Shown here one piece after another: positions 1-64,000 of a DNA stretch of 64,000 nt; position 1 is the stretch's first letter; each line of letters starts with the position of its first letter. The position numbers were made by a program, and so were the translations under genes. The DNA is from Methanococcus voltae. GTDB lineage: Archaea; AGJL01; Methanococci; Methanococcales; Methanococcaceae. Below the pieces are notes generated by a model. The model was not told the origin of the DNA. It saw only the letters and a program-made list of their open reading frames with translations, and did not search any database. The DNA lies in NCBI RefSeq assembly GCF_017875395.1, contig NZ_JAGGMO010000002.1:186001-250000 (forward strand), given 5' to 3'.

Positions 1-1095
1 CACGCTGCAATTATTTCAAGAGAATTGGGCACACCTTGTGTAGTAGGAACTAAAAAAGCAACTCAACTTTTGAAAAACGGTGAAACCGTAACTGTTGACG
101 GTGAAAAAGGTATCGTATACGCGGGTGCAATTGCTAAAAAACAAAATGGTGCTGAACAATCTCAACAACAAGTTGTTTACGAAGGAGCCCCAATAATCAC
201 AGCTACAGACATCAAAGTAAATGTAAGTATGCCTGAAGTAGCTGAAAGAGCTGCTGCGACCGGTGCTGATGGTGTTGGTTTATTAAGAGCTGAACACATG
301 ATTTTAGGAACTGGTGTTCACCCAAGTAAAATATTGAACGAACAAGGTTCAGAAGCACTCGTTGAAGTATTCATGGAAGGAATTAGGAAAGTAGCAGACG
401 CATTCTACCCAAGACCTGTTACATACAGAACTTTAGATGCTCCAACCGATGAATTTATGGGTTTAGAAGGTGGACAAGATGAACCACACGAACAAAACCC
501 AATGATGGGATGGAGAGGTATCAGAAGAGGATTAGACCAACCTGAAATCTTAAGTTGCGAATTAAAAGCAATTAAAAGACTTAGAGAAGATGGATACAGA
601 AACTTAAACATTATGATACCACTCGTTACAAACGTTGACGAAATCAGAAAAGTTAAAGAAATAGGTAAAGAAGTAGGTTTAAACATGAGAACAGACATCG
701 AGTTTGGTATCATGGTTGAAACACCTGCAGCTGCTTTAATCATTGAAGATATTGTAAAAGAAGGCGTAGATTTCGTTAGTTTCGGTACCAACGACTTAAC
801 ACAATATGTTATTGCAATTGATAGAAACAACGAGTTTGTGGCTAAATACTACATGGAAAACCACCCTGCAGTTTTAAAACTAATCGAGCAAGTTATAAAA
901 GTTTGTAGGGAAAACGATGTTAAAACATCAGTTTGTGGACAAGCTGGAAGTAGACCTGCAATCGTTGAAAAATTAGTTGAATGGGGTATCACAAGTATTT
1001 CCTCAAACATCGATGCTGTAAAAACCATTAGAAGCGTAGTAGCAAGAACAGAGCAAAAAATAATTTTAGATTCAATTAGAAATTCAAAAAAATAA
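1..1095 (+). CDS. ppsA: Phosphoenolpyruvate synthase, C-terminal part (5' truncated by window)
   Basis: Converts pyruvate, ATP and water to PEP, AMP and phosphate for gluconeogenesis from CO2-derived pyruvate. The open frame runs from base 1, and its first codon (CAC) is the swivelling phosphohistidine of the family motif CHAAIISRELGTP; the start codon and ATP-grasp domain lie outside the window. The PEP-binding TIM barrel follows, with GLLRAEHM, FGTNDLTQY and the C-terminal catalytic cysteine in SVCGQAGSRP. The TTG at 25 is an internal codon, not a start. A 13-bp perfect hairpin follows the stop codon. The visible 364 residues end where full-length family members end, so the gene looks intact. 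Confidence 0.95.
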   Translation, partial: HAAIISRELGTPCVVGTKKATQLLKNGETVTVDGEKGIVYAGAIAKKQNGAEQSQQQVVYEGAPIITATDIKVNVSMPEVAERAAATGADGVGLLRAEHMILGTGVHPSKILNEQGSEALVEVFMEGIRKVADAFYPRPVTYRTLDAPTDEFMGLEGGQDEPHEQNPMMGWRGIRRGLDQPEILSCELKAIKRLREDGYRNLNIMIPLVTNVDEIRKVKEIGKEVGLNMRTDIEFGIMVETPAAALIIEDIVKEGVDFVSFGTNDLTQYVIAIDRNNEFVAKYYMENHPAVLKLIEQVIKVCRENDVKTSVCGQAGSRPAIVEKLVEWGITSISSNIDAVKTIRSVVARTEQKIILDSIRNSKK

Positions 1096-1471
1096 ATAAA
1101 AAAATAATATTTGATATATAATATACAATATCAAATATTAATCTAAATTAATCTAAAATCTACATTTTCTTTTTTAATTATTTATATTAATTTTATTAAC
1201 TTTATTAACAATTAATACGTACTTATATTCAATTATTATTAATATTTAGGCATATAATAGCTATTTTTAAAGTTTTTTAAATTTTTATTGAGCATATGGC
1301 TTTATAATTACTATAAAAGGATATAATTATGTCAAACTATATATATTACAAATTAAATAATGAATAAAAATAAATAACTAAAAATAATATAATTAAAAAT
1401 TAAAAATTAAAATAATGATATAATATTGATAAATAAAGATATAATAACGATGAAAAATAAAAGGTACGAAA
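1096..1471. other. Intergenic region with a 3' hairpin
   Basis: This 376-bp AT-rich gap follows ppsA. It holds one clear structure, a 13-bp perfect inverted repeat at 1105-1117 and 1128-1140 with a 10-nt loop, starting 10 bp after the ppsA stop. Its weak A/T stem suggests a transcript-end structure. I see no ORF with a ribosome binding site and no RNA gene in the rest. Confidence 0.6.
1105..1140 (+). terminator. Perfect 13-bp hairpin after ppsA
   Basis: TAATATTTGATAT is followed by a 10-nt loop and then by its exact reverse complement. It lies 10 bp past the stop. Archaeal termination does not require hairpins, so a role in 3'-end stability is equally possible. Confidence 0.4.
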
Positions 1472-1987
1472 ATGAAATTATCCGGAATAAAGAATAAAAT
1501 AATAAGTAATGATGAATCAGAGCTTTTTACTAAGGTTGTAATTGGCGGTACTTTTGATATAATTCATAAAGGGCATGAAAAATTACTTAAATATGGTTCG
1601 AAATTTGGTAAACTTTATATAGGAATTACGAGTGACGAGTACCTTAAAAAATACGAAAAATACAAAAAACACGATATTAATCCACTGGTTATTAGGATTA
1701 AGAAATTAGAAACATTCCTTACGGAAAATAACTTAGAATTTGAAATTCAAATCATAAACGACCCTTACGGGGATACTTTAGAAAACGACTACGACCATAT
1801 AGTTGTTAGTCCCGAAACACTTTGCAATGCGGAAAAAATAAATAAAATCCGTGTTGAAAAAGGAAAAAAACCTATAAAAATAGAATTATGTGAATTTGAA
1901 CTAGCAGAGGATAATAAACCAATATCTACTACTCGAATTAGACGTAATGAATTAGATAAGTGTGGAAACATCTTAGATGTTAAATAA
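1472..1987 (+). CDS. coaD: Archaeal phosphopantetheine adenylyltransferase
   Basis: Transfers AMP from ATP to 4'-phosphopantetheine to give dephospho-CoA, the penultimate step of CoA synthesis. The nucleotidyltransferase signature [11 protein letters not shown] is at residues 25-35, followed by GITSDEYL and a C-terminal STTRIR (the ISSTRIR-like ATP motif). Its 171 residues fit the archaeal type, which is only distantly related to bacterial CoaD. The ATG is preceded by AAAGGT at normal spacing. About 20 residues precede the conserved core. The gene stands alone, with AT-rich gaps on both sides. Confidence 0.88.
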
Positions 1988-2087
1988 ACATTTAGAATAG
2001 CTAATAATATAAAATAATTAAATAATTTGCGAATACAGTTGAATTATAAATAATTGAATTATTTGTGAATAAATATAAGGCGAAATT

Positions 2088-3002
2088 ATGGATATAATGA
2101 TAATAATAGTGGCTTTAATTTTGGTGGGCTATTTTGCAAAAGTAAGCAAGATATTGAGCGAAGACCATATTTTAGCGCTTAATAATATAGTTATTTACAT
2201 GGGTATACCATCCACAATATTCTTGAATATTCTTGAAAACGTAAGGGTTGACCAACTTTCGGAGTTTTTAAAATTACCGATTTTAGTATTTTTAATGTCT
2301 GCATTTTGTATAATAACATCGTATTATGTTGGAAAAGCTTTAAAAATGGACAATAAATCACTTGGTGCATTTATATTATTATGTACCCTTGGAAACACTA
2401 GCTTTATGGGATACTCAGTTATAAATGGATTTTATGGTGCCGAAGGGCTTACAAGAGCTATCTTTTGGGATATGGGTAGCGTAATAGTTATTATGGGACT
2501 TGGTACATATATTGGTCTTAAAATGTCAGGGGCTAAGAAAAACGTTTTATTAGAAATTATTAAATTCCCTCCGATTGTAGCGGGAGTTTTTAGTACTTTT
2601 CTAGTTATATTAGGGTTTAATTTATCATATATGCCCCCAATTGTAGTTGAAACACTTACATATCTTTCACAGGCTACGATTGCTTTGATTATGATATCCT
2701 TAGGTTTATCATTGTCACCTTCAGCCCTTAGATTCGGTATGTTTTACGGCTTGGTTGCTTCAGTTATCCGTTTATTACTTGCTCCTGCATTCACTTTTGG
2801 AGCTTCGGAATTTGTATTGGACAATACACTAGATAGAAATGTTGCAGTATTACAATCAGGTACCTCTTCAGCTATGATGAGCTTGGTATTTGCTATACAG
2901 TATAAATTAGACATTAAAATGATAGCTTCTGGTTGTTTTATAACCACGGTAGTATCTATTGGTACACTTACGCTATTCTACCATTTATTAAATATTATCT
3001 AA
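2088..3002 (+). CDS. AEC-family (auxin efflux carrier-like) permease
   Basis: A 304-residue integral membrane protein with about ten hydrophobic segments in two halves, typical of the AEC/membrane-transport family (bile/arsenite/riboflavin transporter superfamily). Family-like features are the N-terminal GYFAKVSKILSED followed by LNNIVIYMGIPS, and the mid-protein GNTSFMGY. Bacterial relatives move malate or other carboxylates; the substrate here cannot be told from sequence. The ATG has an upstream GGCGAAATT. The gene is monocistronic, with a 100-bp gap before and 130 bp after. Confidence 0.8.
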   Translation: MDIMIIIVALILVGYFAKVSKILSEDHILALNNIVIYMGIPSTIFLNILENVRVDQLSEFLKLPILVFLMSAFCIITSYYVGKALKMDNKSLGAFILLCTLGNTSFMGYSVINGFYGAEGLTRAIFWDMGSVIVIMGLGTYIGLKMSGAKKNVLLEIIKFPPIVAGVFSTFLVILGFNLSYMPPIVVETLTYLSQATIALIMISLGLSLSPSALRFGMFYGLVASVIRLLLAPAFTFGASEFVLDNTLDRNVAVLQSGTSSAMMSLVFAIQYKLDIKMIASGCFITTVVSIGTLTLFYHLLNII

Positions 3003-3131
3003 TTATTATTTTTAGATTTATTTTAGTTTTTTCTTTTTTATTACATATTTTTATAGTATAAAATTGATAGATATTTTAGTTTGATATCAATTTAAATTTA
3101 TAAAAAAAATTAATTTACAAATTGTGATACT

Positions 3132-3899
3132 ATGAAATTAAAAATCGGTATTTTAGAGATACTCGTTATTCTTTCGATAGTTGTTACCGCAGGTGTATTG
3201 GGATACAATTTTTTAGGTTCTAATACGACAAAATACGATTTTAGCGGGGAAGAAATGTACAAATGTGCATGGGTATCCGACAACATTATAAAGAAAGGTT
3301 TTATTTTAAATGCAGAAGTAGAAGGCGAATGGACAGCAGATAAAAGTCCGTTTAAAGAAACCATAAGAGTAATTGGTGCAAAAGGGGGAACTCTTAAAGT
3401 TGCATACAATAATAAAGAATATGAATTAGGCGGTAGATTAGCCTCTAAGGAAGATATCGCAATTAAATACATAAAATTAGTACCTTCTGGCAATTCAATG
3501 ATTACATACAGATTAGATGAATTACAAGCAGAGTCATTTACTGATTTAAAATCAAAAATTGAGCAAGAAACTACAATTGAGGGATTAACTCCAAAATATA
3601 TTATTATTCAAGGTTCAATTGCTTCAGATGGTAATACATTGTTACCTACAACACAACAACAGATTAGAAACGTGTTTAAATACGATGAATTAATGCCTGT
3701 ATTCAATATATTATTAAATGGTACAACAATGATTGGAGACTTTGAAATTAGTCATTTTGAATCACTTGACGAGATTTTAAAACCAAACAATGTTTTAACA
3801 TCAAACTTAAAAGTTTCCGTAGTATATGCTGAAACTAACAGTGAATTAACTGAAAAAATTGGTGAGAATTCCAAATTAAAGGTTAGTTCATGGAAATAA
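3132..3899 (+). CDS. Membrane-anchored conserved protein of unknown function
   Basis: A 255-residue protein with one N-terminal hydrophobic segment (about residues 5-28) preceded by lysines, so it is probably anchored with a large outside domain. The body is mixed alpha/beta without cysteines that suggest metal binding. The short anchor plus beta-rich domain resembles the DUF4330 style of protein, but I would not assign the family firmly. The ATG at 3132 has GTGATACT just upstream. It precedes a Wzy-like polymerase on the same strand by 189 bp, so an envelope role is possible (inference). Confidence 0.7.
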   Translation: MKLKIGILEILVILSIVVTAGVLGYNFLGSNTTKYDFSGEEMYKCAWVSDNIIKKGFILNAEVEGEWTADKSPFKETIRVIGAKGGTLKVAYNNKEYELGGRLASKEDIAIKYIKLVPSGNSMITYRLDELQAESFTDLKSKIEQETTIEGLTPKYIIIQGSIASDGNTLLPTTQQQIRNVFKYDELMPVFNILLNGTTMIGDFEISHFESLDEILKPNNVLTSNLKVSVVYAETNSELTEKIGENSKLKVSSWK

Positions 3900-4088
3900 A
3901 TTTAAAAAATATATACTCATAAGGATTATATACGTAGAATATTCCTATAATATTTCTTAATTTTTTTAAATATTGATTATGCAATTGAAAATAATTTATT
4001 AAAATTTACAATATTACAATATTACAATATTTACGAAAGATGTTTCAATATAATTAAAAAACGATGTTTGATAAGGATTAGTGATAAA

Positions 4089-5252
4089 ATGAATTTAAAC
4101 CTAAATTTAAAAGAAAAAGTTAATCCAAATGATATTTTTGTTATTATAAGTTGCATGTTTGTGATACTTGCATCCAATATTTCAGTAACTACCGGCGCTA
4201 TAGTCTTATTTTGTGCAAGTTTCTTTTATATATCATTTAATGTTGGAAAAGATATTATTAAAAAATATTTTAATGCCGAAAGTGATGAAAATAATAGCGA
4301 TAGTAAAAATAATAATGAATTAATTAGTCTCGTAAAAGAAAATATTAATTACGAAAAACATAGGAAAATAGGATTACTTTTAATAGCGGTAGGGGCATTA
4401 TTTACTGTAGCGGACTTAATATGGGTTAGCGGAGTTCCTTTATTCGACCCTGCCTCAAGAAAGTTTTTAAACGTGGGATTTACTGCATTAGCGCACCTTT
4501 TACCACTAGGTTGGGCGATAGTTGTTTCATGTACCGAGATGAGCAAGAAAAAGGTATTTGGCTATTCTTTGGTTTTTGCGGCTTTGGTTGCTTTACTAGG
4601 TTACAGAACTCAGGTTATTATCTTGTTGCTATCTACAATATTTGTTATGTACTACAATAACAAATTATCGAATAAACAGGTTGTTTATCCGGTTGTTGGG
4701 CTTGCTTTAATCGTAATCGTAATGTCCGTACTAAGATTTTATTCGTTAAATATCGGCGGAAATCCGATTGTATCACGTATACAATTGACTATGAACATTT
4801 TAGATATGATAGTTCAAAATTTTGAAGGTAATCTTCAAGGTGTATTACACACTGCAATTTTCTCATCATATAAACTTATTCCTGGCGTTTCTTCAGGCCC
4901 TAGAACCATAGTTGCAAATAGTCTTGGGATAGAAGGTGTTACAATTACGCCTACTATATTTGGAGCAGTTTTTGCAGATTTTGGATACTTGGGTTTAATA
5001 CCTTATTTCGGAAGTCTTGGTATGTTCATTGGAGCGTTACACTACATTAGTAGCAAACTTAATGGCGTATTTATGGGAATATATGCGATATTAATTGCTT
5101 ATTTACTTGCAGGGATTGAAACTGGAATATTGGACTTAGATGTAGTATTTTTCTTTGGTTTAGGTGCTTTTTCATTGGTTTATGGACTATATGAAGCATT
5201 TAAAGTAAAAAAATTAAAAAATAAAGATAAAATAAAAACTAAGATAGAATAA
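4089..5252 (+). CDS. Oligosaccharide repeat-unit polymerase-like membrane protein (paralogue 1)
   Basis: A polytopic membrane protein (387 aa, about 10-11 segments) of the O-antigen/oligosaccharide repeat-unit polymerase type found in methanogens. Recognisable parts are VSGVPLFDPASRKF, the small-residue turn LLGYRTQV, and a late segment TPTIFGAVFADFGYLG. It would link glycan repeats on the outer face of the membrane. The start is placed at ATG 4089, because AGTGATAAA directly precedes it; an in-frame TTG at 4068 lacks a binding site. The protein at 9999-11372 is a clear paralogue with the same landmarks in the same order. Confidence 0.7.
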   Translation: MNLNLNLKEKVNPNDIFVIISCMFVILASNISVTTGAIVLFCASFFYISFNVGKDIIKKYFNAESDENNSDSKNNNELISLVKENINYEKHRKIGLLLIAVGALFTVADLIWVSGVPLFDPASRKFLNVGFTALAHLLPLGWAIVVSCTEMSKKKVFGYSLVFAALVALLGYRTQVIILLLSTIFVMYYNNKLSNKQVVYPVVGLALIVIVMSVLRFYSLNIGGNPIVSRIQLTMNILDMIVQNFEGNLQGVLHTAIFSSYKLIPGVSSGPRTIVANSLGIEGVTITPTIFGAVFADFGYLGLIPYFGSLGMFIGALHYISSKLNGVFMGIYAILIAYLLAGIETGILDLDVVFFFGLGAFSLVYGLYEAFKVKKLKNKDKIKTKIE

Positions 5253-5316
5253 AGATAGAATAAAAAATAAATTAAATTAAAGTTAAAATTGAAAAAACTA
5301 AATAATGTGTGGTTAT

Positions 5317-6153
5317 ATGAATTCAAATTCTCATAAAAATTCTAAAAAATTGGGTCAGTGCTTTTTAAAGGATAAAAATTTTGTAAAAAAAGCTATAAAC
5401 AGTGCAAATTTAAATACGGAAGATATAGTACTTGAAATAGGTCTTGGTGAAGGTGTATTAACCAAAGAACTTGCAAAAGTAGCTAAAAAAGTCTATGTAA
5501 TAGAACTTGACAAGAGATTGGAAGTATTTGCCAAAGAAGTAGTTAAAGAGTACCCAAATGTTACTATTATATGGGAAGATGCCTTAAAAGTGGATTTGGA
5601 TTCATTAGACTTCAACAAAATAGTTGCTAATTTGCCATATCAAATATCTTCACCGATTACATTTAAATTTTTAGAACGTAAAAAAGGTTTTGATTTAGCT
5701 GTACTAATGTATCAGTACGAATTTGCCAAAAGAATGGTGGGAAAAGAAGATACAAAAGAGTATGGTAGACTTAGCGTAGCAGTTCAGTATTCTGCTGACG
5801 TAAAGATGGTTTGTAAAGTTCCACCCACTGCATTTTCGCCTAAGCCTAAAGTAGATTCTGCAATTGTTAAATTAATTAAAAAGAATCCAGATTATGAAGT
5901 ATTAAACGAAAAAACGTTTAAAAATTTGCTTAAAGCATTATTCCAACATAGAAATAAAACAGTTGGTAAAGCTCTCGTCAATTCTGCGCACGAGCTCAAT
6001 CTTACTCGTGAATACGTTAAAGAGTTTGTAGAAGAGTATAGTGAAGAGTTTGATTTTAAAGAAAGAGTTTTTAAATTGCCAGGCTTTAAAATAGGTGAAT
6101 TGTCTAATTTATTGAATAAATTTATTTCTAAATTATCTAAATTGGAACAATAG
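5317..6153 (+). CDS. rsmA: rRNA adenine N6-dimethyltransferase KsgA/RsmA (Dim1)
   Basis: Dimethylates the two adjacent adenines in the 3'-terminal helix-45 loop of 16S rRNA using SAM, a late small-subunit checkpoint. The order of motifs is the family's: [11 protein letters not shown]-binding EIGLGEG, then the catalytic NLPYQISSP, followed by the C-terminal helical domain. An ATG at 5305 would add four residues, but the GGT just before ATG 5317 suggests the later start, giving 278 aa. A C/D box sRNA with its own TATA box begins 34 bp after the stop, so two rRNA-modifying genes sit together. Confidence 0.95.
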
Positions 6154-6154
6154 G

Positions 6155-6163
6155 TATATAAAG
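6155..6163 (+). promoter_or_regulatory. TATA box for C/D sRNA 1
   Basis: TATATAAAG begins one base after the rsmA stop and lies about 28 nt upstream of the predicted sRNA 5' end at 6187, the expected archaeal TATA-to-start distance. Confidence 0.5.
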
Positions 6164-6186
6164 CAGAAGAATAGATTATACTAATC

Positions 6187-6259
6187 GAGCAGATGATGAC
6201 GTTATCCCCAGCTGATGATTTTTCAAGCGATGAGATATTTTTCATGAAACCTGATGCTC
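6187..6259 (+). ncRNA. C/D box guide sRNA 1 (23S rRNA PTC-loop guide)
   Basis: Closing stem GAGCA (6187-6191) pairs with TGCTC (6255-6259). Box C is ATGATGA at 6193-6199, D' is CTGA at 6212-6215, C' is a degenerate CGATGA at 6228-6233, and D is CTGA at 6251-6254. The 12-nt D' guide CGTTATCCCCAG is complementary to CUGGGGAUAAC, which matches the near-universal 23S rRNA stretch GGGGAUAACAGG of the peptidyl-transferase loop. Counting five nucleotides from D' predicts 2'-O-methylation of a G near E. coli position 2446. The D guide (about 6240-6250) has no target I recognise. The RNA would use L7Ae, Nop5 and fibrillarin. Confidence 0.85.
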
Positions 6260-6356
6260 ACCTTTTATTTTAAACACTTTAAAAAAAATTGAAAAATTGG
6301 TATGATTTTTATAAGTAATATAATTTAAAATTAAAATGTTATATAGTTATTTTATC

Positions 6357-8240
6357 TTAAATTCCCAGCTTACTTCTCTTTTTATTAATATGAGATTCAA
6401 TATTTGAGGCTGCTTTCACCATATCCGTTTCTACATCTAATTTAGCACCTGTTAAATTCTCTAAATCGTGAGTAAGTAATTTTACTAAACTGTCTCCCCC
6501 AGTAACTGGAGGTAATGGTGAAACGTGCGTATATAAACCGAATCCTAGTGCAAATAAAGCGTCAATGGTTGCCTTTTGCTCCATATATTCTGGTGCAGTT
6601 ACTGCAATTGGTAAATCTTTTGTATCTACACCTAAAGCCTTGGTTAATTCTGTCACTAGCATAGATATTCTACCTGTATCAGTACAAGTTCCAAAGCTAA
6701 GTACTGGAGGTATTTTTAATAATTTACAAACTCCTGCAAGTTTAGAGCCTGCAATATCTATCGCATCTAATGAAGTTAAACCTGCAACCTGTAAAGCTGC
6801 GTTTCCACACCCTGCACTCACTACTAAAATGTCTTTTTTGATTAATTCTTTTGCAATTGCCACTGTATTCATATCGTGACCATTGCCGTGTATTGAAGTA
6901 CAACTTATCAAAGCGACGACCCCTTTAATGTCTCCATCTTTGATAGCGTTTAATAATGGGTCTAAACTACCACCTAATATGTTCAATATGGCTTCTGTAG
7001 ATACACCAACTATTGCTTCAGTTTTTCTATTAGGTACATGGCTCTTTGTTGATTTTCTAGTTTTGTAGTTTTTAAAGGCGATATTTATTATTTCATCTGC
7101 CATTTTTTCTACTTTGTGAGGTTCATAATCCATATTTATACTTACATGGGGCAATTTAACAAGTTTTGATACGGAAATTAATGTAGCATTGTACTTCTTG
7201 GAATATTCGTTCAATCTTGGAAGGCTACAATTCATATCCATTGCAAAAACGTCTACTGCATTTGTGGCCAAAAGTGGCTCAATTGTAATCCAGTTACCTG
7301 TTAATCCAACAAATACGTCATCTACATTAAATCTCTGTATTAATTCTTGACCGGTTTCAATAGAACCTACTATTCTTAACCCTTTTGCACCTTCAGCTCT
7401 TGCTCTTTCTTGTATTTTTGAGGTTCTTGCCATATTAATTAATGCTGCACCAACGAAAGGCTCATGACCATTTACCACAATGTTTATATATTCGGGATCA
7501 AGTATTCCTAAATCTACATCTACCTTGTGAGGCATTGGTGTACCATATAATATGTCTTGTACCATTTCTAGACCTATTTGTGCCCCATATATACAAGAAA
7601 TTCCCAAACGCATTGCTTTTAAAGCTAATGAAACGTAATCGCTATCTACATTGGTTAAACAACTTGATGTGGAAATTAGCATTTCCTCTTGAGGTCCTGC
7701 CGGATATATTCCCAATTTATTCCAAAGTTCTTTACGTGGCTTTGGTGCAAAACGCTCAACCATTATGGATGGCTTACTAGTATAAGTTTGCTCATAAAGG
7801 AACTTTGCCAAATTTACCGCAGTTTCATTTACGGAGGTGACTTTTAAGCCACATGCGTTTGCAAAAGTTTTTAATTTAGTTATATCTTGAATTTCAAATG
7901 GAGTCCTACCTTCGGCAGTTGATTTTAAGGTTCTGAATGCTTCCTTTGCGTGATATGTGTATGTACTAGTTCCCATAACATTTCTAAGTAACATATATCT
8001 CATTGCCATTGCATCGGGACCAATTCCACAAGCTCCGGATTCTATTTTTCGCTTCCCCTCAATAACCGGAGTTATACGACATGGTCCATTACTACAGAGT
8101 TGACAACTCATACCTTGACTGCAAAAACCACATCTAACGGTTTCTTGCTGGTCTTCTCGGTCAAAAATGTTAGACATGTTGTCATCTATTAATTTTTTGT
8201 ACATTTCGTTTATCGAATCATGTTCTGAAACTTTTTTCAT
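6357..8240 (-). CDS. cooS: CooS-like Ni-type carbon monoxide dehydrogenase lacking one C-cluster cysteine
   Basis: A 627-residue protein of the monofunctional anaerobic CODH (CooS) family. B-cluster cysteines are C46, C49, C54 and C71. The D-cluster region has C37-X2-C40, the CX2C form rather than the CX7C form. Expected C-cluster ligands are present at H259 (NGHEP), C338 (DMNC), C447 (ISC), C478 (AGC) and C519 (FGTC). The ligand usually found in a GICCTGNE-like motif is missing: here the segment reads GSIETGQE, with E295 at that place. The catalytic lysine is kept at K556. No cooF, cooC or acetyl-CoA synthase subunit is adjacent. A GAGGGGG site precedes the ATG. Because of the missing ligand, CO oxidation is uncertain; a variant cluster or other redox role is possible. 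Confidence 0.88.
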   Translation of the reverse strand: MKKVSEHDSINEMYKKLIDDNMSNIFDREDQQETVRCGFCSQGMSCQLCSNGPCRITPVIEGKRKIESGACGIGPDAMAMRYMLLRNVMGTSTYTYHAKEAFRTLKSTAEGRTPFEIQDITKLKTFANACGLKVTSVNETAVNLAKFLYEQTYTSKPSIMVERFAPKPRKELWNKLGIYPAGPQEEMLISTSSCLTNVDSDYVSLALKAMRLGISCIYGAQIGLEMVQDILYGTPMPHKVDVDLGILDPEYINIVVNGHEPFVGAALINMARTSKIQERARAEGAKGLRIVGSIETGQELIQRFNVDDVFVGLTGNWITIEPLLATNAVDVFAMDMNCSLPRLNEYSKKYNATLISVSKLVKLPHVSINMDYEPHKVEKMADEIINIAFKNYKTRKSTKSHVPNRKTEAIVGVSTEAILNILGGSLDPLLNAIKDGDIKGVVALISCTSIHGNGHDMNTVAIAKELIKKDILVVSAGCGNAALQVAGLTSLDAIDIAGSKLAGVCKLLKIPPVLSFGTCTDTGRISMLVTELTKALGVDTKDLPIAVTAPEYMEQKATIDALFALGFGLYTHVSPLPPVTGGDSLVKLLTHDLENLTGAKLDVETDMVKAASNIESHINKKRSKLGI

Positions 8241-8419
8241 ACGACCCCCTCATCTTCGTATACAAAGTAATTTTTATTTTTCATAATTTAAATATTAGGA
8301 TGTACTTCTCAATTAAACTAGATAGAATAAATTAATAAATTACTAAATTATTAAATAAATTAGGGGACGTAGTAAGAAAAATAAAAAATAAAAAATAAAA
8401 AATATTAAAATAAAAATAA

Positions 8420-9733
8420 TTAAGTTGTATATTCTGCATTAATTCTTACGTATTCGTGACCTAAATCACAACCAAATGAGGTATTTTCAAAATTACCCCT
8501 TTTTAAATCGATTACGAATTTTATTTTTTCTTTTTGGATTAATTGTTCAGCTTCTTTTAATTCTGGCGTTCCGTCATCAGCTATCTGTACACCATCTTTT
8601 ACCAAGTAGGTAGATTCGTTAAAATCACCTATGGATAAATCGAAAATGTCCATGTCCATATCTGCACCGCTGTAACCGATAGCTGCTACTATTCTACCCC
8701 AATTAGGGTCGTTACCAAATACTGCAGTTTTTACCAATAATGACCTTACAACTGCCATAGATGCCTTTTTGGCATCTTCCTGGGTCTTTGCACCTTTTAC
8801 AAGCACTTCAACTAATTTTCCAGCACCCTCCCCATCTCTTGCCATCATTTTTGCTAACTCTTGGCATACTAAGGATAAAGCTTTGTCAAAAAGTTCTTTG
8901 CATTCTTCGTATTTTACGCCACTTTCACCATTTGCCATTAAATACAAACTATCATTGGTACTAGTATCTCCATCAACTACCGTATTGTTGAAACTTTTTT
9001 CAGTAGCATCATATAAGCAGTCTTCAATATCATTAGCGGAAATTTCAAGGTCTGTTGTAACTACTGCCAACATTGTTGCGTGTAATAAGTTTTTTGGTTT
9101 TTGCATATTTGGCGCTATCATACCCGCACCTTTTGCAATACCCCCTATTTTAACAACTTTGTCATTTGAGGTTATTTCTATGCAAACACTTTTATTAAAC
9201 GCGTCTGTTGTCATTATTGCTTTAGATGCGTTTTCGTTATCACTTTCTACTTTTAAGTTAGAATATGCTTTTTCAACTCTATCAATTATTATATCCATTG
9301 GCATTTTCCTACCAATTACGCCAGTAGACGCACTTAGAATGCGATTTTTAGATACGTTTAGCAGTTCTGACGTGACCTTTACCATTTTGTTATTGTCCTG
9401 CATACCGTCCTTAGTAAAACAGTTTGCATTACCGCTGTTTATGACTATTGCATTAAACTTTTTATCATCACTACTTAGCAATAAATCTTTACAGTACTTT
9501 ACAGGATGTGCATAGACTTTATTGGATGTAAAAACTCCTGAACATACAGTATTTGGATTTTCAGAGTAAACAATAGTTACACCGTACTTGCCTTCCTTGT
9601 AACCATTTGCTTTGAAGCCTTTTGGGAATACCACACCCATTTGCTTTTTATCTTTATTTTCGTTATATTCACCGTCTTCTTTATCATCTGAAAAAATAAA
9701 ACTTTTATCGATTTTTTTTAACCTGTTAGTCAT
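8420..9733 (-). CDS. argJ: Bifunctional ornithine acetyltransferase / N-acetylglutamate synthase
   Basis: Recycles the acetyl group from N-acetylornithine to glutamate in arginine synthesis. Family motifs include AKGAGMIAPNM followed by HATMLAVVTTD; ArgJ cleaves itself before the Thr of ATML to give alpha and beta chains, with that Thr as nucleophile. The C-terminal end (GCDLGHEYVRINAEYTT) is typical. The first 31 residues (Lys/Asp-rich) extend beyond the usual start near MGVVFPKGFKANGY, yet GGGTGAG lies at correct spacing before ATG 9733, so the long form (437 aa) is kept. The downstream side is A-rich on the plus strand, so U-rich in the transcript. Confidence 0.95.
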   Translation of the reverse strand: MTNRLKKIDKSFIFSDDKEDGEYNENKDKKQMGVVFPKGFKANGYKEGKYGVTIVYSENPNTVCSGVFTSNKVYAHPVKYCKDLLLSSDDKKFNAIVINSGNANCFTKDGMQDNNKMVKVTSELLNVSKNRILSASTGVIGRKMPMDIIIDRVEKAYSNLKVESDNENASKAIMTTDAFNKSVCIEITSNDKVVKIGGIAKGAGMIAPNMQKPKNLLHATMLAVVTTDLEISANDIEDCLYDATEKSFNNTVVDGDTSTNDSLYLMANGESGVKYEECKELFDKALSLVCQELAKMMARDGEGAGKLVEVLVKGAKTQEDAKKASMAVVRSLLVKTAVFGNDPNWGRIVAAIGYSGADMDMDIFDLSIGDFNESTYLVKDGVQIADDGTPELKEAEQLIQKEKIKFVIDLKRGNFENTSFGCDLGHEYVRINAEYTT

Positions 9734-9998
9734 TTATACTCACCCATAATAATATTATTTTTAAAATTAAATAATTGCATACATAATTGCATAATTTAAT
9801 ATTATATCAATATAATAAATATAATATATTATTTTGTATATAAACTTAAAATTAAATTAGAACCAAAATATATTAAATATGTTAAAATATGTTAAAATAT
9901 ATTAAAATCCTAAAAAAATCACAAACTTGCGATTATTAAATCATAGATAAATACAATTTACACAAAAGTCAAAAAGACATACTTTAAAAAGTGATAAT

Positions 9999-11372
9999 AT
10001 GAATATAAAATTTTTAAATAAAAATGAATTGGTGGAAAATTTAAAAAATATAGAAAATCCACTTTCCTTGGTAATATTGGGACATTTAACACTATTAATT
10101 TTAGCAGTACCTTATTATGGTAAATTTGAGCCTACTGTTTATTACTCGATACTAGTGATGTTTTTTAACATTGCAATGTTTGGAATACCTTATTTTGTAA
10201 AAATTAGCTTCGATTCACAAGATAATAAAGACATAACAAATGCTAAAAATAATGAAAATGATGAATTAGGAATTGCAGAAAATTCCGATAATTTAAAAAA
10301 TAATTCATTAAAATACCACATAATAAACAATTTACGGGACTTTAAAAAACCTCTTGCGTTACTTGGCTTAATAATATGCGGACTAGTTGCAGGAAATGGT
10401 ATTTACGCATTTTTAGGCATTGGAGCAGCCATATTATTTATGATAATTGGATTTGCCCTCTTAGAATTATTCTTTGGGTATTATAGAAAATACAGCTTGG
10501 CTTGTAATAAAGAATATATTATAAGGAATAAAAAAGAAAATAAAGAAAATAAAGAAAATAAAGAAAATAAGAGAAATATGGATAAAATAGGATATTATGC
10601 GGGTTTATTTGGTATACTATCATTTATAATAATAGTTTTAAAATATGGAAATATTCCCCTATTAGATTATACAATAAGAATGGGGATTGCGAATGAGCCT
10701 TTAAGACTTTTATCATATGGTACTTTGTCATATTTTGCTTTAAGCGGATTTTTACCCTTTATAATTGCCTTGGGTTTAAATATTGGATTAGGCTATAAAG
10801 CAGGCGTTTTAACGGTTGTAGTATCCTATTTAATTTGGAAAAAAAAGACTTCAAAAATAAGTTTTGCAAAATTGGTGTTTTGGGCATTCATATTGCTAGT
10901 ATTTTTAGGGGTAATGTCAAAACTCATAATAAGCACTTCAGGGCAAAATTGGAGCTTAAACTTCATAGAAATGTTATCATATAGGGCATATTTTGATATA
11001 ATGTCATTTGATAAAGTTATACACTATCCTCAGATGTTAATGGGAAGTACTACATTTATACCAAACGGGGAGCAGGTAATTTCGGAATTAATATATGGAT
11101 ATAAGCACAATATAACAACAACCATGTTTGCACCGTTCCATTTGGACTTTGGCCTATTTGGGGGCGGTTTCTTAGCATTCTTATTTGGTTTAATTTCTAA
11201 AAAGATATATGAAAATATAGATTTAAAATTGTATTGTATATATGGGGCAATTTTACTTTCAATGACCGAAATAGGATTTAATTATGGATTTTTGATAGTT
11301 GTAGCCTTATTTTCATATATGGCAGTTAGAATGCAGGATTATAAAATTAAATATATTAAAAATATACGTTAA
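9999..11372 (+). CDS. Oligosaccharide repeat-unit polymerase-like membrane protein (paralogue 2)
   Basis: A 457-residue polytopic membrane protein paralogous to the one at 4089-5252. Shared landmarks in order are GNIPLLDYTIRMG (GVPLFD in paralogue 1), GLGYKAGVLTVV (GYRTQV) and TTTMFAPFHLDFGLFGGG (TPTIFGAVFADFGYLG). The architecture suits a Wzy/EpsG-type glycan polymerase. Two hydrophilic stretches interrupt the membrane segments; the second is an in-frame decamer repeat (aaagaaaata, about 10533-10572) coding ENKENKENK, which looks like slippage. AGTGATAAT precedes the ATG. Confidence 0.68.
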   Translation: MNIKFLNKNELVENLKNIENPLSLVILGHLTLLILAVPYYGKFEPTVYYSILVMFFNIAMFGIPYFVKISFDSQDNKDITNAKNNENDELGIAENSDNLKNNSLKYHIINNLRDFKKPLALLGLIICGLVAGNGIYAFLGIGAAILFMIIGFALLELFFGYYRKYSLACNKEYIIRNKKENKENKENKENKRNMDKIGYYAGLFGILSFIIIVLKYGNIPLLDYTIRMGIANEPLRLLSYGTLSYFALSGFLPFIIALGLNIGLGYKAGVLTVVVSYLIWKKKTSKISFAKLVFWAFILLVFLGVMSKLIISTSGQNWSLNFIEMLSYRAYFDIMSFDKVIHYPQMLMGSTTFIPNGEQVISELIYGYKHNITTTMFAPFHLDFGLFGGGFLAFLFGLISKKIYENIDLKLYCIYGAILLSMTEIGFNYGFLIVVALFSYMAVRMQDYKIKYIKNIR

Positions 11373-11504
11373 AAATTAATGTGTTTAAAATAATTTGTAA
11401 AATAATTTGTAAAATAACTATAAAATAATATGGAGTAATATGGAGTAATATGGAATAATCTAAAATAATATAAAATAATTATAAATAAAATATGTGTTAA
11501 TTAG

Positions 11505-12869
11505 TTAATCCCAAGGTGATTTATAATTTATATGCCCTTTGGATGTAACTTTTAATTTTACTTTTTCATCTTTATTTATATCCTTTAGATTTTCATCTAA
11601 TTTATTGTATCTGTTGCCACCCATTGAAGATTTTAAGGACGATTTTAAATCTTTGTATATTTCATCTTGGTTTTTTCCAGTATTCTGAACGTTTAAATGC
11701 TCTATCTCGTTTATCTCTGCGACATGGTTTTTAATTATATCTTTGCTATTTTTAGAATTTAATTTTGAATTTTTTAAACTATCCTTTTGGTATAATTCAT
11801 TTATTTTATGAATATCTTGGCTAAATTTATCTAAATTTTCATCTATTTTACTTAATTTATCCAAACCTTTAATATTAAGGTTTGAAGAATTATTTATGAC
11901 GTTATTTTCATTGCTATTATTGTTATTACCATTTTGTTGTTGTTCTTGCCTACTTAATCTTAATTTTGCTAATTTTTCATCAATTAGTTTTATCTTTTCG
12001 GATTCTTCATCATCCACAGTATTAATTTTTTCTTCTTCAATATCTTTAAATTCTGATTTTTGTAAATGTTCCTCGGATAAAATACTTCTAAAATCCCCGT
12101 TTTTAGGTATATCTTCAACCCTTATGTAATTTTTAGAATTATATTTCATCCCTTCTAAATTTTCTAATTTAAGTTCGGGTTTTACAACATATTTTAATTC
12201 AGTCTTTAATTCTGTTGATTTTGGAATCTCTTGAACTTGAACTTTTTGAATGTCTTCTTGATATTCATCTTGATATTCATCTTGATATTCTTGGAGTTGT
12301 GGATTTTCAGATGCTTTAATAGCGTTGGCATTATTAACACTATTATTAGTTTTAAAAGCCTCTGGTTTTGAATCTAATTTTAAGGTTGCATTACTATCGC
12401 TATTCTTATTAGCATTAATATTGCCACCACTATTTATATTTCCAATTTCTTTATCGTGACTTATCAAATACTCATTAAATGAATCTTTAATCGATTTTTG
12501 AATTGTATTCATCAACAAAATGTTATTGTCTGCAAAATAACTATATATTGCATCATGATAACAGGAACTTATTTCTATGCAATTGTCTTTAAAATGAGTA
12601 TTTATACCCTCTTTAAAAGAATTTACAATTAAATCTTGAGGATTATCTGTTTTAGAAATATAATGAGTCAGATAGTTTTCTAAATTACTATTTAATGATT
12701 TTTTAATTAATTCGTCTATCCTTTCAGTGTTTTCTAAAATATATGATTCTATATAATCATTCATTTGTTTTTCAATTATATTATTGATTAATTCATTGTT
12801 TTCGTGCAAATAACTCATAATATGGCTTTCTAAAGCACTCAATACCATTTCTTCCGCGTTAAATTCCAT
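11505..12869 (-). CDS. Large acidic coiled-coil protein, lineage-specific
   Basis: A 454-residue soluble protein that I do not recognise. The first 150 residues are helical, with repeated segments of the form ...NNxIxxxMxxYIESYI, suggesting multimerising helices. The middle is low complexity, including DEYQDEYQDEYQED (three copies of a 12-bp repeat at about 12258-12293) and asparagine runs. Near residues 240-265 a stretch (LEGMKYNSKNYIRVEDIPK) looks folded. The C-terminus is Lys-rich and ends HINYKSPWD. There is no signal peptide or membrane segment. It is divergent from the sequon-rich protein at 13156, with an iron-box-like palindrome between them. Confidence 0.6.
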   Translation of the reverse strand: MEFNAEEMVLSALESHIMSYLHENNELINNIIEKQMNDYIESYILENTERIDELIKKSLNSNLENYLTHYISKTDNPQDLIVNSFKEGINTHFKDNCIEISSCYHDAIYSYFADNNILLMNTIQKSIKDSFNEYLISHDKEIGNINSGGNINANKNSDSNATLKLDSKPEAFKTNNSVNNANAIKASENPQLQEYQDEYQDEYQEDIQKVQVQEIPKSTELKTELKYVVKPELKLENLEGMKYNSKNYIRVEDIPKNGDFRSILSEEHLQKSEFKDIEEEKINTVDDEESEKIKLIDEKLAKLRLSRQEQQQNGNNNNSNENNVINNSSNLNIKGLDKLSKIDENLDKFSQDIHKINELYQKDSLKNSKLNSKNSKDIIKNHVAEINEIEHLNVQNTGKNQDEIYKDLKSSLKSSMGGNRYNKLDENLKDINKDEKVKLKVTSKGHINYKSPWD

Positions 12870-12991
12870 ATTATCACCAAATCTAAATTAAATATATTTT
12901 TAAATATTTAATATCTAATATCTTAATATGATTTATAATTTATAATTGTAATTCATAATTCTTGTAATAAGAATATAAAAATTTGTTATAT

Positions 12992-13004
12992 AATGATTAT
13001 CATT
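12992..13004. promoter_or_regulatory. Iron-box-like palindrome AATGATTATCATT
   Basis: A perfect 13-bp inverted repeat about a central T, in the divergent region between the coiled-coil gene and the gene at 13156. With its flanks it resembles the Fur/DtxR-type arrays of NAT(A/T)AT hexamers. The 11-bp core ATGATTATCAT recurs at 17452-17462. Confidence 0.35.
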
Positions 13005-13155
13005 TGATTTTATTTTTGATTCGCTAGCTTAGTGACTTAAAGAAAATAATATATAATATCTATTCATTATAATTAGATAATCGTATTTCAATAATAAATT
13101 TTATTATTTGAATATACTTATTTATTCGATATATTTATCAAAAATAGGTGGAATT

Positions 13156-14049
13156 TTGAAATTTGCATCAAAACTATTGATAAAATTAGGTATCATACTC
13201 ATTATTTTGATTTTAGGTATAGCCACGATAGGATACTTATCAGGCGCATTTTTTGGACCGGAAAAATCCACTAAAAGCATTGTTGAGAATAGTCCTTATT
13301 CAGAATTTTTATATGTGGACAAAGAAGTTGCTACAGACTTTATAAACGATAGCATGAACATATCGATATCACCAAGTATGTTATTCTTTGTAGATTCCGT
13401 TTACATAAACCTAGATAACTCTACGATTGAAGATTCGAACATAACTGAGGATAAAAGCGATACTAATATTAATTCTAGTAATAATGGTAGTAATAGTAGT
13501 AATAGCGAAAATAAAACCGAAGTAGCTATTAAAACACCATTGTGGTTTTTAGGTTATTTATTCGCAGGTGATGACATTTCTATTGAAAATGGATATATAT
13601 TCATTAATTCAAAACATTTTGGAAAACCAGACTTTAATTATTCATACGAAGAATATAACGGTTTAATGGAAGGAAATATCGTAGTTTATTCAAAAGAAAA
13701 GCTAATAATCCTAGATAGTGACGATAAATACAATTACATGCAGATGGTATTTAAAAATACTGATGATTATGCAAAATATTTAAACGAAACTAAAGCACAA
13801 GATGATGATTTATTCGCTATTGATTGGACTACAGTAGGTTTAGGCGTAAAATTAAATTCAACATTACAATATAATGGTGATTATGTAGTGGAAACGTCTA
13901 TATTTAATAAATCAAGTATTTCCGATAACATAGACTATATAAAATTCCAAAAACTTCAAAAGATTGAAGAAAAATTCTCCTACGCCGGTCATAACATTAG
14001 TGACTTAAGATTTTTACTAAATAATAGTTCAAATGAAGAATATAATTAA
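13156..14049 (+). CDS. Membrane-anchored, glycosylation-sequon-rich surface protein
   Basis: An unrecognised 297-residue protein. Residues about 6-30 are a strong hydrophobic anchor, and the rest would be extracellular. I count at least 12 N-X-S/T sequons, including NDS, NIS, NST, NIT, NSS, NGS, NKT, NYS and NET, far denser than in neighbouring genes. A serine/asparagine linker of INSSNNGSNSSN type sits near residue 115. I chose TTG 13156 because GGTGGA-ATT-TTG matches the local binding-site pattern; the longer reading from TTG 13108 has no such site and would spoil the signal-anchor. Function unknown; an N-glycosylated envelope protein is the best reading. Confidence 0.65.
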   Translation: MKFASKLLIKLGIILIILILGIATIGYLSGAFFGPEKSTKSIVENSPYSEFLYVDKEVATDFINDSMNISISPSMLFFVDSVYINLDNSTIEDSNITEDKSDTNINSSNNGSNSSNSENKTEVAIKTPLWFLGYLFAGDDISIENGYIFINSKHFGKPDFNYSYEEYNGLMEGNIVVYSKEKLIILDSDDKYNYMQMVFKNTDDYAKYLNETKAQDDDLFAIDWTTVGLGVKLNSTLQYNGDYVVETSIFNKSSISDNIDYIKFQKLQKIEEKFSYAGHNISDLRFLLNNSSNEEYN

Positions 14050-14264
14050 ATGAAGAATATAATTAAATAAATAATTATTTTTATTTTTATTTTTAATTTC
14101 TTTTAATTTCTTTTAAGTTATTCTTAATTTTAATTTTTTATAAAGCATACGTTTAAATTTCAAAGTATACATACTATTTTGTATAAGATTATCGATTATA
14201 TCAATTATCTATCTTTTATCTTTCATTTTTATTTAAAATTATTTTTAATTATTTTGGTGATAAG

Positions 14265-16130
14265 TTGTTATATAAAGATTATTGCGAAATTATAGAGAAA
14301 ATAGAGAAAACTACCAAAAGATTGGAAAAAACAGATTATTTTGTGGAATTAATTAAAAAACTCGATGAGGAAAAAGAAAAATCACGACTTTCAAATAGCC
14401 CGAATAATTCTGCCGAAACACTTGCTATATTGTGTAAATTATCGATAGGTAGGGTTTTCGCAGAATATGAAAATAAAGAATTAGGAATAGGCTATAATTT
14501 ATTAGTTGAAGCTTTTAAATCTGTTGGAATCTCCGAAAAAGACATATACGCTAAAGTAAAGGAAACTGGAGATTTAGGACATTCTGTTGAACTTTTGAAA
14601 TCCGAAATAAAACAGGTTACACTTTTTCAAACCAAATTAACGGTTGAAGAAGTATATAATTCCCTCAAAAAATTATCTACAATTGAAGGAGCCAGCTCTC
14701 AAAAAAAGAAAATAAGAACAATTTCTAATCTTTTGATATCAGCTAACGCTCTCGAAACACGATATCTTGCTAGGCTTATTTTAGAGGATATGAGAATAGG
14801 TATGAATATCTCCACGATACTTAGTGCTTTTTCAATTTACTTTAAGATACCAAAGCCAGAGTTAGAAAAAACGTACGCTGTAACAAATGATATTGGAAAA
14901 ATAGGGGAGCGGCTACTTTCTTACGATGGAAATTACTATGAGAACTTTAAGAAAGACAAGGAATTGCACTTAAAACTATTTAGACCAATAAAACCGATGT
15001 TAGCACAATTAACGCCTTCAATAGATGATGCAATCGTGGAAATGGGCGTCCCTCAGTTTGAAACCAAATATGACGGTGCAAGAGTTCAAATCCATAAGAA
15101 TGGTGAAGATGTTAAGATATACAGTAGAAGACTTGAAGACATAACAAACTCCATTCCTGAAATAGTTGAAGAAGTTAAAAAAATTGATTGTAATCAGCTT
15201 ATAGTTGAAGGAGAGTGTGTTGCAATAGATGAAAATGGAAAACCTAGACCATTCCAAGATATATTGAGAAGATTCAGACGTAAGTATGATATCGAAAAGA
15301 TGACTTCGGAAATTAAACTTAGAGTATTTTTATTTGATGTCATATATATGAATGATGAAAGTATAAGCGACTCGTTACATATCCGTCGTGAAAAACTTGA
15401 AAAAATACTAAATAAGAAAAATAATTTCGATATTGATGAAAATGGGCAAATTATTACATCTCCAATTGATGAGGTGATAAATCTATCAACCAAATTAATT
15501 ACAGATGACGTTAAAAAAGCTGAAAAATTCTTTGATTGGTGCTTAAGTATTGGTCATGAGGGTGTTATGATTAAAAATCAGGATGCCTTGTATACTGCAG
15601 GTAGCAGAGTAAAAACAATGTATAAATTTAAGCCGACGTTGGATAACTTGGATGTTGTTGTAACCCGTGCCATATTTGGGAGGGGTAAGCGTAAAGATTG
15701 GTATGGCTCCTATGAAATTGCAGTACGAGGAGATGGAATTAATGAAAATAACGAAATTGTGGGCATTGAAGGAATTGGGGAGTTAGGTGGAACTTCTTCA
15801 TCATTTGAAGATTCTGATTTAGAAAATAGTAACTTATATGTTATCGGCCATGTGGGTAGTGGATTAACAGAGGAAAACTTAGAAGAGCTTACCAAAAAAG
15901 TAAATGAAATCAAAGAAGCAGATTTAGACGGCGAAGTTATTGTCGAACCTAAAATCGTATTTGAAGTATCTTATGAAGAGATACAAGCTTCTGAAAAGTA
16001 TGAAATTGGCTATGCACTACGATTTCCGCGTGTAATCAACATAAGATATGATAAAAATATTGACGATATCAATACTGTTGAAGACGTAAAAAGGATATAT
16101 GCAATTCAAAAAAATAGGAAAAATAAATAA
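14265..16130 (+). CDS. lig: Archaeal ATP-dependent DNA ligase
   Basis: Seals nicks in Okazaki fragments and repair intermediates. The adenylated lysine lies in KYDGAR, Lys268 in this numbering. It is followed by RLEDITNSIPEI (motif Ia-III area), VEGECVA (motif III/IIIa), EGVMIK (motif IV) and MYKFKP (motif V). An N-terminal helical DNA-binding domain precedes and an OB-fold domain follows. At 621 residues it is longer than the usual 550-600, with extra low-complexity inserts. The start is TTG, chosen because GGTGATAAG sits directly before it. Confidence 0.95.
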   Translation: MLYKDYCEIIEKIEKTTKRLEKTDYFVELIKKLDEEKEKSRLSNSPNNSAETLAILCKLSIGRVFAEYENKELGIGYNLLVEAFKSVGISEKDIYAKVKETGDLGHSVELLKSEIKQVTLFQTKLTVEEVYNSLKKLSTIEGASSQKKKIRTISNLLISANALETRYLARLILEDMRIGMNISTILSAFSIYFKIPKPELEKTYAVTNDIGKIGERLLSYDGNYYENFKKDKELHLKLFRPIKPMLAQLTPSIDDAIVEMGVPQFETKYDGARVQIHKNGEDVKIYSRRLEDITNSIPEIVEEVKKIDCNQLIVEGECVAIDENGKPRPFQDILRRFRRKYDIEKMTSEIKLRVFLFDVIYMNDESISDSLHIRREKLEKILNKKNNFDIDENGQIITSPIDEVINLSTKLITDDVKKAEKFFDWCLSIGHEGVMIKNQDALYTAGSRVKTMYKFKPTLDNLDVVVTRAIFGRGKRKDWYGSYEIAVRGDGINENNEIVGIEGIGELGGTSSSFEDSDLENSNLYVIGHVGSGLTEENLEELTKKVNEIKEADLDGEVIVEPKIVFEVSYEEIQASEKYEIGYALRFPRVINIRYDKNIDDINTVEDVKRIYAIQKNRKNK

Positions 16131-16192
16131 TTCCGATGATTGAAAAAATACGGGTTAAAAATTTGATAGACTGGACGGTTTAAATTAGAAAG

Positions 16193-16201
16193 TTTTATAT
16201 A
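16193..16201 (+). promoter_or_regulatory. TATA box for C/D sRNA 2
   Basis: TTTTATATA preceded by GAAAG (BRE-like). Its centre is about 28 nt upstream of the 5' closing stem of the sRNA at 16225. Confidence 0.6.
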
Positions 16202-16224
16202 GTTATAATTGATAACTAATTGTA

Positions 16225-16286
16225 TTGGTGGATGATGAACGGAGTAGCTTCTGATTTCATGATGATTTTGATCCTACTGACACCAA
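16225..16286 (+). ncRNA. C/D box guide sRNA 2 (23S rRNA PTC-loop guide)
   Basis: A compact 62-nt C/D RNA. Closing stem TTGGTG (16225-16230) pairs perfectly with CACCAA (16281-16286). Box C is ATGATGA at 16232-16238, D' CTGA at 16251-16254, C' ATGATGA at 16259-16265 after a 4-nt spacer, and D CTGA at 16277-16280. The D' guide ACGGAGTAGCTT is complementary to AAGCUACUCCG, which fits the archaeal 23S stretch just before GGGGAUAAC in the peptidyl-transferase loop; the fifth-nucleotide rule predicts a methylated U near E. coli position 2438. The D guide TTTTGATCCTA has no target I can name. Confidence 0.92.
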
Positions 16287-16358
16287 ACTTTTTATTGTAA
16301 ATATATAGTAACTATTTTATTGTTTTATTTGAAAATAATGGTTATTTAGCTTTTAGCT

Positions 16359-16435
16359 AATTAGTGAATGATGAATCTTTATCTTCTGATTAACTTAACA
16401 ATTCATGATGAAAGATGGGCGAGCTGACACTAATT
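16359..16435 (+). ncRNA. C/D box guide sRNA 3
   Basis: A 77-nt C/D RNA 72 bp after sRNA 2. The closing stem AATTAGTG (16359-16366) pairs with CACTAATT (16428-16435), eight perfect pairs. Box C ATGATGA is at 16368-16374, D' CTGA at 16386-16389, C' ATGATGA at 16405-16411 and D CTGA at 16424-16427. Guides are ATCTTTATCTT before D' and AAGATGGGCGAG before D, expecting targets AAGAUAAAGAU and CUCGCCCAUCUU, which I could not place. It may share the transcript of sRNA 2; an alternative TATA lies near 16300. Confidence 0.92.
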
Positions 16436-16544
16436 TATTTTCAAAAGAATTATTTATAGAATTTATATAATAAAGTTATAAAATAAAATTATTTTTAAAA
16501 TTTAAAAAAATAAAAATAGAAAAGTTATATAAATATTATTTTTG

Positions 16545-16610
16545 TATTATTCTTATATTATTCTTATATTATTCTTATATTATTCTTATATTATTCCTGT
16601 ATTATTCTTG
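16545..16610. repeat. 11-bp tandem repeat TATTATTCTTA
   Basis: Four exact and two variant copies. The last copy runs into the final codons and stop of the minus-strand gene at 16602, so the array has grown right up to the coding end. Here the T-rich strand is plus, opposite to the transcript. Confidence 0.85.
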
Positions 16611-16979
16611 TTCTGCTTTTAAAAGAACTAAACCGCCGAGTAAATCGCCTTTTTTAATATCTCCATTTGTAGTAGCTAAAAATGTTACGCTATCAATGAC
16701 TCTTTCGAATTCAAAAGGTACTGGAATTTCCTCCCCTGCTGAAATCACACTACCATATTTGTTAAGTTTGTAGGCAGATTTTATAATTACAGATCTTGGG
16801 TCTAAAGCTATTTTTTCAACTTTTATCTCAGTGATATCTCCTTTTTTTACTTTGATATCTTCGTCTGCGATTAATAAAACTTTATCCCCAATTAATTCAA
16901 AGTGTAAATTTGCATCTTTAATATTTTTTTCGCTCAATTCGCCTTCAATCTTCTTTATTTTACCAATTATTCTAAACAT
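16602..16979 (-). CDS. Conserved methanogen protein, possibly DUF22-like
   Basis: A 125-residue soluble, beta-rich protein with alternating hydrophobic strands (VLLIADEDIKVKKGD, RSVIIKSAY, KKGDLLGGLVLLKAEQE). The closing KKGDLLGG-type strand is reminiscent of lipoyl/SAF-like or beta-clip folds. The size and composition recall the small methanogen family DUF22, but that is a weak match from memory. GGTGAATTGT precedes the ATG. No catalytic residues are obvious. It follows the A-ATPase operon on the same strand after a 581-bp gap, so it is probably transcribed separately. Confidence 0.65.
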   Translation of the reverse strand: MFRIIGKIKKIEGELSEKNIKDANLHFELIGDKVLLIADEDIKVKKGDITEIKVEKIALDPRSVIIKSAYKLNKYGSVISAGEEIPVPFEFERVIDSVTFLATTNGDIKKGDLLGGLVLLKAEQE

Positions 16980-17560
16980 TACAATTCACCTTACTTGTTA
17001 AATTATAAATAAGACATTAATATTTTAATTCCATAATTAGTAATCAATAATTACTAATGTATTATTTTGTAATACATTATCTATTTTAATTCATTTAATT
17101 ATATTATAGTTAAACATTTTATAGTTTTTGATATAATTTGAGATAAATGCTTTATTGAATATTATGATAGTAAAATAGCCAGGTATAAAACAATTGAACA
17201 AGATAATTTAATTAAAATAAATTTTATATGAAAATTGAATAATTGTTTAAATAAAAAAGGTAGGATATACGTATCCAGTAAGAAAAATGGGATACATATG
17301 CAATTTATTTAAACATTACCCATAAAGAATATTATGTATTGTTGTATATATCAAAAATTTTTTTATAAATATAGGTATTCTTATAGGTATAATTAATTAT
17401 TTTACATTTGTATGACATATTGTGGTAGGATAATATGCCTTACATATGATTATGATTATCATAGTTAATATATAATCACTATTTGAAATTTTAAATATGT
17501 GAAATTAACTAAAAAAAATGATTAACAAAAGATAATAGTATAATAATCTTTATATGATTA
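16980..17560. other. Intergenic region, atpD 3' side
   Basis: A 581-bp gap with no supported gene. It contains the short inverted repeat GGATA-TACG-TATCC near 17263-17276 and an iron-box-like site at 17448-17462. It should hold the end of the A-ATPase transcript and the promoter of the gene at 16602. Confidence 0.5.
17448..17462. promoter_or_regulatory. Iron-box-like site GATTATGATTATCAT
   Basis: Three overlapping hexamer-like units (GATTAT-GATTAT-CAT). The last 11 bases are identical to the core of the palindrome at 12992-13004. The site lies about 470 bp upstream of the minus-strand gene at 16979 and downstream of atpD, so the regulated gene is unclear. Confidence 0.25.
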
Positions 17561-18196
17561 TTATGCTTCTCTTGCATCAATTCTTGCTTTAATTAATTTC
17601 AAACGGAAGAAGTTTTCTCTTTCCATTTCATCTAATCTCATTGAAATGTACTTTTTGGTTTCGTCCATTCTTGGAATTACAACGTATTCAAGAGCGTTAA
17701 CTCTTCTCTTTGTTGTAATAATTTCCTGAGCTAACATCTTGATGGATGTCTCAATTTCTGCAAGTTCTGCAATAAGTTGAAGAGCTTCTTCGAAATTACT
17801 TGCTGCTTCATCTAATTTTGCTGATGTACTGTAAGGGCTGTACCCTCTTGTTGATATATCTCTTTTAACGTTGTTTATTTCGAAAGCAGGTACTGAAATA
17901 CCCATAACGTTTCTCATATCTACGTCAAGTTCGATGTTATCGTTTTTAGCAGCAAATGAAGCCTCTTTAACTGACAAAGTACCCATAACAGCTTGAGCCA
18001 TTATTAAGTCTTTGTAAGCTTTAGCAAGTGCATCGTTTACCTTTTCCCTTATTCCAGAAGCTTGATTCAAAATATCAAAAAATTCCATCATAAGAGCGTC
18101 TCTTTTTTGTTTCAAGAGTTTGTGCCCTTTTTCGGCTAATTTGATTTTTGTTTTCAATTTTAATAATTCCATCCTTGTAGGGTTAACTTGTGCCAT
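17561..18196 (-). CDS. atpD: A-type ATP synthase subunit D
   Basis: Central-stalk subunit coupling ion flow through the membrane rotor to the A3B3 head. It is 211 residues and largely two long helices, starting with the family hallmark [11 protein letters not shown] and ending in the second long helix ([18 protein letters not shown]). It is the last gene of the H-I-K-E-C-F-A-B-D order. GGGGGATAAT precedes the ATG. Confidence 0.95.
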
Positions 18197-18325
18197 ATTA
18201 TCCCCCGATAAAAATTTGTAATAATTAAATTAATGATTGGATAATTGAATTAACACACTTATTAATAGCTAATTAGTGACTAATTAATAATTAATTAGTG
18301 GTTAATCAATTTATTCATTAATTAA

Positions 18326-19720
18326 TTATTTTCTGAAATTTGGGTGGTATTTTTCGATTAAGTCTTCAGAGATTCTCTTAAGCTCTTCCATAGGTAAGAT
18401 AGCTAAGATATCCCATACATAGTCGAGTGTTTCCTCGATGTTTCTGTCTTCGTCTACGCCTTGTGTTACAATTCTGTCTTCGAAAGCTTGAGCGAATTTT
18501 AAGTAAGCTCTGTCTCTGTCTGTAAGTGCTTCTTCCCCTACAACAGCAACTAAGTCTCTTAAACCTCTACCTTCTGCGTAAGCAGCGTAAGCTTGGTTAA
18601 TAACTTTTGAGTGGTCGTCTCTTGTTTTTCCTTCGCCGATACCGTTACCCATTAATCTGGATAATGAAGGTAAAACGTCTACTGGTGGGTAGATACCTTT
18701 CCTGTTCAATTCTCTTGACAATACAATCTGACCTTCGGTAATGTAACCGGTTAAGTCTGGGATTGGGTGGGTAATATCATCGTGAGGCATTGTTAAAATA
18801 GGTATCTGAGTAACTGTTCCTTGTTTACCTTTAACTCTACCAGCTCTTTCGTATAATGAAGCTAAGTCGGTGTACATGTAACCTGGGTAACCTCTTCTAC
18901 CTGGAACCTCGTTTCTTGCTGCTGCAATTTCTCTTAAAGCTTCACAGTAGTTTGTTAAGTCTGTTAAGATAACTAAAACGTGCATTCCTTTTTCGTAAGC
19001 TAAGTATTCAGCTGTGGTTAAAGCAATTCTTGGTGTGATGATTCTTTCAATAGCTGGGTCGTCAGCTAAGTTAATGAAAACAACTGCTTTTTCTAAAGCT
19101 CCTGTTTTTCTGAACTCTTCGATGAAGTAGTTTGATTCTTCACTTGTGATACCCATTGCTGCGAATACAACCGCGAACTGTTCTCCTTCTCCCCTAACTT
19201 TAGCTTGTCTTGCAATCTGAGCAGCTAACATGTTGTGAGGTAAACCTGAACCGGAGAAGATAGGGATTTTTTGACCCCTAACTAATGTGTTAGTACCGTC
19301 GATAGTTGAAATACCTGTTTGAACGAAAGCGTTTGGTGAAGCTCTTGATACAGGGTTTAAAGGTGAACCGTTAATATCGATTTTTTCTTCAGAAATGATT
19401 TCTGGACCTTTATCGATTGGTTTACCTGCACCATCGAAAACTCTACCTAACATATCCATTGAAACGCCTAATTTAGCTGTTTCGCCTGTGAATCTAACTT
19501 TTGTTTCGCTAGTGTTCAAAGCTGTTGTACCTTCAAATACCTGAACAACTGCTACTTCTTCGTTAGCTTCCAAAACCTGTCCTGTTCTTTTTTCGCCGTT
19601 TGGTGTTGTGATATCTACGATTTCCCCGTATGAAACACCTTCGATTCCTTCAATAACCATTAAAGGACCAGCAATTCTTGAAACTGATGTATACTCTATG
19701 GTTTTTTGCATTGCATCCAT
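18326..19720 (-). CDS. atpB: A-type ATP synthase subunit B (non-catalytic)
   Basis: Regulatory nucleotide-binding subunit of the A3B3 head, 464 residues. It has the beta-barrel N-terminus, a degenerate P-loop region ([10 protein letters not shown]) instead of GxxxxGKT, as expected for B, and the ATPase alpha/beta signature [10 protein letters not shown]. The start is ATG 19720 with a strong GGAGGG site; the N-terminal MDAMQK adds a few residues. 129 bp separate it from atpD. Confidence 0.97.
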
Positions 19721-19961
19721 AATAACCCTCCTTAATTTAATAGGTTATTTTGTTTGTTATTTTGTATTTTTAATTTAATATTTTCCTTAATATTACAATT
19801 AAACAATTAAACAATGGAAATAGATTAATTCAATATATCAAATAATTCAATATATTTCATTATATCTACAATTCCGTCTAAATTCATAATCTAACGCAAT
19901 TAATACAGCAATTAAATTTTAACCATTATATTAATTATATTAACTAAATTAATTAGATTAA

Positions 19962-21719
19962 TTAGATTAATTTGCTTAATTCAGCGTCCATTTTTGAAAT
20001 CATTTCTGGAGCTTTTTTGTTTAAAAATTCCTGTTCTTCAACATACTTCATTCTTGCAATATCTGCTTTAACAGTAACTTTTGAGATTTCTGCTGGGTTT
20101 GCACCTTTTGCAACTGCGTCAAGAGCTTTGTTGTAGTATGTCATAATAACTTTTAACATTGTGTACTGTTTCATAGGTGAACAGTAGCTGTCAATTTCGT
20201 TGAAAGCATCTTGTTGTAAGAAGTCTTCTCTTAACATTCTTGCAATTTCTAAGATAACTCTTTCTCTTTCAGGTAATGCGTCAGGACCAACTAATTGAAC
20301 GATTTCTTGTAACTCTGCTTCTTTTTGGAGCAAGTTCATAGCTTCGTCTCTTAAAGCTCTCCAGTCTGCACTTGTGTTTTCTTTCCACCATCCTGCGATA
20401 TCGTCGATGTACAAGGAGTAACTTGTTAACCAGTTGATAGCAGGGAAGTGTCTTCTTCTTGCCAAGTTAGCGTCTAACGCCCAGAATACCTTAACGATTC
20501 TCAAGGTGTTTGAGGTAACTGGTTCAGAGAAGTCACCACCAGGAGGGCTAACTGCACCAACGATACAAACGAATCCTTTTCTGTCATCGCTACCTAAACA
20601 GTCAACTCTACCAGCTCTCTCGTAGAACTGAGCTAATTTTGATGATAAGTATGCAGGGTAACCTTCTTCACCAGGCATTTCTTCCAATCTACCAGAAATC
20701 TCTCTCATTGCTTCTGCCCATCTTGATGTTGAGTCAGCTGTTAATAAAACACCGAAACCCATATCTCTGAAGTACTCTGCAATTGTGATACCTGTATAAA
20801 CTGAAGCTTCCCTAGCAGCTACCGGCATGTTTGATGTGTTCGCAATTAATACGGTTCTGTCCATCAATTTGTTTCCTGTTTTTAAATCGTCTAAGTGTGG
20901 GAACTCTTCGATAACCTCAGTCATCTCGTTACCTCTTTCACCGCAACCGATGTAAACCACAATGTCCACGTCTGACCACTTAGCCAATTGGTGTTGTGTA
21001 ACTGTTTTACCACTACCAAATGGACCAGGGATAGCTGAAGCACCACCTTTTGCTAAACCAAAGAATGTGTCTTCTACCCTTTGACCAGTGATTAAAGGAA
21101 TTACAGGAGGTAATTTCTCTTTGTTTGGTCTTGGTTGTCTTACAGGCCATTTTTGCATCATGATAACGTCTTTGTCACCGTTTGCTGTTTCTACAACTGC
21201 TACGGTTTCTTCAACGGTAAATTCGCCTTCTTTGATTTCCTTGATTGTACCGTTAACGTTTACAGGCACCATGATTTTGTGTACGATTGAAGCTGTTTCC
21301 TCAACTGTACCAATGATGTCTCCACCTACAACTTTGTCGCCAACTTTTGCAGTTGGTTTGAAGCACCATTTTGCATCTCTTGATAAAGAAGGTACACTTA
21401 CCCCTCTTGGGAGGTAAATTGAGTTTGTAGCATCTTCAATTGCGTTTAATGGTCTTTGAATACCATCGTACATTGCTTTTAACATACCTGGACCTAATTC
21501 AACTGAAAGCGGAGCACCTGTTCCTTCTACAGGTTCTCCAGGTTGCATACCAGCTGTTTCTTCGTAAACCTGGATAATAGCTTCATCTTCAGTCAACTGA
21601 ATAATTTCCCCAGTTAATCCTTCGTTACCTACTTTAACAACTTCGTACATCTGTGAGCCTTTCATACCTTCAGCAACAACAACAGGACCGGCGATTTTAG
21701 TAATTTTACCGACGACCAT
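19962..21719 (-). CDS. atpA: A-type ATP synthase subunit A (catalytic)
   Basis: Catalytic subunit, 585 residues. It carries the Walker A loop GPFGSGKT, the extra non-homologous region typical of A subunits (after residue 110), the [17 protein letters not shown] segment and [13 protein letters not shown]. There is no intein, unlike some relatives. GAGGTGAAAAA precedes the ATG. The 241-bp spacer before atpB is long for an operon. Confidence 0.98.
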
Positions 21720-22001
21720 TTTTTCACCTCAAATGAATGGAATAGTTGTCTAATTCCATCGAAAGAGCATTTATTAATTATTTTTTTTAATAATGTTCGA
21801 TTAATATTAATTATTATATTAAATAGAATACAATAAATCTATATTTTTTTATTATTCTATATCATTATTGTATAAATTAAGTTATAAGTATTATATTTGT
21901 TTCTTTTGGAATTACAATGGAAATTAAGCTTGTTACAATATTGTTACAATATTATTATAATAATATCATTATTATAGATATTATCAATATCGTTAATATT
22001 A

Positions 22002-22301
22002 TTATTTAAGCTCAACACCAACTGCATTTCTCACGAGTACTTTAACAGGGTCGTTTTCCCTTACAATTGGACCTTTTTTATCAGGAACTTCAACGATTGT
22101 GGTTTTCATTCTTGATATTGAATCTCTGATTGATTCACCAATTCTTTCGGTTGTAACGATTAATCCTATTTCTTTGTTTTCTTCGAGTTTAGTAATTGCT
22201 TCGAGTGCTTCGTCAGTGTTTGAAACATCATACACTTCTGTAAGACCAGCAAGCCTGAACCCTGTAATCATGTCGGAGTCTCCAACTACACCTATTTTCA
22301 T
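22002..22301 (-). CDS. atpF: A-type ATP synthase subunit F
   Basis: Small central-stalk subunit, 99 residues, with the Rossmann-like start KIGVVGDSDMITGFRLAGL. The frame also opens at GTG 22313, but GAGTGAT directly precedes ATG 22301, which matches the usual length. A short conserved VEVPDKKGP segment lies in the second half. It lies 48 bp after atpC. Confidence 0.94.
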   Translation of the reverse strand: MKIGVVGDSDMITGFRLAGLTEVYDVSNTDEALEAITKLEENKEIGLIVTTERIGESIRDSISRMKTTIVEVPDKKGPIVRENDPVKVLVRNAVGVELK

Positions 22302-22349
22302 TTTATCACTCACTCATTAATTGCCTTTTAATGCGTTATTGCACGATAA

Positions 22350-23516
22350 TTAAGCCATTAATTTTCTGATGTCTGTAGCGGATAATCCTTCAATTTTTCC
22401 TTTAATAATAATTTTTAATTTTCTTATTTCAGCTTCTTTTGAAGTGATTAATCCAATAATTGGCCCTACACCAAATGGCTGTCTGAGAGATAGCTTTTTA
22501 CCAGTTGAAACTACGTAATCGTCAAATACTTTCTCAAATTCGTAGATTGAATTGGTTTTTTGGTATTCTTCGAGAGCGTGTGTTAACAATGGAGCGTATT
22601 TAGTACTATCTAAACCACTAATTACACCATCGATTGAGTCAGCTTCTGCGAGTTCTTTTAATTTCCATGAAGCAAGTTCGTAACCTGTTTCAGTAACGTA
22701 TTTTAAAACTATTTCTGAGGATAATTTATCAGCTTTACCTTTTAAGATAACTTTCAAGTTTTCTACGTCGATTAATGTACCCACATATTCCTTGAATAAG
22801 TCTTTTTCAGTTCCGTTGATTGATACGTTTTTCCAGAGATTTTCAAGAATAAATTTGTCTAAAGCCAATTCCATTGTTGTTAATCTTTTGGTTTGTTCGT
22901 AGTCAGTTAATCCTTCTGAAAGTAATTTTGAAAATTCGTAACCTTCCAAGCTACTTGCAAGTTCTTCTACGGATTTTGTTTCGCATAACTCTCTTAATTT
23001 ATCCTTTAAACTTCCGAGAGGTACTAATAATGAATATGTTTGTTCAGCATTTAAGCCTACAAATTTAGCTCTTAATAATGTTTTAATGTTTTTAACATCA
23101 AACTTCATTTCAAATAATTTTAAGATTTTCTTTGCACCTTCTGGTGACATGTGTGCGAGAGCCTCGTACAAATGAGCTAAATGTGTGTCTAACGCCTTTT
23201 CAGCAAATGTTGGGTCGTTTTCATTACCTAATGCATCTAATAAGTAAGGTCCGTAATCACTATCTTCTAATTGGTTGATTAATTCAGTTGTTCCTGCTGA
23301 TTCGATTAACTCGTTTATTTTATTTTCATCGAGTAATCTAGATTCCATACTTCTAACTCTTGCGTTAACGTAAGCGTATGGTGCAGTTTCTGAAAGATAT
23401 CTAATTAAATAGATAATAATAACCATAAAGACAATAATAAAGCCAAGAACCAACAATGTGATAAAGACATCAGGTGAATTCATAAAGTTTTCAATTAATG
23501 ATACTGCATCATTCAT
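22350..23516 (-). CDS. atpC: A-type ATP synthase subunit C (V-type d homologue)
   Basis: Links the central stalk to the membrane K ring. 388 residues made of three similar helical repeats, with an N-terminal hydrophobic segment at about residues 18-40 (VFITLLVLGFIIVFMVIIIYLIRYL) that most AtpC proteins lack. That predicted anchor has been added in front of the usual start (YAYVNARVRSMESRLL). GGTGGTTTAG precedes ATG 23516, supporting the long form. Confidence 0.93.
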   Translation of the reverse strand: MNDAVSLIENFMNSPDVFITLLVLGFIIVFMVIIIYLIRYLSETAPYAYVNARVRSMESRLLDENKINELIESAGTTELINQLEDSDYGPYLLDALGNENDPTFAEKALDTHLAHLYEALAHMSPEGAKKILKLFEMKFDVKNIKTLLRAKFVGLNAEQTYSLLVPLGSLKDKLRELCETKSVEELASSLEGYEFSKLLSEGLTDYEQTKRLTTMELALDKFILENLWKNVSINGTEKDLFKEYVGTLIDVENLKVILKGKADKLSSEIVLKYVTETGYELASWKLKELAEADSIDGVISGLDSTKYAPLLTHALEEYQKTNSIYEFEKVFDDYVVSTGKKLSLRQPFGVGPIIGLITSKEAEIRKLKIIIKGKIEGLSATDIRKLMA

Positions 23517-23622
23517 CTAAACCACCTTGCACCTTTTTATCTTAATTTCCTAATTCTAGTTTTGTGCGTATTTTGAACAAATTACAATTGCAAATTATAA
23601 TTAAATTATAATTAAATTACAA

Positions 23623-24234
23623 TTAGAATAATAAATCTGCTATTTTTGCTCTTACACTATCTAAATTTCTTTTGAATGTTGATTCAAGACTGTTGTCGGA
23701 TACTTTTGTACCATCTGCTGATTTAACAATACATCCGCCGATTATGTCGATTGGTTCGCCTTTTTTCAAGACTGTTACAATGTTCAATTTTTCTTCGACT
23801 TCTTTTTCGAGTTTCCACAAAGTTTCGTCACCGATTAATTCGAAGTCATTTTTGTTCATTTCGAGTGTCAATTCTCCGCCACCGATTGAGAGAACGCCTT
23901 TAATTACCATACCTGTTAAGATGTCTTTGTATTCATCTTTTTGAGGTAATTTCATTAAATCTTCCTCTAATTTTTCGAGTGTCATTTGAATTGTATTTTC
24001 TCTTTCTTCAAGCAATTTCTTTTTTGAGGATAATCTTGCATCAGCTAAAATTCTGTTTTCAGCCATTTCTGCTTCTTTTTCTCCTTTTCTAAGAATAGCT
24101 TGCTTTCTTTTTTCAGCTTCTTCTTTAGCTTCTGCGATTGTTGCTTCGTATTTAGCTTGTGCGTCAGCTACGATTGAATCAGCTTTTATTTTTGCATCTT
24201 CTTTAATTTTGGAAGTTATCTTTTCCGCTCCCAT
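23623..24234 (-). CDS. atpE: A-type ATP synthase subunit E
   Basis: Peripheral-stalk subunit, 203 residues. The N-terminal two fifths is a long Ala/Glu/Lys coiled coil that pairs with subunit H, and the C-terminal half is the globular head ([27 protein letters not shown]) that contacts subunit B. AAAGGTGTAAAT precedes the ATG. Confidence 0.94.
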
Positions 24235-24605
24235 ATTTACACCTTTAATAATTATTTGTAAGATAAATTGGGATATTTCCTAATTTTAATTTCGATTTCG
24301 TTTAGCTAATTACAATATACCATATACACTATACAATATACAATTGCAAATTTACAATAATTGTTATAACTCTTCAAATTTAAAATAAAATAATAATAAA
24401 TGAATATTATTTTATTTTATCATCGATTATTGAGTTATTTGATTGTATTTGAGCTTTTTTTCGAAATTAAGTATTGATTTACAGTTGATTAATTAGATAT
24501 TTGCTAATTTACTATTATTTAATTTACAATATCTAATTTACAATATCTATTTTTGATTTAGATTCGTGTTTATTGTTTATTCGTACTAATTACTTCTTAA
24601 GATAC
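24235..24605. other. 371-bp spacer inside the A-ATPase operon
   Basis: The gap between atpK and atpE is long for co-transcribed genes. It is AT-rich with reiterated AATTTACAATATCTAATTTACAATATCT-like direct repeats on the plus strand near 24520-24550. I see no gene. It may hold a processing site or internal promoter that lets K be made in excess of E. Confidence 0.5.
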
Positions 24606-25277
24606 TTAGAACATGATACCGAGCATGATTAAGATAGCAATTAATAAACCGAAGATAGCGAATGTCTCTGACATAACAGCTAAAACTAAACCTCTACCCA
24701 TAACTGATGTATCTCTTGCTGTAGCACCGATTGCACCAGCTGCGGTAATACCCTGACCAATACCTGAAAGACCAGCGAAACCTACACCTAAACCAGCACC
24801 GATTGCTGCAATTGTTTCAGCACCTGGTCCAGTGAACACTTGAACTAATAAAAGGATTGATACTAATAAACCGTAGATAGCCTGTGTTTCCGGAAGTACG
24901 GAGAAAACCATAGCCCTACCGAAAATACTTGCATCTTCTGAAACTGCACCCAAACCGGCTGCTGCTGCAATACCTTGACCGATAGCTGATAAACCAGCTA
25001 AACCAACGCTCGCACCTGCTGCTAACATTGCCCATTCAGGAGCTGTTTTGAAAACGAATAATATTAAAATCGCAACTAAGAAACCGTAGAGACCTTGTGT
25101 CTGCGGTAACGCTTGGAATACGATAACTTTACTGAATTGTTTTGGGTCTTCTGCTAAGACACCTGCACCACTTGCTCCAGTGATACCTGCACCTATACCT
25201 GAACCTAAACCTGCAATACCTACTGCTAAACCAGCACCTATAGCTCCGAGTAATAATGGATTTTCAAATACCATCAT
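24606..25277 (-). CDS. atpK: A-type ATP synthase membrane rotor subunit K, three fused hairpins
   Basis: A proteolipid (c-subunit) of 223 residues made of three tandem helical hairpins, the Methanococcales type. Ion-binding carboxylates are present in hairpins 2 (LPETQAIYG, codon at 24888-24890) and 3 (MSETFAIFG, codon 24666-24668), but hairpin 1 has Gln (LPQTQGLYG, codon 25101-25103). Each protomer therefore supplies two binding sites for six helices, which changes the ion/ATP ratio. A GAGGTG site points to the ATG at 25277; a second ATG follows at once. Strong G/A codon conservation suggests high expression. Confidence 0.95.
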   Translation of the reverse strand: MMVFENPLLLGAIGAGLAVGIAGLGSGIGAGITGASGAGVLAEDPKQFSKVIVFQALPQTQGLYGFLVAILILFVFKTAPEWAMLAAGASVGLAGLSAIGQGIAAAAGLGAVSEDASIFGRAMVFSVLPETQAIYGLLVSILLLVQVFTGPGAETIAAIGAGLGVGFAGLSGIGQGITAAGAIGATARDTSVMGRGLVLAVMSETFAIFGLLIAILIMLGIMF

Positions 25278-25451
25278 AAACACCTCAATTTTTTACGGAT
25301 GTAATGATTATCGAGATTATCGATTGATTATCAATTTTTTTTATTATTTTTAATATTTATATTATGATTTAACTAATTTAATACTATAATTAATTCATTA
25401 ATAAGCTATTTCTTAACAAGATTATTAGCAAAATATTTATTAATTCATTAA

Positions 25452-27509
25452 TTATTCAGTGTACTCTTTTTTAGCTTTAAATGGAATAAATTTCTTTCCA
25501 CCGCCTTCGTAGAATTGTCCGAAGAATTCCACATAGTGAAGTCTTAATGAGTGGATGAATGAACCTAAACCATTCATTGAGAAGTTAAATGCGTGTCCAC
25601 CAATGAGCATTAACACAGCTAAGATAACACCTACAACAGGTACTGATTTGTCGAGTAAACCTGCCATAATGTTTACAGCCATTGCTAAACCACCGGTTGA
25701 TAAACATAAAGCCAAAAGCCTTGCGTAAGATAACACGTTACCTAAGAAACCTGTAATATCTAAAGCACCTAACATTGCGTCGAGTACTCCGCCGTTTTTA
25801 AATCCTTTGTACATGCTTAATAACATAACTGGCACTAAAACGCCTACTGTAACCATTCCATTACCTGTAAGTGACGTAAATATAATCGCAAGGATTAATA
25901 ACATCCACATACCTTGGTTTAAGAATGCGTCAAGGAAACCAACGTTTTTAAGTGTATCTTTGAATCCAAGGTACATACCTACAAACAAGTGAGCTATACC
26001 CAATATGATTGAGAATAACAAAATAGCTATAGGACCATTGTTGATTGAAACACCAAAGAACTCGAATAATGGACTTGCTTCGCTAATGTAAACGCTTGCA
26101 CCTAATGGATTAACCAATGCAAGTGCTGTTTGGAATATATCAAATCCTAAGAACTGTAATGCAAAGTCACCTAAGTAGCTTCCAGTTAAAATACCTGCAA
26201 CTATTGTAACAATACCAGATAATTTTAAAATGTAACCTAAGTTATAAGCACCTTCACTTACCTTACCGATTCTATGTTGTAATATTAAACCTGCTATAGT
26301 GAGTAATACACCGTAGAAAGCATCTGTTAACATGATACCATAGAACAATATGAATGTAGGTAACAATAATACTGTTGGGTCAATTTCATTATATTTAGGC
26401 ATTGAGTACATTTCTGTTAACATCTCAAATGGTTTAAAGAATTTTGAGTTGTTTAATTTAACAGGAATTTCTGATTCATCTACGTCAGGTTCGTCAATTT
26501 CAACTACAGCATAGCCTTCGGAAGCACTTTCGATAATTTCCTTAGCTTTGTTTACGTCAAATTTAGGAGCCCAAGCTTCGACTAAATAGGTTCTTTCAGT
26601 CATACCCATTGATGAGTAAGATTCAGCCCTATCTTTTTCATTTTCTAATATTTCATATGTAACGAGTAATTCATCGTTCCATTTTTTGCCTAATGCTTTT
26701 AATTTGTCGACAGTTGACTTGATTTCGCTTTTAACGGTGTTTAATTCGCTAACTGCGTTATTCAATACACTTGAAGGTGTACCTTCTGCATTAATATCAA
26801 ATCTGTCAAAACCGTGTTTTCTGAGTTCTGCGCCTGCAACTTCAGCATAGTCTTTTAACATTGCGATTATTACAGGTAATTTCTCAGTTTTGCCGTCTTC
26901 GTCAATAAAAGTCTTGCCAGCTGCAATGGATATACATCCTTCGGTTAACTGGTCCAAGTCTGCTTCGAATTCGCTAAATACCGCTTTATTTAAAATACCT
27001 GCTGTTACGTAGGTGTATTCGCCCATTCCGAGGTCTTTGATATCATAATCAAAGTCGGTTAAGTAACTAACATTTTCTTTTAAATTTTCAAGTGCGGTTT
27101 CTTTGCTTTCAAGTTCTGATAACCTGGCTGCGGGTTCTGATACTTCGCTTTCAACGCTGTTTACAACATTTTCAACATAATTCAATGCTTCCTCTGCGGA
27201 TTCAAAGGTTACGTTTTTCTTTGTAGGTAACACAGGGTTTAACATAGTACCTAATGTTACTTTTTCTTTGTCTGCAACGTTTGAGAACAAATCAAGTGTT
27301 TTATTCACTTTTATCATAAGTGAAGCTACATTTCTACCGTATTCTGCAGATGATGATGATTTAACAATTGTTTTCCATTCAGCATCTTCTAATTTGGCAG
27401 TTAAATCGTAAAGCTCCACGAGCCCGCTTTTATGGAGTTGTCTAACAACAGCATCCACTTTTTCATCCAAGATGACAGCCCTAATTTTGCTCATTCTTGC
27501 GGGTCTCAA
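25452..27509 (-). CDS. atpI: A-type ATP synthase membrane stator subunit I (a-subunit)
   Basis: Forms the ion half-channels and anchors the peripheral stalk. 685 residues: an N-terminal cytoplasmic arm of about 350 residues rich in coiled coil, then about eight membrane segments with FYGIMLTDAFYGV, LSYARLLALCLSTGGLA and GHAFNFSMNGLGSFIHSLRLHYVEFFGQF; the essential arginine is in the last motifs. The frame opens at GTG 27518, but that codon is part of the AAGGTGG binding site, so TTG 27509 (MRPARMSKIRA) is chosen. Confidence 0.96.
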   Translation of the reverse strand: MRPARMSKIRAVILDEKVDAVVRQLHKSGLVELYDLTAKLEDAEWKTIVKSSSSAEYGRNVASLMIKVNKTLDLFSNVADKEKVTLGTMLNPVLPTKKNVTFESAEEALNYVENVVNSVESEVSEPAARLSELESKETALENLKENVSYLTDFDYDIKDLGMGEYTYVTAGILNKAVFSEFEADLDQLTEGCISIAAGKTFIDEDGKTEKLPVIIAMLKDYAEVAGAELRKHGFDRFDINAEGTPSSVLNNAVSELNTVKSEIKSTVDKLKALGKKWNDELLVTYEILENEKDRAESYSSMGMTERTYLVEAWAPKFDVNKAKEIIESASEGYAVVEIDEPDVDESEIPVKLNNSKFFKPFEMLTEMYSMPKYNEIDPTVLLLPTFILFYGIMLTDAFYGVLLTIAGLILQHRIGKVSEGAYNLGYILKLSGIVTIVAGILTGSYLGDFALQFLGFDIFQTALALVNPLGASVYISEASPLFEFFGVSINNGPIAILLFSIILGIAHLFVGMYLGFKDTLKNVGFLDAFLNQGMWMLLILAIIFTSLTGNGMVTVGVLVPVMLLSMYKGFKNGGVLDAMLGALDITGFLGNVLSYARLLALCLSTGGLAMAVNIMAGLLDKSVPVVGVILAVLMLIGGHAFNFSMNGLGSFIHSLRLHYVEFFGQFYEGGGKKFIPFKAKKEYTE

Positions 27510-27735
27510 TAAAACCACCTTTTAATTGAATAATAGATAATTTTTATTGGTAATTACTTATTACAATTACATATATTCGTTATAAATGTTTATTACAAAT
27601 GTTTATTTAAATTTCATATAATTTAAATTTAAATGTTCATCCATTATAAATTTAGCATTTATTGTAAATATAATATCAGTTGTAATTTGTAATCTAATAA
27701 TCAATATAATATAACAATTTTATAATAATAATTCA

Positions 27736-28047
27736 TTATTCAAATTGCATAACGTCTTCCAATCTTATTGATAAGATTTTCACTTTTGCAAGTGATGAAA
27801 CTTCTGCAACTTTTTTATTTTCGTTAGCAACTATACAGTCAGCTTCTTCTTTAGCCTTAGCTTCAGCTTTAGCAACCATTTCTGTAACAGTTTGGTCAGC
27901 TTCTGCCTCAACTTCTGAGATAATTTTCTTGCCATCAATGATAGCTTGTGCTTTTATCCCTTCAGCTTTTTTGTTAGCTTCGTTTATAGCATTTACAGCT
28001 TCATTTTCTGTATGCTTTATTTCCTTAATGGTATCTATAGCACTCAC
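27736..28047 (-). CDS. atpH: A-type ATP synthase subunit H
   Basis: Peripheral-stalk coiled-coil partner of subunit E and first gene of the operon. 103 residues, almost entirely Ala/Glu/Lys heptad repeat (EAVNAINEANKKAEGIKAQ). A longer frame reaches 28152, but GTG 28047 is preceded by AAAGGAGGT, the strongest Shine-Dalgarno in the window, and gives the family length. The upstream 35 residues of the long frame lack coiled-coil character. Confidence 0.9.
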   Translation of the reverse strand: MSAIDTIKEIKHTENEAVNAINEANKKAEGIKAQAIIDGKKIISEVEAEADQTVTEMVAKAEAKAKEEADCIVANENKKVAEVSSLAKVKILSIRLEDVMQFE

Positions 28048-29511
28048 AGAATAACCTCCTTTAAGAATATTTAGTATATCCCCTACACTAACTATATATA
28101 ATTTGTTATTGTTTGAACTTTCAAAGTGTGAAAACTCGATTATTAATAACATTGCGTAATAATACTATACAATATTAAATTTAACGTTTATACGATAGCC
28201 ATAATCATAAATAGTCGGAATATTACGATTTTACAATTAATTGCAATATAGTATTACACTATAATATTACAATATATTATTATAACATACCATTACAATT
28301 TGTAACGAAATATTGAGACATTACAATCAAATTTATAATTATTAATCGTGAAGTTAAATTGTAATACTCATACTTTATTATACCTATTTTAATAGTTTTG
28401 TACGAGATTGAGAGTTATTGAATATGCTTTATGCACGAAACATTCTAGTTTTTTATTTTTATTTAGTATATTGTTAATTAATTTGTTAATTAATAATTAA
28501 TAACCATGTAAATTGTATATGGTATCTACTAAATTCTAAGCATTAACATTGGCAAAAATCGCCAATAATACTATCTAATATATAGTATCACATAATGTCA
28601 TAACTACATATTATTTTCTTGTATTAATACATTACAGAATTTAGGAATAATATACACCAATTAACAGATATAGGTTAGGTATTACATCTAAATAAGTAGA
28701 TAAATCAATCTAACATAAGTTTACTACTTAAATATTTTTCCCAATATTATATATCAATTTAATATATAATTGTTATATACCCAATTCTGAATTGTTACAG
28801 TTTAATTGGATGTAATAGGTTATTATAAATAGTTATTATATAAATTTTATATAAATTTCATACAATTATTATGTAAAATATTAGTAAGAATTGTAATATC
28901 AAAATATTTAATTTATAAATTTATATATATGTAATCATCGAAAGCAAATAGAAAGACATATAAAACAAAAAAATTTTAAAGGAACTTATGTAGTCCTATA
29001 CACTTAATATCAGTTATTGCAAGTTATTTTTACATTTAAATTATTTTAATGACTATTTTTAATGAATAATTTATAATACTCAAAAAAAACTATTTTTCAG
29101 ATGTTTTATGTATTACCCACCAAACTTTACAAAAATAATATATTTCGACAATTGTATAATTAAAATACAACACTGTGCGAAATACTTATATATTAGATAA
29201 TTAATAGTAGGAAATGATACAATTTGTCATTATTAATCATGATGAATTATTGATTGTATAATGTAGAATATAGTGGTTAGTGGTTATGTGCAATTGAATA
29301 GTAAAGTGGTGAATTCGAAAGTACATGTAATGTTATATTAATCATAGAATTCAAAATTATTATTGATGGTAATAAATTGTAGAAAATTTCAATATTGATA
29401 TTGTGGTTAATCAGTTTGAAGTTTGAATATTATAAATTAATAGATTAATATATAATAAATTATTAAATTAGTAAAATTAAATACTGGTAAAACGATATTT
29501 TGGGTGAAATC
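28048..29511. other. 1.46-kb gene-free region between the A-ATPase operon and acsA
   Basis: Very AT-rich. It should hold the divergent promoters of atpH (-) and acsA (+). A good BRE/TATA pair for acsA is at 29178-29194, implying a leader of about 300 nt. A 6-bp inverted repeat ATTGGC/GCCAAT lies near 28546-28564. I find no ORF with a binding site longer than about 20 codons, no tRNA-like fold, no C/D pattern and no GC-rich island of the sort that marks SRP or RNase P RNA in such genomes. Confidence 0.55.
29178..29194 (+). promoter_or_regulatory. Candidate BRE/TATA promoter, acsA leader
   Basis: CGAAATACTTATATATT fits the Methanococcus consensus (CGAAA, then TTATATA). The predicted start is near 29213, about 300 nt before the acsA start codon. 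Confidence 0.5.
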
Positions 29512-31428
29512 GTGAAAACTGGGGATAAATACATATTATTGGAAAAAATGAGTCCTCTTCAAAAAGAAGCACTAGATAACCCTGAAAAGTTTTGGGGCGA
29601 GCAGGCCAAATGTTTAGATTGGGAAAAAACTTGGTCTAAAGTATTAAATTGGGATTACCCGAATGCAGAATGGTTTGTAGGCGGAAAATTAAATGCTTGC
29701 TATAACTGTGTAGATAGGCATATTAAAGGCAATAGAAGAAACAAAGCGGCAATAATTTGGGAAGGAGAAGACGGCAGTTGTGAAGTGCTTACATACTATG
29801 AATTATACAGACAAGTGAATATGTTTGCAAATGTACTTCAAAACTTGGGCGTAGAAAAAGGAGACGTAGTTGCCATATATATGCCAATGATGACAGAAGC
29901 TGTTGTAGCAATGCTTGCTTGTGCAAGAATTGGGGCAGTACATAACACAGTATTCTCAGGTTTCTCTTCAGAAGCACTTTCGGAGAGAATAGACAATTCA
30001 AAAGCAAAAGTACTGGTTAGTACGAATACACTATATAGACGTGGTAAAAAAATAGATTTAAAGGGCATTGTAGATAAATCAGCTTTAAACTGTAACTCAT
30101 TAAATAACGTAATTTACGTACCTAGGGGAGACGAAGATATCGCACTTTCATTTGGTAGAGATTACCTCTGGGACGAATTAATGGCAGGAGCACGTAATAG
30201 AGTTGAGCCTGAAATAATGGATTCAAATGACCCATTGTTTATATTATATACTAGTGGTACAACAGGTAGCCCTAAAGGTGTAGTTCACGCTACAGGTGGC
30301 TATTTAACTTATGCTACTAAAACAATGGACTGGACATGGGGTATTGAAGATACTGATGTATTTTGGTGTACTGCAGATATCGGATGGATTACAGGACACT
30401 CCTATGTAGTATATGGTCCTCTTTCATTAGGTTCAACGATTGTAATTTACGAAGGTGCGATTGATTATCCAGAACCTGATAGACTTTGGAAAATTATCGA
30501 AAAGCACGGTGTAACCATATTATACACTGCACCTACTGCAATCAGAATGCTCATGAAATACGGTGAAAAATGGGTTAAAAACCATGATTTGTCCACACTT
30601 AGACTTTTGGGTACTGTGGGAGAGCCAATTAACCCAAGAGCTTGGAAATGGTACTATTCAGTAGTCGGAGATAAAAACTGTCCAATTTGTGACTGTTACT
30701 GGCAAACTGAAACTGGTGGACACGTTATTTATCCACCAAATGGTATTCAAACAATTCCTTTAAAACCAGGATCTGCAACGTTTGCAGGAGTGGGCATTGA
30801 AGCTGATATCGTAGATAAAGATGGTAAAAGCGTTCCACCAAATACTAAAGGTAATTTAATTATCAAAAAACCATGGCCGGGTATGTTAAAAGGTTTATGG
30901 AACGACCCTGAAAGATACAAAGCTTCATACTGGAATAAAATACCTGGAGTATTTGCTACATCCGATTACGCTATTAAAGATGACGATGGATACATATGGA
31001 TATTGGGAAGAGCTGACGAGGTACTCAATGTAGCAGGTCATAGGATAGGTACTGCAGAGCTTGAACACGAGTTAGTTTCAAATCCGATGGTTGCAGAGTC
31101 CGCAGTTATTGGTAAGCCTGATGAAGTTAAAGGAGAAGTACCTGTTGCTTTCGTAACGCTTAATCCGGAATATGTTGGTAGACCTAAGGAAGAGCTTAAA
31201 AAAGAGCTTATTCAGTATATAAGAGATACAATGGGACCTATTGCTATTCCTTCAATAATCTTCTTCGTTAGCAAAATGCCTAAAACCCGAAGTGGTAAAA
31301 TTATGCGTAGAATTCTTAAAAAGTTGGTTGTTGGCGAAGAAATAGGGGACATAAGTACCCTTGAAGATACAACTAGCGTAGATGAAATAAAACAGCAATT
31401 AAAAGGTTCTAAAACATTTAATAAATAA
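29512..31428 (+). CDS. acsA: Acetyl-CoA synthetase (AMP-forming)
   Basis: Activates acetate with ATP to acetyl-AMP and then acetyl-CoA, letting a lithotrophic methanogen assimilate acetate. The P-loop-like YTSGTTGSPKGVVH, the acetate-pocket region with GWITGHSYVVYGPL, WQTETGGH and the C-terminal catalytic lysine in KTRSGKIMRRILKK are all present. The start is GTG 29512, because GGGTGA lies just before it; TTG 29500 overlaps that site. 638 residues, a normal length. A MarR regulator lies convergently downstream. Confidence 0.97.
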   Translation: MKTGDKYILLEKMSPLQKEALDNPEKFWGEQAKCLDWEKTWSKVLNWDYPNAEWFVGGKLNACYNCVDRHIKGNRRNKAAIIWEGEDGSCEVLTYYELYRQVNMFANVLQNLGVEKGDVVAIYMPMMTEAVVAMLACARIGAVHNTVFSGFSSEALSERIDNSKAKVLVSTNTLYRRGKKIDLKGIVDKSALNCNSLNNVIYVPRGDEDIALSFGRDYLWDELMAGARNRVEPEIMDSNDPLFILYTSGTTGSPKGVVHATGGYLTYATKTMDWTWGIEDTDVFWCTADIGWITGHSYVVYGPLSLGSTIVIYEGAIDYPEPDRLWKIIEKHGVTILYTAPTAIRMLMKYGEKWVKNHDLSTLRLLGTVGEPINPRAWKWYYSVVGDKNCPICDCYWQTETGGHVIYPPNGIQTIPLKPGSATFAGVGIEADIVDKDGKSVPPNTKGNLIIKKPWPGMLKGLWNDPERYKASYWNKIPGVFATSDYAIKDDDGYIWILGRADEVLNVAGHRIGTAELEHELVSNPMVAESAVIGKPDEVKGEVPVAFVTLNPEYVGRPKEELKKELIQYIRDTMGPIAIPSIIFFVSKMPKTRSGKIMRRILKKLVVGEEIGDISTLEDTTSVDEIKQQLKGSKTFNK

Positions 31429-31467
31429 AATAAACTTATTTTTTATTTTTATTTTTATTTTTATATT

Positions 31468-31511
31468 ATTATTCTTTTATTATTCTTTTATTATTCTTTT
31501 ATTATTCTTTT
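31468..31511 (+). repeat. 11-bp tandem repeat ATTATTCTTTT after acsA, probable terminator
   Basis: Four exact copies, preceded by TTTTTATTTTTATT runs, beginning 40 bp past the acsA stop. On the transcript this is a series of U-tracts, the known type of Methanococcus termination signal. Confidence 0.7.
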
Positions 31512-31672
31512 TGTATTGTTATTATGAAATAACATTTATTTTAAAATAATATTACGAAATAGTTAGATTTTATGAAATAATAATATAATATATCATAAAA
31601 TACATAAAAACCCAAATTATAAATTTTATAACGTATACGAATAAACAGAGTATAAAATAGAAATTAAGTCCT

Positions 31673-32116
31673 TTATTCGTTTCCTAAATTAGATATTAAC
31701 CTTTTTAAATAATCTTTCAATTTGGATTCTTCGTCATCTGAAAATCCAGATAATATCATTTTTGTTTGGGCGTTACATTTTTCGAAACCTTTTTCTTTAA
31801 GTTCTAACCCTTTTTTAGTCAAATAAATTAATTTAACTCTTGAATCATTTTCATCAAAAACTCTTTCGATAAGCTCCTTTTTTTCTAAATGATCAATTAA
31901 GTTAGAAACAGATGAAGCCTTGATGCCCAAATAACGCTGTATTTCTGATTGAGTTATGCCGTCTTTATACCATAAGACTTCTAAAACATTAAATTGTGAG
32001 CCAGTAACCCCTAATTCTTTGAATGATTGGTTACATTTTTTGCATAATTCGGTCTTAATGGAATAAAGCAAGTGATTAATTGAATTATTTTCGCTCCTTT
32101 CGGGTAATTTAGTCAT
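31673..32116 (-). CDS. MarR-family transcriptional regulator (paralogue 1)
   Basis: A winged-helix dimeric repressor of 147 residues. The recognition-helix region reads GITQSEIQRYLGIKASSVSNLIDHLEKKELIER, followed by the wing (DENDSRVKLIYLTKKG). The start is ATG 32116, because AGAGGTTATACT precedes it; the frame extends to 32134 without a site. It is convergent with acsA and divergent from the NapH-like ferredoxin, whose promoter carries two palindromes that could be its operator. Close paralogue at 54369-54818. A BRE/TATA on the minus strand is at 32211-32225. Confidence 0.9.
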   Translation of the reverse strand: MTKLPERSENNSINHLLYSIKTELCKKCNQSFKELGVTGSQFNVLEVLWYKDGITQSEIQRYLGIKASSVSNLIDHLEKKELIERVFDENDSRVKLIYLTKKGLELKEKGFEKCNAQTKMILSGFSDDEESKLKDYLKRLISNLGNE

Positions 32117-32726
32117 AGTATAACCTCTAATCATATCATCATATTTACAACATTGAAATTAAAAATATGAAAATTAAAATTCATACTGTTATGTCACGTT
32201 AGTAGTATTGTAGTATATTGTTTCGTACATTATTTAGCATGTTGTTCGTACATTATCATATTATTAGCATATTATTTAGTATATTATTTAGTATATTATT
32301 TAGTATATTATTTAGTATATTAAATATATTTAGCACAGATTTAAATATATAACAATTATGGATATTAATCATGTTTTGAATAATATTATATACTTATATA
32401 TTTAAAGTTTTTAATATATTAGTATTTGCTAACTAATTTAGATATAGGCATATGTTATTAATATAATATACTGTTATATCCCCATATAATACCCATATGT
32501 TACATACCTATTATATATTTATCCATGAATGTGAATAGATAAATTAATATACTAGTTCTTAGATATCTAATATTATAATATTATTAGATATCTAATATTA
32601 GATATATAAAATTAACATATCTAAAAGTATAATAATTAATTAAATTTATCAAAAACACGTTAAAACAAATATCAAAAATAAAAACTAAATAGTGAAAAAT
32701 TGAAATATTTGTATGTGGTGAAAGTT
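32117..32726. other. Divergent regulatory region, MarR / membrane ferredoxin
   Basis: 610 bp with a minus-strand promoter (32211-32225), a 12-bp tandem repeat ATTATTTAGTAT of about five copies at 32268-32322, two identical palindromes (32559-32570 and 32584-32595) and a plus-strand TATA box (32603-32610). No protein gene is evident. Confidence 0.6.
32559..32610 (+). promoter_or_regulatory. Paired palindromic operator and TATA box upstream of membrane ferredoxin
   Basis: The 12-bp perfect palindrome TTAGATATCTAA occurs twice (32559-32570, 32584-32595) inside a 17-bp direct repeat, 25 bp apart. It is followed at once by TATATAAA (32603-32610). Sites there would control access of TBP/TFB. The expected transcription start is near 32631. 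Confidence 0.5.
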
Positions 32727-33425
32727 ATGGATTTAAAAAAATGGTACACTAGATTATCAAAAAATCAAAAAAATAGATTATATTTACAAATCGGAGCTTT
32801 GATTCCACTTTTAGCTTTAGGAATGACTGGAAGAATGGTTGTTTTAATACTATTATTTCCATTCATGCTATTACTTGGACCGATTTGGTGCGGATGGATT
32901 TGTCCGATGGGGACATTGCAAAGAATTTCTGGATTATTGGGAAAAAAATTGTTTGGAAATAAACACAATAACTTTATAAGCAAAAAAACACATGAAAAAT
33001 TGAAATATGTAAAGTATTTCATGCTATTCGGAATGATGGGCTTTGCAGGATACTACATTTTAATATTAAACGGTACAATAGACTTTGTAATATCCGTATT
33101 CATGGCAACGGTTGTAATTGGTGTAATATTATCATTATTTAACGAAAGGGTATACTGTAGATATTTATGTCCTGCAGGGGCAATGATGGGACTTACAAAC
33201 TTGATTAAGCCAAGAACAATTAAAAGGGATGTAGATAGTTGCGTAAGCTGTTCAAAATGTGATAAATCTTGTCCGATGGGAATCAATGTATCAAAAACTA
33301 CAGAAATAAGAAATCCTCACTGTATATCCTGTAATGCTTGTGTGGATAGCTGTCCAATAAACGATGCTTTAAGCGTAAAATGGGATAAAAAGATTAAAAA
33401 TATTAAAGAAAAAGTAATAAAGTAA
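32727..33425 (+). CDS. NapH/NosR-like membrane 4Fe-4S ferredoxin
   Basis: A polytopic redox protein of 232 residues. Four hydrophobic segments carry two CxxxCP signatures on loops (CGWICPMG and CRYLCPAG), and a soluble C-terminal domain holds two 4Fe-4S motifs (CVSCSKCDKSCP and CISCNACVDSCP). Such proteins pass electrons between membrane carriers and cytoplasmic or extracytoplasmic partners; the partner here is unknown. The start is ATG 32727 after GGTGAAAGTT; TTG 32700 is upstream of that site. It is divergent from a MarR gene. Confidence 0.88.
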   Translation: MDLKKWYTRLSKNQKNRLYLQIGALIPLLALGMTGRMVVLILLFPFMLLLGPIWCGWICPMGTLQRISGLLGKKLFGNKHNNFISKKTHEKLKYVKYFMLFGMMGFAGYYILILNGTIDFVISVFMATVVIGVILSLFNERVYCRYLCPAGAMMGLTNLIKPRTIKRDVDSCVSCSKCDKSCPMGINVSKTTEIRNPHCISCNACVDSCPINDALSVKWDKKIKNIKEKVIK

Positions 33426-33519
33426 CATACTAAAATAAAGTATAATAAAATAAAGTATAATAAAATAATAAAAATAAATACAAATTAAAAAATAATAATT
33501 TTATCTATTTTTTAGTAAT

Positions 33520-34182
33520 TTATCTATTGTAAGCATAATTCAATTTTTTTTCAATTAAATTAGATAATAAGGAAACTGTAAAGATTACCGATAAATAAAC
33601 TAAAGCTATTACGATATAAACTTCAAAAGGACTCGCTGTTTTTGTATATATTAACTGTCCCACCCTAGTCAACTCCGTTATCGCAATTACCGAAACTAAG
33701 GAACTTTCTTTTATTATTGTGGAAAACGAATTCATAAGTGAAGGCATTGAAATACGGATGGTTTGGGGAATAATTACATATACCAAACTTTGTACTTTAT
33801 TCATTCCTAATGATGAACATGCGTCCCATTGACCTTTTGGGATGGATAATAGCGAAGCTCTGACAATTTCAGATATGTATGCTCCGCCATTTAAGGATAA
33901 CCCCAATACACCTGCTGTTGTATTGTCCATTACGATACCTATCGAAGGTAAACCATAGTATATAAAAAATAGCAATATTAACAAAGGTACGCCCCTAAAT
34001 GTTTCTACATAAGCCCTAAAGAATAAATCAAGAACTTTGGGAATATTTAAAGCTCTTAATATGCCCACAACGTGTGCAATTATAATTGCAAGTATAAACG
34101 ATAAAAAAGCGATTTTTAAGGTAATTACTAGCCCCCAAAAAAGTGCTGGCAAATTGTACAACAATATTATGTCAAAATTCAT
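33520..34182 (-). CDS. Polar amino-acid ABC transporter permease
   Basis: A HisM/GlnP-type permease of 220 residues with about five membrane segments. The EAA loop reads DACSSLGMNKVQSLVYVIIPQ, the contact site for the ATPase, and the start (NLPALFWGLVITLKIAFLSFILA) is typical. It lies 110 bp downstream of the substrate-binding protein on the same strand. The ATP-binding subunit, normally the third gene, is not here: the next gene is convergent. Confidence 0.92.
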   Translation of the reverse strand: MNFDIILLYNLPALFWGLVITLKIAFLSFILAIIIAHVVGILRALNIPKVLDLFFRAYVETFRGVPLLILLFFIYYGLPSIGIVMDNTTAGVLGLSLNGGAYISEIVRASLLSIPKGQWDACSSLGMNKVQSLVYVIIPQTIRISMPSLMNSFSTIIKESSLVSVIAITELTRVGQLIYTKTASPFEVYIVIALVYLSVIFTVSLLSNLIEKKLNYAYNR

Positions 34183-34293
34183 ATATTTACACCCGGATAT
34201 AAATTAAAATAACATTGAATTAAAAATAAAAAATAAGGTATTAAAATGGTAATTATTAGTTAGTTATTAGTTAACTGTTAAATTAAATATTAA

Positions 34294-35100
34294 TTATTCG
34301 AATGAAAGCCATTTTTCTTTTATTTCGTCGTATTTACCGTTTTCTTTCAATGTGTTAATTGCTTCATTCATTTTTTGAGTTAATTCTTTAGCACCAGCTT
34401 TTTGAACTGTGATAACATTTACAGGGTTAATTGTAATGTTGGTAGTTTTTACATTTTGGTACTCTTTCATTTGAGTGAGTGCGTAAGCCTGACCTACAAT
34501 AACAGCGTCGACTCTACCGTTTTCTAAGTCAATGAATGCTTCAGGGTTGTAATTGTATGTTTTAACCTCTTTAACGCCTTCAAGTTTTTCTGCAGTATCT
34601 TGTGAGCCAGTCCCTAACTGTGCACCTACGATTTTACCTTCTAAATCAGCTAATGATTTGATTGAGTCGGTATTTTTGTTAACAACAACTACGTCTGTTA
34701 AAGCATAGTATGGTTCACTCATCTCTACATTTTCAGCAGCAGTCTCTCTTTCAGACATACAGGTAATTAATGTATCGTAGTCGCCTTTTGAAAGACCGCC
34801 AAGTAAAGCAGGCCATTCTGCGTCTATTATTTCAACTTTTACACCTAATTCTTCACCAAGAGCATTTGCAAAGTCGATGTCGAAACCTTCGAATTCACCA
34901 GTTTTTGCGTTTCTTGATTCAAATGGAGGGTATGCAGCACAAAGACCAACTCTCAATACGCCAGTATCTTGAACATTTTTCCAAGACATATCAGCGTTTG
35001 TATCGTCAGATTTTTGTGTATTGGTGGACGTACATCCTGAAAATACCAATACTAAGCTTAATAAGCCTAATACCACTAACGTAAGTTTTTTATTCACCAT
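34294..35100 (-). CDS. Amino-acid ABC transporter substrate-binding lipoprotein
   Basis: A family-3 periplasmic-type binding protein of 268 residues. The leader MVNKKLTLVVLGLLSLVLVF is followed by the lipobox FSGC, so Cys is the likely lipid anchor. The mature domain has GVLRVGLCAAYPPFES, GFDIDFANALGEELGVKVEI, IGAQLGTGSQD-like and a C-terminal LKENGKYDEIKEKW. These fit glutamine/cystine/arginine binders; the ligand is not determined. First gene of a two-gene unit with the permease. Confidence 0.93.
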   Translation of the reverse strand: MVNKKLTLVVLGLLSLVLVFSGCTSTNTQKSDDTNADMSWKNVQDTGVLRVGLCAAYPPFESRNAKTGEFEGFDIDFANALGEELGVKVEIIDAEWPALLGGLSKGDYDTLITCMSERETAAENVEMSEPYYALTDVVVVNKNTDSIKSLADLEGKIVGAQLGTGSQDTAEKLEGVKEVKTYNYNPEAFIDLENGRVDAVIVGQAYALTQMKEYQNVKTTNITINPVNVITVQKAGAKELTQKMNEAINTLKENGKYDEIKEKWLSFE

Positions 35101-35330
35101 TTCACCATTAAGTTTTTTAATAGGGTTGTATTACAATATATGAATTTGATTTGCCGTTATTGTATATATAAATTGTTATACTTAGTTATTAGTATATTTT
35201 ATAGGTATTAAAAAACTTAATATAATACTACTATAAAAAAATGGATAAAAAAGTGTTTTAACATCAGCCAATAGTTTAAAAAATAGCAATAAAAAAATAA
35301 GGTTTAAATTGCAATGGAAATTAAAATAAA

Positions 35331-35410
35331 ATACAATAAAATACAATAAAATACAATAAAATACAATAAAATACAATAAAATACAATAAAATACAATAAA
35401 ATACAATAAA
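35331..35410 (-). repeat. 10-bp tandem repeat, eight copies, probable terminator of the TudS-like gene
   Basis: ATACAATAAA on plus (TTTATTGTAT on minus), eight exact copies ending 4 bp from the stop of the minus-strand gene at 35415. In the transcript it is a regular series of U-runs. The frame it opens (35182-35406, Phe/Tyr/Ile only) is not a gene. Confidence 0.8.
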
Positions 35411-35414
35411 TTTA

Positions 35415-35945
35415 TTATAATAAACTTTTTAAGTATTTCAAGGATTCTTCCACATCATTTTCATCTATTGCAACATACTTCATAGAAATTTGATTAGCTT
35501 CCAACATATTTATTAATTCATCCATGAAAATACCTTTTTCAGAAATAAATTCCATTTTATTTATTTTTTCATTCATGTTTGAATTACTTGAGAATCCACC
35601 CCATTCTGAACCAGAACAGGTCTTGTAAATACCACAACTTGGACTACCATCTACGCCAACCAATAAATCAATCGTATAGCCATTTTCTTTGTAGTTCATG
35701 ATTTGCTGGATTACGGGTTTTAACATATTTTGAGATTGTTCTCTAAAATGAGGGGTGTCAAATTGTTCCTTTACATGCCCCCATCGTTTGATACCATACA
35801 TGATAGTTTCAGGACAAGGTAATTGGATTATACCATAGTTAGCATCCATTAAGTAATTTACCACGTCTTTTAAAGCCCCTTCATATTCGCATATCCCTTC
35901 TACTTTTGCGTTTCCATTCAATATACAATGTGCAACAATTGCCAT
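35415..35945 (-). CDS. TudS/DUF523-related putative desulfidase
   Basis: A 176-residue cytoplasmic protein with three cysteine motifs in family order: HCILNGNAKVEG near the start, LPCPETIMYG, and GVDGSPSCGI. In related TudS/DUF523 proteins such cysteines hold a [4Fe-4S] cluster that takes sulfur from thiolated bases. This branch resembles the CD3072-type relatives; substrate unknown. The frame has no GGTG-type site; a weak A-rich leader precedes ATG 35945. An eight-copy U-rich repeat follows the stop. Confidence 0.7.
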   Translation of the reverse strand: MAIVAHCILNGNAKVEGICEYEGALKDVVNYLMDANYGIIQLPCPETIMYGIKRWGHVKEQFDTPHFREQSQNMLKPVIQQIMNYKENGYTIDLLVGVDGSPSCGIYKTCSGSEWGGFSSNSNMNEKINKMEFISEKGIFMDELINMLEANQISMKYVAIDENDVEESLKYLKSLL

Positions 35946-36251
35946 TTTTTTACATCTGTTGATACTTTCACCTGCGTAATTTTATATATTAATTAAATTA
36001 TTGCCCCATATGGTCGTATAATTGGTTATTTATCATAATTATAATATTTATAGGTTATTATATTAAAAATTCACGAAATAATAGGTTATTAAATAACTTA
36101 ATTACGTAATTTAATTGGTAATATATTTATAAAATAAGTATTATTATGTAATATAATTATAAAATAAATAATACCAATATTCTTAATATAATGTTATAAT
36201 ACTATAAAAAATTAAAAATTAAAAATAAAAACTTAAAAATAGAGGTATGCA

Positions 36252-36860
36252 ATGATTTTAAAACCTTTTTTAAGAGAAAATTTTATACCATTACCAGTAG
36301 GGTTTATTTCAACAGTAAATAAGGAAGGAATTAGAAATATAGCACCTTATTCCTGTTTAATGCCAGTTTTAAGACCCCTTGATTTAATATGTATTGCTTC
36401 AGCAAAAAGAAGGGATACTTTAGACAATATTAAAGAAATGAACGAATTTGTAATTAATATGACAGGGATAGATTTTGCAGATAAGGTGGTACCTACTGCG
36501 AAACATACCGCTCCTGAAATAGACGAATACGACTACGCACAGATTGAAGAGAAAAAATCGAGAGTAATTAAGACACCAGGTATTAAAGGAAGCTACGCCT
36601 GGATGGAATGCGAATTATTCAAAATATACGAAGAGCCAACCTATGATTTAATTATGGGTAAAGTAGTCAACTTAGAAGCTGATGACAAATACTTAAAAAA
36701 AGACGGTTCTCTCGATGTAGAAAAGGCCAAACCACTTTTTAATGTAGGCGATTCTACAGGGATGAATTTCTGCACGGTAAACGAAATAGGGACGCATGAA
36801 CCTTTTGGAGCTATGTTTCCAGATGGTAAAGACCCATTATCAAAAAAATACGTAGAATAA
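36252..36860 (+). CDS. Flavin reductase / flavoredoxin-like FMN-binding protein
   Basis: A split-barrel flavin reductase-like protein of 202 residues. The core PVGFISTVNKEGIRNIAPYS and the following CIASAKRRDTLDNIKE-type FMN-binding segment are typical, then NEFVINM and the dimer-interface strand. Relatives in methanogens act as flavoredoxins or reduce FMN with NAD(P)H; no NADH site can be read here. AGAGGTATGCA precedes the ATG. The gene is monocistronic. Confidence 0.85.
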   Translation: MILKPFLRENFIPLPVGFISTVNKEGIRNIAPYSCLMPVLRPLDLICIASAKRRDTLDNIKEMNEFVINMTGIDFADKVVPTAKHTAPEIDEYDYAQIEEKKSRVIKTPGIKGSYAWMECELFKIYEEPTYDLIMGKVVNLEADDKYLKKDGSLDVEKAKPLFNVGDSTGMNFCTVNEIGTHEPFGAMFPDGKDPLSKKYVE

Positions 36861-37025
36861 TTATTAAATTACTTTAATTAGTTATTATTTAATTATTTAA
36901 TTAATTACCATATTCAATAAATATATTATTATTATTAGTATTATTATTATCATTTTATTTTATAGATTAATATCAGTAAGTTAAATTGTTAAATAATTGA
37001 TTAATAAATTTTTCATTTAGATTAC

Positions 37026-37253
37026 TTACTTTGAAGGTACTTCCATATCGTATGATTTTTCAGTTAAGTAAGCTATAAATTTATCTAATTTTTCAGCATC
37101 CATTTCAAACATTAAACAAGCTACGGTACTATCTACATAAATAGGCTCGAATAAATCAATATATACAAAATTTTCATTTATTGCAACGTTTTTAATGTTT
37201 TTACTGCTTAAATAGATATCCGTTTCATTATTTTTAAATTTAAAATATTTCAC
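37026..37253 (-). CDS. Small conserved-looking protein of unknown function
   Basis: 75 residues, acidic and soluble, with a predicted beta-beta-beta-alpha pattern (FKFKNNETDIYLSSKN, FVYIDLFEPIYV, then the helix EKLDKFIAYLTEKS). Not recognised. Gene status rests on a GTG start with GGGTGACATT immediately upstream, the standard local site, and on normal codon use. It lies downstream of the S-layer gene on the same strand after 260 bp of AT-rich sequence. Confidence 0.6.
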   Translation of the reverse strand: MKYFKFKNNETDIYLSSKNIKNVAINENFVYIDLFEPIYVDSTVACLMFEMDAEKLDKFIAYLTEKSYDMEVPSK

Positions 37254-37515
37254 AATGTCACCCAGATAATTTAATTAACTGATATATTAGGATTATATAA
37301 TATATAATTATCCGTACGAAATTAGGATTTTTTTTGATGTATATATTCGTATTTAGGATATAAACTAATATAATACGCAATAATAACAAAAATAAACTAA
37401 AAAAATTACTAAAAAATAATATGGATAAAAACAAAAGAATACAAAGGAATACAAAGGAATATAAATAATTTAAAAAAATTGAATAATTTTGATATAATGT
37501 ATTATCCAATTTTAA

Positions 37516-39156
37516 TTATAATAATTCAACAAATGCTTTTGCAGCTTCGTTGGTAGTTTTTGTATTTCCACCTGCTACAACTAAAACATCATTTCCGTTA
37601 GCTACGCCATTTACAACTGCTAATGTAGCTTGTGAGTCTTCTGTAAGGTTTATTTTACCCATTGACTTCAATTCTTTTGATAATGCGTTTACTACAGGTC
37701 CGCCAATAACAATTAAGTTTTTGTCAGCTGAGTCTAATGCTATTTCGCCATCTAAAACAGCTAATGGAGCTTTTAAACCTGTTAATTTAGTTCCGCTACC
37801 TTCGATACTTTGTAAGGTCACTTCAGCATTTAAAACAGTTCCTTTTGAACCAACAGTTAAATCTAAATCCTTTGAAGTATCCATTTCAAAGAATACATTC
37901 ATGGTACTTGTTTTATCGTCATCGTCATCGAAATTCATGCTAGCATATTTTACAATATCGATTTCTTTACCTGATGATAATGAATCATGGTCGTCACCAA
38001 CGTATTTTAAAGCATAACCCACTTTAGTATCAGGTTTTTCAATATCGTCTAAGTAAACTAATTTACCACCTTGTTTTACAACAGCATAAGCTTCCCAGTC
38101 AGGTACGTATTCTTCACCTAAGTGCATACACTTTAATCTATCGGTGATTACTACTTCAACGAAACCATAATCATTTCCTACATCTTTCCAAGCTTTGAAC
38201 ATCCTAACGCCGATACCGCCAGCCATTAAATTAGTTGGTGCGTTGTCGAATTTTTCAGCGATTACCTTACCATCTTTTAAAATTTGTAACTTTATTTTGT
38301 ATTCTTCAGTACTAGTTCCTGCATTGCTTACTAAAACAGAATCAACTTTAACTTCAAGACCATTTACAGCGTAAGTATCGCCTTCTCTGATCACACCTTG
38401 ATATAATTCCTTACCTAAAACTATAGTATCTTTACTACTACTCATACTCATGAGAATGTAGTTTTCCCCCAGGAATGGTACTTCTTTACCCGGGCATAAT
38501 GAGGTTAATCCGTCAAATGTAGTATTATCGTCTTTGAATGATAAAACAGCGTAAGATAATTCATTTTCTTTTACAGCCCATTTGTCATTGTTTTCTTTTG
38601 TAACTCTGCCCATTAAAAATTCATAAGCATCGTCATCATTATCAAACCAGTCAAATGGGTCAGTGTCTTTAACTTCAGCTAAGGTGGATAATCTACCTAA
38701 TGAAACAGCACCATCTTTTGCATCTAAATCAGTGTCGTCTCCAAAATAAGCAGTATTTGCCATTAAATCTGCATAATCTCCATCTGCAGCTGCCACAAAT
38801 AACGCGTTGTCATCCTTAACTGCTAAATTAACTTCCTTATTGCTTACCAAATTATAATCATCTGACTTAGCGAAAGCCCTCACGTTAAGTTTTGCTGAAC
38901 CAACATCTGCTGATTGCTCTGTGTATAATAAATTACCAACTTTGGCGGTTATTTCTGCTGCAGAAATTACATCTCCTGCGTTTGCGTTCGAACCTACAAC
39001 AATATTAACATTTGGATTTCCTTCAACAACAACTTTTTTCGAGAAATCTTCCACATCTCCGATTTGTTCTACTGCAAAAGCGCCCGTAGCCAATGTCGAA
39101 GCCAACATTGCACTACCTGCGATAATTGCACTAGTTTTAACTATGCTTCTTACCAT
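37516..39156 (-). CDS. sla: S-layer protein
   Basis: Precursor of the surface lattice, 546 residues. A signal peptide (basic MVRSIVK, hydrophobic core, cleavage probably after TGAFA) is followed by the Methanococcales S-layer N-domain, containing NPNVNIVVGSNANAGDVISAAEIAAKVG-like sequence (here with AEITAKVG). The C-terminal domain has IVIGGPVVNALSKELK and GNDVLVVAGG. It is strongly acidic (KDDNDDDAYEF, NFDDDDDK), as in relatives living in sea water. I see two N-glycosylation sequons (NTT and NLT). AGGTGAACTA precedes ATG 39156; a candidate promoter about 350 bp upstream implies a long leader. Confidence 0.92.
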   Translation of the reverse strand: MVRSIVKTSAIIAGSAMLASTLATGAFAVEQIGDVEDFSKKVVVEGNPNVNIVVGSNANAGDVISAAEITAKVGNLLYTEQSADVGSAKLNVRAFAKSDDYNLVSNKEVNLAVKDDNALFVAAADGDYADLMANTAYFGDDTDLDAKDGAVSLGRLSTLAEVKDTDPFDWFDNDDDAYEFLMGRVTKENNDKWAVKENELSYAVLSFKDDNTTFDGLTSLCPGKEVPFLGENYILMSMSSSKDTIVLGKELYQGVIREGDTYAVNGLEVKVDSVLVSNAGTSTEEYKIKLQILKDGKVIAEKFDNAPTNLMAGGIGVRMFKAWKDVGNDYGFVEVVITDRLKCMHLGEEYVPDWEAYAVVKQGGKLVYLDDIEKPDTKVGYALKYVGDDHDSLSSGKEIDIVKYASMNFDDDDDKTSTMNVFFEMDTSKDLDLTVGSKGTVLNAEVTLQSIEGSGTKLTGLKAPLAVLDGEIALDSADKNLIVIGGPVVNALSKELKSMGKINLTEDSQATLAVVNGVANGNDVLVVAGGNTKTTNEAAKAFVELL

Positions 39157-39506
39157 TAGTTCACCTAAGGGGTACTAACATTAATAATATTTTTTATATA
39201 TTATTAATACTTAGTATTATTTTTTTAATTTTAATATTACTTGTCAACACACATATGTAATAGTAGGAATAATATATAAAACTTATGATATGATATTACT
39301 ATTTTTTAATAATTAATACTAAAAAACTATATCTTGTTTAAATTTAATTATATGCCTAAATATATACATTAAAGGCAATAAATAAAGACATACCACGATT
39401 AAAACCTTTACTCCTACAATCTATTAGATTATTTAATGTATATTAGTTACAATAAGCTCTTTATTGTAATGATTATTAATTAACATGCTTATTTGTAGAC
39501 CACAAT

Positions 39507-39523
39507 AGTATATATATCTTTCC
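39507..39523 (-). promoter_or_regulatory. Candidate distal sla promoter
   Basis: Read on the minus strand it is GGAAAGATATATATACT, a BRE-like GGAAAG joined to a TATA box. A start near 39485 would give a leader of about 330 nt for the S-layer mRNA. Confidence 0.45.
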
Positions 39524-39629
39524 ATTTTTGTCGTAGTATTCAAAACTTTAAAAAAATATTATATTGTAATATATAATATATTAAAGTAGTATTTAATACT
39601 ATTTAAATAAACTTTATAATAATCATCTA

Positions 39630-39637
39630 TTTATATA
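39630..39637 (+). promoter_or_regulatory. TATA box for NicO-type transporter
   Basis: TTTATATA about 92 bp before the start codon at 39729; the predicted leader is about 65 nt. Confidence 0.45.
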
Positions 39638-39728
39638 GTAACGATAATATTTTATTACTAAGTAATAATTTATTAAGAATATTTTAAAAATCGTAATACT
39701 ATTAATTTAGTATGAATGGGTGGTGATT

Positions 39729-40355
39729 ATGCAGTACATTATATTATTTTCAGCATTCTTATTGGGGGCATTTCATGCACTAGAACCGGGGCATGGAAAA
39801 TCAGTTATGGCTGCCTTCGTACTTGGGACGGATGCTAATATATACAATACATTGACATTGGGTTTTACAGTAGTATTCTCCCATACAATTGTTATTTTGC
39901 TTATGGGTATTTTATCGTTGTATTTATCAAATTATTTCAATGTAGGAAGCTTAAGCTCAACCATGGAACTCATTGGTGGCGTTATTTTATTACTAGTGGG
40001 TATTTGGATATTAAAAAGTTACTATAAACCTCATGTACATAGTATAGATACAAATAAAAGTGCTGTGGCCATAGGATTATCCGCTGGTTTAATTCCTTGC
40101 CCCGCGGCTCTTGCGGTGCTTTTAATTAGCATATCTAGTGGCGCCATCGTAGAAGGATTATTGTATGTAGTTATATTTAGCTTAGGTCTTGCAATTAGCA
40201 TTTCATTGTTTTCAATTCTATTCGTAAAAAGTAAAGATTTCTTGGAAAAATATGTTTCGAACAACAGTATAAACAAATTGCCGTTAATTAGTGGCATTAT
40301 AATTATATTATTTGGAATTTGGAATATTTCTGGCCCATTGTTTGGAATTCATTAA
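39729..40355 (+). CDS. NicO/RcnA-type nickel or cobalt transporter
   Basis: A 208-residue membrane protein with six segments. The signature HALEPGHGKSVMAAFVLG in segment 1 is the NicO/RcnA metal-site motif, and the mirror motif AGLIPCPAALAVLL starts the second half. A His-containing loop (KPHVHSIDT) joins the halves. RcnA members export Ni/Co, while other NicO members import them; direction cannot be read, but nickel supply matters for F430, hydrogenases and CODH. ATG 39729 follows GGGTGGTGATT; the GTG codons at 39720 and 39723 belong to that site. Confidence 0.8.
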   Translation: MQYIILFSAFLLGAFHALEPGHGKSVMAAFVLGTDANIYNTLTLGFTVVFSHTIVILLMGILSLYLSNYFNVGSLSSTMELIGGVILLLVGIWILKSYYKPHVHSIDTNKSAVAIGLSAGLIPCPAALAVLLISISSGAIVEGLLYVVIFSLGLAISISLFSILFVKSKDFLEKYVSNNSINKLPLISGIIIILFGIWNISGPLFGIH

Positions 40356-40358
40356 ATT

Positions 40359-40446
40359 TTTTTACTTTATTTTTACTTTATTTTTACTTTATTTTTACTT
40401 TATTTTTACTTTATTTTTACTTTATTTTTACTTTATTTTTACTTTA
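40359..40446 (+). repeat. 11-bp tandem repeat TTTTTACTTTA, eight copies, probable terminator
   Basis: Eight perfect units beginning 4 bp after the stop codon of the NicO transporter. Each unit supplies a U5 tract, so the transcript end is a periodic U-tract array. Confidence 0.85.
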
Positions 40447-40529
40447 TTTTTCTTTTTTCTTTGTTATTAAGTTTTTATAAAAGATATCATATAAGTTAAA
40501 TTAAAGATATAGAGATTTTTGGTCAAAAT

Positions 40530-41642
40530 ATGGAAAATATAAAAAATATGGAAAAAAAAGCAATAAATGAATTTGATATAATAGATATAATTCAAAAAAA
40601 CAATACTTCAGTAACTGAAAATTTAGACATTGTAAAGTCTATTGGAGATGATTGTGCAGTAATTAGTTTAGGGATTAACAAATTAGTGATAACTACGGAC
40701 ATGTTATTTAAAAGTACCCACTTTCCAGAATTACTTACACCTTTTCAAATTGGAAAACGTGTAGTTACTGCCAATGTGTCCGATATAGCGTCTATGTGTG
40801 CTAAACCACTTGGAATTGTAGTGTCTATGGGATTTGACGCGGAAACTGCCAATAAAAATTATATTGACGAGCTTTCAAGAGGGATAAACTCGGCTTGTTG
40901 CGAATATGAATGTCCACTATTAGGTGGCGATACCAATAAATCAAAAGAATTGGTTTTATCTGGTACTGCATTTGGTATTACGCCAAATCCTGTGTTTAGG
41001 GATTTTAATTTAAAAAACAGATTGAAAACAGAAGTAGAATTAGAAACAAACGAATATGAGTCTAATATCTACATAACTAATGACTTAGGGAAAGTATCTT
41101 GTGCTTTGATGATGTATGAAAAGTACTTGGTTGATAAAAAAAATGGAGTTCCAAATGACTTCAATAGAGGTTTAAAGCTCATAAATAACTATCCTGAGAT
41201 TTTTAAGAAACTTAGTGAGCCAAAAGCAAGAATTTTTGAAGGTATGGTACTCAATGGTCATATAAATACTTGTTGCGATATTTCCGATGGATTGGGCAAG
41301 GACATAACATATATAAATAATTTTGAACTGAATTCGGAAGATATACTAAATTGTGCAAGTTCTGAAACCTTTGAATTTTGTGAAGAGCTTGATATTGATG
41401 ATATTGGTTTATTAGACCTTATATTCAATAGTGGTGAAGAATTTGAATTACTATTTAGCTCATTTAATTCGAGTCAGTATTTGAATAATAAATTGGAAAA
41501 AATTGAAAGTAAGAATAAAAATAAAAGTAAAGTTCAAAGAATCGGAAAAACAATTGAAAATGGTCAATATATAGATGGTGTAGCATTTGATGAATTCCAT
41601 GAAGGTGTTGTTAAGGGTTATGTTCATCGTTGGAATGATTAG
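40530..41642 (+). CDS. thiL: Thiamine-monophosphate kinase
   Basis: Phosphorylates TMP to the active cofactor TPP. It belongs to the PurM/ThiL fold: SIGDDCAVI near residue 38, TTDMLFKSTHFPELLTPFQIG, ANVSDIASMCAKPLG, LLGGDTNKS and CDISDGLGKD are all in order, with GEEFELLF near the end. At 370 residues it is longer than usual (about 310), owing to lysine/asparagine-rich inserts. A GGTCAAAAT site lies before ATG 40530; a second ATG six codons on is possible. Confidence 0.93.
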   Translation: MENIKNMEKKAINEFDIIDIIQKNNTSVTENLDIVKSIGDDCAVISLGINKLVITTDMLFKSTHFPELLTPFQIGKRVVTANVSDIASMCAKPLGIVVSMGFDAETANKNYIDELSRGINSACCEYECPLLGGDTNKSKELVLSGTAFGITPNPVFRDFNLKNRLKTEVELETNEYESNIYITNDLGKVSCALMMYEKYLVDKKNGVPNDFNRGLKLINNYPEIFKKLSEPKARIFEGMVLNGHINTCCDISDGLGKDITYINNFELNSEDILNCASSETFEFCEELDIDDIGLLDLIFNSGEEFELLFSSFNSSQYLNNKLEKIESKNKNKSKVQRIGKTIENGQYIDGVAFDEFHEGVVKGYVHRWND

Positions 41643-41784
41643 TATATTAATAGATATATCGATGGATATATTGATAATTTAATATTAAATTCAATATTAA
41701 TTATAAATAATATGATAAACAATAGTTTAGAATTACAATAATTATTAAGATAAGTATAATATTATGTTGATAAAATTACATTAA

Positions 41785-42780
<996 letters not shown>

Positions 42781-42952
42781 AAATTGTAAATATACCATGT
42801 TGTATGTTGAATACACTATTCACTATTTTATCTTTTTAAATTTTAAAAATAAAATTTAATAATGATTAACTAATTTTAAAAATAAGATTAAATAAAATAA
42901 ATAATAAAATAAAATAAAAATAGAATTTACTATTTTATCAAATATTATATTT

Positions 42953-44182
42953 TTAGATTATAAGTCCGTAACCGATTAATCTCCATCTTGAACCTATTTT
43001 TCTGCTAATTGCTACTCTATCATTCTTATCTGCACAGATTGGCAATTTTAATTTAATATCTACTTCATCAGGTCTTGCTGAAGCAGTTATTCCAACGGTT
43101 GTTGATGTTCCTACGTTTAACATCAAAACTTCGTTTGTTTTTAATGGCTCAATTGTCAATTCGTCTTGTGAACCTACAACTCTTTCGAGTAACTGAGGTT
43201 TTATTGTCATTTGTTCTAAAGTTGGAGGTAAGGTTCCAGGTTTTCCTGCAATACTACCGTTTAAAGCATCTGATTTTGTTAATGAAGGGTCTAATTCAGT
43301 ACCTACACCAATTAAACCACCAGGTTGTGCTTCTTTTACTTTTTTAGAGCCTGCACCGAGTGAGGTTATTTTTGTTATAATTGGCTTCCAGTATGTTTTG
43401 TTTCCTTCTATAACTTTTATACCAGGTCTTATTTCGATGTCTGCACCGGTTTGTAAGATACCTTGAATAATACTTCCACCGATAACTCCACCTTTTAAGT
43501 TTTTAATAGGGGAACCTGGTTTGTTTACGTCGAAACTTCTTGCAACGTGCATTCTTACGTCTAAAGTATCGTCTCTTTCAGGTGTTGGGATGTATTCTTG
43601 GATTGCGTTTAATAAAACATCTAAGTTAGCACCGTGGTGTGCGGAAACTGGAATTATAGGTGCATCTTCTGCTACAGTTCCTTTTACGAATTCTTTTATT
43701 TCTTCGTAGTTTTCGATTGCTTTTTCACGTGAAACTAAATCGATTTTGTTTTGAACGATTAAAATGTTTTTAACACCTAAAGCGTCTAAAGCCATTAAGT
43801 GCTCTTTTGTTTGTGGTTGCGGGCATGTTTCGCTTGCTGCGATAACTAAAATAGCACCATCCATTAAGGAAGCTCCTGATAACATAGTTGCCATAAGTGT
43901 TTCGTGTCCTGGTGCATCTACAAAGGAGATTTTTCTTAAAAATTCAGGTTTTCCACCACATTCACATTTATTCTCAATGGTGTAGGATTCAGCACCCTCG
44001 CATTCTGGACATTTTTTAATCTCGCAATCTGCATAACCCAATCTAATTGAAATACCCCTTTTCAATTCTTCACTGTGAGTATCTGTCCAAACACCGGTTA
44101 ATTTTCTTGTTAAACTTGTTTTACCGTGGTCTACGTGTCCAACCATTCCAATATTTACTTCTGATTGTTTCGTTCCTGTCAC
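42953..44182 (-). CDS. eif2g: Translation initiation factor 2 subunit gamma (aIF2-gamma)
   Basis: The GTPase core of archaeal IF2 that carries initiator Met-tRNA to the small subunit. P-loop [16 protein letters not shown] (switch II), NKID and a zinc knuckle CPEC...CECG in the G domain are present, then two beta-barrel domains. 409 residues, as expected. The start is GTG 44182 with GGAGGGAAACA upstream. The alpha and beta subunits are not in the window. Confidence 0.97.
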
Positions 44183-44206
44183 TGTTTCCCTCCGTAACGT
44201 GTAATA

Positions 44207-44331
44207 TATTCTTAATAGTAATTCTTAATATTATTCTTAATAGGATTTTTAAGTAAATTCTTAATAATATTCTTAATAATATTCTTAATAATATTCTTAA
44301 TTTGATTCTTAGTAGTATTCTTAATTAAATC
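44207..44331. repeat. Degenerate 12-bp tandem repeat ATTCTTAATAAT upstream of aIF2-gamma
   Basis: About nine imperfect copies, starting 24 bp before the aIF2-gamma start codon, so the array forms its leader or promoter-proximal region. This differs from most arrays in the window, which follow stop codons. Confidence 0.7.
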
Positions 44332-44614
44332 TTAAATCGGCTTTATGCAATTTATGCAAATTCTAACGTACATTTGAAAATAAAATAATATATTTATAAG
44401 TTTTATAAAATAATTATAAATTTATGTACAAGTACTAATATACTAAACAATATACTAAATAGCGTACTAAAAATTATCGACGTACACCCAAATAATAATG
44501 GTTAGATTAAAAGAAGATAGTTATTTATAGTTTATATAGGTTTGTAAAATTAAAATATGTTGATGGAAATTAGTAATTTAATACATTATAATTGTACACG
44601 GAGATTGGAAACAC

Positions 44615-46048
44615 ATGGAAACTTATAAAAAATTTGAATATGTCATGGAAGAAAGAAAAAAAGAAAGTAATGAAAATATCTCTAAATTTAGAAATAATTT
44701 TAGGCGAAAGTTTAGAAATAAAAAAGTCAGAACTGATTTAAATGATTTAAAAATAAACATTGAACATTTTATTACAAATTTTAGGCGAAATGATGGGCTC
44801 GTAAAAGAAAATCCTGAAGATTTTATCGTTGAGGAAATTTTAGAAAAGGGCTTAGTTTTAGAAGCTGGGAAAAGCTTAAAAAATAAAGAAATTGATGAAA
44901 ATAATAAAAATAAAGAAAATACTCCTGAAGAGTTCCAAGATGTGGAACGTTGGAATGGGTCTTTTTTGCATTTTACAATTGAAAAACTTAATTATAACAC
45001 GATTGACGTTGTAAAAGATTTAGCAAGACTTACGAAAACTAAAAGAAAAAATTTTGGTTTTGCAGGCACTAAAGATAAGTATGCGTTAACAACTCAAAGA
45101 ATGGGTTGTTTTGGGATTAAACCAGAGGTTTTGGAAGCAGTTGGTAAAAATGGACTCGTAAAAAAAAGAGGAGGTCAATTTATAGTAAAAGATGTTTGTA
45201 AATCAAATAAAAAGTTGAGAATGGGTAATTTATGGGGTAATAGGTTTACAATAAAAATTAGGGATTTTGAAGAAGGTGAAAACGAAAATCCTATTGAGAA
45301 TACACAGTTAGGTTATGTAATTAATTATTTCGGAATTCAACGTTTTGGGCTTTATAGACCAATTACTCACCTTGTAGGCAAACATATTTATGAAAGAGAC
45401 TTTGAAACGGCATTTTATATTTACTGTGGTACACCCATACATGAAAAAGGGCTTAAAAAAGATGCTAGAGAGGCAGTTGAAGATGGAGATTTCAAATTAG
45501 CTTTAAAATTATTCCCTCGAGAAAGTGAATACGAAAAAAGACTTATACAACAGTATTTAAAGTATAAAGACTATAAGAAGGCTTTTTACGCATTTGCGCC
45601 ACAGCTTAGAAGTTTGTTTGTAAACGCTTACCAATCCTATTTATTTAATGAAATATTGAATAAAAGGTACGAATACGGTTATGAAACCCTAGAAGGGGAT
45701 GTACTAGAAGATGGAATACCTACTGCACCACTTTGCGGTTATAAAACAGAATACTCTGGAGGTATAGCCGGAGAAATTGAGAAAGAGGTATTTGAAAAGT
45801 ACAATATAGATCTTAAGAAATTTAGAATAGAAGATTATGGTAATTTCTCAGGATTTAGGCGTAAAATGATTACCCCAGTGTATAATTTTAAAATTGAAAA
45901 AATTTATGAAAACGATGTAAATACTGAAAATAAAGAAAATAAAGAAAATAATTCACAAGAAAATCCAATTTTGAAATTATCTTTTGAATTAGAAAAAGGA
46001 AACTATGCTACAATCGTAACAAGAGAATTTACAGGTAAATTATCATAA
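44615..46048 (+). CDS. truD: tRNA pseudouridine(13) synthase TruD
   Basis: Isomerises U13 of tRNA. Family motif NFGFAGTKDKYALTTQRM contains the catalytic Asp (D154). It is followed by NRFTIKIRDF, the NYFGIQRFGL motif and FVNAYQSYLFNEILN. 477 residues with an 80-residue charged N-terminal extension and a low-complexity EN/KE tail loop (ENKENKENN). GGAGATTGGAAACAC precedes the ATG. Six 14-bp repeats follow 42 bp after the stop. Confidence 0.95.
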   Translation: METYKKFEYVMEERKKESNENISKFRNNFRRKFRNKKVRTDLNDLKINIEHFITNFRRNDGLVKENPEDFIVEEILEKGLVLEAGKSLKNKEIDENNKNKENTPEEFQDVERWNGSFLHFTIEKLNYNTIDVVKDLARLTKTKRKNFGFAGTKDKYALTTQRMGCFGIKPEVLEAVGKNGLVKKRGGQFIVKDVCKSNKKLRMGNLWGNRFTIKIRDFEEGENENPIENTQLGYVINYFGIQRFGLYRPITHLVGKHIYERDFETAFYIYCGTPIHEKGLKKDAREAVEDGDFKLALKLFPRESEYEKRLIQQYLKYKDYKKAFYAFAPQLRSLFVNAYQSYLFNEILNKRYEYGYETLEGDVLEDGIPTAPLCGYKTEYSGGIAGEIEKEVFEKYNIDLKKFRIEDYGNFSGFRRKMITPVYNFKIEKIYENDVNTENKENKENNSQENPILKLSFELEKGNYATIVTREFTGKLS

Positions 46049-46090
46049 TTAAGATAATTTACTATTTTTTATTACTCTTTTTTTATTATT

Positions 46091-46182
46091 ATTTTTTATA
46101 TTATATTTTTTATATTATATTTTTTATATTATATTTTTTATATTATATTTTTTATATTATATTTTTTATATTATATTTTTTT
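46091..46182 (+). repeat. 14-bp tandem repeat ATTTTTTATATTAT after truD, probable terminator
   Basis: Six exact units (46091-46174) and part of a seventh. Each contributes a U6 tract to the truD transcript. The array also ends 17 bp from the stop of the convergent lipoprotein gene at 46199. Confidence 0.8.
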
Positions 46183-46198
46183 ATTTTTTAAGTCTAAT

Positions 46199-46399
46199 TT
46201 ATACTATTTTAAATTGACTATTACTAGTCCTAGCGTTGGATTCTATCTTTTTACCATTATTTTTTGAAATATCTTTAGAATCATGGTTAACATTCCCATT
46301 TACATCTAAAACTTCGTCAGAACATACTGTTACACCGATACACCCTGAAAACATTAGCATACAAGATAAAGAAAGAATTAGAAAAAGTTTATGTTTCAT
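46199..46399 (-). CDS. Small lipoprotein, unknown function
   Basis: A 66-residue precursor. MKHKLFLILSLSCMLMF is a signal peptide that ends in the lipobox FSGC, leaving a mature tail of about 46 residues, polar and asparagine-rich, without a recognisable domain. The start is ATG 46399, supported by GAGGGGTATGTT; the frame continues to 46456 without support. It is convergent with truD and divergent from nadC. Confidence 0.6.
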   Translation of the reverse strand: MKHKLFLILSLSCMLMFSGCIGVTVCSDEVLDVNGNVNHDSKDISKNNGKKIESNARTSNSQFKIV

Positions 46400-46587
46400 A
46401 ACATACCCCTCAATGTTAATACTATAAATAATAATAAAATGATTTAAAATATTCAATATATATAATTTATTATCCTAATTATCCCATATAATCTAACTAA
46501 ATTATGTAATAACGGGTCAAATAATTTAAATAAATGGTACAATAAAGAAATAACTAAGAAAATTAAAATTGTAATAAACGTGATATT

Positions 46588-47457
46588 ATGATAACAAAAC
46601 ACGCGACTGAAATATTGGAAAAATCATTAACTTATGATGTTGGTTTTGGCGATTTAACCGTTGAAACATTGATACCAAAAGATTTAAACTGTAAAGCTTT
46701 TGTGGTTGTTAAGGAAAATACTAAAATTTGTGGAATTGATTTTGTCGTTGAATTTTTAGAAAAAAATGGCATTTCCTGCAAAAAATTATATAATGAAGGG
46801 GATTACATTGATTTTTCAAATAAATCTGAAAAAAGAATTAAAATATTAGAAATTATTGGTAATGCTCAAAAAATAATTACTTTTGAAAGGACGATTTTAA
46901 ATTTTATGATGCACTTGTCGGGAATTGCAACAAAAACATACGAAATCGTTTCAATTGTTAAAAAAATCAATCCAAACGTTAGAATTGCTTGCACTCGAAA
47001 AACCCTACCACTTTTATCAATAGTTGAAAAATACGCTGTTAAAGTAGGGGGTGGGGATACACACAGATATAGGCTTGATGACATGATTATGATTAAGGAT
47101 AATCATATTGAAGCATTAGGCATTGCCGAATGTATGAAAAGGGTTAAAAAAGTTAGTTTCAGCAAAAAAATTGAAGTAGAAGTTGATAATAACACTCAGC
47201 TTCGAGAAGTTATAAAATATCATCCTGATATAATTATGCTTGATAACTATAACGACTTAAAAATTGAAGAAGCCCTACATATTATCGAAGATTGTAATAA
47301 AATATATAAATATAAGCCGATTATAGAATTAAGCGGCGGAATTACTGAAAAAAACGTTTTAAGTTATGCAAAACATCCTGTTGATGTTATTTCCATGGGT
47401 TGTTTAATACATTCTGCAAAAGCTGTGGATATGGGCTTGGATTTAGAAAAAATTTAA
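46588..47457 (+). CDS. nadC: Nicotinate-nucleotide pyrophosphorylase (quinolinate phosphoribosyltransferase)
   Basis: Forms nicotinate mononucleotide from quinolinate and PRPP in de novo NAD synthesis. 289 residues with the NadC motifs DVGFGDLT, ERTILNFMMHLSGIAT, ACTRKTLPLL, KVGGGDTHRYRLDDMIMIKDNH, and the barrel end ELSGGI. The GGGDTHR arginine/histidine set favours NadC over the related ModD. GTGATATT precedes the ATG. Confidence 0.95.
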   Translation: MITKHATEILEKSLTYDVGFGDLTVETLIPKDLNCKAFVVVKENTKICGIDFVVEFLEKNGISCKKLYNEGDYIDFSNKSEKRIKILEIIGNAQKIITFERTILNFMMHLSGIATKTYEIVSIVKKINPNVRIACTRKTLPLLSIVEKYAVKVGGGDTHRYRLDDMIMIKDNHIEALGIAECMKRVKKVSFSKKIEVEVDNNTQLREVIKYHPDIIMLDNYNDLKIEEALHIIEDCNKIYKYKPIIELSGGITEKNVLSYAKHPVDVISMGCLIHSAKAVDMGLDLEKI

Positions 47458-47555
47458 AAATAATATTCTTTTTATTTTATTTTATTTTATTTTTTATTAT
47501 TCTTTTTTACATTATTGTTATAGGGTTAGTTTTTATTAATTTTAGAGTTAGTACA

Positions 47556-48608
47556 TTACCAACCTTGCCATCTTGAATAATTAAAATTATCTAAAGTTAA
47601 TGTTTCATTTTTATTCTCGTCTTTACTTTTATTTTCATTTTCATCGCCATTTTTAGAAGGTATAGAAGTTTCATTGGTTGATATAGACCTAGATCTTGAC
47701 GCATAAAAATCATTTATTGCATCTAAAACTATTTTCACATTGCTTTTCGTCTTTGGAAGAACCAATATGTCCTTTGAAGGTAATAATACGGAAGCTCGTA
47801 TATTATTTTCCCTTGCAACTTCTGTGAGGTATTTATTCAAGTGAAAAACTTCATCGAATAAATCTGTTGTTATTTTTTCTTCAGGGTCACAATATTTCAA
47901 ACAGCAACCTTCCCTCCAATGACCGATTTTATCCCCTACTTCGTGAACACGTTGTACGTTTATATCATAATGCTCGTGAATTGCCATGACATCATTTTGG
48001 CTTAGTCTTAATAAGGGTCTCAAAAAATAAGTATCATAACGTCTTGGGATTTTCGAAAGTTCCATTTTATGATAAAACTCTTTGTCTTCGGAATTTGGGT
48101 TTTTTGCTCTTAAATCATCTAAAATTGGTCCTGAGATTTTTTCCAAGGCGGTGTCACCAGTTATTATGATATCAAAGCCGTTTTCATTTGCATATTCTAC
48201 AGCCCTAATTTTCATTATGTCTTTACATATCCTACAGATACTCTTACCTTTTGCACCGCGGATTTTTTTAGAGAGCTTTTCCGTTATATCGGGGAATATA
48301 ATAGGTACTTTGTATTTTTTAGCCAACTTTTCAGCTTCGTTTTTTGAAATATCCCAGCTCCAGTTGTGAACGTAATGAATACATAAATCAACATTTATAT
48401 TTAATTCTTTACATAATGCAAGTGCAGTTGCACTATCTTTGCCCCCACTTAACATTAAAAGAGCTTTTTTATCCAATAAATCGCTATTTTCTAAATTTTT
48501 TAGAATATTTGACTTTAATTCATTTAAATCGTGTAAATTTCGTTTTTCAATAGTCCATTGAGTGAATTTTAAGTTTTTAGTATTTAGGGGTTTTCCTGTA
48601 TTTTCCAT
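47556..48608 (-). CDS. PP-loop ATPase, PAPS reductase/tRNA-thiolation superfamily
   Basis: An adenylating enzyme of the N-type ATP pyrophosphatase fold, 350 residues. The PP-loop is LMLSGGKDSATAL. Cysteine pairs follow: CRICKDIMK, then REGCCLKYCDPEEK, which could bind zinc or an Fe-S cluster. IIITGDTALEK resembles the TtuA/TtcA-type strand. The exact substrate is open: tRNA base thiolation or an archaeal sulfur-transfer role is plausible. ATG 48608 lies behind CGTGATTATA. The C-terminal 40 residues are low complexity, ending NFNYSRWQGW. Confidence 0.72.
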   Translation of the reverse strand: MENTGKPLNTKNLKFTQWTIEKRNLHDLNELKSNILKNLENSDLLDKKALLMLSGGKDSATALALCKELNINVDLCIHYVHNWSWDISKNEAEKLAKKYKVPIIFPDITEKLSKKIRGAKGKSICRICKDIMKIRAVEYANENGFDIIITGDTALEKISGPILDDLRAKNPNSEDKEFYHKMELSKIPRRYDTYFLRPLLRLSQNDVMAIHEHYDINVQRVHEVGDKIGHWREGCCLKYCDPEEKITTDLFDEVFHLNKYLTEVARENNIRASVLLPSKDILVLPKTKSNVKIVLDAINDFYASRSRSISTNETSIPSKNGDENENKSKDENKNETLTLDNFNYSRWQGW

Positions 48609-48792
48609 TATAATCACGTAAAGTAATAAGTTTATAGTTTTATAATTTTATAATTTTAATAATTGTAAGTTAGTTTTATAATTTAAATCATAGAATATCA
48701 TTATATTAATACTTAATATTAATATACTAAGTAATATGTTGTTATTTTATCGTAATATATTCATTAAAATTATAATTAACCCATACATATTC

Positions 48793-48831
48793 CGAAAGAT
48801 TTATATAGTAGAATACTTAATGGTATATTGC
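48793..48831 (+). promoter_or_regulatory. tRNA promoter: BRE, TATA box and TGC start box
   Basis: CGAAA (48793-48797) and TTTATATA (48800-48807) are followed by TGC at 48829-48831, the Methanococcus stable-RNA box A/box B arrangement. The start is about 51 nt before tRNA-Ser. Confidence 0.8.
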
Positions 48832-48881
48832 GAGAGATACAATAGCGGATATAGAATTGCTCTATTGGTGTTCTTTTATGT

Positions 48882-48968
48882 GCAGAGGTGGTTGAGCTTG
48901 GTCAAAGGCGTCGGACTTGAAATCCGATGGGGCTTTGCCCCGCAAGGGTTCAAATCCCTTCCTCTGCG
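48882..48968 (+). tRNA. tRNA-Ser (anticodon UGA)
   Basis: An 87-nt type II tRNA. Acceptor GCAGAGG pairs with CCTCTGC, discriminator G. The anticodon stem TCGGA/TCCGA encloses CTTGAAA, anticodon TGA. The GC-rich variable arm GGGGCTTTGCCCC is typical of serine, and the T-loop is GTTCAAATC. CCA is not encoded. A run of T follows. It reads UCA-type serine codons. Confidence 0.97.
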
Positions 48969-49044
48969 TTTTTTTATACAAGATTATATTCATTAATATG
49001 AATGTAATGATTAATTACTAACTTGTAAATTGATTTTTTTAAGT

Positions 49045-49118
49045 GGGCTGATAGCTCAGCCTGGGAGAGTGCCGCATTGGCTATGCGGATGCCGCGGGTT
49101 CAAATCCCGCTCAGTCCA
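49045..49118 (+). tRNA. tRNA-Ala (anticodon GGC)
   Basis: 74 nt. Acceptor GGGCTGA pairs with TCAGTCC through a G3-U70 wobble, the universal alanine identity pair, with discriminator A. The anticodon stem CCGCA/TGCGG encloses TTGGCTA, anticodon GGC. The T arm is GCGGG-TTCAAAT-CCCGC. No promoter-like TATA is clear in the 76 bp after tRNA-Ser, so the two are probably one transcript. CCA is not encoded, and T-rich sequence follows. Confidence 0.97.
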
Positions 49119-49239
49119 TTTTTTTATAAGGTTAAACCATTTTAAAATCTTTTGAATTATTTTAAATTAAAATAAGTTAATATTTATATAGTTATATATT
49201 CATATTATTCGATATTATATTATTTTGGAGAATATAATT

Positions 49240-49494
49240 ATGTTTAAACTAAAGAAAATAAATAAGAAATATCAAAATATGATTTTTGGACTTTTTATGT
49301 CAGTATTAATGGCTTTTGGCATGTCTCTTGTAATGACTGCTTCGGTTTTAGGATTTAATGAAGCTTTATTACGTGCTTGGCCGTCTAAATTTTTAATAGG
49401 TATTGTAGTAGCAATCCCCTATTCATTTATTGCAGGACCGATTGCTAAAATAATAACCTCTAAAATCGTTGAAACACCCTCAGAAGACGAATAA
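49240..49494 (+). CDS. DUF2798-like small membrane protein
   Basis: 84 residues with two membrane segments. The first contains the family-like FGLFMSVLMAFGMSLVMT, a loop carries a W-P-SKF turn, and the second ends in AGPIAKIITSKIV. This matches the bacterial DUF2798 pattern (two-helix protein with a conserved Met-rich first helix). Function unknown. The start is ATG 49240 after GGAGAATATAATT. It lies next to the tRNA pair, a usual place for acquired genes, though base composition is not clearly different. Confidence 0.7.
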   Translation: MFKLKKINKKYQNMIFGLFMSVLMAFGMSLVMTASVLGFNEALLRAWPSKFLIGIVVAIPYSFIAGPIAKIITSKIVETPSEDE

Positions 49495-49559
49495 TCTTTA
49501 AAATCCAAAAATATAATAAAATAAACTATAATAAAATAAAAAAATTAAATTAAATTAAA

Positions 49560-49946
49560 TTATAAGTCGTATTTTACAATAAAATAAACATTTACAAGAA
49601 TTTCATCTATGTCATTCTTGTCTTCAATTTTAGCATATAAATCTTTTTTATCAATTGTATTATCTTCTGACAAAGGAATTGTTTTACAAACGTCAAAGCT
49701 TTTAAATAACACATCTACTTCGATATTTTCAGGCAATTGTTCCTTAAAACCTTTTAAAATTTCGAAAAGATTATTTACAACGTTTTTTGCTTGCTCTTTT
49801 GTAAAAAACTCCGAATTTTCTGGAATATAAGATATCTCTGTTTTTAATTTTTTATGATCTTCTAATTTTAACCAGTAATCGCCGAATTTAGTGCCTTGAA
49901 TGGCATAATCCTTTAATTCAAAGCTTCTTGATATTGTATTTTTCAT
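49560..49946 (-). CDS. Hypothetical protein, 128 residues
   Basis: A soluble acidic protein with a helix-rich middle (TKEQAKNVVNNLFEILKGFKEQL) and a beta-rich end (DEILVNVYFIVKYDL). Not recognised, and no catalytic motif is seen. GGGAAATT lies before the ATG, and codon use is like that of its neighbours. It is the last of three minus-strand genes with methanogenesis marker 17, but a 132-bp gap containing a tandem repeat separates them. Confidence 0.6.
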   Translation of the reverse strand: MKNTISRSFELKDYAIQGTKFGDYWLKLEDHKKLKTEISYIPENSEFFTKEQAKNVVNNLFEILKGFKEQLPENIEVDVLFKSFDVCKTIPLSEDNTIDKKDLYAKIEDKNDIDEILVNVYFIVKYDL

Positions 49947-50030
49947 AATTTCCCTTTTATATTTTGTTATTATAAATTTTAGTATGATATCTTCTTTTAT
50001 TATATATTAGGATATTTTATTATATTTGAT

Positions 50031-50070
50031 TTTAGTTTATTTTAGTTTATTTTAGTTTATTTTAGTTTAT
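50031..50070. repeat. 10-bp tandem repeat TTTAGTTTAT, four copies
   Basis: Four exact units (50031-50070) ending 9 bp from the stop of the minus-strand gene at 50079. The T-rich strand is plus, antisense to the flanking genes. Confidence 0.8.
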
Positions 50071-50078
50071 TTTATCAA

Positions 50079-50627
50079 TTATTGATTTTCCAAAGTTTCT
50101 TTTAAATCATTTGCTTCTTTTAACCATTCTGGAGCTATTGGTTTTTCCGATGCTACCATAACAATTGATTTCCCGTGTAATGTCTGCCTAACACGCATAC
50201 CCTCAGGGAATACTCGATTCATAAAATCTAACACTTTATCGATGAATTCATCTTTTGCATCGTACACTTTTGTGTTTAACTCAATATCTGAATCAGTTAC
50301 TACTTCTAATCTTGAAGGTTGGTCGATTACATTTATTTTTTCCAAAAGTTTTGGAGCATATGTTTCATCAATTATAATTAATTTTTTTATAACTTTGTCA
50401 TCTTCCTTTATTTCTTCGGCTATCTCTGCAATATCCCTTAAACTAATTGCTCTAGAAGTAGACTTAGGCAATGCGCCTATTATAAAATAAGGTTCTTCCA
50501 AATTACAAATCATGGTAACTTGTAGTATTGATTTACCCAAAACCAAATCTTCAAGGTTTGTTTGGATTATTCTATCATATATTTCCTTTCCTTCTGGGTC
50601 AGTACATTCTACATTTATCTTTGCCAT
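50079..50627 (-). CDS. Methanogenesis marker protein 17
   Basis: 182 residues, resembling the marker-17 family, found almost only in methanogens and methane oxidisers. Family-like features are the beginning (VECTDPEGKEIYDRIIQTNLEDLVLG), a middle EEPYFIIGALPK and the closing region with RVFPEGMRVRQTLHGKSIVMVASEKP. Biochemical role is unknown; co-occurrence suggests involvement with methyl-CoM reductase or its assembly. AAGGGATATTT precedes the ATG. Confidence 0.75.
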   Translation of the reverse strand: MAKINVECTDPEGKEIYDRIIQTNLEDLVLGKSILQVTMICNLEEPYFIIGALPKSTSRAISLRDIAEIAEEIKEDDKVIKKLIIIDETYAPKLLEKINVIDQPSRLEVVTDSDIELNTKVYDAKDEFIDKVLDFMNRVFPEGMRVRQTLHGKSIVMVASEKPIAPEWLKEANDLKETLENQ

Positions 50628-50808
50628 AAATATCCCTTAATTAACTTATTATAATAATAAAATGTGTAATTTAATAATATATTATATAAGATATCCTATT
50701 TAAAATAATTTATGAATAAAATCTAATTAAAAATATATTTGAACATATTTGAACATCCGAATATAATAAAAATAAGCTAAAAATAAAAAATAAAAAATAA
50801 AAAAGATA

Positions 50809-51174
50809 TTATTGGATTAATCCACTCATTAATTTTCCGATAGATATTACATCTACGCCTTTTCCCAACCCAAATTCGTATTCCACACTTCCAATCACAA
50901 GCTTTATTTCACTGTCTAAATCAAATGTTCCGGAATTTTGGATAGCATAGCTATTAATTTTACTATATTGAAAAAACCTAAATTCTTTCTTTTTTCCAGT
51001 TAATCCTTGTGCATTCATCATTATTATTCTTGACGGAGTAAATACCAATTCATCACGCAATCCTTTAAATGAACATAATATTTCTTCCCCATCCAATAAA
51101 AATTCTTTAAAAAATGGATTTTCATTTCCTTTATTGTCTTTTCCAAAAAAGCCCAATTTTACAACATTTGTCAT
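50809..51174 (-). CDS. PH-domain-like protein (YvbH/bPH type)
   Basis: 121 residues forming the bacterial pleckstrin-homology pattern: GEEILCSFKGLRDELVFTPSRIIMMN is the classic opening, followed by the RFFQYSKINSYAIQNSG strand pair and the C-terminal helix (DVISIGKLMSGL). In other organisms such proteins form ring oligomers; the function here is unknown. ATG 51174 has GAGGGTACAT upstream; the frame extends to 51192 without a site. Downstream A-rich heptad repeats (about 50780-50805) are U-rich in the transcript. Confidence 0.82.
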   Translation of the reverse strand: MTNVVKLGFFGKDNKGNENPFFKEFLLDGEEILCSFKGLRDELVFTPSRIIMMNAQGLTGKKKEFRFFQYSKINSYAIQNSGTFDLDSEIKLVIGSVEYEFGLGKGVDVISIGKLMSGLIQ

Positions 51175-51397
51175 ATGTACCCTCATTTTCATTTTTTTTG
51201 AGTATTAATACATTAATTTTAATAAAATGTGGCATTATATATTGTTAATTATACAAGTTTTCTGTTATTCTTTTTATATATTATTTTTCATTTAATTTGG
51301 ATAGTATATATCTTAAAAAATAAAAATAACTCTTGAAATACAGGATAAATTGGTAAATTTAATCTAAATAAAGTTTAAAATGAAGTTTAAAAAAGGG

Positions 51398-51506
51398 TGC
51401 TCTCAGTATCTGTGTATTCATCATTTTCAAATTGCCATAAACTCATAATCCGATACACTATGATGGCAATATTGACTTCAGTAGAGATGACAATCATCAT
51501 CGAGCA
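51398..51506 (-). ncRNA. C/D box guide sRNA 4 with a long hairpin insert between D' and C'
   Basis: Read on the minus strand from 51506: closing stem TGCTC (51506-51502) pairs with GAGCA (51402-51398). Box C ATGATGA is 51500-51494, the guide TTGTCATCTCTA follows, D' CTGA is 51481-51478, C' ATGATGA is 51424-51418, the guide ATACACAGATA follows, and D CTGA is 51406-51403. All four boxes match consensus. The D'-C' spacer is 53 nt instead of the usual handful, and contains an 8-bp stem, ATTGCCAT (51470-51463) with ATGGCAAT (51438-51431). Targets would be UAGAGAUGACAA and UAUCUGUGUAU; neither is placed. A TTTA repeat lies just upstream. Confidence 0.85.
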
Positions 51507-51696
51507 TTTTATTTTTTACATTATTTATTTATTTATTTATTTATTTTTTTTTGAGTTATATTTAAGATACCTGTTATTTTATATAAAACTTAAACATTTA
51601 TAATATATTTATAATATTTAAAGACATATTTTTAATTATAGCTATCAAAAATAAAATAATTTAAAAATATAATTTAAAATAATATTTGGTGATAAT

Positions 51697-52506
51697 GTGG
51701 ATAAAATTGATATATTATTAGTTAATGATGATGGAATTCAATCGAATGGACTATTGGAATTAAAAAATTCATTGGAAAGCAATTTTGATGCAAATGTGAC
51801 TGTTGTAGCTCCTTCAAATCAACAAAGTGGTATCGGAAGAGCTATAAGTTTATTTGAACCCCTTAGGATAACAAAAGTTAAACTTCCAGACTGTACCGAA
51901 GGTTTTGCCGTTTCTGGAACGCCTACAGACTGTGTTGTTCTTGGAATATTTAAGATACTTGATAGAATACCAGATTACGTGATATCTGGAATAAATATTG
52001 GTGAAAATTTAGGTACTGAAATCACCACTTCCGGAACTTTAGGAGCTGCTTTTGAAGGGGCTCATCACGGTGCTAAGTCAATAGCTTGTTCATTACAGGT
52101 TAAAACTGACGATATTAAATTTAATGAGGGTCATGCTCCTGTTGAATTTAAAAATTCAGCTAAAATATTGAGCAATGTGCTTAAAAAATCTATTGACGGT
52201 AACGTATTTGATAGCGGATGTGATGTCTTAAACGTGAATGTACCGCATGAAGCAGATGCTCAAACACCTTGGGAAATCACTACACTCGCTAAAAAAATGT
52301 ATACTACCCATATTGACCAGAGAAAAGACCCTAGAGGCAGAGATTACTACTGGATTGATGGTAGCCCAGTATATGACGAAGAAGAAGGTACGGATGTGCA
52401 CGCCGTTAGAAATAAAAATAATGTTTCAATTACGCCTCTTACTTTAGATACTACCTTGAAAAATTTAGAATTGTTTAAAAAAGAATATTCTGATAAATTA
52501 ATTTAA
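51697..52506 (+). CDS. surE: 5'-nucleotidase SurE
   Basis: A metal-dependent phosphatase releasing nucleosides from nucleoside monophosphates. 269 residues with the metal site LLVNDDGIQSNG at residues 7-18, APSNQQSGIGRAIS, SGTPTDCVVLG, SGINIGENLGTEITTSGTLGAAFEGA, all in family order. GTG start with GGTGATAAT directly before it. The gene is monocistronic; a U-rich decamer repeat follows. Confidence 0.96.
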   Translation: MDKIDILLVNDDGIQSNGLLELKNSLESNFDANVTVVAPSNQQSGIGRAISLFEPLRITKVKLPDCTEGFAVSGTPTDCVVLGIFKILDRIPDYVISGINIGENLGTEITTSGTLGAAFEGAHHGAKSIACSLQVKTDDIKFNEGHAPVEFKNSAKILSNVLKKSIDGNVFDSGCDVLNVNVPHEADAQTPWEITTLAKKMYTTHIDQRKDPRGRDYYWIDGSPVYDEEEGTDVHAVRNKNNVSITPLTLDTTLKNLELFKKEYSDKLI

Positions 52507-52540
52507 AAATATTTAATTTCTTTTTATTTTTTAATTTTAT

Positions 52541-52593
52541 TTTATTATTTTTATTATTTTTATTATTTTTATTATTTTTATTATTTTTATTAT
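52541..52593 (+). repeat. 10-bp tandem repeat (TTATTATTTT), about five copies, between surE and rnp2
   Basis: T-rich units of period 10 begin about 35 bp after the surE stop and continue almost to the convergent rnp2 stop. They supply repeated U-tracts for surE; on the rnp2 strand they are A-rich. Confidence 0.75.
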
Positions 52594-52605
52594 TCTTATT
52601 TCACA

Positions 52606-53010
52606 TTATTGTTTTTTTAACTTATTTTGATATTCTCGTTTTTTTCTTTGAATTATCTTATAATATGGCTCGTGAGGAACGTGTAAGAATTTTTTTCTGA
52701 TATTCTTTATAGAATTTGAAACTCCCATAACTCGTATATTTATTGGATTTCGCTTATAATGGCTTACCATGATTAAGGAAGCTTTTACGTTGTCAACTTG
52801 TGTTCTTTCGACTCTTAAAATTCCCATTCCGTTGCTATAGTCAATTAACCAAGGATTAGCAGTAGCACATTCTTTAAATCCACAATACTCAATTATAGAA
52901 CTTCTAATTATTCCTATGACATCATCATTTGAAAGTTCTTCCTTATGAAGTATTTCAAAAGCCAAATATCTCTTTTTTTCCCTTAATGTAGGGGGCAATG
53001 TCTTTAACAT
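52606..53010 (-). CDS. rnp2: Ribonuclease P protein component 2 (Pop5)
   Basis: Protein subunit of archaeal RNase P, which removes 5' leaders from tRNA precursors; it pairs with Rnp3 (Rpp30). 134 residues starting LPPTLREKKRYLAFEIL and having the later GMGILRVERTQVDNVKASL strand-helix typical of the Rpp14/Pop5 fold. AAAGGTTGAAAC precedes the ATG. In many archaea it lies near exosome genes; here it is isolated between surE and flaK. Confidence 0.93.
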   Translation of the reverse strand: MLKTLPPTLREKKRYLAFEILHKEELSNDDVIGIIRSSIIEYCGFKECATANPWLIDYSNGMGILRVERTQVDNVKASLIMVSHYKRNPINIRVMGVSNSIKNIRKKFLHVPHEPYYKIIQRKKREYQNKLKKQ

Positions 53011-53097
53011 GTTTCAACCTTTAAATTATTAAGTCATATACTAATTATATTATTAATTAGGTTACTAACTAGATTACTAAATTATATACTAACTAGA

Positions 53098-53799
53098 TTA
53101 CATCGGTAATATAATACTAAGTACTTTGTCACCTAAAAACGGCGTTATGATGTAGGATAATGCAATTGGCACTAATAAAGGCAATTCAGGCGTTGCCCAA
53201 ACATATTGCGTATCTTTGTACTTTGACAAATCATAATTTTTATCATCATTTACTGAAGGTATTAGTTTAACATCTTTTCCTTTTCCCAATACTACTTTGT
53301 TTCCTTTTTTAGCTTCTGCTACGGTTATGTATTCACCGACGAACATTAAAACGTATTCTTTCAATTTTTTAGGTTTTACACCGTTTGAAAGGTTTTTAAA
53401 GAACAAATATATTGGTAATACAATCATTAATATGACACCGTTGAAGAAAACCAACAATGGGAACCATGGTATATATTCCATAGTATATAGTGGCTGAAGT
53501 GAAGAATATACTGGAAATGCGTAGCTTGGAATTAATGCGCCCATCCCCATTAATATTTTACCATCCGCACCACCGATGCCTAATACAAACATTAAATAAC
53601 CAATTATAAAGCATATTATAAACCCAGATATTGAAGAGAATATGGGCATGAAGTTGCCTGTCGTGAATGATAAGTATGCGGATAAAATCAATCCTATAAC
53701 TGCCATTCCTATCCAAATATAATTTTCTATCTCTCGGGATTTGATATCCTGTATAGAAGCAATTAATAATCCCAAAAGTCCTATTGCGTATGCTATCAA
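53098..53799 (-). CDS. flaK: Preflagellin (prearchaellin) peptidase FlaK
   Basis: Aspartic prepilin-type peptidase that removes the short class III signal peptides of archaellins before filament assembly. 233 residues, with six predicted membrane segments and a soluble loop. The two catalytic aspartates fall at Asp18 (SIQDIKSREI) and Asp79 (GIGGADGK), the positions known for methanococcal FlaK. The start is TTG 53799 after AGTGATAAC. It is not next to other archaellum genes. The pilin-specific EppA is the alternative, but residue positions and length favour FlaK. Confidence 0.9.
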   Translation of the reverse strand: MIAYAIGLLGLLIASIQDIKSREIENYIWIGMAVIGLILSAYLSFTTGNFMPIFSSISGFIICFIIGYLMFVLGIGGADGKILMGMGALIPSYAFPVYSSLQPLYTMEYIPWFPLLVFFNGVILMIVLPIYLFFKNLSNGVKPKKLKEYVLMFVGEYITVAEAKKGNKVVLGKGKDVKLIPSVNDDKNYDLSKYKDTQYVWATPELPLLVPIALSYIITPFLGDKVLSIILPM

Positions 53800-53948
53800 G
53801 TTATCACTTTTTAAATTTTTATTTTATATTATTTTATAATTTTATATTATATCATATAATTATTGTTTTATAGTTTATTTGGATTATCTAATATTTATTA
53901 TTAATATATTACAAATTTGGAAATATAGCAACTTTTTAGGATTATTAG

Positions 53949-53963
53949 CGAAAGTAATATATA
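53949..53963 (+). promoter_or_regulatory. BRE/TATA promoter upstream of MarR paralogue 2
   Basis: GCGAAA spaced correctly before TAATATATA. The expected start is near 53985, inside a palindrome, giving marR a leader of about 380 nt or marking an unannotated short transcript. Confidence 0.45.
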
Positions 53964-53978
53964 GGAAGATACATATTT

Positions 53979-53992
53979 TACATTCGAATGTA
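53979..53992. promoter_or_regulatory. 14-bp perfect palindrome TACATTCGAATGTA
   Basis: An exact self-complementary 14-mer positioned where transcription from the 53949-53963 promoter should begin, as expected for a repressor operator. Confidence 0.4.
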
Positions 53993-54047
53993 TTTATTGG
54001 TGCACATTATTAAATTTTTTTAAAAAATTAGAATTGAAATTATAACC

Positions 54048-54065
54048 CTAACGTTAGAATTCTAA
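54048..54065. promoter_or_regulatory. Overlapping palindromes CTAACGTTAG and TTAGAATTCTAA
   Basis: Two perfect palindromes share four bases. The second has the same TTAG-N4-CTAA frame as the pair beside the first MarR gene (32559-32595). Confidence 0.4.
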
Positions 54066-54368
54066 ATATATTAATAAATATTAATAGTAATGGCAAATCT
54101 CAAAATTCAAAATACTAAATATATTCACCGAGTTAATATAAACTATTAAATAGTTAAACGTATATTCAAATATATGAATAAACATAATAGTTTTATAAGT
54201 AATTAATTATAAAATTTTTATATTAATTCGTATGGGCAAATATGAAATAAAATACTATAGATATGAAAAATATGTAGCATAATCCATAAACATAACCATA
54301 ACAACTTATCAAATTATATCAATCTCACAAAATATCAACTACTAGGTATAATTTAAAAAGGTGATAAT

Positions 54369-54818
54369 TTGAAATATACTCCTAATGATTTAATATCCCA
54401 CTACATTTATTTGATACATTTGGAATTAAACATTTTAAACAATAGTTTATTAAAAGATTGCGAAATTACATCTTCACAATTTAGAGTATTATCTTGCTTA
54501 TGGGTAAAAGACGGTTTAACACAGTCTGAAATACATGAATACTTGGGCATAAAACCATCTTCAATTTCAGGATTAATCGACTGTCTTGAGAAAAAAGGTT
54601 TCCTCAAAAGAGTTGTTGATAAAGAAGATGCAAGGATAAACAGAATTTACTTAACTGAAAAAAGTGCTGAATTCAAAGAATGCTGTTGGGAAAAAGCTAT
54701 TGGATTAAACAATGATATTTTAGAAGGCTTCAGTGAACAGGAAAAAGAAGAAGTTAAAAAAATACTTGTGAAATTATATGATAACGTTCATAATAGATTA
54801 CTTAACCATAACAAGTAA
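54369..54818 (+). CDS. MarR-family transcriptional regulator (paralogue 2)
   Basis: 149 residues, winged helix, closely similar to the protein at 31673-32116: GLTQSEIHEYLGIKPSSISGLIDCLEKKGFLKR corresponds helix for helix with GITQSEIQRYLGIKASSVSNLIDHLEKKELIER. The start is TTG after GGTGATAAT. It is divergent from flaK and preceded by a long region of palindromes. An autoregulated repressor is likely; the ligand is unknown. Confidence 0.9.
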   Translation: MKYTPNDLISHYIYLIHLELNILNNSLLKDCEITSSQFRVLSCLWVKDGLTQSEIHEYLGIKPSSISGLIDCLEKKGFLKRVVDKEDARINRIYLTEKSAEFKECCWEKAIGLNNDILEGFSEQEKEEVKKILVKLYDNVHNRLLNHNK

Positions 54819-54925
54819 TAAATCAGATTAAAATATAAAATAAAAACTATTTTCTATTTTTTTAAAATAAATTAAAAAATAAAATAAAATAAAATATTAT
54901 TTAAAATAAATTTATATATTTAAAA

Positions 54926-55552
54926 TTAAAGTAATGATTTTTCAATACCGTTTTCTGTAATCATAACTGTTGCACAGGTTACAGGATTCTCGAAATATTC
55001 GTGCTCCATAATGTTTTTAGAGATTTCTTCAGCGGTTTTTACATCTACTGCTATTTTTTGGTGACTTGTTATCTTACAAGCTTCATAAACACTTAAATAG
55101 TAAGCGTTACCTTCTTCTAAATCTACTTTTTTAATTCTAATATCGTCTTTTGCCACATATGCCATGTAAGCTTCTTCTTTGTTTAAAACTACGGATATTC
55201 TTGGCGTATTGTAATCGTCCTTTTCGTAATCCATTCCTATCATGGACAATGAGAGTGCATCCCTTATTGGTAAGCCCAATTTAATTTTATCTGCAATAAT
55301 ATCAGTTTGCGAACCATTTGTAGCTACGATTGTATCCATACCGTTTTTTTCATCGTTTACTATTTTAACACAATTATAAGTAATATAAGTATTTCTGAAT
55401 ATTTCTTCCAAATCTTTAGGGATTATTGCTATTGTATTTTCGTCCATTTCCTTTGAAACTCTGTTTGGGAAACTTCTACTTGATACCCTGTAGGTTACAA
55501 AAGGATTACCCTCTTCTGTTTTACCCAATATTAAAAATCTTCCAAGATACAT
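54926..55552 (-). CDS. purO: IMP cyclohydrolase, archaeal type
   Basis: Closes the purine ring (FAICAR to IMP), replacing the PurH cyclohydrolase of bacteria. 208 residues with the PurO start [30 protein letters not shown], then [22 protein letters not shown] and [24 protein letters not shown] precedes the ATG. 98 bp upstream on the same strand is a ferredoxin gene, with no known functional link. Confidence 0.95.
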
Positions 55553-55650
55553 TATAAATCACCAATTAATTAAATAATTTCTTTTTATATTATATTATTA
55601 TTTTTCCACGTTAATATTTTATTATTTTATTTTTAGTATTTTAATATTTT

Positions 55651-55917
<267 letters not shown>

Positions 55918-56120
55918 AATTTACCCTATTAATTTTAAAAAATGCAAATTTGATTTTATCTCATTTTATTTCATGTTAATTGATTAATAATTAATTACCA
56001 TAAGTAATTACTAATGTACATTAATATATACTATGTGTTATTTTATTAAATATTATTTATAATTATTATCTATAATTATTCTATAATTATACCATACACT
56101 TCTTATCATACGGCGATATT

Positions 56121-56657
56121 ATGAATGAAATTACAAACGAAAACGAAATAGTTAAAAAAAATAAATTTAAAATCAATGGCGAAACATTTGTAATACTTGG
56201 AATTAAGGATGCAACTATTAATAATGATGTATTTCAATTAAACAAGAAATTTGAATTTCAAATGTTAAATGCGGATTGTATAGCTACTATTGAACATATT
56301 AAACATAGTATATTGCAAACTATGACTAAAAAAAATATTTCAAATAATTTTTGGGTGGAGATATTAGTGAGGGCTTCCGCCACTCGGCAAATATCAACAG
56401 CTATTAAATTATTGGGTGCAAAGTCCGGCAATGTATGCCTCATCTGTAAAGATGAAGAAACTGCAGAAGTTATTATCGATAAAATTGGCGGAAATATTCA
56501 AAAAGATGTTGTAGAATTTTTAAATGTTTCTGACAATGTTAACGACGAAAAATTCAAAAACATAGTTAGTATATACGGCTTAAAAAACGTTTATACAGTT
56601 GATGACTTGATTAAAAGAGTTATTGAAGAAATAGCTATTGTAGAGTGTAAAGTTTAG
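56121..56657 (+). CDS. cgi121: KEOPS complex subunit Cgi121
   Basis: Accessory subunit of the KEOPS complex that makes N6-threonylcarbamoyladenosine at tRNA A37; it recruits the tRNA 3' end and stimulates Bud32. 178 residues; the conserved core is WVEILVRASATRQISTAIKLLGAKSGNVCLIC. An N-terminal 25 residues are charged and variable. ACGGCGATATT precedes the ATG. It is not adjacent to Kae1-Bud32. Confidence 0.87.
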   Translation: MNEITNENEIVKKNKFKINGETFVILGIKDATINNDVFQLNKKFEFQMLNADCIATIEHIKHSILQTMTKKNISNNFWVEILVRASATRQISTAIKLLGAKSGNVCLICKDEETAEVIIDKIGGNIQKDVVEFLNVSDNVNDEKFKNIVSIYGLKNVYTVDDLIKRVIEEIAIVECKV

Positions 56658-56689
56658 GTATAGGGGATATGCTGAATATATTTGATATA

Positions 56690-56857
56690 TTGATATATTA
56701 AATGAAATTTTAAATGAAATTTTAAATGAAATTTTAAATTTAAATATCTTAATATATGGTACATATTTATATATAACTATACAAATTTAGATATAATATA
56801 CTAAGACTTATGATATTTTAATTATATTTTAATTATATTTTAATTATATTTTAATTA
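56690..56857 (+). repeat. Short tandem repeats between cgi121 and hisD
   Basis: Two arrays: about three copies of TTTTAAATGAAA (near 56699-56740) and four copies of the 11-mer ATTATATTTTA (near 56812-56857), the second ending about 30 bp before the hisD start. Both are simple slippage-type repeats. Confidence 0.7.
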
Positions 56858-56890
56858 TGTGTTAATCTTAGAAATTAACTGAGGGACATT

Positions 56891-58168
56891 ATGATTATTT
56901 TTAAAAAAATTGATGATTTAAATGAAGAAGAACTTCAAAAAATAATGGATAGAAATAAGACCAATATGGACAATATATTGCCAATAGTGGGCGATATCCT
57001 CAAAAATGTTAGGGAAAATAAAGATTCTGCATTGAAAGAATATACAAAAAAGTTCGATGGTGTAGATATCGAGAATTTTAGAGTTACAAAAGAAGAAATT
57101 GAAACTGCGTATGAAAATGTAGATTCTAAAGTCGTATGTAGTTTAGAACAAGCTCACGAAAATATTTACGAGTTCCACAAAGCTCAATTTGATAATTTAA
57201 AAGAATGGGCTTTAGAAAAAGATGGAATCAGTACGGGACAAATCATAAGACCTATTGAAAAAGCAGGTTGTTATGTTCCAGGTGGTAAAGCTTTCTATCC
57301 ATCATCTGTATTAATGACCACAATTCCTGCAAAAGTTGCAGGTGTTAAAGAAGTTGTTGTAACGTCCCCCCCAAATGGAACCGAGGGTAATTACGCAACC
57401 TTAGTGGCTTCCGATATTTGTAAGGTAGATAGCATCTTTAAACTAGGGGGTGCTCAAGCAATTGCAAGTTTAGCATACGGTACTGAAAGCATTCCTAAAG
57501 TTGATATTATCGTAGGTCCGGGTAACATATTTGTGACAACGGCTAAAAAATTAGTTTACGGTGAAGTAGCAATTGATTTCCCAGCGGGACCATCAGAAGT
57601 CTTAATAATTTGTGACGAAGAAACAAATGCGGATTATGTAGCCCTTGATTTCTTAGCACAAGCTGAACACGACCCTAATGCGTCTTGTGTGATTACAACC
57701 ACTTCAGAAGATAAAGCGGTTGAAATCAAGAACAGAATAATTGAAACTGCACAGAATGCTAAGAGAAAGGAAATAATAATAAAAGCTTTGGAAAATTCCG
57801 CAATAGTTTACGGTAGTTTAGACCAGTGTATCGACTTATCAAATGAATATGCTCCGGAACACCTTGAAATAATGACTAAAAATCCAAGGGAAGTTTTAAA
57901 ATACATCAATAATGCAGGAAGCATATTTTTGGGTCACTATGCACCAGTGCCTGTTGGAGATTATGCAAGCGGTACAAATCACGTTTTACCAACTTCAGGA
58001 TGTGCAAAAATGTACTCTGGACTTAGCGTAGAAACGTTTATTAAAAAGCCTACAGTTCAAGAATTAACTAGAGATGGATTAAAAAGTATTGCAGATATTG
58101 TAACTACCATTGCGGAAGCAGAAGGTCTATACAACCACGCTGAAGCAGTTAAAGGTAGATTACAATAG
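56891..58168 (+). CDS. hisD: Histidinol dehydrogenase
   Basis: NAD- and zinc-dependent enzyme for the last two steps of histidine synthesis. 425 residues with IRPIEKAGCYVPGGKAFYPSS, the nucleotide-site GPGNIFVTTAKK, AEHDPNASCVITT, SNEYAPEHLEIM (zinc ligands and catalytic Glu-His), and GTNHVLPT. GAGGGACATT precedes the ATG. It stands alone, as his genes do in Methanococcales. Confidence 0.97.
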   Translation: MIIFKKIDDLNEEELQKIMDRNKTNMDNILPIVGDILKNVRENKDSALKEYTKKFDGVDIENFRVTKEEIETAYENVDSKVVCSLEQAHENIYEFHKAQFDNLKEWALEKDGISTGQIIRPIEKAGCYVPGGKAFYPSSVLMTTIPAKVAGVKEVVVTSPPNGTEGNYATLVASDICKVDSIFKLGGAQAIASLAYGTESIPKVDIIVGPGNIFVTTAKKLVYGEVAIDFPAGPSEVLIICDEETNADYVALDFLAQAEHDPNASCVITTTSEDKAVEIKNRIIETAQNAKRKEIIIKALENSAIVYGSLDQCIDLSNEYAPEHLEIMTKNPREVLKYINNAGSIFLGHYAPVPVGDYASGTNHVLPTSGCAKMYSGLSVETFIKKPTVQELTRDGLKSIADIVTTIAEAEGLYNHAEAVKGRLQ

Positions 58169-58453
58169 ATGCAAGAATTAACTACATACCAATCTATAAA
58201 TAATATCGTAAATAGATAGGATATCAAATAATAATACTAGCAATACTAAAAATATGAATACAAATACAATATTATTTGATATTATTATTTTTTAAATATA
58301 TGAAAGATTTAAAATTGGTTTTAACCATAATTTTAATTGGTTTTAAAATACAATAAATACGATTTTAAATACCTCTAAATATTTACATTGAAAATTTAAA
58401 AAAAATTTAAAAATAAAAGTAAAGAATTTACGATTTACAAAAAAAGTGAAAAC

Positions 58454-59212
58454 ATGTTAGGATTTGAACAAATTATACTAGGCATAGTCCAGGGATTTAC
58501 GGAATTTTTACCCGTTTCAAGTTCTGGACACTTGGCAATTATCTCCAAATTGTTGTCAATTGAGCCACAAATAAGTTATTTTGCAGCTTTGCATTTTGCT
58601 ACTTTTTTGGCAGTTTTTATGTTCGTTAAAGACGATGTAATTGAAATTACCAAAGGATTAGTTCAAAAAGATAAATCATCTATGGATTTAAGCTTTAAAT
58701 TAATTATATCAACAATACCTGCCGTTATCGTAGGATTACTATTAAAAAACTTTTTTACGTCATTTTACGGTTCTTTAAAATTTATCGGTTTATTCTTAGC
58801 CGTTACGGGTATTATGATGATTATGTCTGATAAAATAAACCATGGGACTAAATCCATGTATGATATAAGCCATAAAGACGCTTTGTTAGTTGGAATTACC
58901 CAGGCATTCGCAATATTACCGGGAATCTCACGTAGTGGTTCTACCCTATTCACTTCCGTATATAGGGGGATGAAAAAAGAGGACGCGTTTAAATACTCCT
59001 TTATAATGAGTTTACCTGTTACAGCAGGTGCTGGAGTTCTTGAATTAAGCGACGTAGCATTAACTTTCGACTCAATTGTTGGACTAGTGTTTGCCACGCT
59101 TTCAGGATTAATCGCCTTATCAATTGTTAAAAAATTGATAATAAACAATAAATTAAAAATATTTGGGTATTATTGTATTATAATGTCAATTTTGGTAATA
59201 ATGTTCTTATAA
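58454..59212 (+). CDS. uppP: Undecaprenyl-diphosphatase family protein (UppP/BacA)
   Basis: A membrane pyrophosphatase recycling polyprenyl (in archaea dolichyl-type) diphosphate carriers for glycan export. 252 residues, about eight segments. Both signature motifs are present: GFTEFLPVSSSGHLAI and LPGISRSGSTLFTSVYRGM, with the catalytic Ser/Arg/His set. This suits the S-layer/archaellin N-glycosylation of methanococci and the two Wzy-like proteins in the window. GTGAAAAC precedes the ATG. Confidence 0.93.
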   Translation: MLGFEQIILGIVQGFTEFLPVSSSGHLAIISKLLSIEPQISYFAALHFATFLAVFMFVKDDVIEITKGLVQKDKSSMDLSFKLIISTIPAVIVGLLLKNFFTSFYGSLKFIGLFLAVTGIMMIMSDKINHGTKSMYDISHKDALLVGITQAFAILPGISRSGSTLFTSVYRGMKKEDAFKYSFIMSLPVTAGAGVLELSDVALTFDSIVGLVFATLSGLIALSIVKKLIINNKLKIFGYYCIIMSILVIMFL

Positions 59213-59295
59213 TAATGGCATTAGTAATATTATTGCCAGTATTATCAATATTAGTAATAATATTATTGACATTATTAGCGACATTATTACCCATT

Positions 59296-59793
59296 TTACT
59301 TTTTTTCTTCTTCTTTCTCGTATATTACTTCAATACTAGTACTATTTTTTAAATTATATGTAATATTCGAGTCTTTAAACATATTGAGGTCATCATCTGA
59401 TTTTTTAATATCCCGATTTTCTTGATTATTAATATCTTTATCCCCTTCGTCAATCGTGTCGCTTAATTTTCCCATTTTTTTCATATCGCCTTTTAGGGTC
59501 TCTGTTTCTTCGTCATAATTATATAATTTATCGTCATTTGAACCCTTTTTTCCAAATTCGCTTGTCTTATATCTCTTCCATATCAATAATATAACTATTA
59601 AAAGTAGCAATACAATAAATAACAAATAAATTTCTTTTTCATACATCCCCAAACTTCCCAACGATGATATTCCATTTGAAGCCCCGCCCGATACTTCAGT
59701 AGCTTTTAAGATGATAGGATATCCTAAAGCTGTTTCAAAACCTAGTAAAAAAATCCCTGTAGCCATAGCCACTATTTCAGTTAATTTGCTCAA
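59296..59793 (-). CDS. Membrane protein of unknown function with acidic tail
   Basis: 165 residues. Hydrophobic segment 1 (residues about 3-25, with ATGIFLLGF) and segment 2 (KEIYLLFIVLLLLIVILLIW) flank a short Gly/Ser loop (SGGASNGISSLGS); the remaining 90 residues are a charged, probably disordered cytoplasmic tail. I chose TTG 59793 because GGGGTG precedes it; ATG 59814 would lie upstream of that site. Not recognised. A small Asn/Asp/Lys-rich composition is typical of fast-evolving genes of this genome. Confidence 0.55.
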   Translation of the reverse strand: MSKLTEIVAMATGIFLLGFETALGYPIILKATEVSGGASNGISSLGSLGMYEKEIYLLFIVLLLLIVILLIWKRYKTSEFGKKGSNDDKLYNYDEETETLKGDMKKMGKLSDTIDEGDKDINNQENRDIKKSDDDLNMFKDSNITYNLKNSTSIEVIYEKEEEKK

Positions 59794-60017
59794 TGGCAAC
59801 ACCCCGCAATTCATCTTATGATTATTTGATTATTTAATTACTTATCTAATGATTTATTGATTTAAAAATACAAATTTACATATATTTTTATGAATTTTAT
59901 GATTTTTATAATTTAATATTTGGAATTAGATTTTCAAAAATTCAAACAAAAAAAGTATTATATTTATTGATAGTATTCTAATGATTTACGATTATTTTCT
60001 TATTTCCTTTTTTAGCA

Positions 60018-60770
60018 TTATTTTAAACTTAAGTCCAACATAACTCTTTGATAACCTAATTCTTTTAATTTTGTATCAATTTCTTCAAATATGTTGGTTT
60101 TCAAAAATTTTTGTGCGTCTTTATTGCTTACTTCAATTATTGCAATGTCTTTTAAAGTTCTAACTCTAAAATAACCTGTAATATCCAAAAGATTCATTAT
60201 AAAATCTTCTGCAAGTTTTGACATCTGCATTTTTTCTTTAGTTATCGGGCTGTCTAAGACTCGTGTAGCTATGCAAGTTTCTTTTTTTGGAATATCTAAA
60301 CCCAAATAGTAAGAAAATTCTTGTACGTCATCTTTAGTTATTTTATTATCTGCCAATGGTGAAACAATCCCGTATTCGCGATAAGCATCTAAACCAGGTC
60401 TATCTTCTAAAAGATCCTCGTAAATAGTGCCGTCAACAATGATATCAAATTCTAATTGATCTTTTATTTCTGTTAAAATTTTTGCCATTATTTTTTTACA
60501 TTCGTAGCATCTATTTTCTACGCAGGCATTTTCATCTAATTGGTTAACATCGATAAAAACGTGTTTTAAATTCATTAGTTTTGCCTTTTTTTCAGCGTAC
60601 TTCAAAGCACTTTTTGAAAAAAATCCATTATCAATAGTTACTGCAACGCAATCTTCTCCATTTTGAGCCAATTTTGCTACTAAAGTACTATCTACTCCAC
60701 CAGAGTAAGAAACAATTACTTTTTTGCCCCTAAAAAAATTTTTTATATCTTTAAATTTTTCTTTATCCAT
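60018..60770 (-). CDS. larE: LarE-like ATP-dependent sulfur transferase
   Basis: PP-loop enzyme, 250 residues, related to LarE, which sulfurates the pyridinium precursor of the nickel-pincer cofactor. PP-loop: VSYSGGVDSTLVA (residues 19-31). Cysteines in ENACVENRCYECKK are a likely [4Fe-4S] set as in the cluster-dependent LarE subgroup, while ETCIATRV corresponds to the sacrificial-Cys loop. No larA, larB or larC lies nearby, so a different substrate (for example tRNA or another sulfur acceptor) is possible. GGCGAAAAT precedes the ATG. Confidence 0.82.
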   Translation of the reverse strand: MDKEKFKDIKNFFRGKKVIVSYSGGVDSTLVAKLAQNGEDCVAVTIDNGFFSKSALKYAEKKAKLMNLKHVFIDVNQLDENACVENRCYECKKIMAKILTEIKDQLEFDIIVDGTIYEDLLEDRPGLDAYREYGIVSPLADNKITKDDVQEFSYYLGLDIPKKETCIATRVLDSPITKEKMQMSKLAEDFIMNLLDITGYFRVRTLKDIAIIEVSNKDAQKFLKTNIFEEIDTKLKELGYQRVMLDLSLK

Positions 60771-60950
60771 ATTTTCGCCTAAATTATTAAAAATATTTGA
60801 AATAAGGTTTTATTATTTTTGAATATATTATTTAATCTAATATATATCCTTGAATAATGCCTTAATCCAAATATTGTGTATATTTCGATTTTTAAATAAG
60901 TTAATTTATTCTTTTAATTTATTCCTTAAGTAATATCTATTGATTGTAAA

Positions 60951-62135
60951 CTATTGAATTAATTCATAATTGTTAGAGTTTTCATACATCTCTTGTGAAA
61001 AACTACGGCTCATTTCTGAACCTATGCCTTTACCGATGTAATAAAAAGCTTCTTTTGAACTAAATCCAAATAATGTACTTGCCCGAGTATCTTCTTTTGA
61101 ATAGGTTTTAATTGATACTTCATCAATTGATAAGTTTGTACGTTTTGCCAATATATTTATTGCTTGGTCGAAATCTCCATTTTCGTCGACTAAACCGAGC
61201 GTTAACGCATCTCTACCATCGTAAACTTTACCTTGTGCAAGATTATCTGCTTGTTCATATGTCATATTTCTATCTTCCGCTACTTGCGAAACAAATTCCA
61301 CATATGAATTATTAACCATTCTTTGCAACATTGCATGTTCCTCTTCAGTCATTGGACGGTATGGTGAAGCAATGTCTTTGTATTCACCACCTTTGATAAT
61401 TGTAGAGTTTACCCCTATTTTTTCCATTAGACCATAGTAGTGTAAGATGTCCATTCTTACCCCGATACTACCAACAATTGCTTCTTTTTCGGACACGATA
61501 TATCCGGTTGATGATGCTGCACTATAAGCTGCAGATGCACCCACAGCCTCAATGTATGCTATCGTAGGTTTAGTTTGAGATACTTCTTTTATTTTTTTAG
61601 CTAATTTAGTACTTGCTATACTGCTACCGCCAGGCGAGTTTATTTTTATGATTACCCCTTTGATATCAGGGTTATTTTCGGCTTCATCCAACCAATCAAT
61701 GTAATCATAAACGTCTGGAGGGTATTCCGTGAATAAATCATCTTGAGGCGTATCTAAATATAAAACACCGTCAAAATCGATTAATGCAATGTTTGCGTCT
61801 TCTTCTTCAGACCCGAGTAAATTTACGAAGTATAATGAACTTGTTAACAATATTGCAATTACAATAATTACAATAAATAAATACACTAAACTTTTAGAAT
61901 TCTTATTTTTACCTTTATTTTTATCTTTAGGTTTTATATTGTGTTTATCTTTATGTTTATCGTTATGATTATCCATATTTGTGAATTTATTTATTGGTTT
62001 TTCATCATTTAATTCTTTAAAGTTTTCGAGTTCTTCATTTGCAACTACGTCATTGTTTTTATTATCTTTTGGTTCATCGTTCAATTCATTTTGATTATTT
62101 TCGGAATCATGTTTTGATTCATCTTCGAACGTCAT
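60951..62135 (-). CDS. sppA: Signal peptide peptidase SppA (S49 family)
   Basis: Membrane serine protease that degrades cleaved signal peptides. 394 residues: an unusually long polar N-terminus (about 85 residues, with repeated DKHKDKHNIKPKDKNKGKNK-type Lys/Asp/His runs), one membrane anchor (about 84-106), then the ClpP-like catalytic domain with INSPGGS, the nucleophile region VGASAAYSAAS and the general-base lysine region IKGGEYKDI. GAGGTACATT precedes the ATG. The basic repeats arise from a short in-frame DNA repeat. Confidence 0.93.
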   Translation of the reverse strand: MTFEDESKHDSENNQNELNDEPKDNKNNDVVANEELENFKELNDEKPINKFTNMDNHNDKHKDKHNIKPKDKNKGKNKNSKSLVYLFIVIIVIAILLTSSLYFVNLLGSEEEDANIALIDFDGVLYLDTPQDDLFTEYPPDVYDYIDWLDEAENNPDIKGVIIKINSPGGSSIASTKLAKKIKEVSQTKPTIAYIEAVGASAAYSAASSTGYIVSEKEAIVGSIGVRMDILHYYGLMEKIGVNSTIIKGGEYKDIASPYRPMTEEEHAMLQRMVNNSYVEFVSQVAEDRNMTYEQADNLAQGKVYDGRDALTLGLVDENGDFDQAINILAKRTNLSIDEVSIKTYSKEDTRASTLFGFSSKEAFYYIGKGIGSEMSRSFSQEMYENSNNYELIQ

Positions 62136-62337
62136 AATGTACCTCTTTATGTTGTATGTGTAAATTTGTTTTAATTAAACTATATTAAAGTAAACTAAAT
62201 TAAGGCATACATTTTTGTATATACATTTAAAAAAATATATATCCACAATATCTATTATCCTAATCAAAATATAAATAAGTATAATAAAAAAAATGGTAAA
62301 TTACATTATAAAAGAAATAAAAATAGATGAAAAAATA

Positions 62338-62372
62338 AAAAAATAAGAAAAATAAGAAAAATAAGAAAAAAT
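62338..62372 (-). repeat. 9-bp tandem repeat AAAAATAAG downstream of the OB-fold gene
   Basis: Three to four copies on plus, U-rich (CTTATTTTT) in the minus-strand transcript, about 45 bp past the stop at 62418; probable terminator. Confidence 0.6.
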
Positions 62373-62417
62373 AATAAATTTCATATAAATGGCATTTTAA
62401 GCTAAATTTTAAGAGAA

Positions 62418-63080
62418 TTACATTTCACGATATACTCTTGGTTTTGGTTCATAAATTTCGGAATTATCGATTAATTCTTCCAAAATTCCATCTAATTCTT
62501 CTTCAGATATTTCTGCCAAATCTATAATATCATAATAACCTATTTCATTATTATTTTTTATAATATCTAATACCTTATCTTTAGCATCCAATTCGCCGAA
62601 AAGTTCTTCTAAAGCTTCATTTTCCATATCTCCAAATCCATCGTTTGATGAACCGCCGGAACCGGAAAATTCGCCTTCTTGGTACTCATCTCTATTGTAT
62701 GTTTGGTTGCCTTCGTCACTTACGTATTTTCTAGTTTCTTCGATTTCCTTTTCTCTAAATTGAATCCATTTTTCAGCATTTTCGGATTTATTACTGATAA
62801 CTTCCAAAGAAACGTATCTTTCTTCATTGTAAATACCAATTCTTCCGATTATATCCACTAAATCTCCTTCTTGGAATTTATTTTCGGAAGTATTTTCAAA
62901 ATCCTTAACAACAACTTCATTTACTTGAAACGTTTTTACACCTTCTTGTGTAATGTTAGAAGCTTTTCCCAATATTCTAACCCTGTGAATATATTTTCCA
63001 TCCAAATTTAAAGCTTTATTGGATATTTCATTGTTTAAAAACTCTTCAGGCTTTATTTTGTATGCTACATACCTAATCAT
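62418..63080 (-). CDS. RPA-associated-type OB-fold protein
   Basis: 220 residues. Residues about 30-105 look like an OB-fold nucleic-acid-binding domain (KYIHRVRILGKASNITQEG, GDLVDIIGRIGIYNEERYVSLEVI), followed by a Gly/Ser linker and a C-terminal winged-helix-like module (VLDIIKNNNEIGYYDIIDLAEISEEELDGILEELIDN). This order is that of archaeal RPA-associated (COG3390) or RPA32-like proteins. The start is ATG 63080 after GGGTGAAGTT. A large RPA subunit is not nearby. Confidence 0.72.
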   Translation of the reverse strand: MIRYVAYKIKPEEFLNNEISNKALNLDGKYIHRVRILGKASNITQEGVKTFQVNEVVVKDFENTSENKFQEGDLVDIIGRIGIYNEERYVSLEVISNKSENAEKWIQFREKEIEETRKYVSDEGNQTYNRDEYQEGEFSGSGGSSNDGFGDMENEALEELFGELDAKDKVLDIIKNNNEIGYYDIIDLAEISEEELDGILEELIDNSEIYEPKPRVYREM

Positions 63081-63329
63081 AACTTCACCCATCAAATAAA
63101 TATAAATAATTATGTTGTATAAATCACAATTAATTTTGGTTTTTATACCGTTAGTCTATTAGTTTATAATATTGGTTGTTTTTATAAATTATTATTTGTA
63201 TCTGAATATTACTTATTTTTATTTTTCATTTTTAAAATAATAATTTAAAAATTACTTTAAAGATTATTTTATGTTTATTTTAATTTATTTAGTTTATTTA
63301 GTTTATTTTATAATTAATATTCGTCCAAT

Positions 63330-63803
63330 TTATTCATCTAATTCGTATTCATTGATTATATATCCGTGTTTAGTTTTTGGTGCAATGCCTTTAATTAAAT
63401 GTAACAATGCAGGACTAACGTCTCCTTCATAATCTTCGTAATATTTATAGTTTTTTGAGTTTTTAAACTCTTCTTCATCCTGTTCATCAATTACAATTGA
63501 TATTCTAATACCGCCGTGTACGTCTTTATCGAAATTTAACGTATTTGAAAAAGCAGCTTGTTTATTTATATAAAACTTAGATAATTTGTCTGAAGCTCCT
63601 CTTTCTAAAACCATTCTTCCGGTATCTAATATTTCTTCAGTTCTTAATAATTTTTTAAATACATTTATATTTTTTGCAGTTCCCAAAACATATTTTTGGT
63701 CTTCCAAAGTTAGTTCTGCGTCAGGAAATATGTTTGTTATTGCTTTAGCAACTTTATCATAGCTTTCAGTTGGTTTTAAAAATGCTCGTAAGTTTATAAT
63801 CAT
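63330..63803 (-). CDS. UPF0201 family RNA-binding-domain protein
   Basis: 157 residues of the archaeal UPF0201/COG1325 family, annotated elsewhere as a possible exosome- or RNA-associated protein. The start (RAFLKPTESYDKVAKAITNIFPDAEL) is the family hallmark; the middle KFYINKQAAFSNTLNFD strand-loop and the C-terminal DVSPALLHLIKGIAPKTKHGYII helix follow. GGGGGCATATT precedes the ATG. Function not established. Final gene of the window; the last 200 bp hold no gene. Confidence 0.82.
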   Translation of the reverse strand: MIINLRAFLKPTESYDKVAKAITNIFPDAELTLEDQKYVLGTAKNINVFKKLLRTEEILDTGRMVLERGASDKLSKFYINKQAAFSNTLNFDKDVHGGIRISIVIDEQDEEEFKNSKNYKYYEDYEGDVSPALLHLIKGIAPKTKHGYIINEYELDE

Positions 63804-64000
63804 AATATGCCCCCAAAATCTTATAGAAGTAAATATTACTAAGTATTACCAATACTATCAATGTAAATACTATCAATAATATCCTATTAATTTAAAATTC
63901 ATGTAATACTTAATAATTAATATGCAATAATTAATAATTACTAACTAATAAGTAATAAGTAATAATTTCTTAATAATCTAGTAATAGTATCCCATTATTT

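Follow-up and report, generated by a model that had tools for sequence, protein, structure and literature searches.

The locus holds a predicted C/D-box sRNA gene of 109 nt on the minus strand of the window, i.e. the whole 64,000-nt stretch of Methanococcus voltae DNA that was analysed. It is flanked by surE (51697-52506, plus strand) and by a gene for a PH-domain protein (50809-51192, minus strand). All positions are those of the window, and as the RNA is read from the minus strand, its 5′ end has the higher coordinate. Comparisons within the genus Methanococcus were made on seven genomes, G000 to G006, G000 being the window's own. In RNA order, the gene reads UGCUC-G-AUGAUGA (C)-UUGUCAUCUCUA-CUGA (D′)-53 nt-AUGAUGA (C′)-AUACACAGAUA-CUGA (D)-GAGCA, and its features are the following:

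51398-51506, minus: predicted C/D-box sRNA gene, sR55-type, 109 nt; RNA 5′ end at 51506; boxes by direct reading; orthologs in 7/7 genus genomes; sub-threshold Rfam sR55 match
51502-51506, minus: terminal stem, 5′ strand UGCUC; partner 51398-51402; invariant in G000, G005 and G006
51494-51500, minus: box C, AUGAUGA, by direct reading
51482-51493, minus: D′ guide UUGUCAUCUCUA; 11-nt pairing with 23S rRNA CAGAGAUGACAA, helix 88 region; covaries with its target across species; predicted methylated nucleotide is the fifth (G)
51478-51481, minus: box D′, CUGA, by direct reading
51425-51477, minus: hairpin insert, 53 nt, from D′ to C′; fold P = 0.004; compensatory changes in relatives
51464-51470, minus: insert middle stem, 5′ strand AUUGCCA; pairs with 51431-51437; two pairs changed on both sides
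51450-51456, minus: predicted apical loop of the insert; UAUCGG common to G000, G005 and G006
51438-51442, minus: 5-nt 3′ bulge of the insert; equal size in G006
51431-51437, minus: insert middle stem, 3′ strand UGGCAAU; pairs with 51464-51470
51418-51424, minus: box C′, AUGAUGA, by direct reading
51407-51417, minus: D guide AUACACAGAUA; no convincing target in rRNA or tRNA
51403-51406, minus: box D, CUGA, by direct reading
51398-51402, minus: terminal stem, 3′ strand GAGCA; pairs with 51502-51506

All four boxes and the 5-bp closing stem are perfect, and the C/D kink-turn spacing is 3 bases from the stem to the first GA of box C, and 0 after box D. The RNA thus has the sequence features of an archaeal C/D-box RNA: RUGAUGA and CUGA boxes at both positions, a terminal stem, and a D′ guide complementary to rRNA. 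A preliminary description of this DNA had proposed a C/D sRNA with these coordinates and boxes; direct reading and the seven orthologs bear it out.

Folding of the isolated 109-mer yielded a competing structure, with box C paired to the D′ guide, and the fold of the whole molecule was only mildly better than that of shuffled sequences (z = -1.3). Promoter and terminator scans at the locus, with bacterial models unsuited to archaea, detected nothing above chance. A plus-strand ORF at 51397-51603 (68 aa) was rejected as a gene, having no Pfam match. A run of ATTT/AAAT tetranucleotide repeats occupies positions 51521-51550, just upstream of the sRNA 5′ end on the surE side.

Relatives and family membership

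When the 109 bases were searched against 41 genomes, matches were obtained in the seven genus members and nowhere else. The match covered the full length in G005 (98% identity), and reached 82% in G006; for G001 to G004 it was limited to the segment made of box C, the D′ guide and box D′, from which the complete RNA could be recognised by eye. A query restricted to box C and the D′ guide extended the RNA to 10 more genomes of the family, from two other genera, and a search with the Rfam sR55 model added a third genus (G009 and G011). A contig-wide pattern scan returned mostly chance bacterial matches, and only its named Methanothermococcus records were used.

The sR names are those of Pyrococcus guides. 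At curated thresholds, Rfam gave no match at 51398-51506. The sR55 model (RF01307) nevertheless aligned to box C, the D′ guide and box D′ (consensus GAUGAuGAGUGUCAUCCCUgCUGA) with 23.5 bits and an E-value of 4e-4, which falls below its gathering cut-off of 35 bits, a threshold reached by none of the 36 genomes of the phylum. The window RNA resembles archaeal sR55 in its C box, D′ box and D′ guide (GUGUCAUCCCUG in the family, UUGUCAUCUCUA here), and its D′ guide is aimed at a helix-88 target, one mark of sR55. It differs by its size: the family is 65 nt long, leaves no room for a long insert, and is unconserved in its D′-to-C′ part. In Methanothermococcus and its sister genera (G007-G011, G013, G016, G018-G021), the sR55-like guides have the D′ guide and 23S target of the window RNA, but a D′-C′ spacer of 3-8 nt and another D guide, GACCUGGGGUAN or similar. 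Judged by these motifs, the window RNA is a functional sR55-type C/D-box guide.

Guides and targets

The window genome's own assembly contains no 16S or 23S gene, and the target was therefore read in G005, the nearest relative. Its 23S rRNA offers an 11-nt uninterrupted Watson-Crick match to the D′ guide, CAGAGAUGACAA, leaving unpaired only the first guide base, which adjoins D′. Among shuffled D′ guides, an 11-nt match in 16S and 23S together occurred in 0.2% of cases (P about 0.002). The site is the 3′ strand of the helix-88 hairpin of 23S rRNA, and the fifth base from D′ pairs with a G that MAFFT aligns to about E. coli position 2422, the alignment being loose in that hairpin. From the five-nucleotide rule, we infer that the sRNA directs 2′-O-methylation of this G.

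Guide and target also change together. In G000, G005 and G006 the guide ends in CUCUA, facing CAGAG in the 23S rRNA (read in G005 and G006), while in G001 to G004 it ends in CCCUG, facing CAGGG. The covarying position is the fourth of the guide, which adjoins the nucleotide predicted to be modified. The helix-88 5′ strand, opposite the guide target, carries the matching compensatory change, from AACCCCUG to AACCUCUG, so that the covariation involves the guide and both rRNA strands. At the level of sequence, the D′ half of the sRNA is demonstrably under selection. This three-way covariation is good evidence for a selected helix-88 methylation, in a mesophile with very few guides; M. maripaludis C5 keeps 7 of them (PMC4644070). 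Taken with the presence of the RNA in all seven genus genomes and the 11-nt 23S complement, it places the signal far beyond chance, and we conclude from the compared genomes that the locus is a real, conserved guide RNA.

Methylation of helix 88 has a parallel in yeast, where snR48 guides the modification of G2791 and G2793 in the large-subunit rRNA (PMC5389607). As predicted for the window RNA, snR48 is a 2′-O-methylation guide acting on helix 88 via its D′ motif; the region looks the same, the likeness being drawn at the level of the region. snR48 differs from the window RNA in having an unusual D′ box, by which two nucleotides are modified.

The D guide takes three forms: GACCUGGGGUAN in the other genera, AUACAGGGUUN in G001 to G004, and AUACACAGAUA in the window RNA. 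None of the Methanococcus forms matched 16S or 23S rRNA better than shuffled guides did, no target was detected among the tRNAs of the own genome, and in the G001-G004 genomes ten-base complements of AACCCTGTAT / AUACAGGGUU occurred at no site common to all four. For now, the D guide would thus be classed as an orphan guide. Its conservation among G001 to G004, except for the last position, adjoining box D, speaks against simple decay. Pairing of the D guide with the other strand of helix 88, which would have made the RNA a chaperone of the N. equitans sR17 type (PMC4644070), was rejected: the 6 contiguous pairs found were no better than with shuffled guides.

The hairpin between D′ and C′

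The spacer between D′ and C′, put at about 53 nt in the preliminary description, is exactly 53 nt when C′ is counted as AUGAUGA, as was done throughout. By comparison, orthologs in three other genera of the family have spacers of 3-8 nt, far below this value, and the short loop expected of a k-loop-type C′/D′ motif is absent. Spacers are 53 nt in G005 as well, 55 nt in G006, 47 nt in G003, and 34 nt in G001, G002 and G004. Since all seven Methanococcus RNAs have 34-55 nt where the three other genera have 3-8 nt, the hairpin is, within this sample of genomes, a genus-specific expansion.

The window insert is predicted to form a stem in three parts (4 + 7 + 5-7 bp), interrupted by a bulge of one base on the 5′ side and one of 5 nt on the 3′ side. 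The stem of the preliminary description is therefore present, but is longer than the 8 bp given, and interrupted. Folded alone, the insert reaches -15.1 kcal/mol, compared to a mean of -7.5 for its dinucleotide shuffles (P = 0.004). A hairpin fold was obtained for the inserts of all seven genomes, and those of G005 (P 0.007), G001 (0.003), G003 (0.001) and G004 (0.001) also beat their shuffles; the G002 and G006 inserts alone did not (P 0.12 and 0.14).

The insert sequences of the genus are partly unrelated to one another. G000 and G006 are nevertheless built alike, with a stem of 4 bp, a bulge of 1 nt on the 5′ side, 6-7 bp, a bulge of 5 nt on the 3′ side, an upper stem and a loop containing UAUCGG. 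In the alignment of G000, G005 and G006, all 15 chosen insert pairs were kept (100% of cells), two of them being changed in both bases and two in a single base; when partners were slid in this pair model, pairing fell below 50%. The corresponding shuffle control is weak, as only three closely related sequences enter it, and 56 of 500 shuffles reached the observed covariation value. The G000 and G005 RNAs show only two differences, which together turn one C-G pair into U-A. The segment UAUCGGAUUAUG is invariant among G000, G005 and G006, despite the changes in flanking stem positions. Conservation of the inserted stem in other Methanococcus genomes, with compensatory changes, had been put forward in the preliminary description as the way to check the insert, and both were observed. 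Such maintained pairing favours a mild structural role for the stem.

A second C/D RNA with a D′-C′ hairpin, of 39 nt, was found in the same genome outside the window (G000:C2:328266-328331, minus strand). Its D guide pairs over 11 nt with the intron-containing tRNA-Met, C34 being in fifth place, and its D′ guide over 10 nt with tRNA-Lys(UUU). By these pairings it is a tRNA-Met C34 guide (sR-tMet / sR49-like), which probably also targets tRNA-Lys(UUU); it therefore shares the hairpin insert with the sR55-type RNA, but not the 23S target. The D-guide pattern of this RNA was present in 28 of the 36 genomes of the order. Its orthologs have short spacers in Methanocaldococcus-like genomes and in most of the family, a 57-nt hairpin in G006, and an independent, unrelated 47-nt hairpin in G008, from another genus of the family. 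An intron-containing tRNA at G000:C1:248344-248458, apparently elongator tRNA-Met, was labelled Ser(cga) by ARAGORN, probably because of its intron.

Role of the insert and other C/D guides

The sR55 guide family and the internal kink-turns of archaeal guides are already known. The new points are the size of the insert, its fixation throughout the lineage, and its recurrence in a second guide. No description of such Methanococcus inserts was found in the literature, of which few primary papers were covered, and priority is not established.

The reading we prefer, with a probability of roughly 0.6, is that of a functional sR55-type helix-88 guide whose Methanococcus hairpin is an apical stem, giving an internal kink-turn-like C′/D′ motif and aiding the C′/D′ half. 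In Methanococcus, the loop of 3-8 nt was replaced by a hairpin of 34-55 nt that varies in sequence but retains its stem. As an apical stem (stem I beside the GA pairs of the boxes), the hairpin would convert the C′/D′ kink-loop into a kink-turn-like motif, at which L7Ae and Nop5 could still assemble. It would point out of the particle, and help the C′/D′ half, the one that methylates the D′ target, to form or to remain intact.

The position of the stem relative to the boxes differs among the RNAs. In G001, G003, G004 and the tRNA-Met guide, the stem follows D′ without a gap, and 2 nt separate its end from C′; the bulge on the C′ side is 4 nt, not 3, in these three genomes. The window RNA, G005 and G006 have 2-3 unpaired nt on each side between insert stem and boxes, so that strict kink-turn geometry is not attained there. 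In archaea, the C′/D′ motif is described as an internal k-turn where a helix flanks the kink, and as a k-loop where a loop does (PMC8413462), and in sR26 the k-loop was swapped for a k-turn to stabilise the particle, leaving its oligomeric state unchanged (PMC7089733). In internal k-turn C′/D′ motifs and in the engineered st-sR26, as in the window RNA, the apical loop beside C′/D′ gives way to a helix (PMC8413462, PMC7089733). While st-sR26 is a laboratory construct, the Methanococcus hairpin is natural and genus-wide, has a C′ side of 4 nt or looser, and extends up to 55 nt. Because such helix-for-loop motifs are already described in archaeal guides (PMC8413462), the insert need not disturb the particle.

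A disturbance of this kind was implied in the preliminary description, which took the D′-C′ spacing to set the symmetry of the particle. This argument does not hold, since the insert lies outside both motifs and leaves the distance from C/D to C′/D′ unaltered. For the same reason, we regard as very improbable that the insert parts the half-particles, leaving a working D′ half and a decaying D half. The D guide is indeed wholly different from the GACCUGGGGUAN of other genera, and its rRNA and tRNA matches do not exceed chance, which is compatible with uncoupling. Yet all seven species have perfect boxes C′ and D, and the near-constant AUACAGGGUUN of G001 to G004 suggests selection. A neutral origin, in which the outward-facing C′/D′ apical loop tolerates palindromic AT-rich hairpins gained by slippage or duplication, function being unchanged, is less easily dismissed, although we hold it to be unlikely. 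It would account for the wide variation of the insert in length and sequence within the genus (34-55 nt), for orthologs of other genera that do without it, and for similar inserts in the tRNA-Met guide of G000, G005 and G006 and, separately, of G008. However, a neutral insert is expected to lose its pairing, and here a hairpin persists in all seven species, with compensated stem changes.

The preliminary description had also envisaged a third function for the hairpin, as an extra protein site or an antisense loop; a protein could, for instance, bind at the 5-nt bulge and UAUCGG loop. The invariance of UAUCGGAUUAUG next to changing stem positions, and the 5-nt 3′ bulge kept in G000 and G006, are in its favour. 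Yet the loop is unconserved in G001 to G004, where the remaining RNA is kept. Its antisense version finds no backing either: no complement of the loop in 16S, 23S or tRNA exceeded shuffled controls, and among the three genomes sharing the loop, perfect 12-mer complements had no common site except the sRNA gene itself. We consider a third function improbable. It is likewise doubtful that the C′/D′ loop of Methanococcus guides is an evolvable expansion site, the hairpins of at least two sRNAs being accessory modules for protein docking or regulation; if true, archaea would have in them an equivalent of the elaborate internal parts of eukaryotic snoRNAs.

The family amounts to a natural experiment on the role of the internal motif in methylation guides, as orthologs with the same target carry either a loop of 3-8 nt or a hairpin of 34-55 nt. 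Loop and hairpin forms can be compared directly for the effect of the apical part on assembly, and on the half of the particle served by the D′ guide.

The own genome has three further C/D RNAs, whose spacers measure about 3-16 nt, and two of them lie in the window near 16.25 and 16.4 kb. These two are tandem plus-strand sRNAs (16225-16290 and 16360-16435) with short or moderate D′-C′ spacers; the D′ guide of the first, ACGGAGUAGCUU, partially matches 23S AAGCUACCCCGG, a stretch shortly downstream of the helix-88 target. At G000:C5:115744-115772, on the minus strand, a C/D sRNA was observed whose D′ guide AAAGAGGGUUAU pairs over 11 nt with 23S AUAACCCUCUU.
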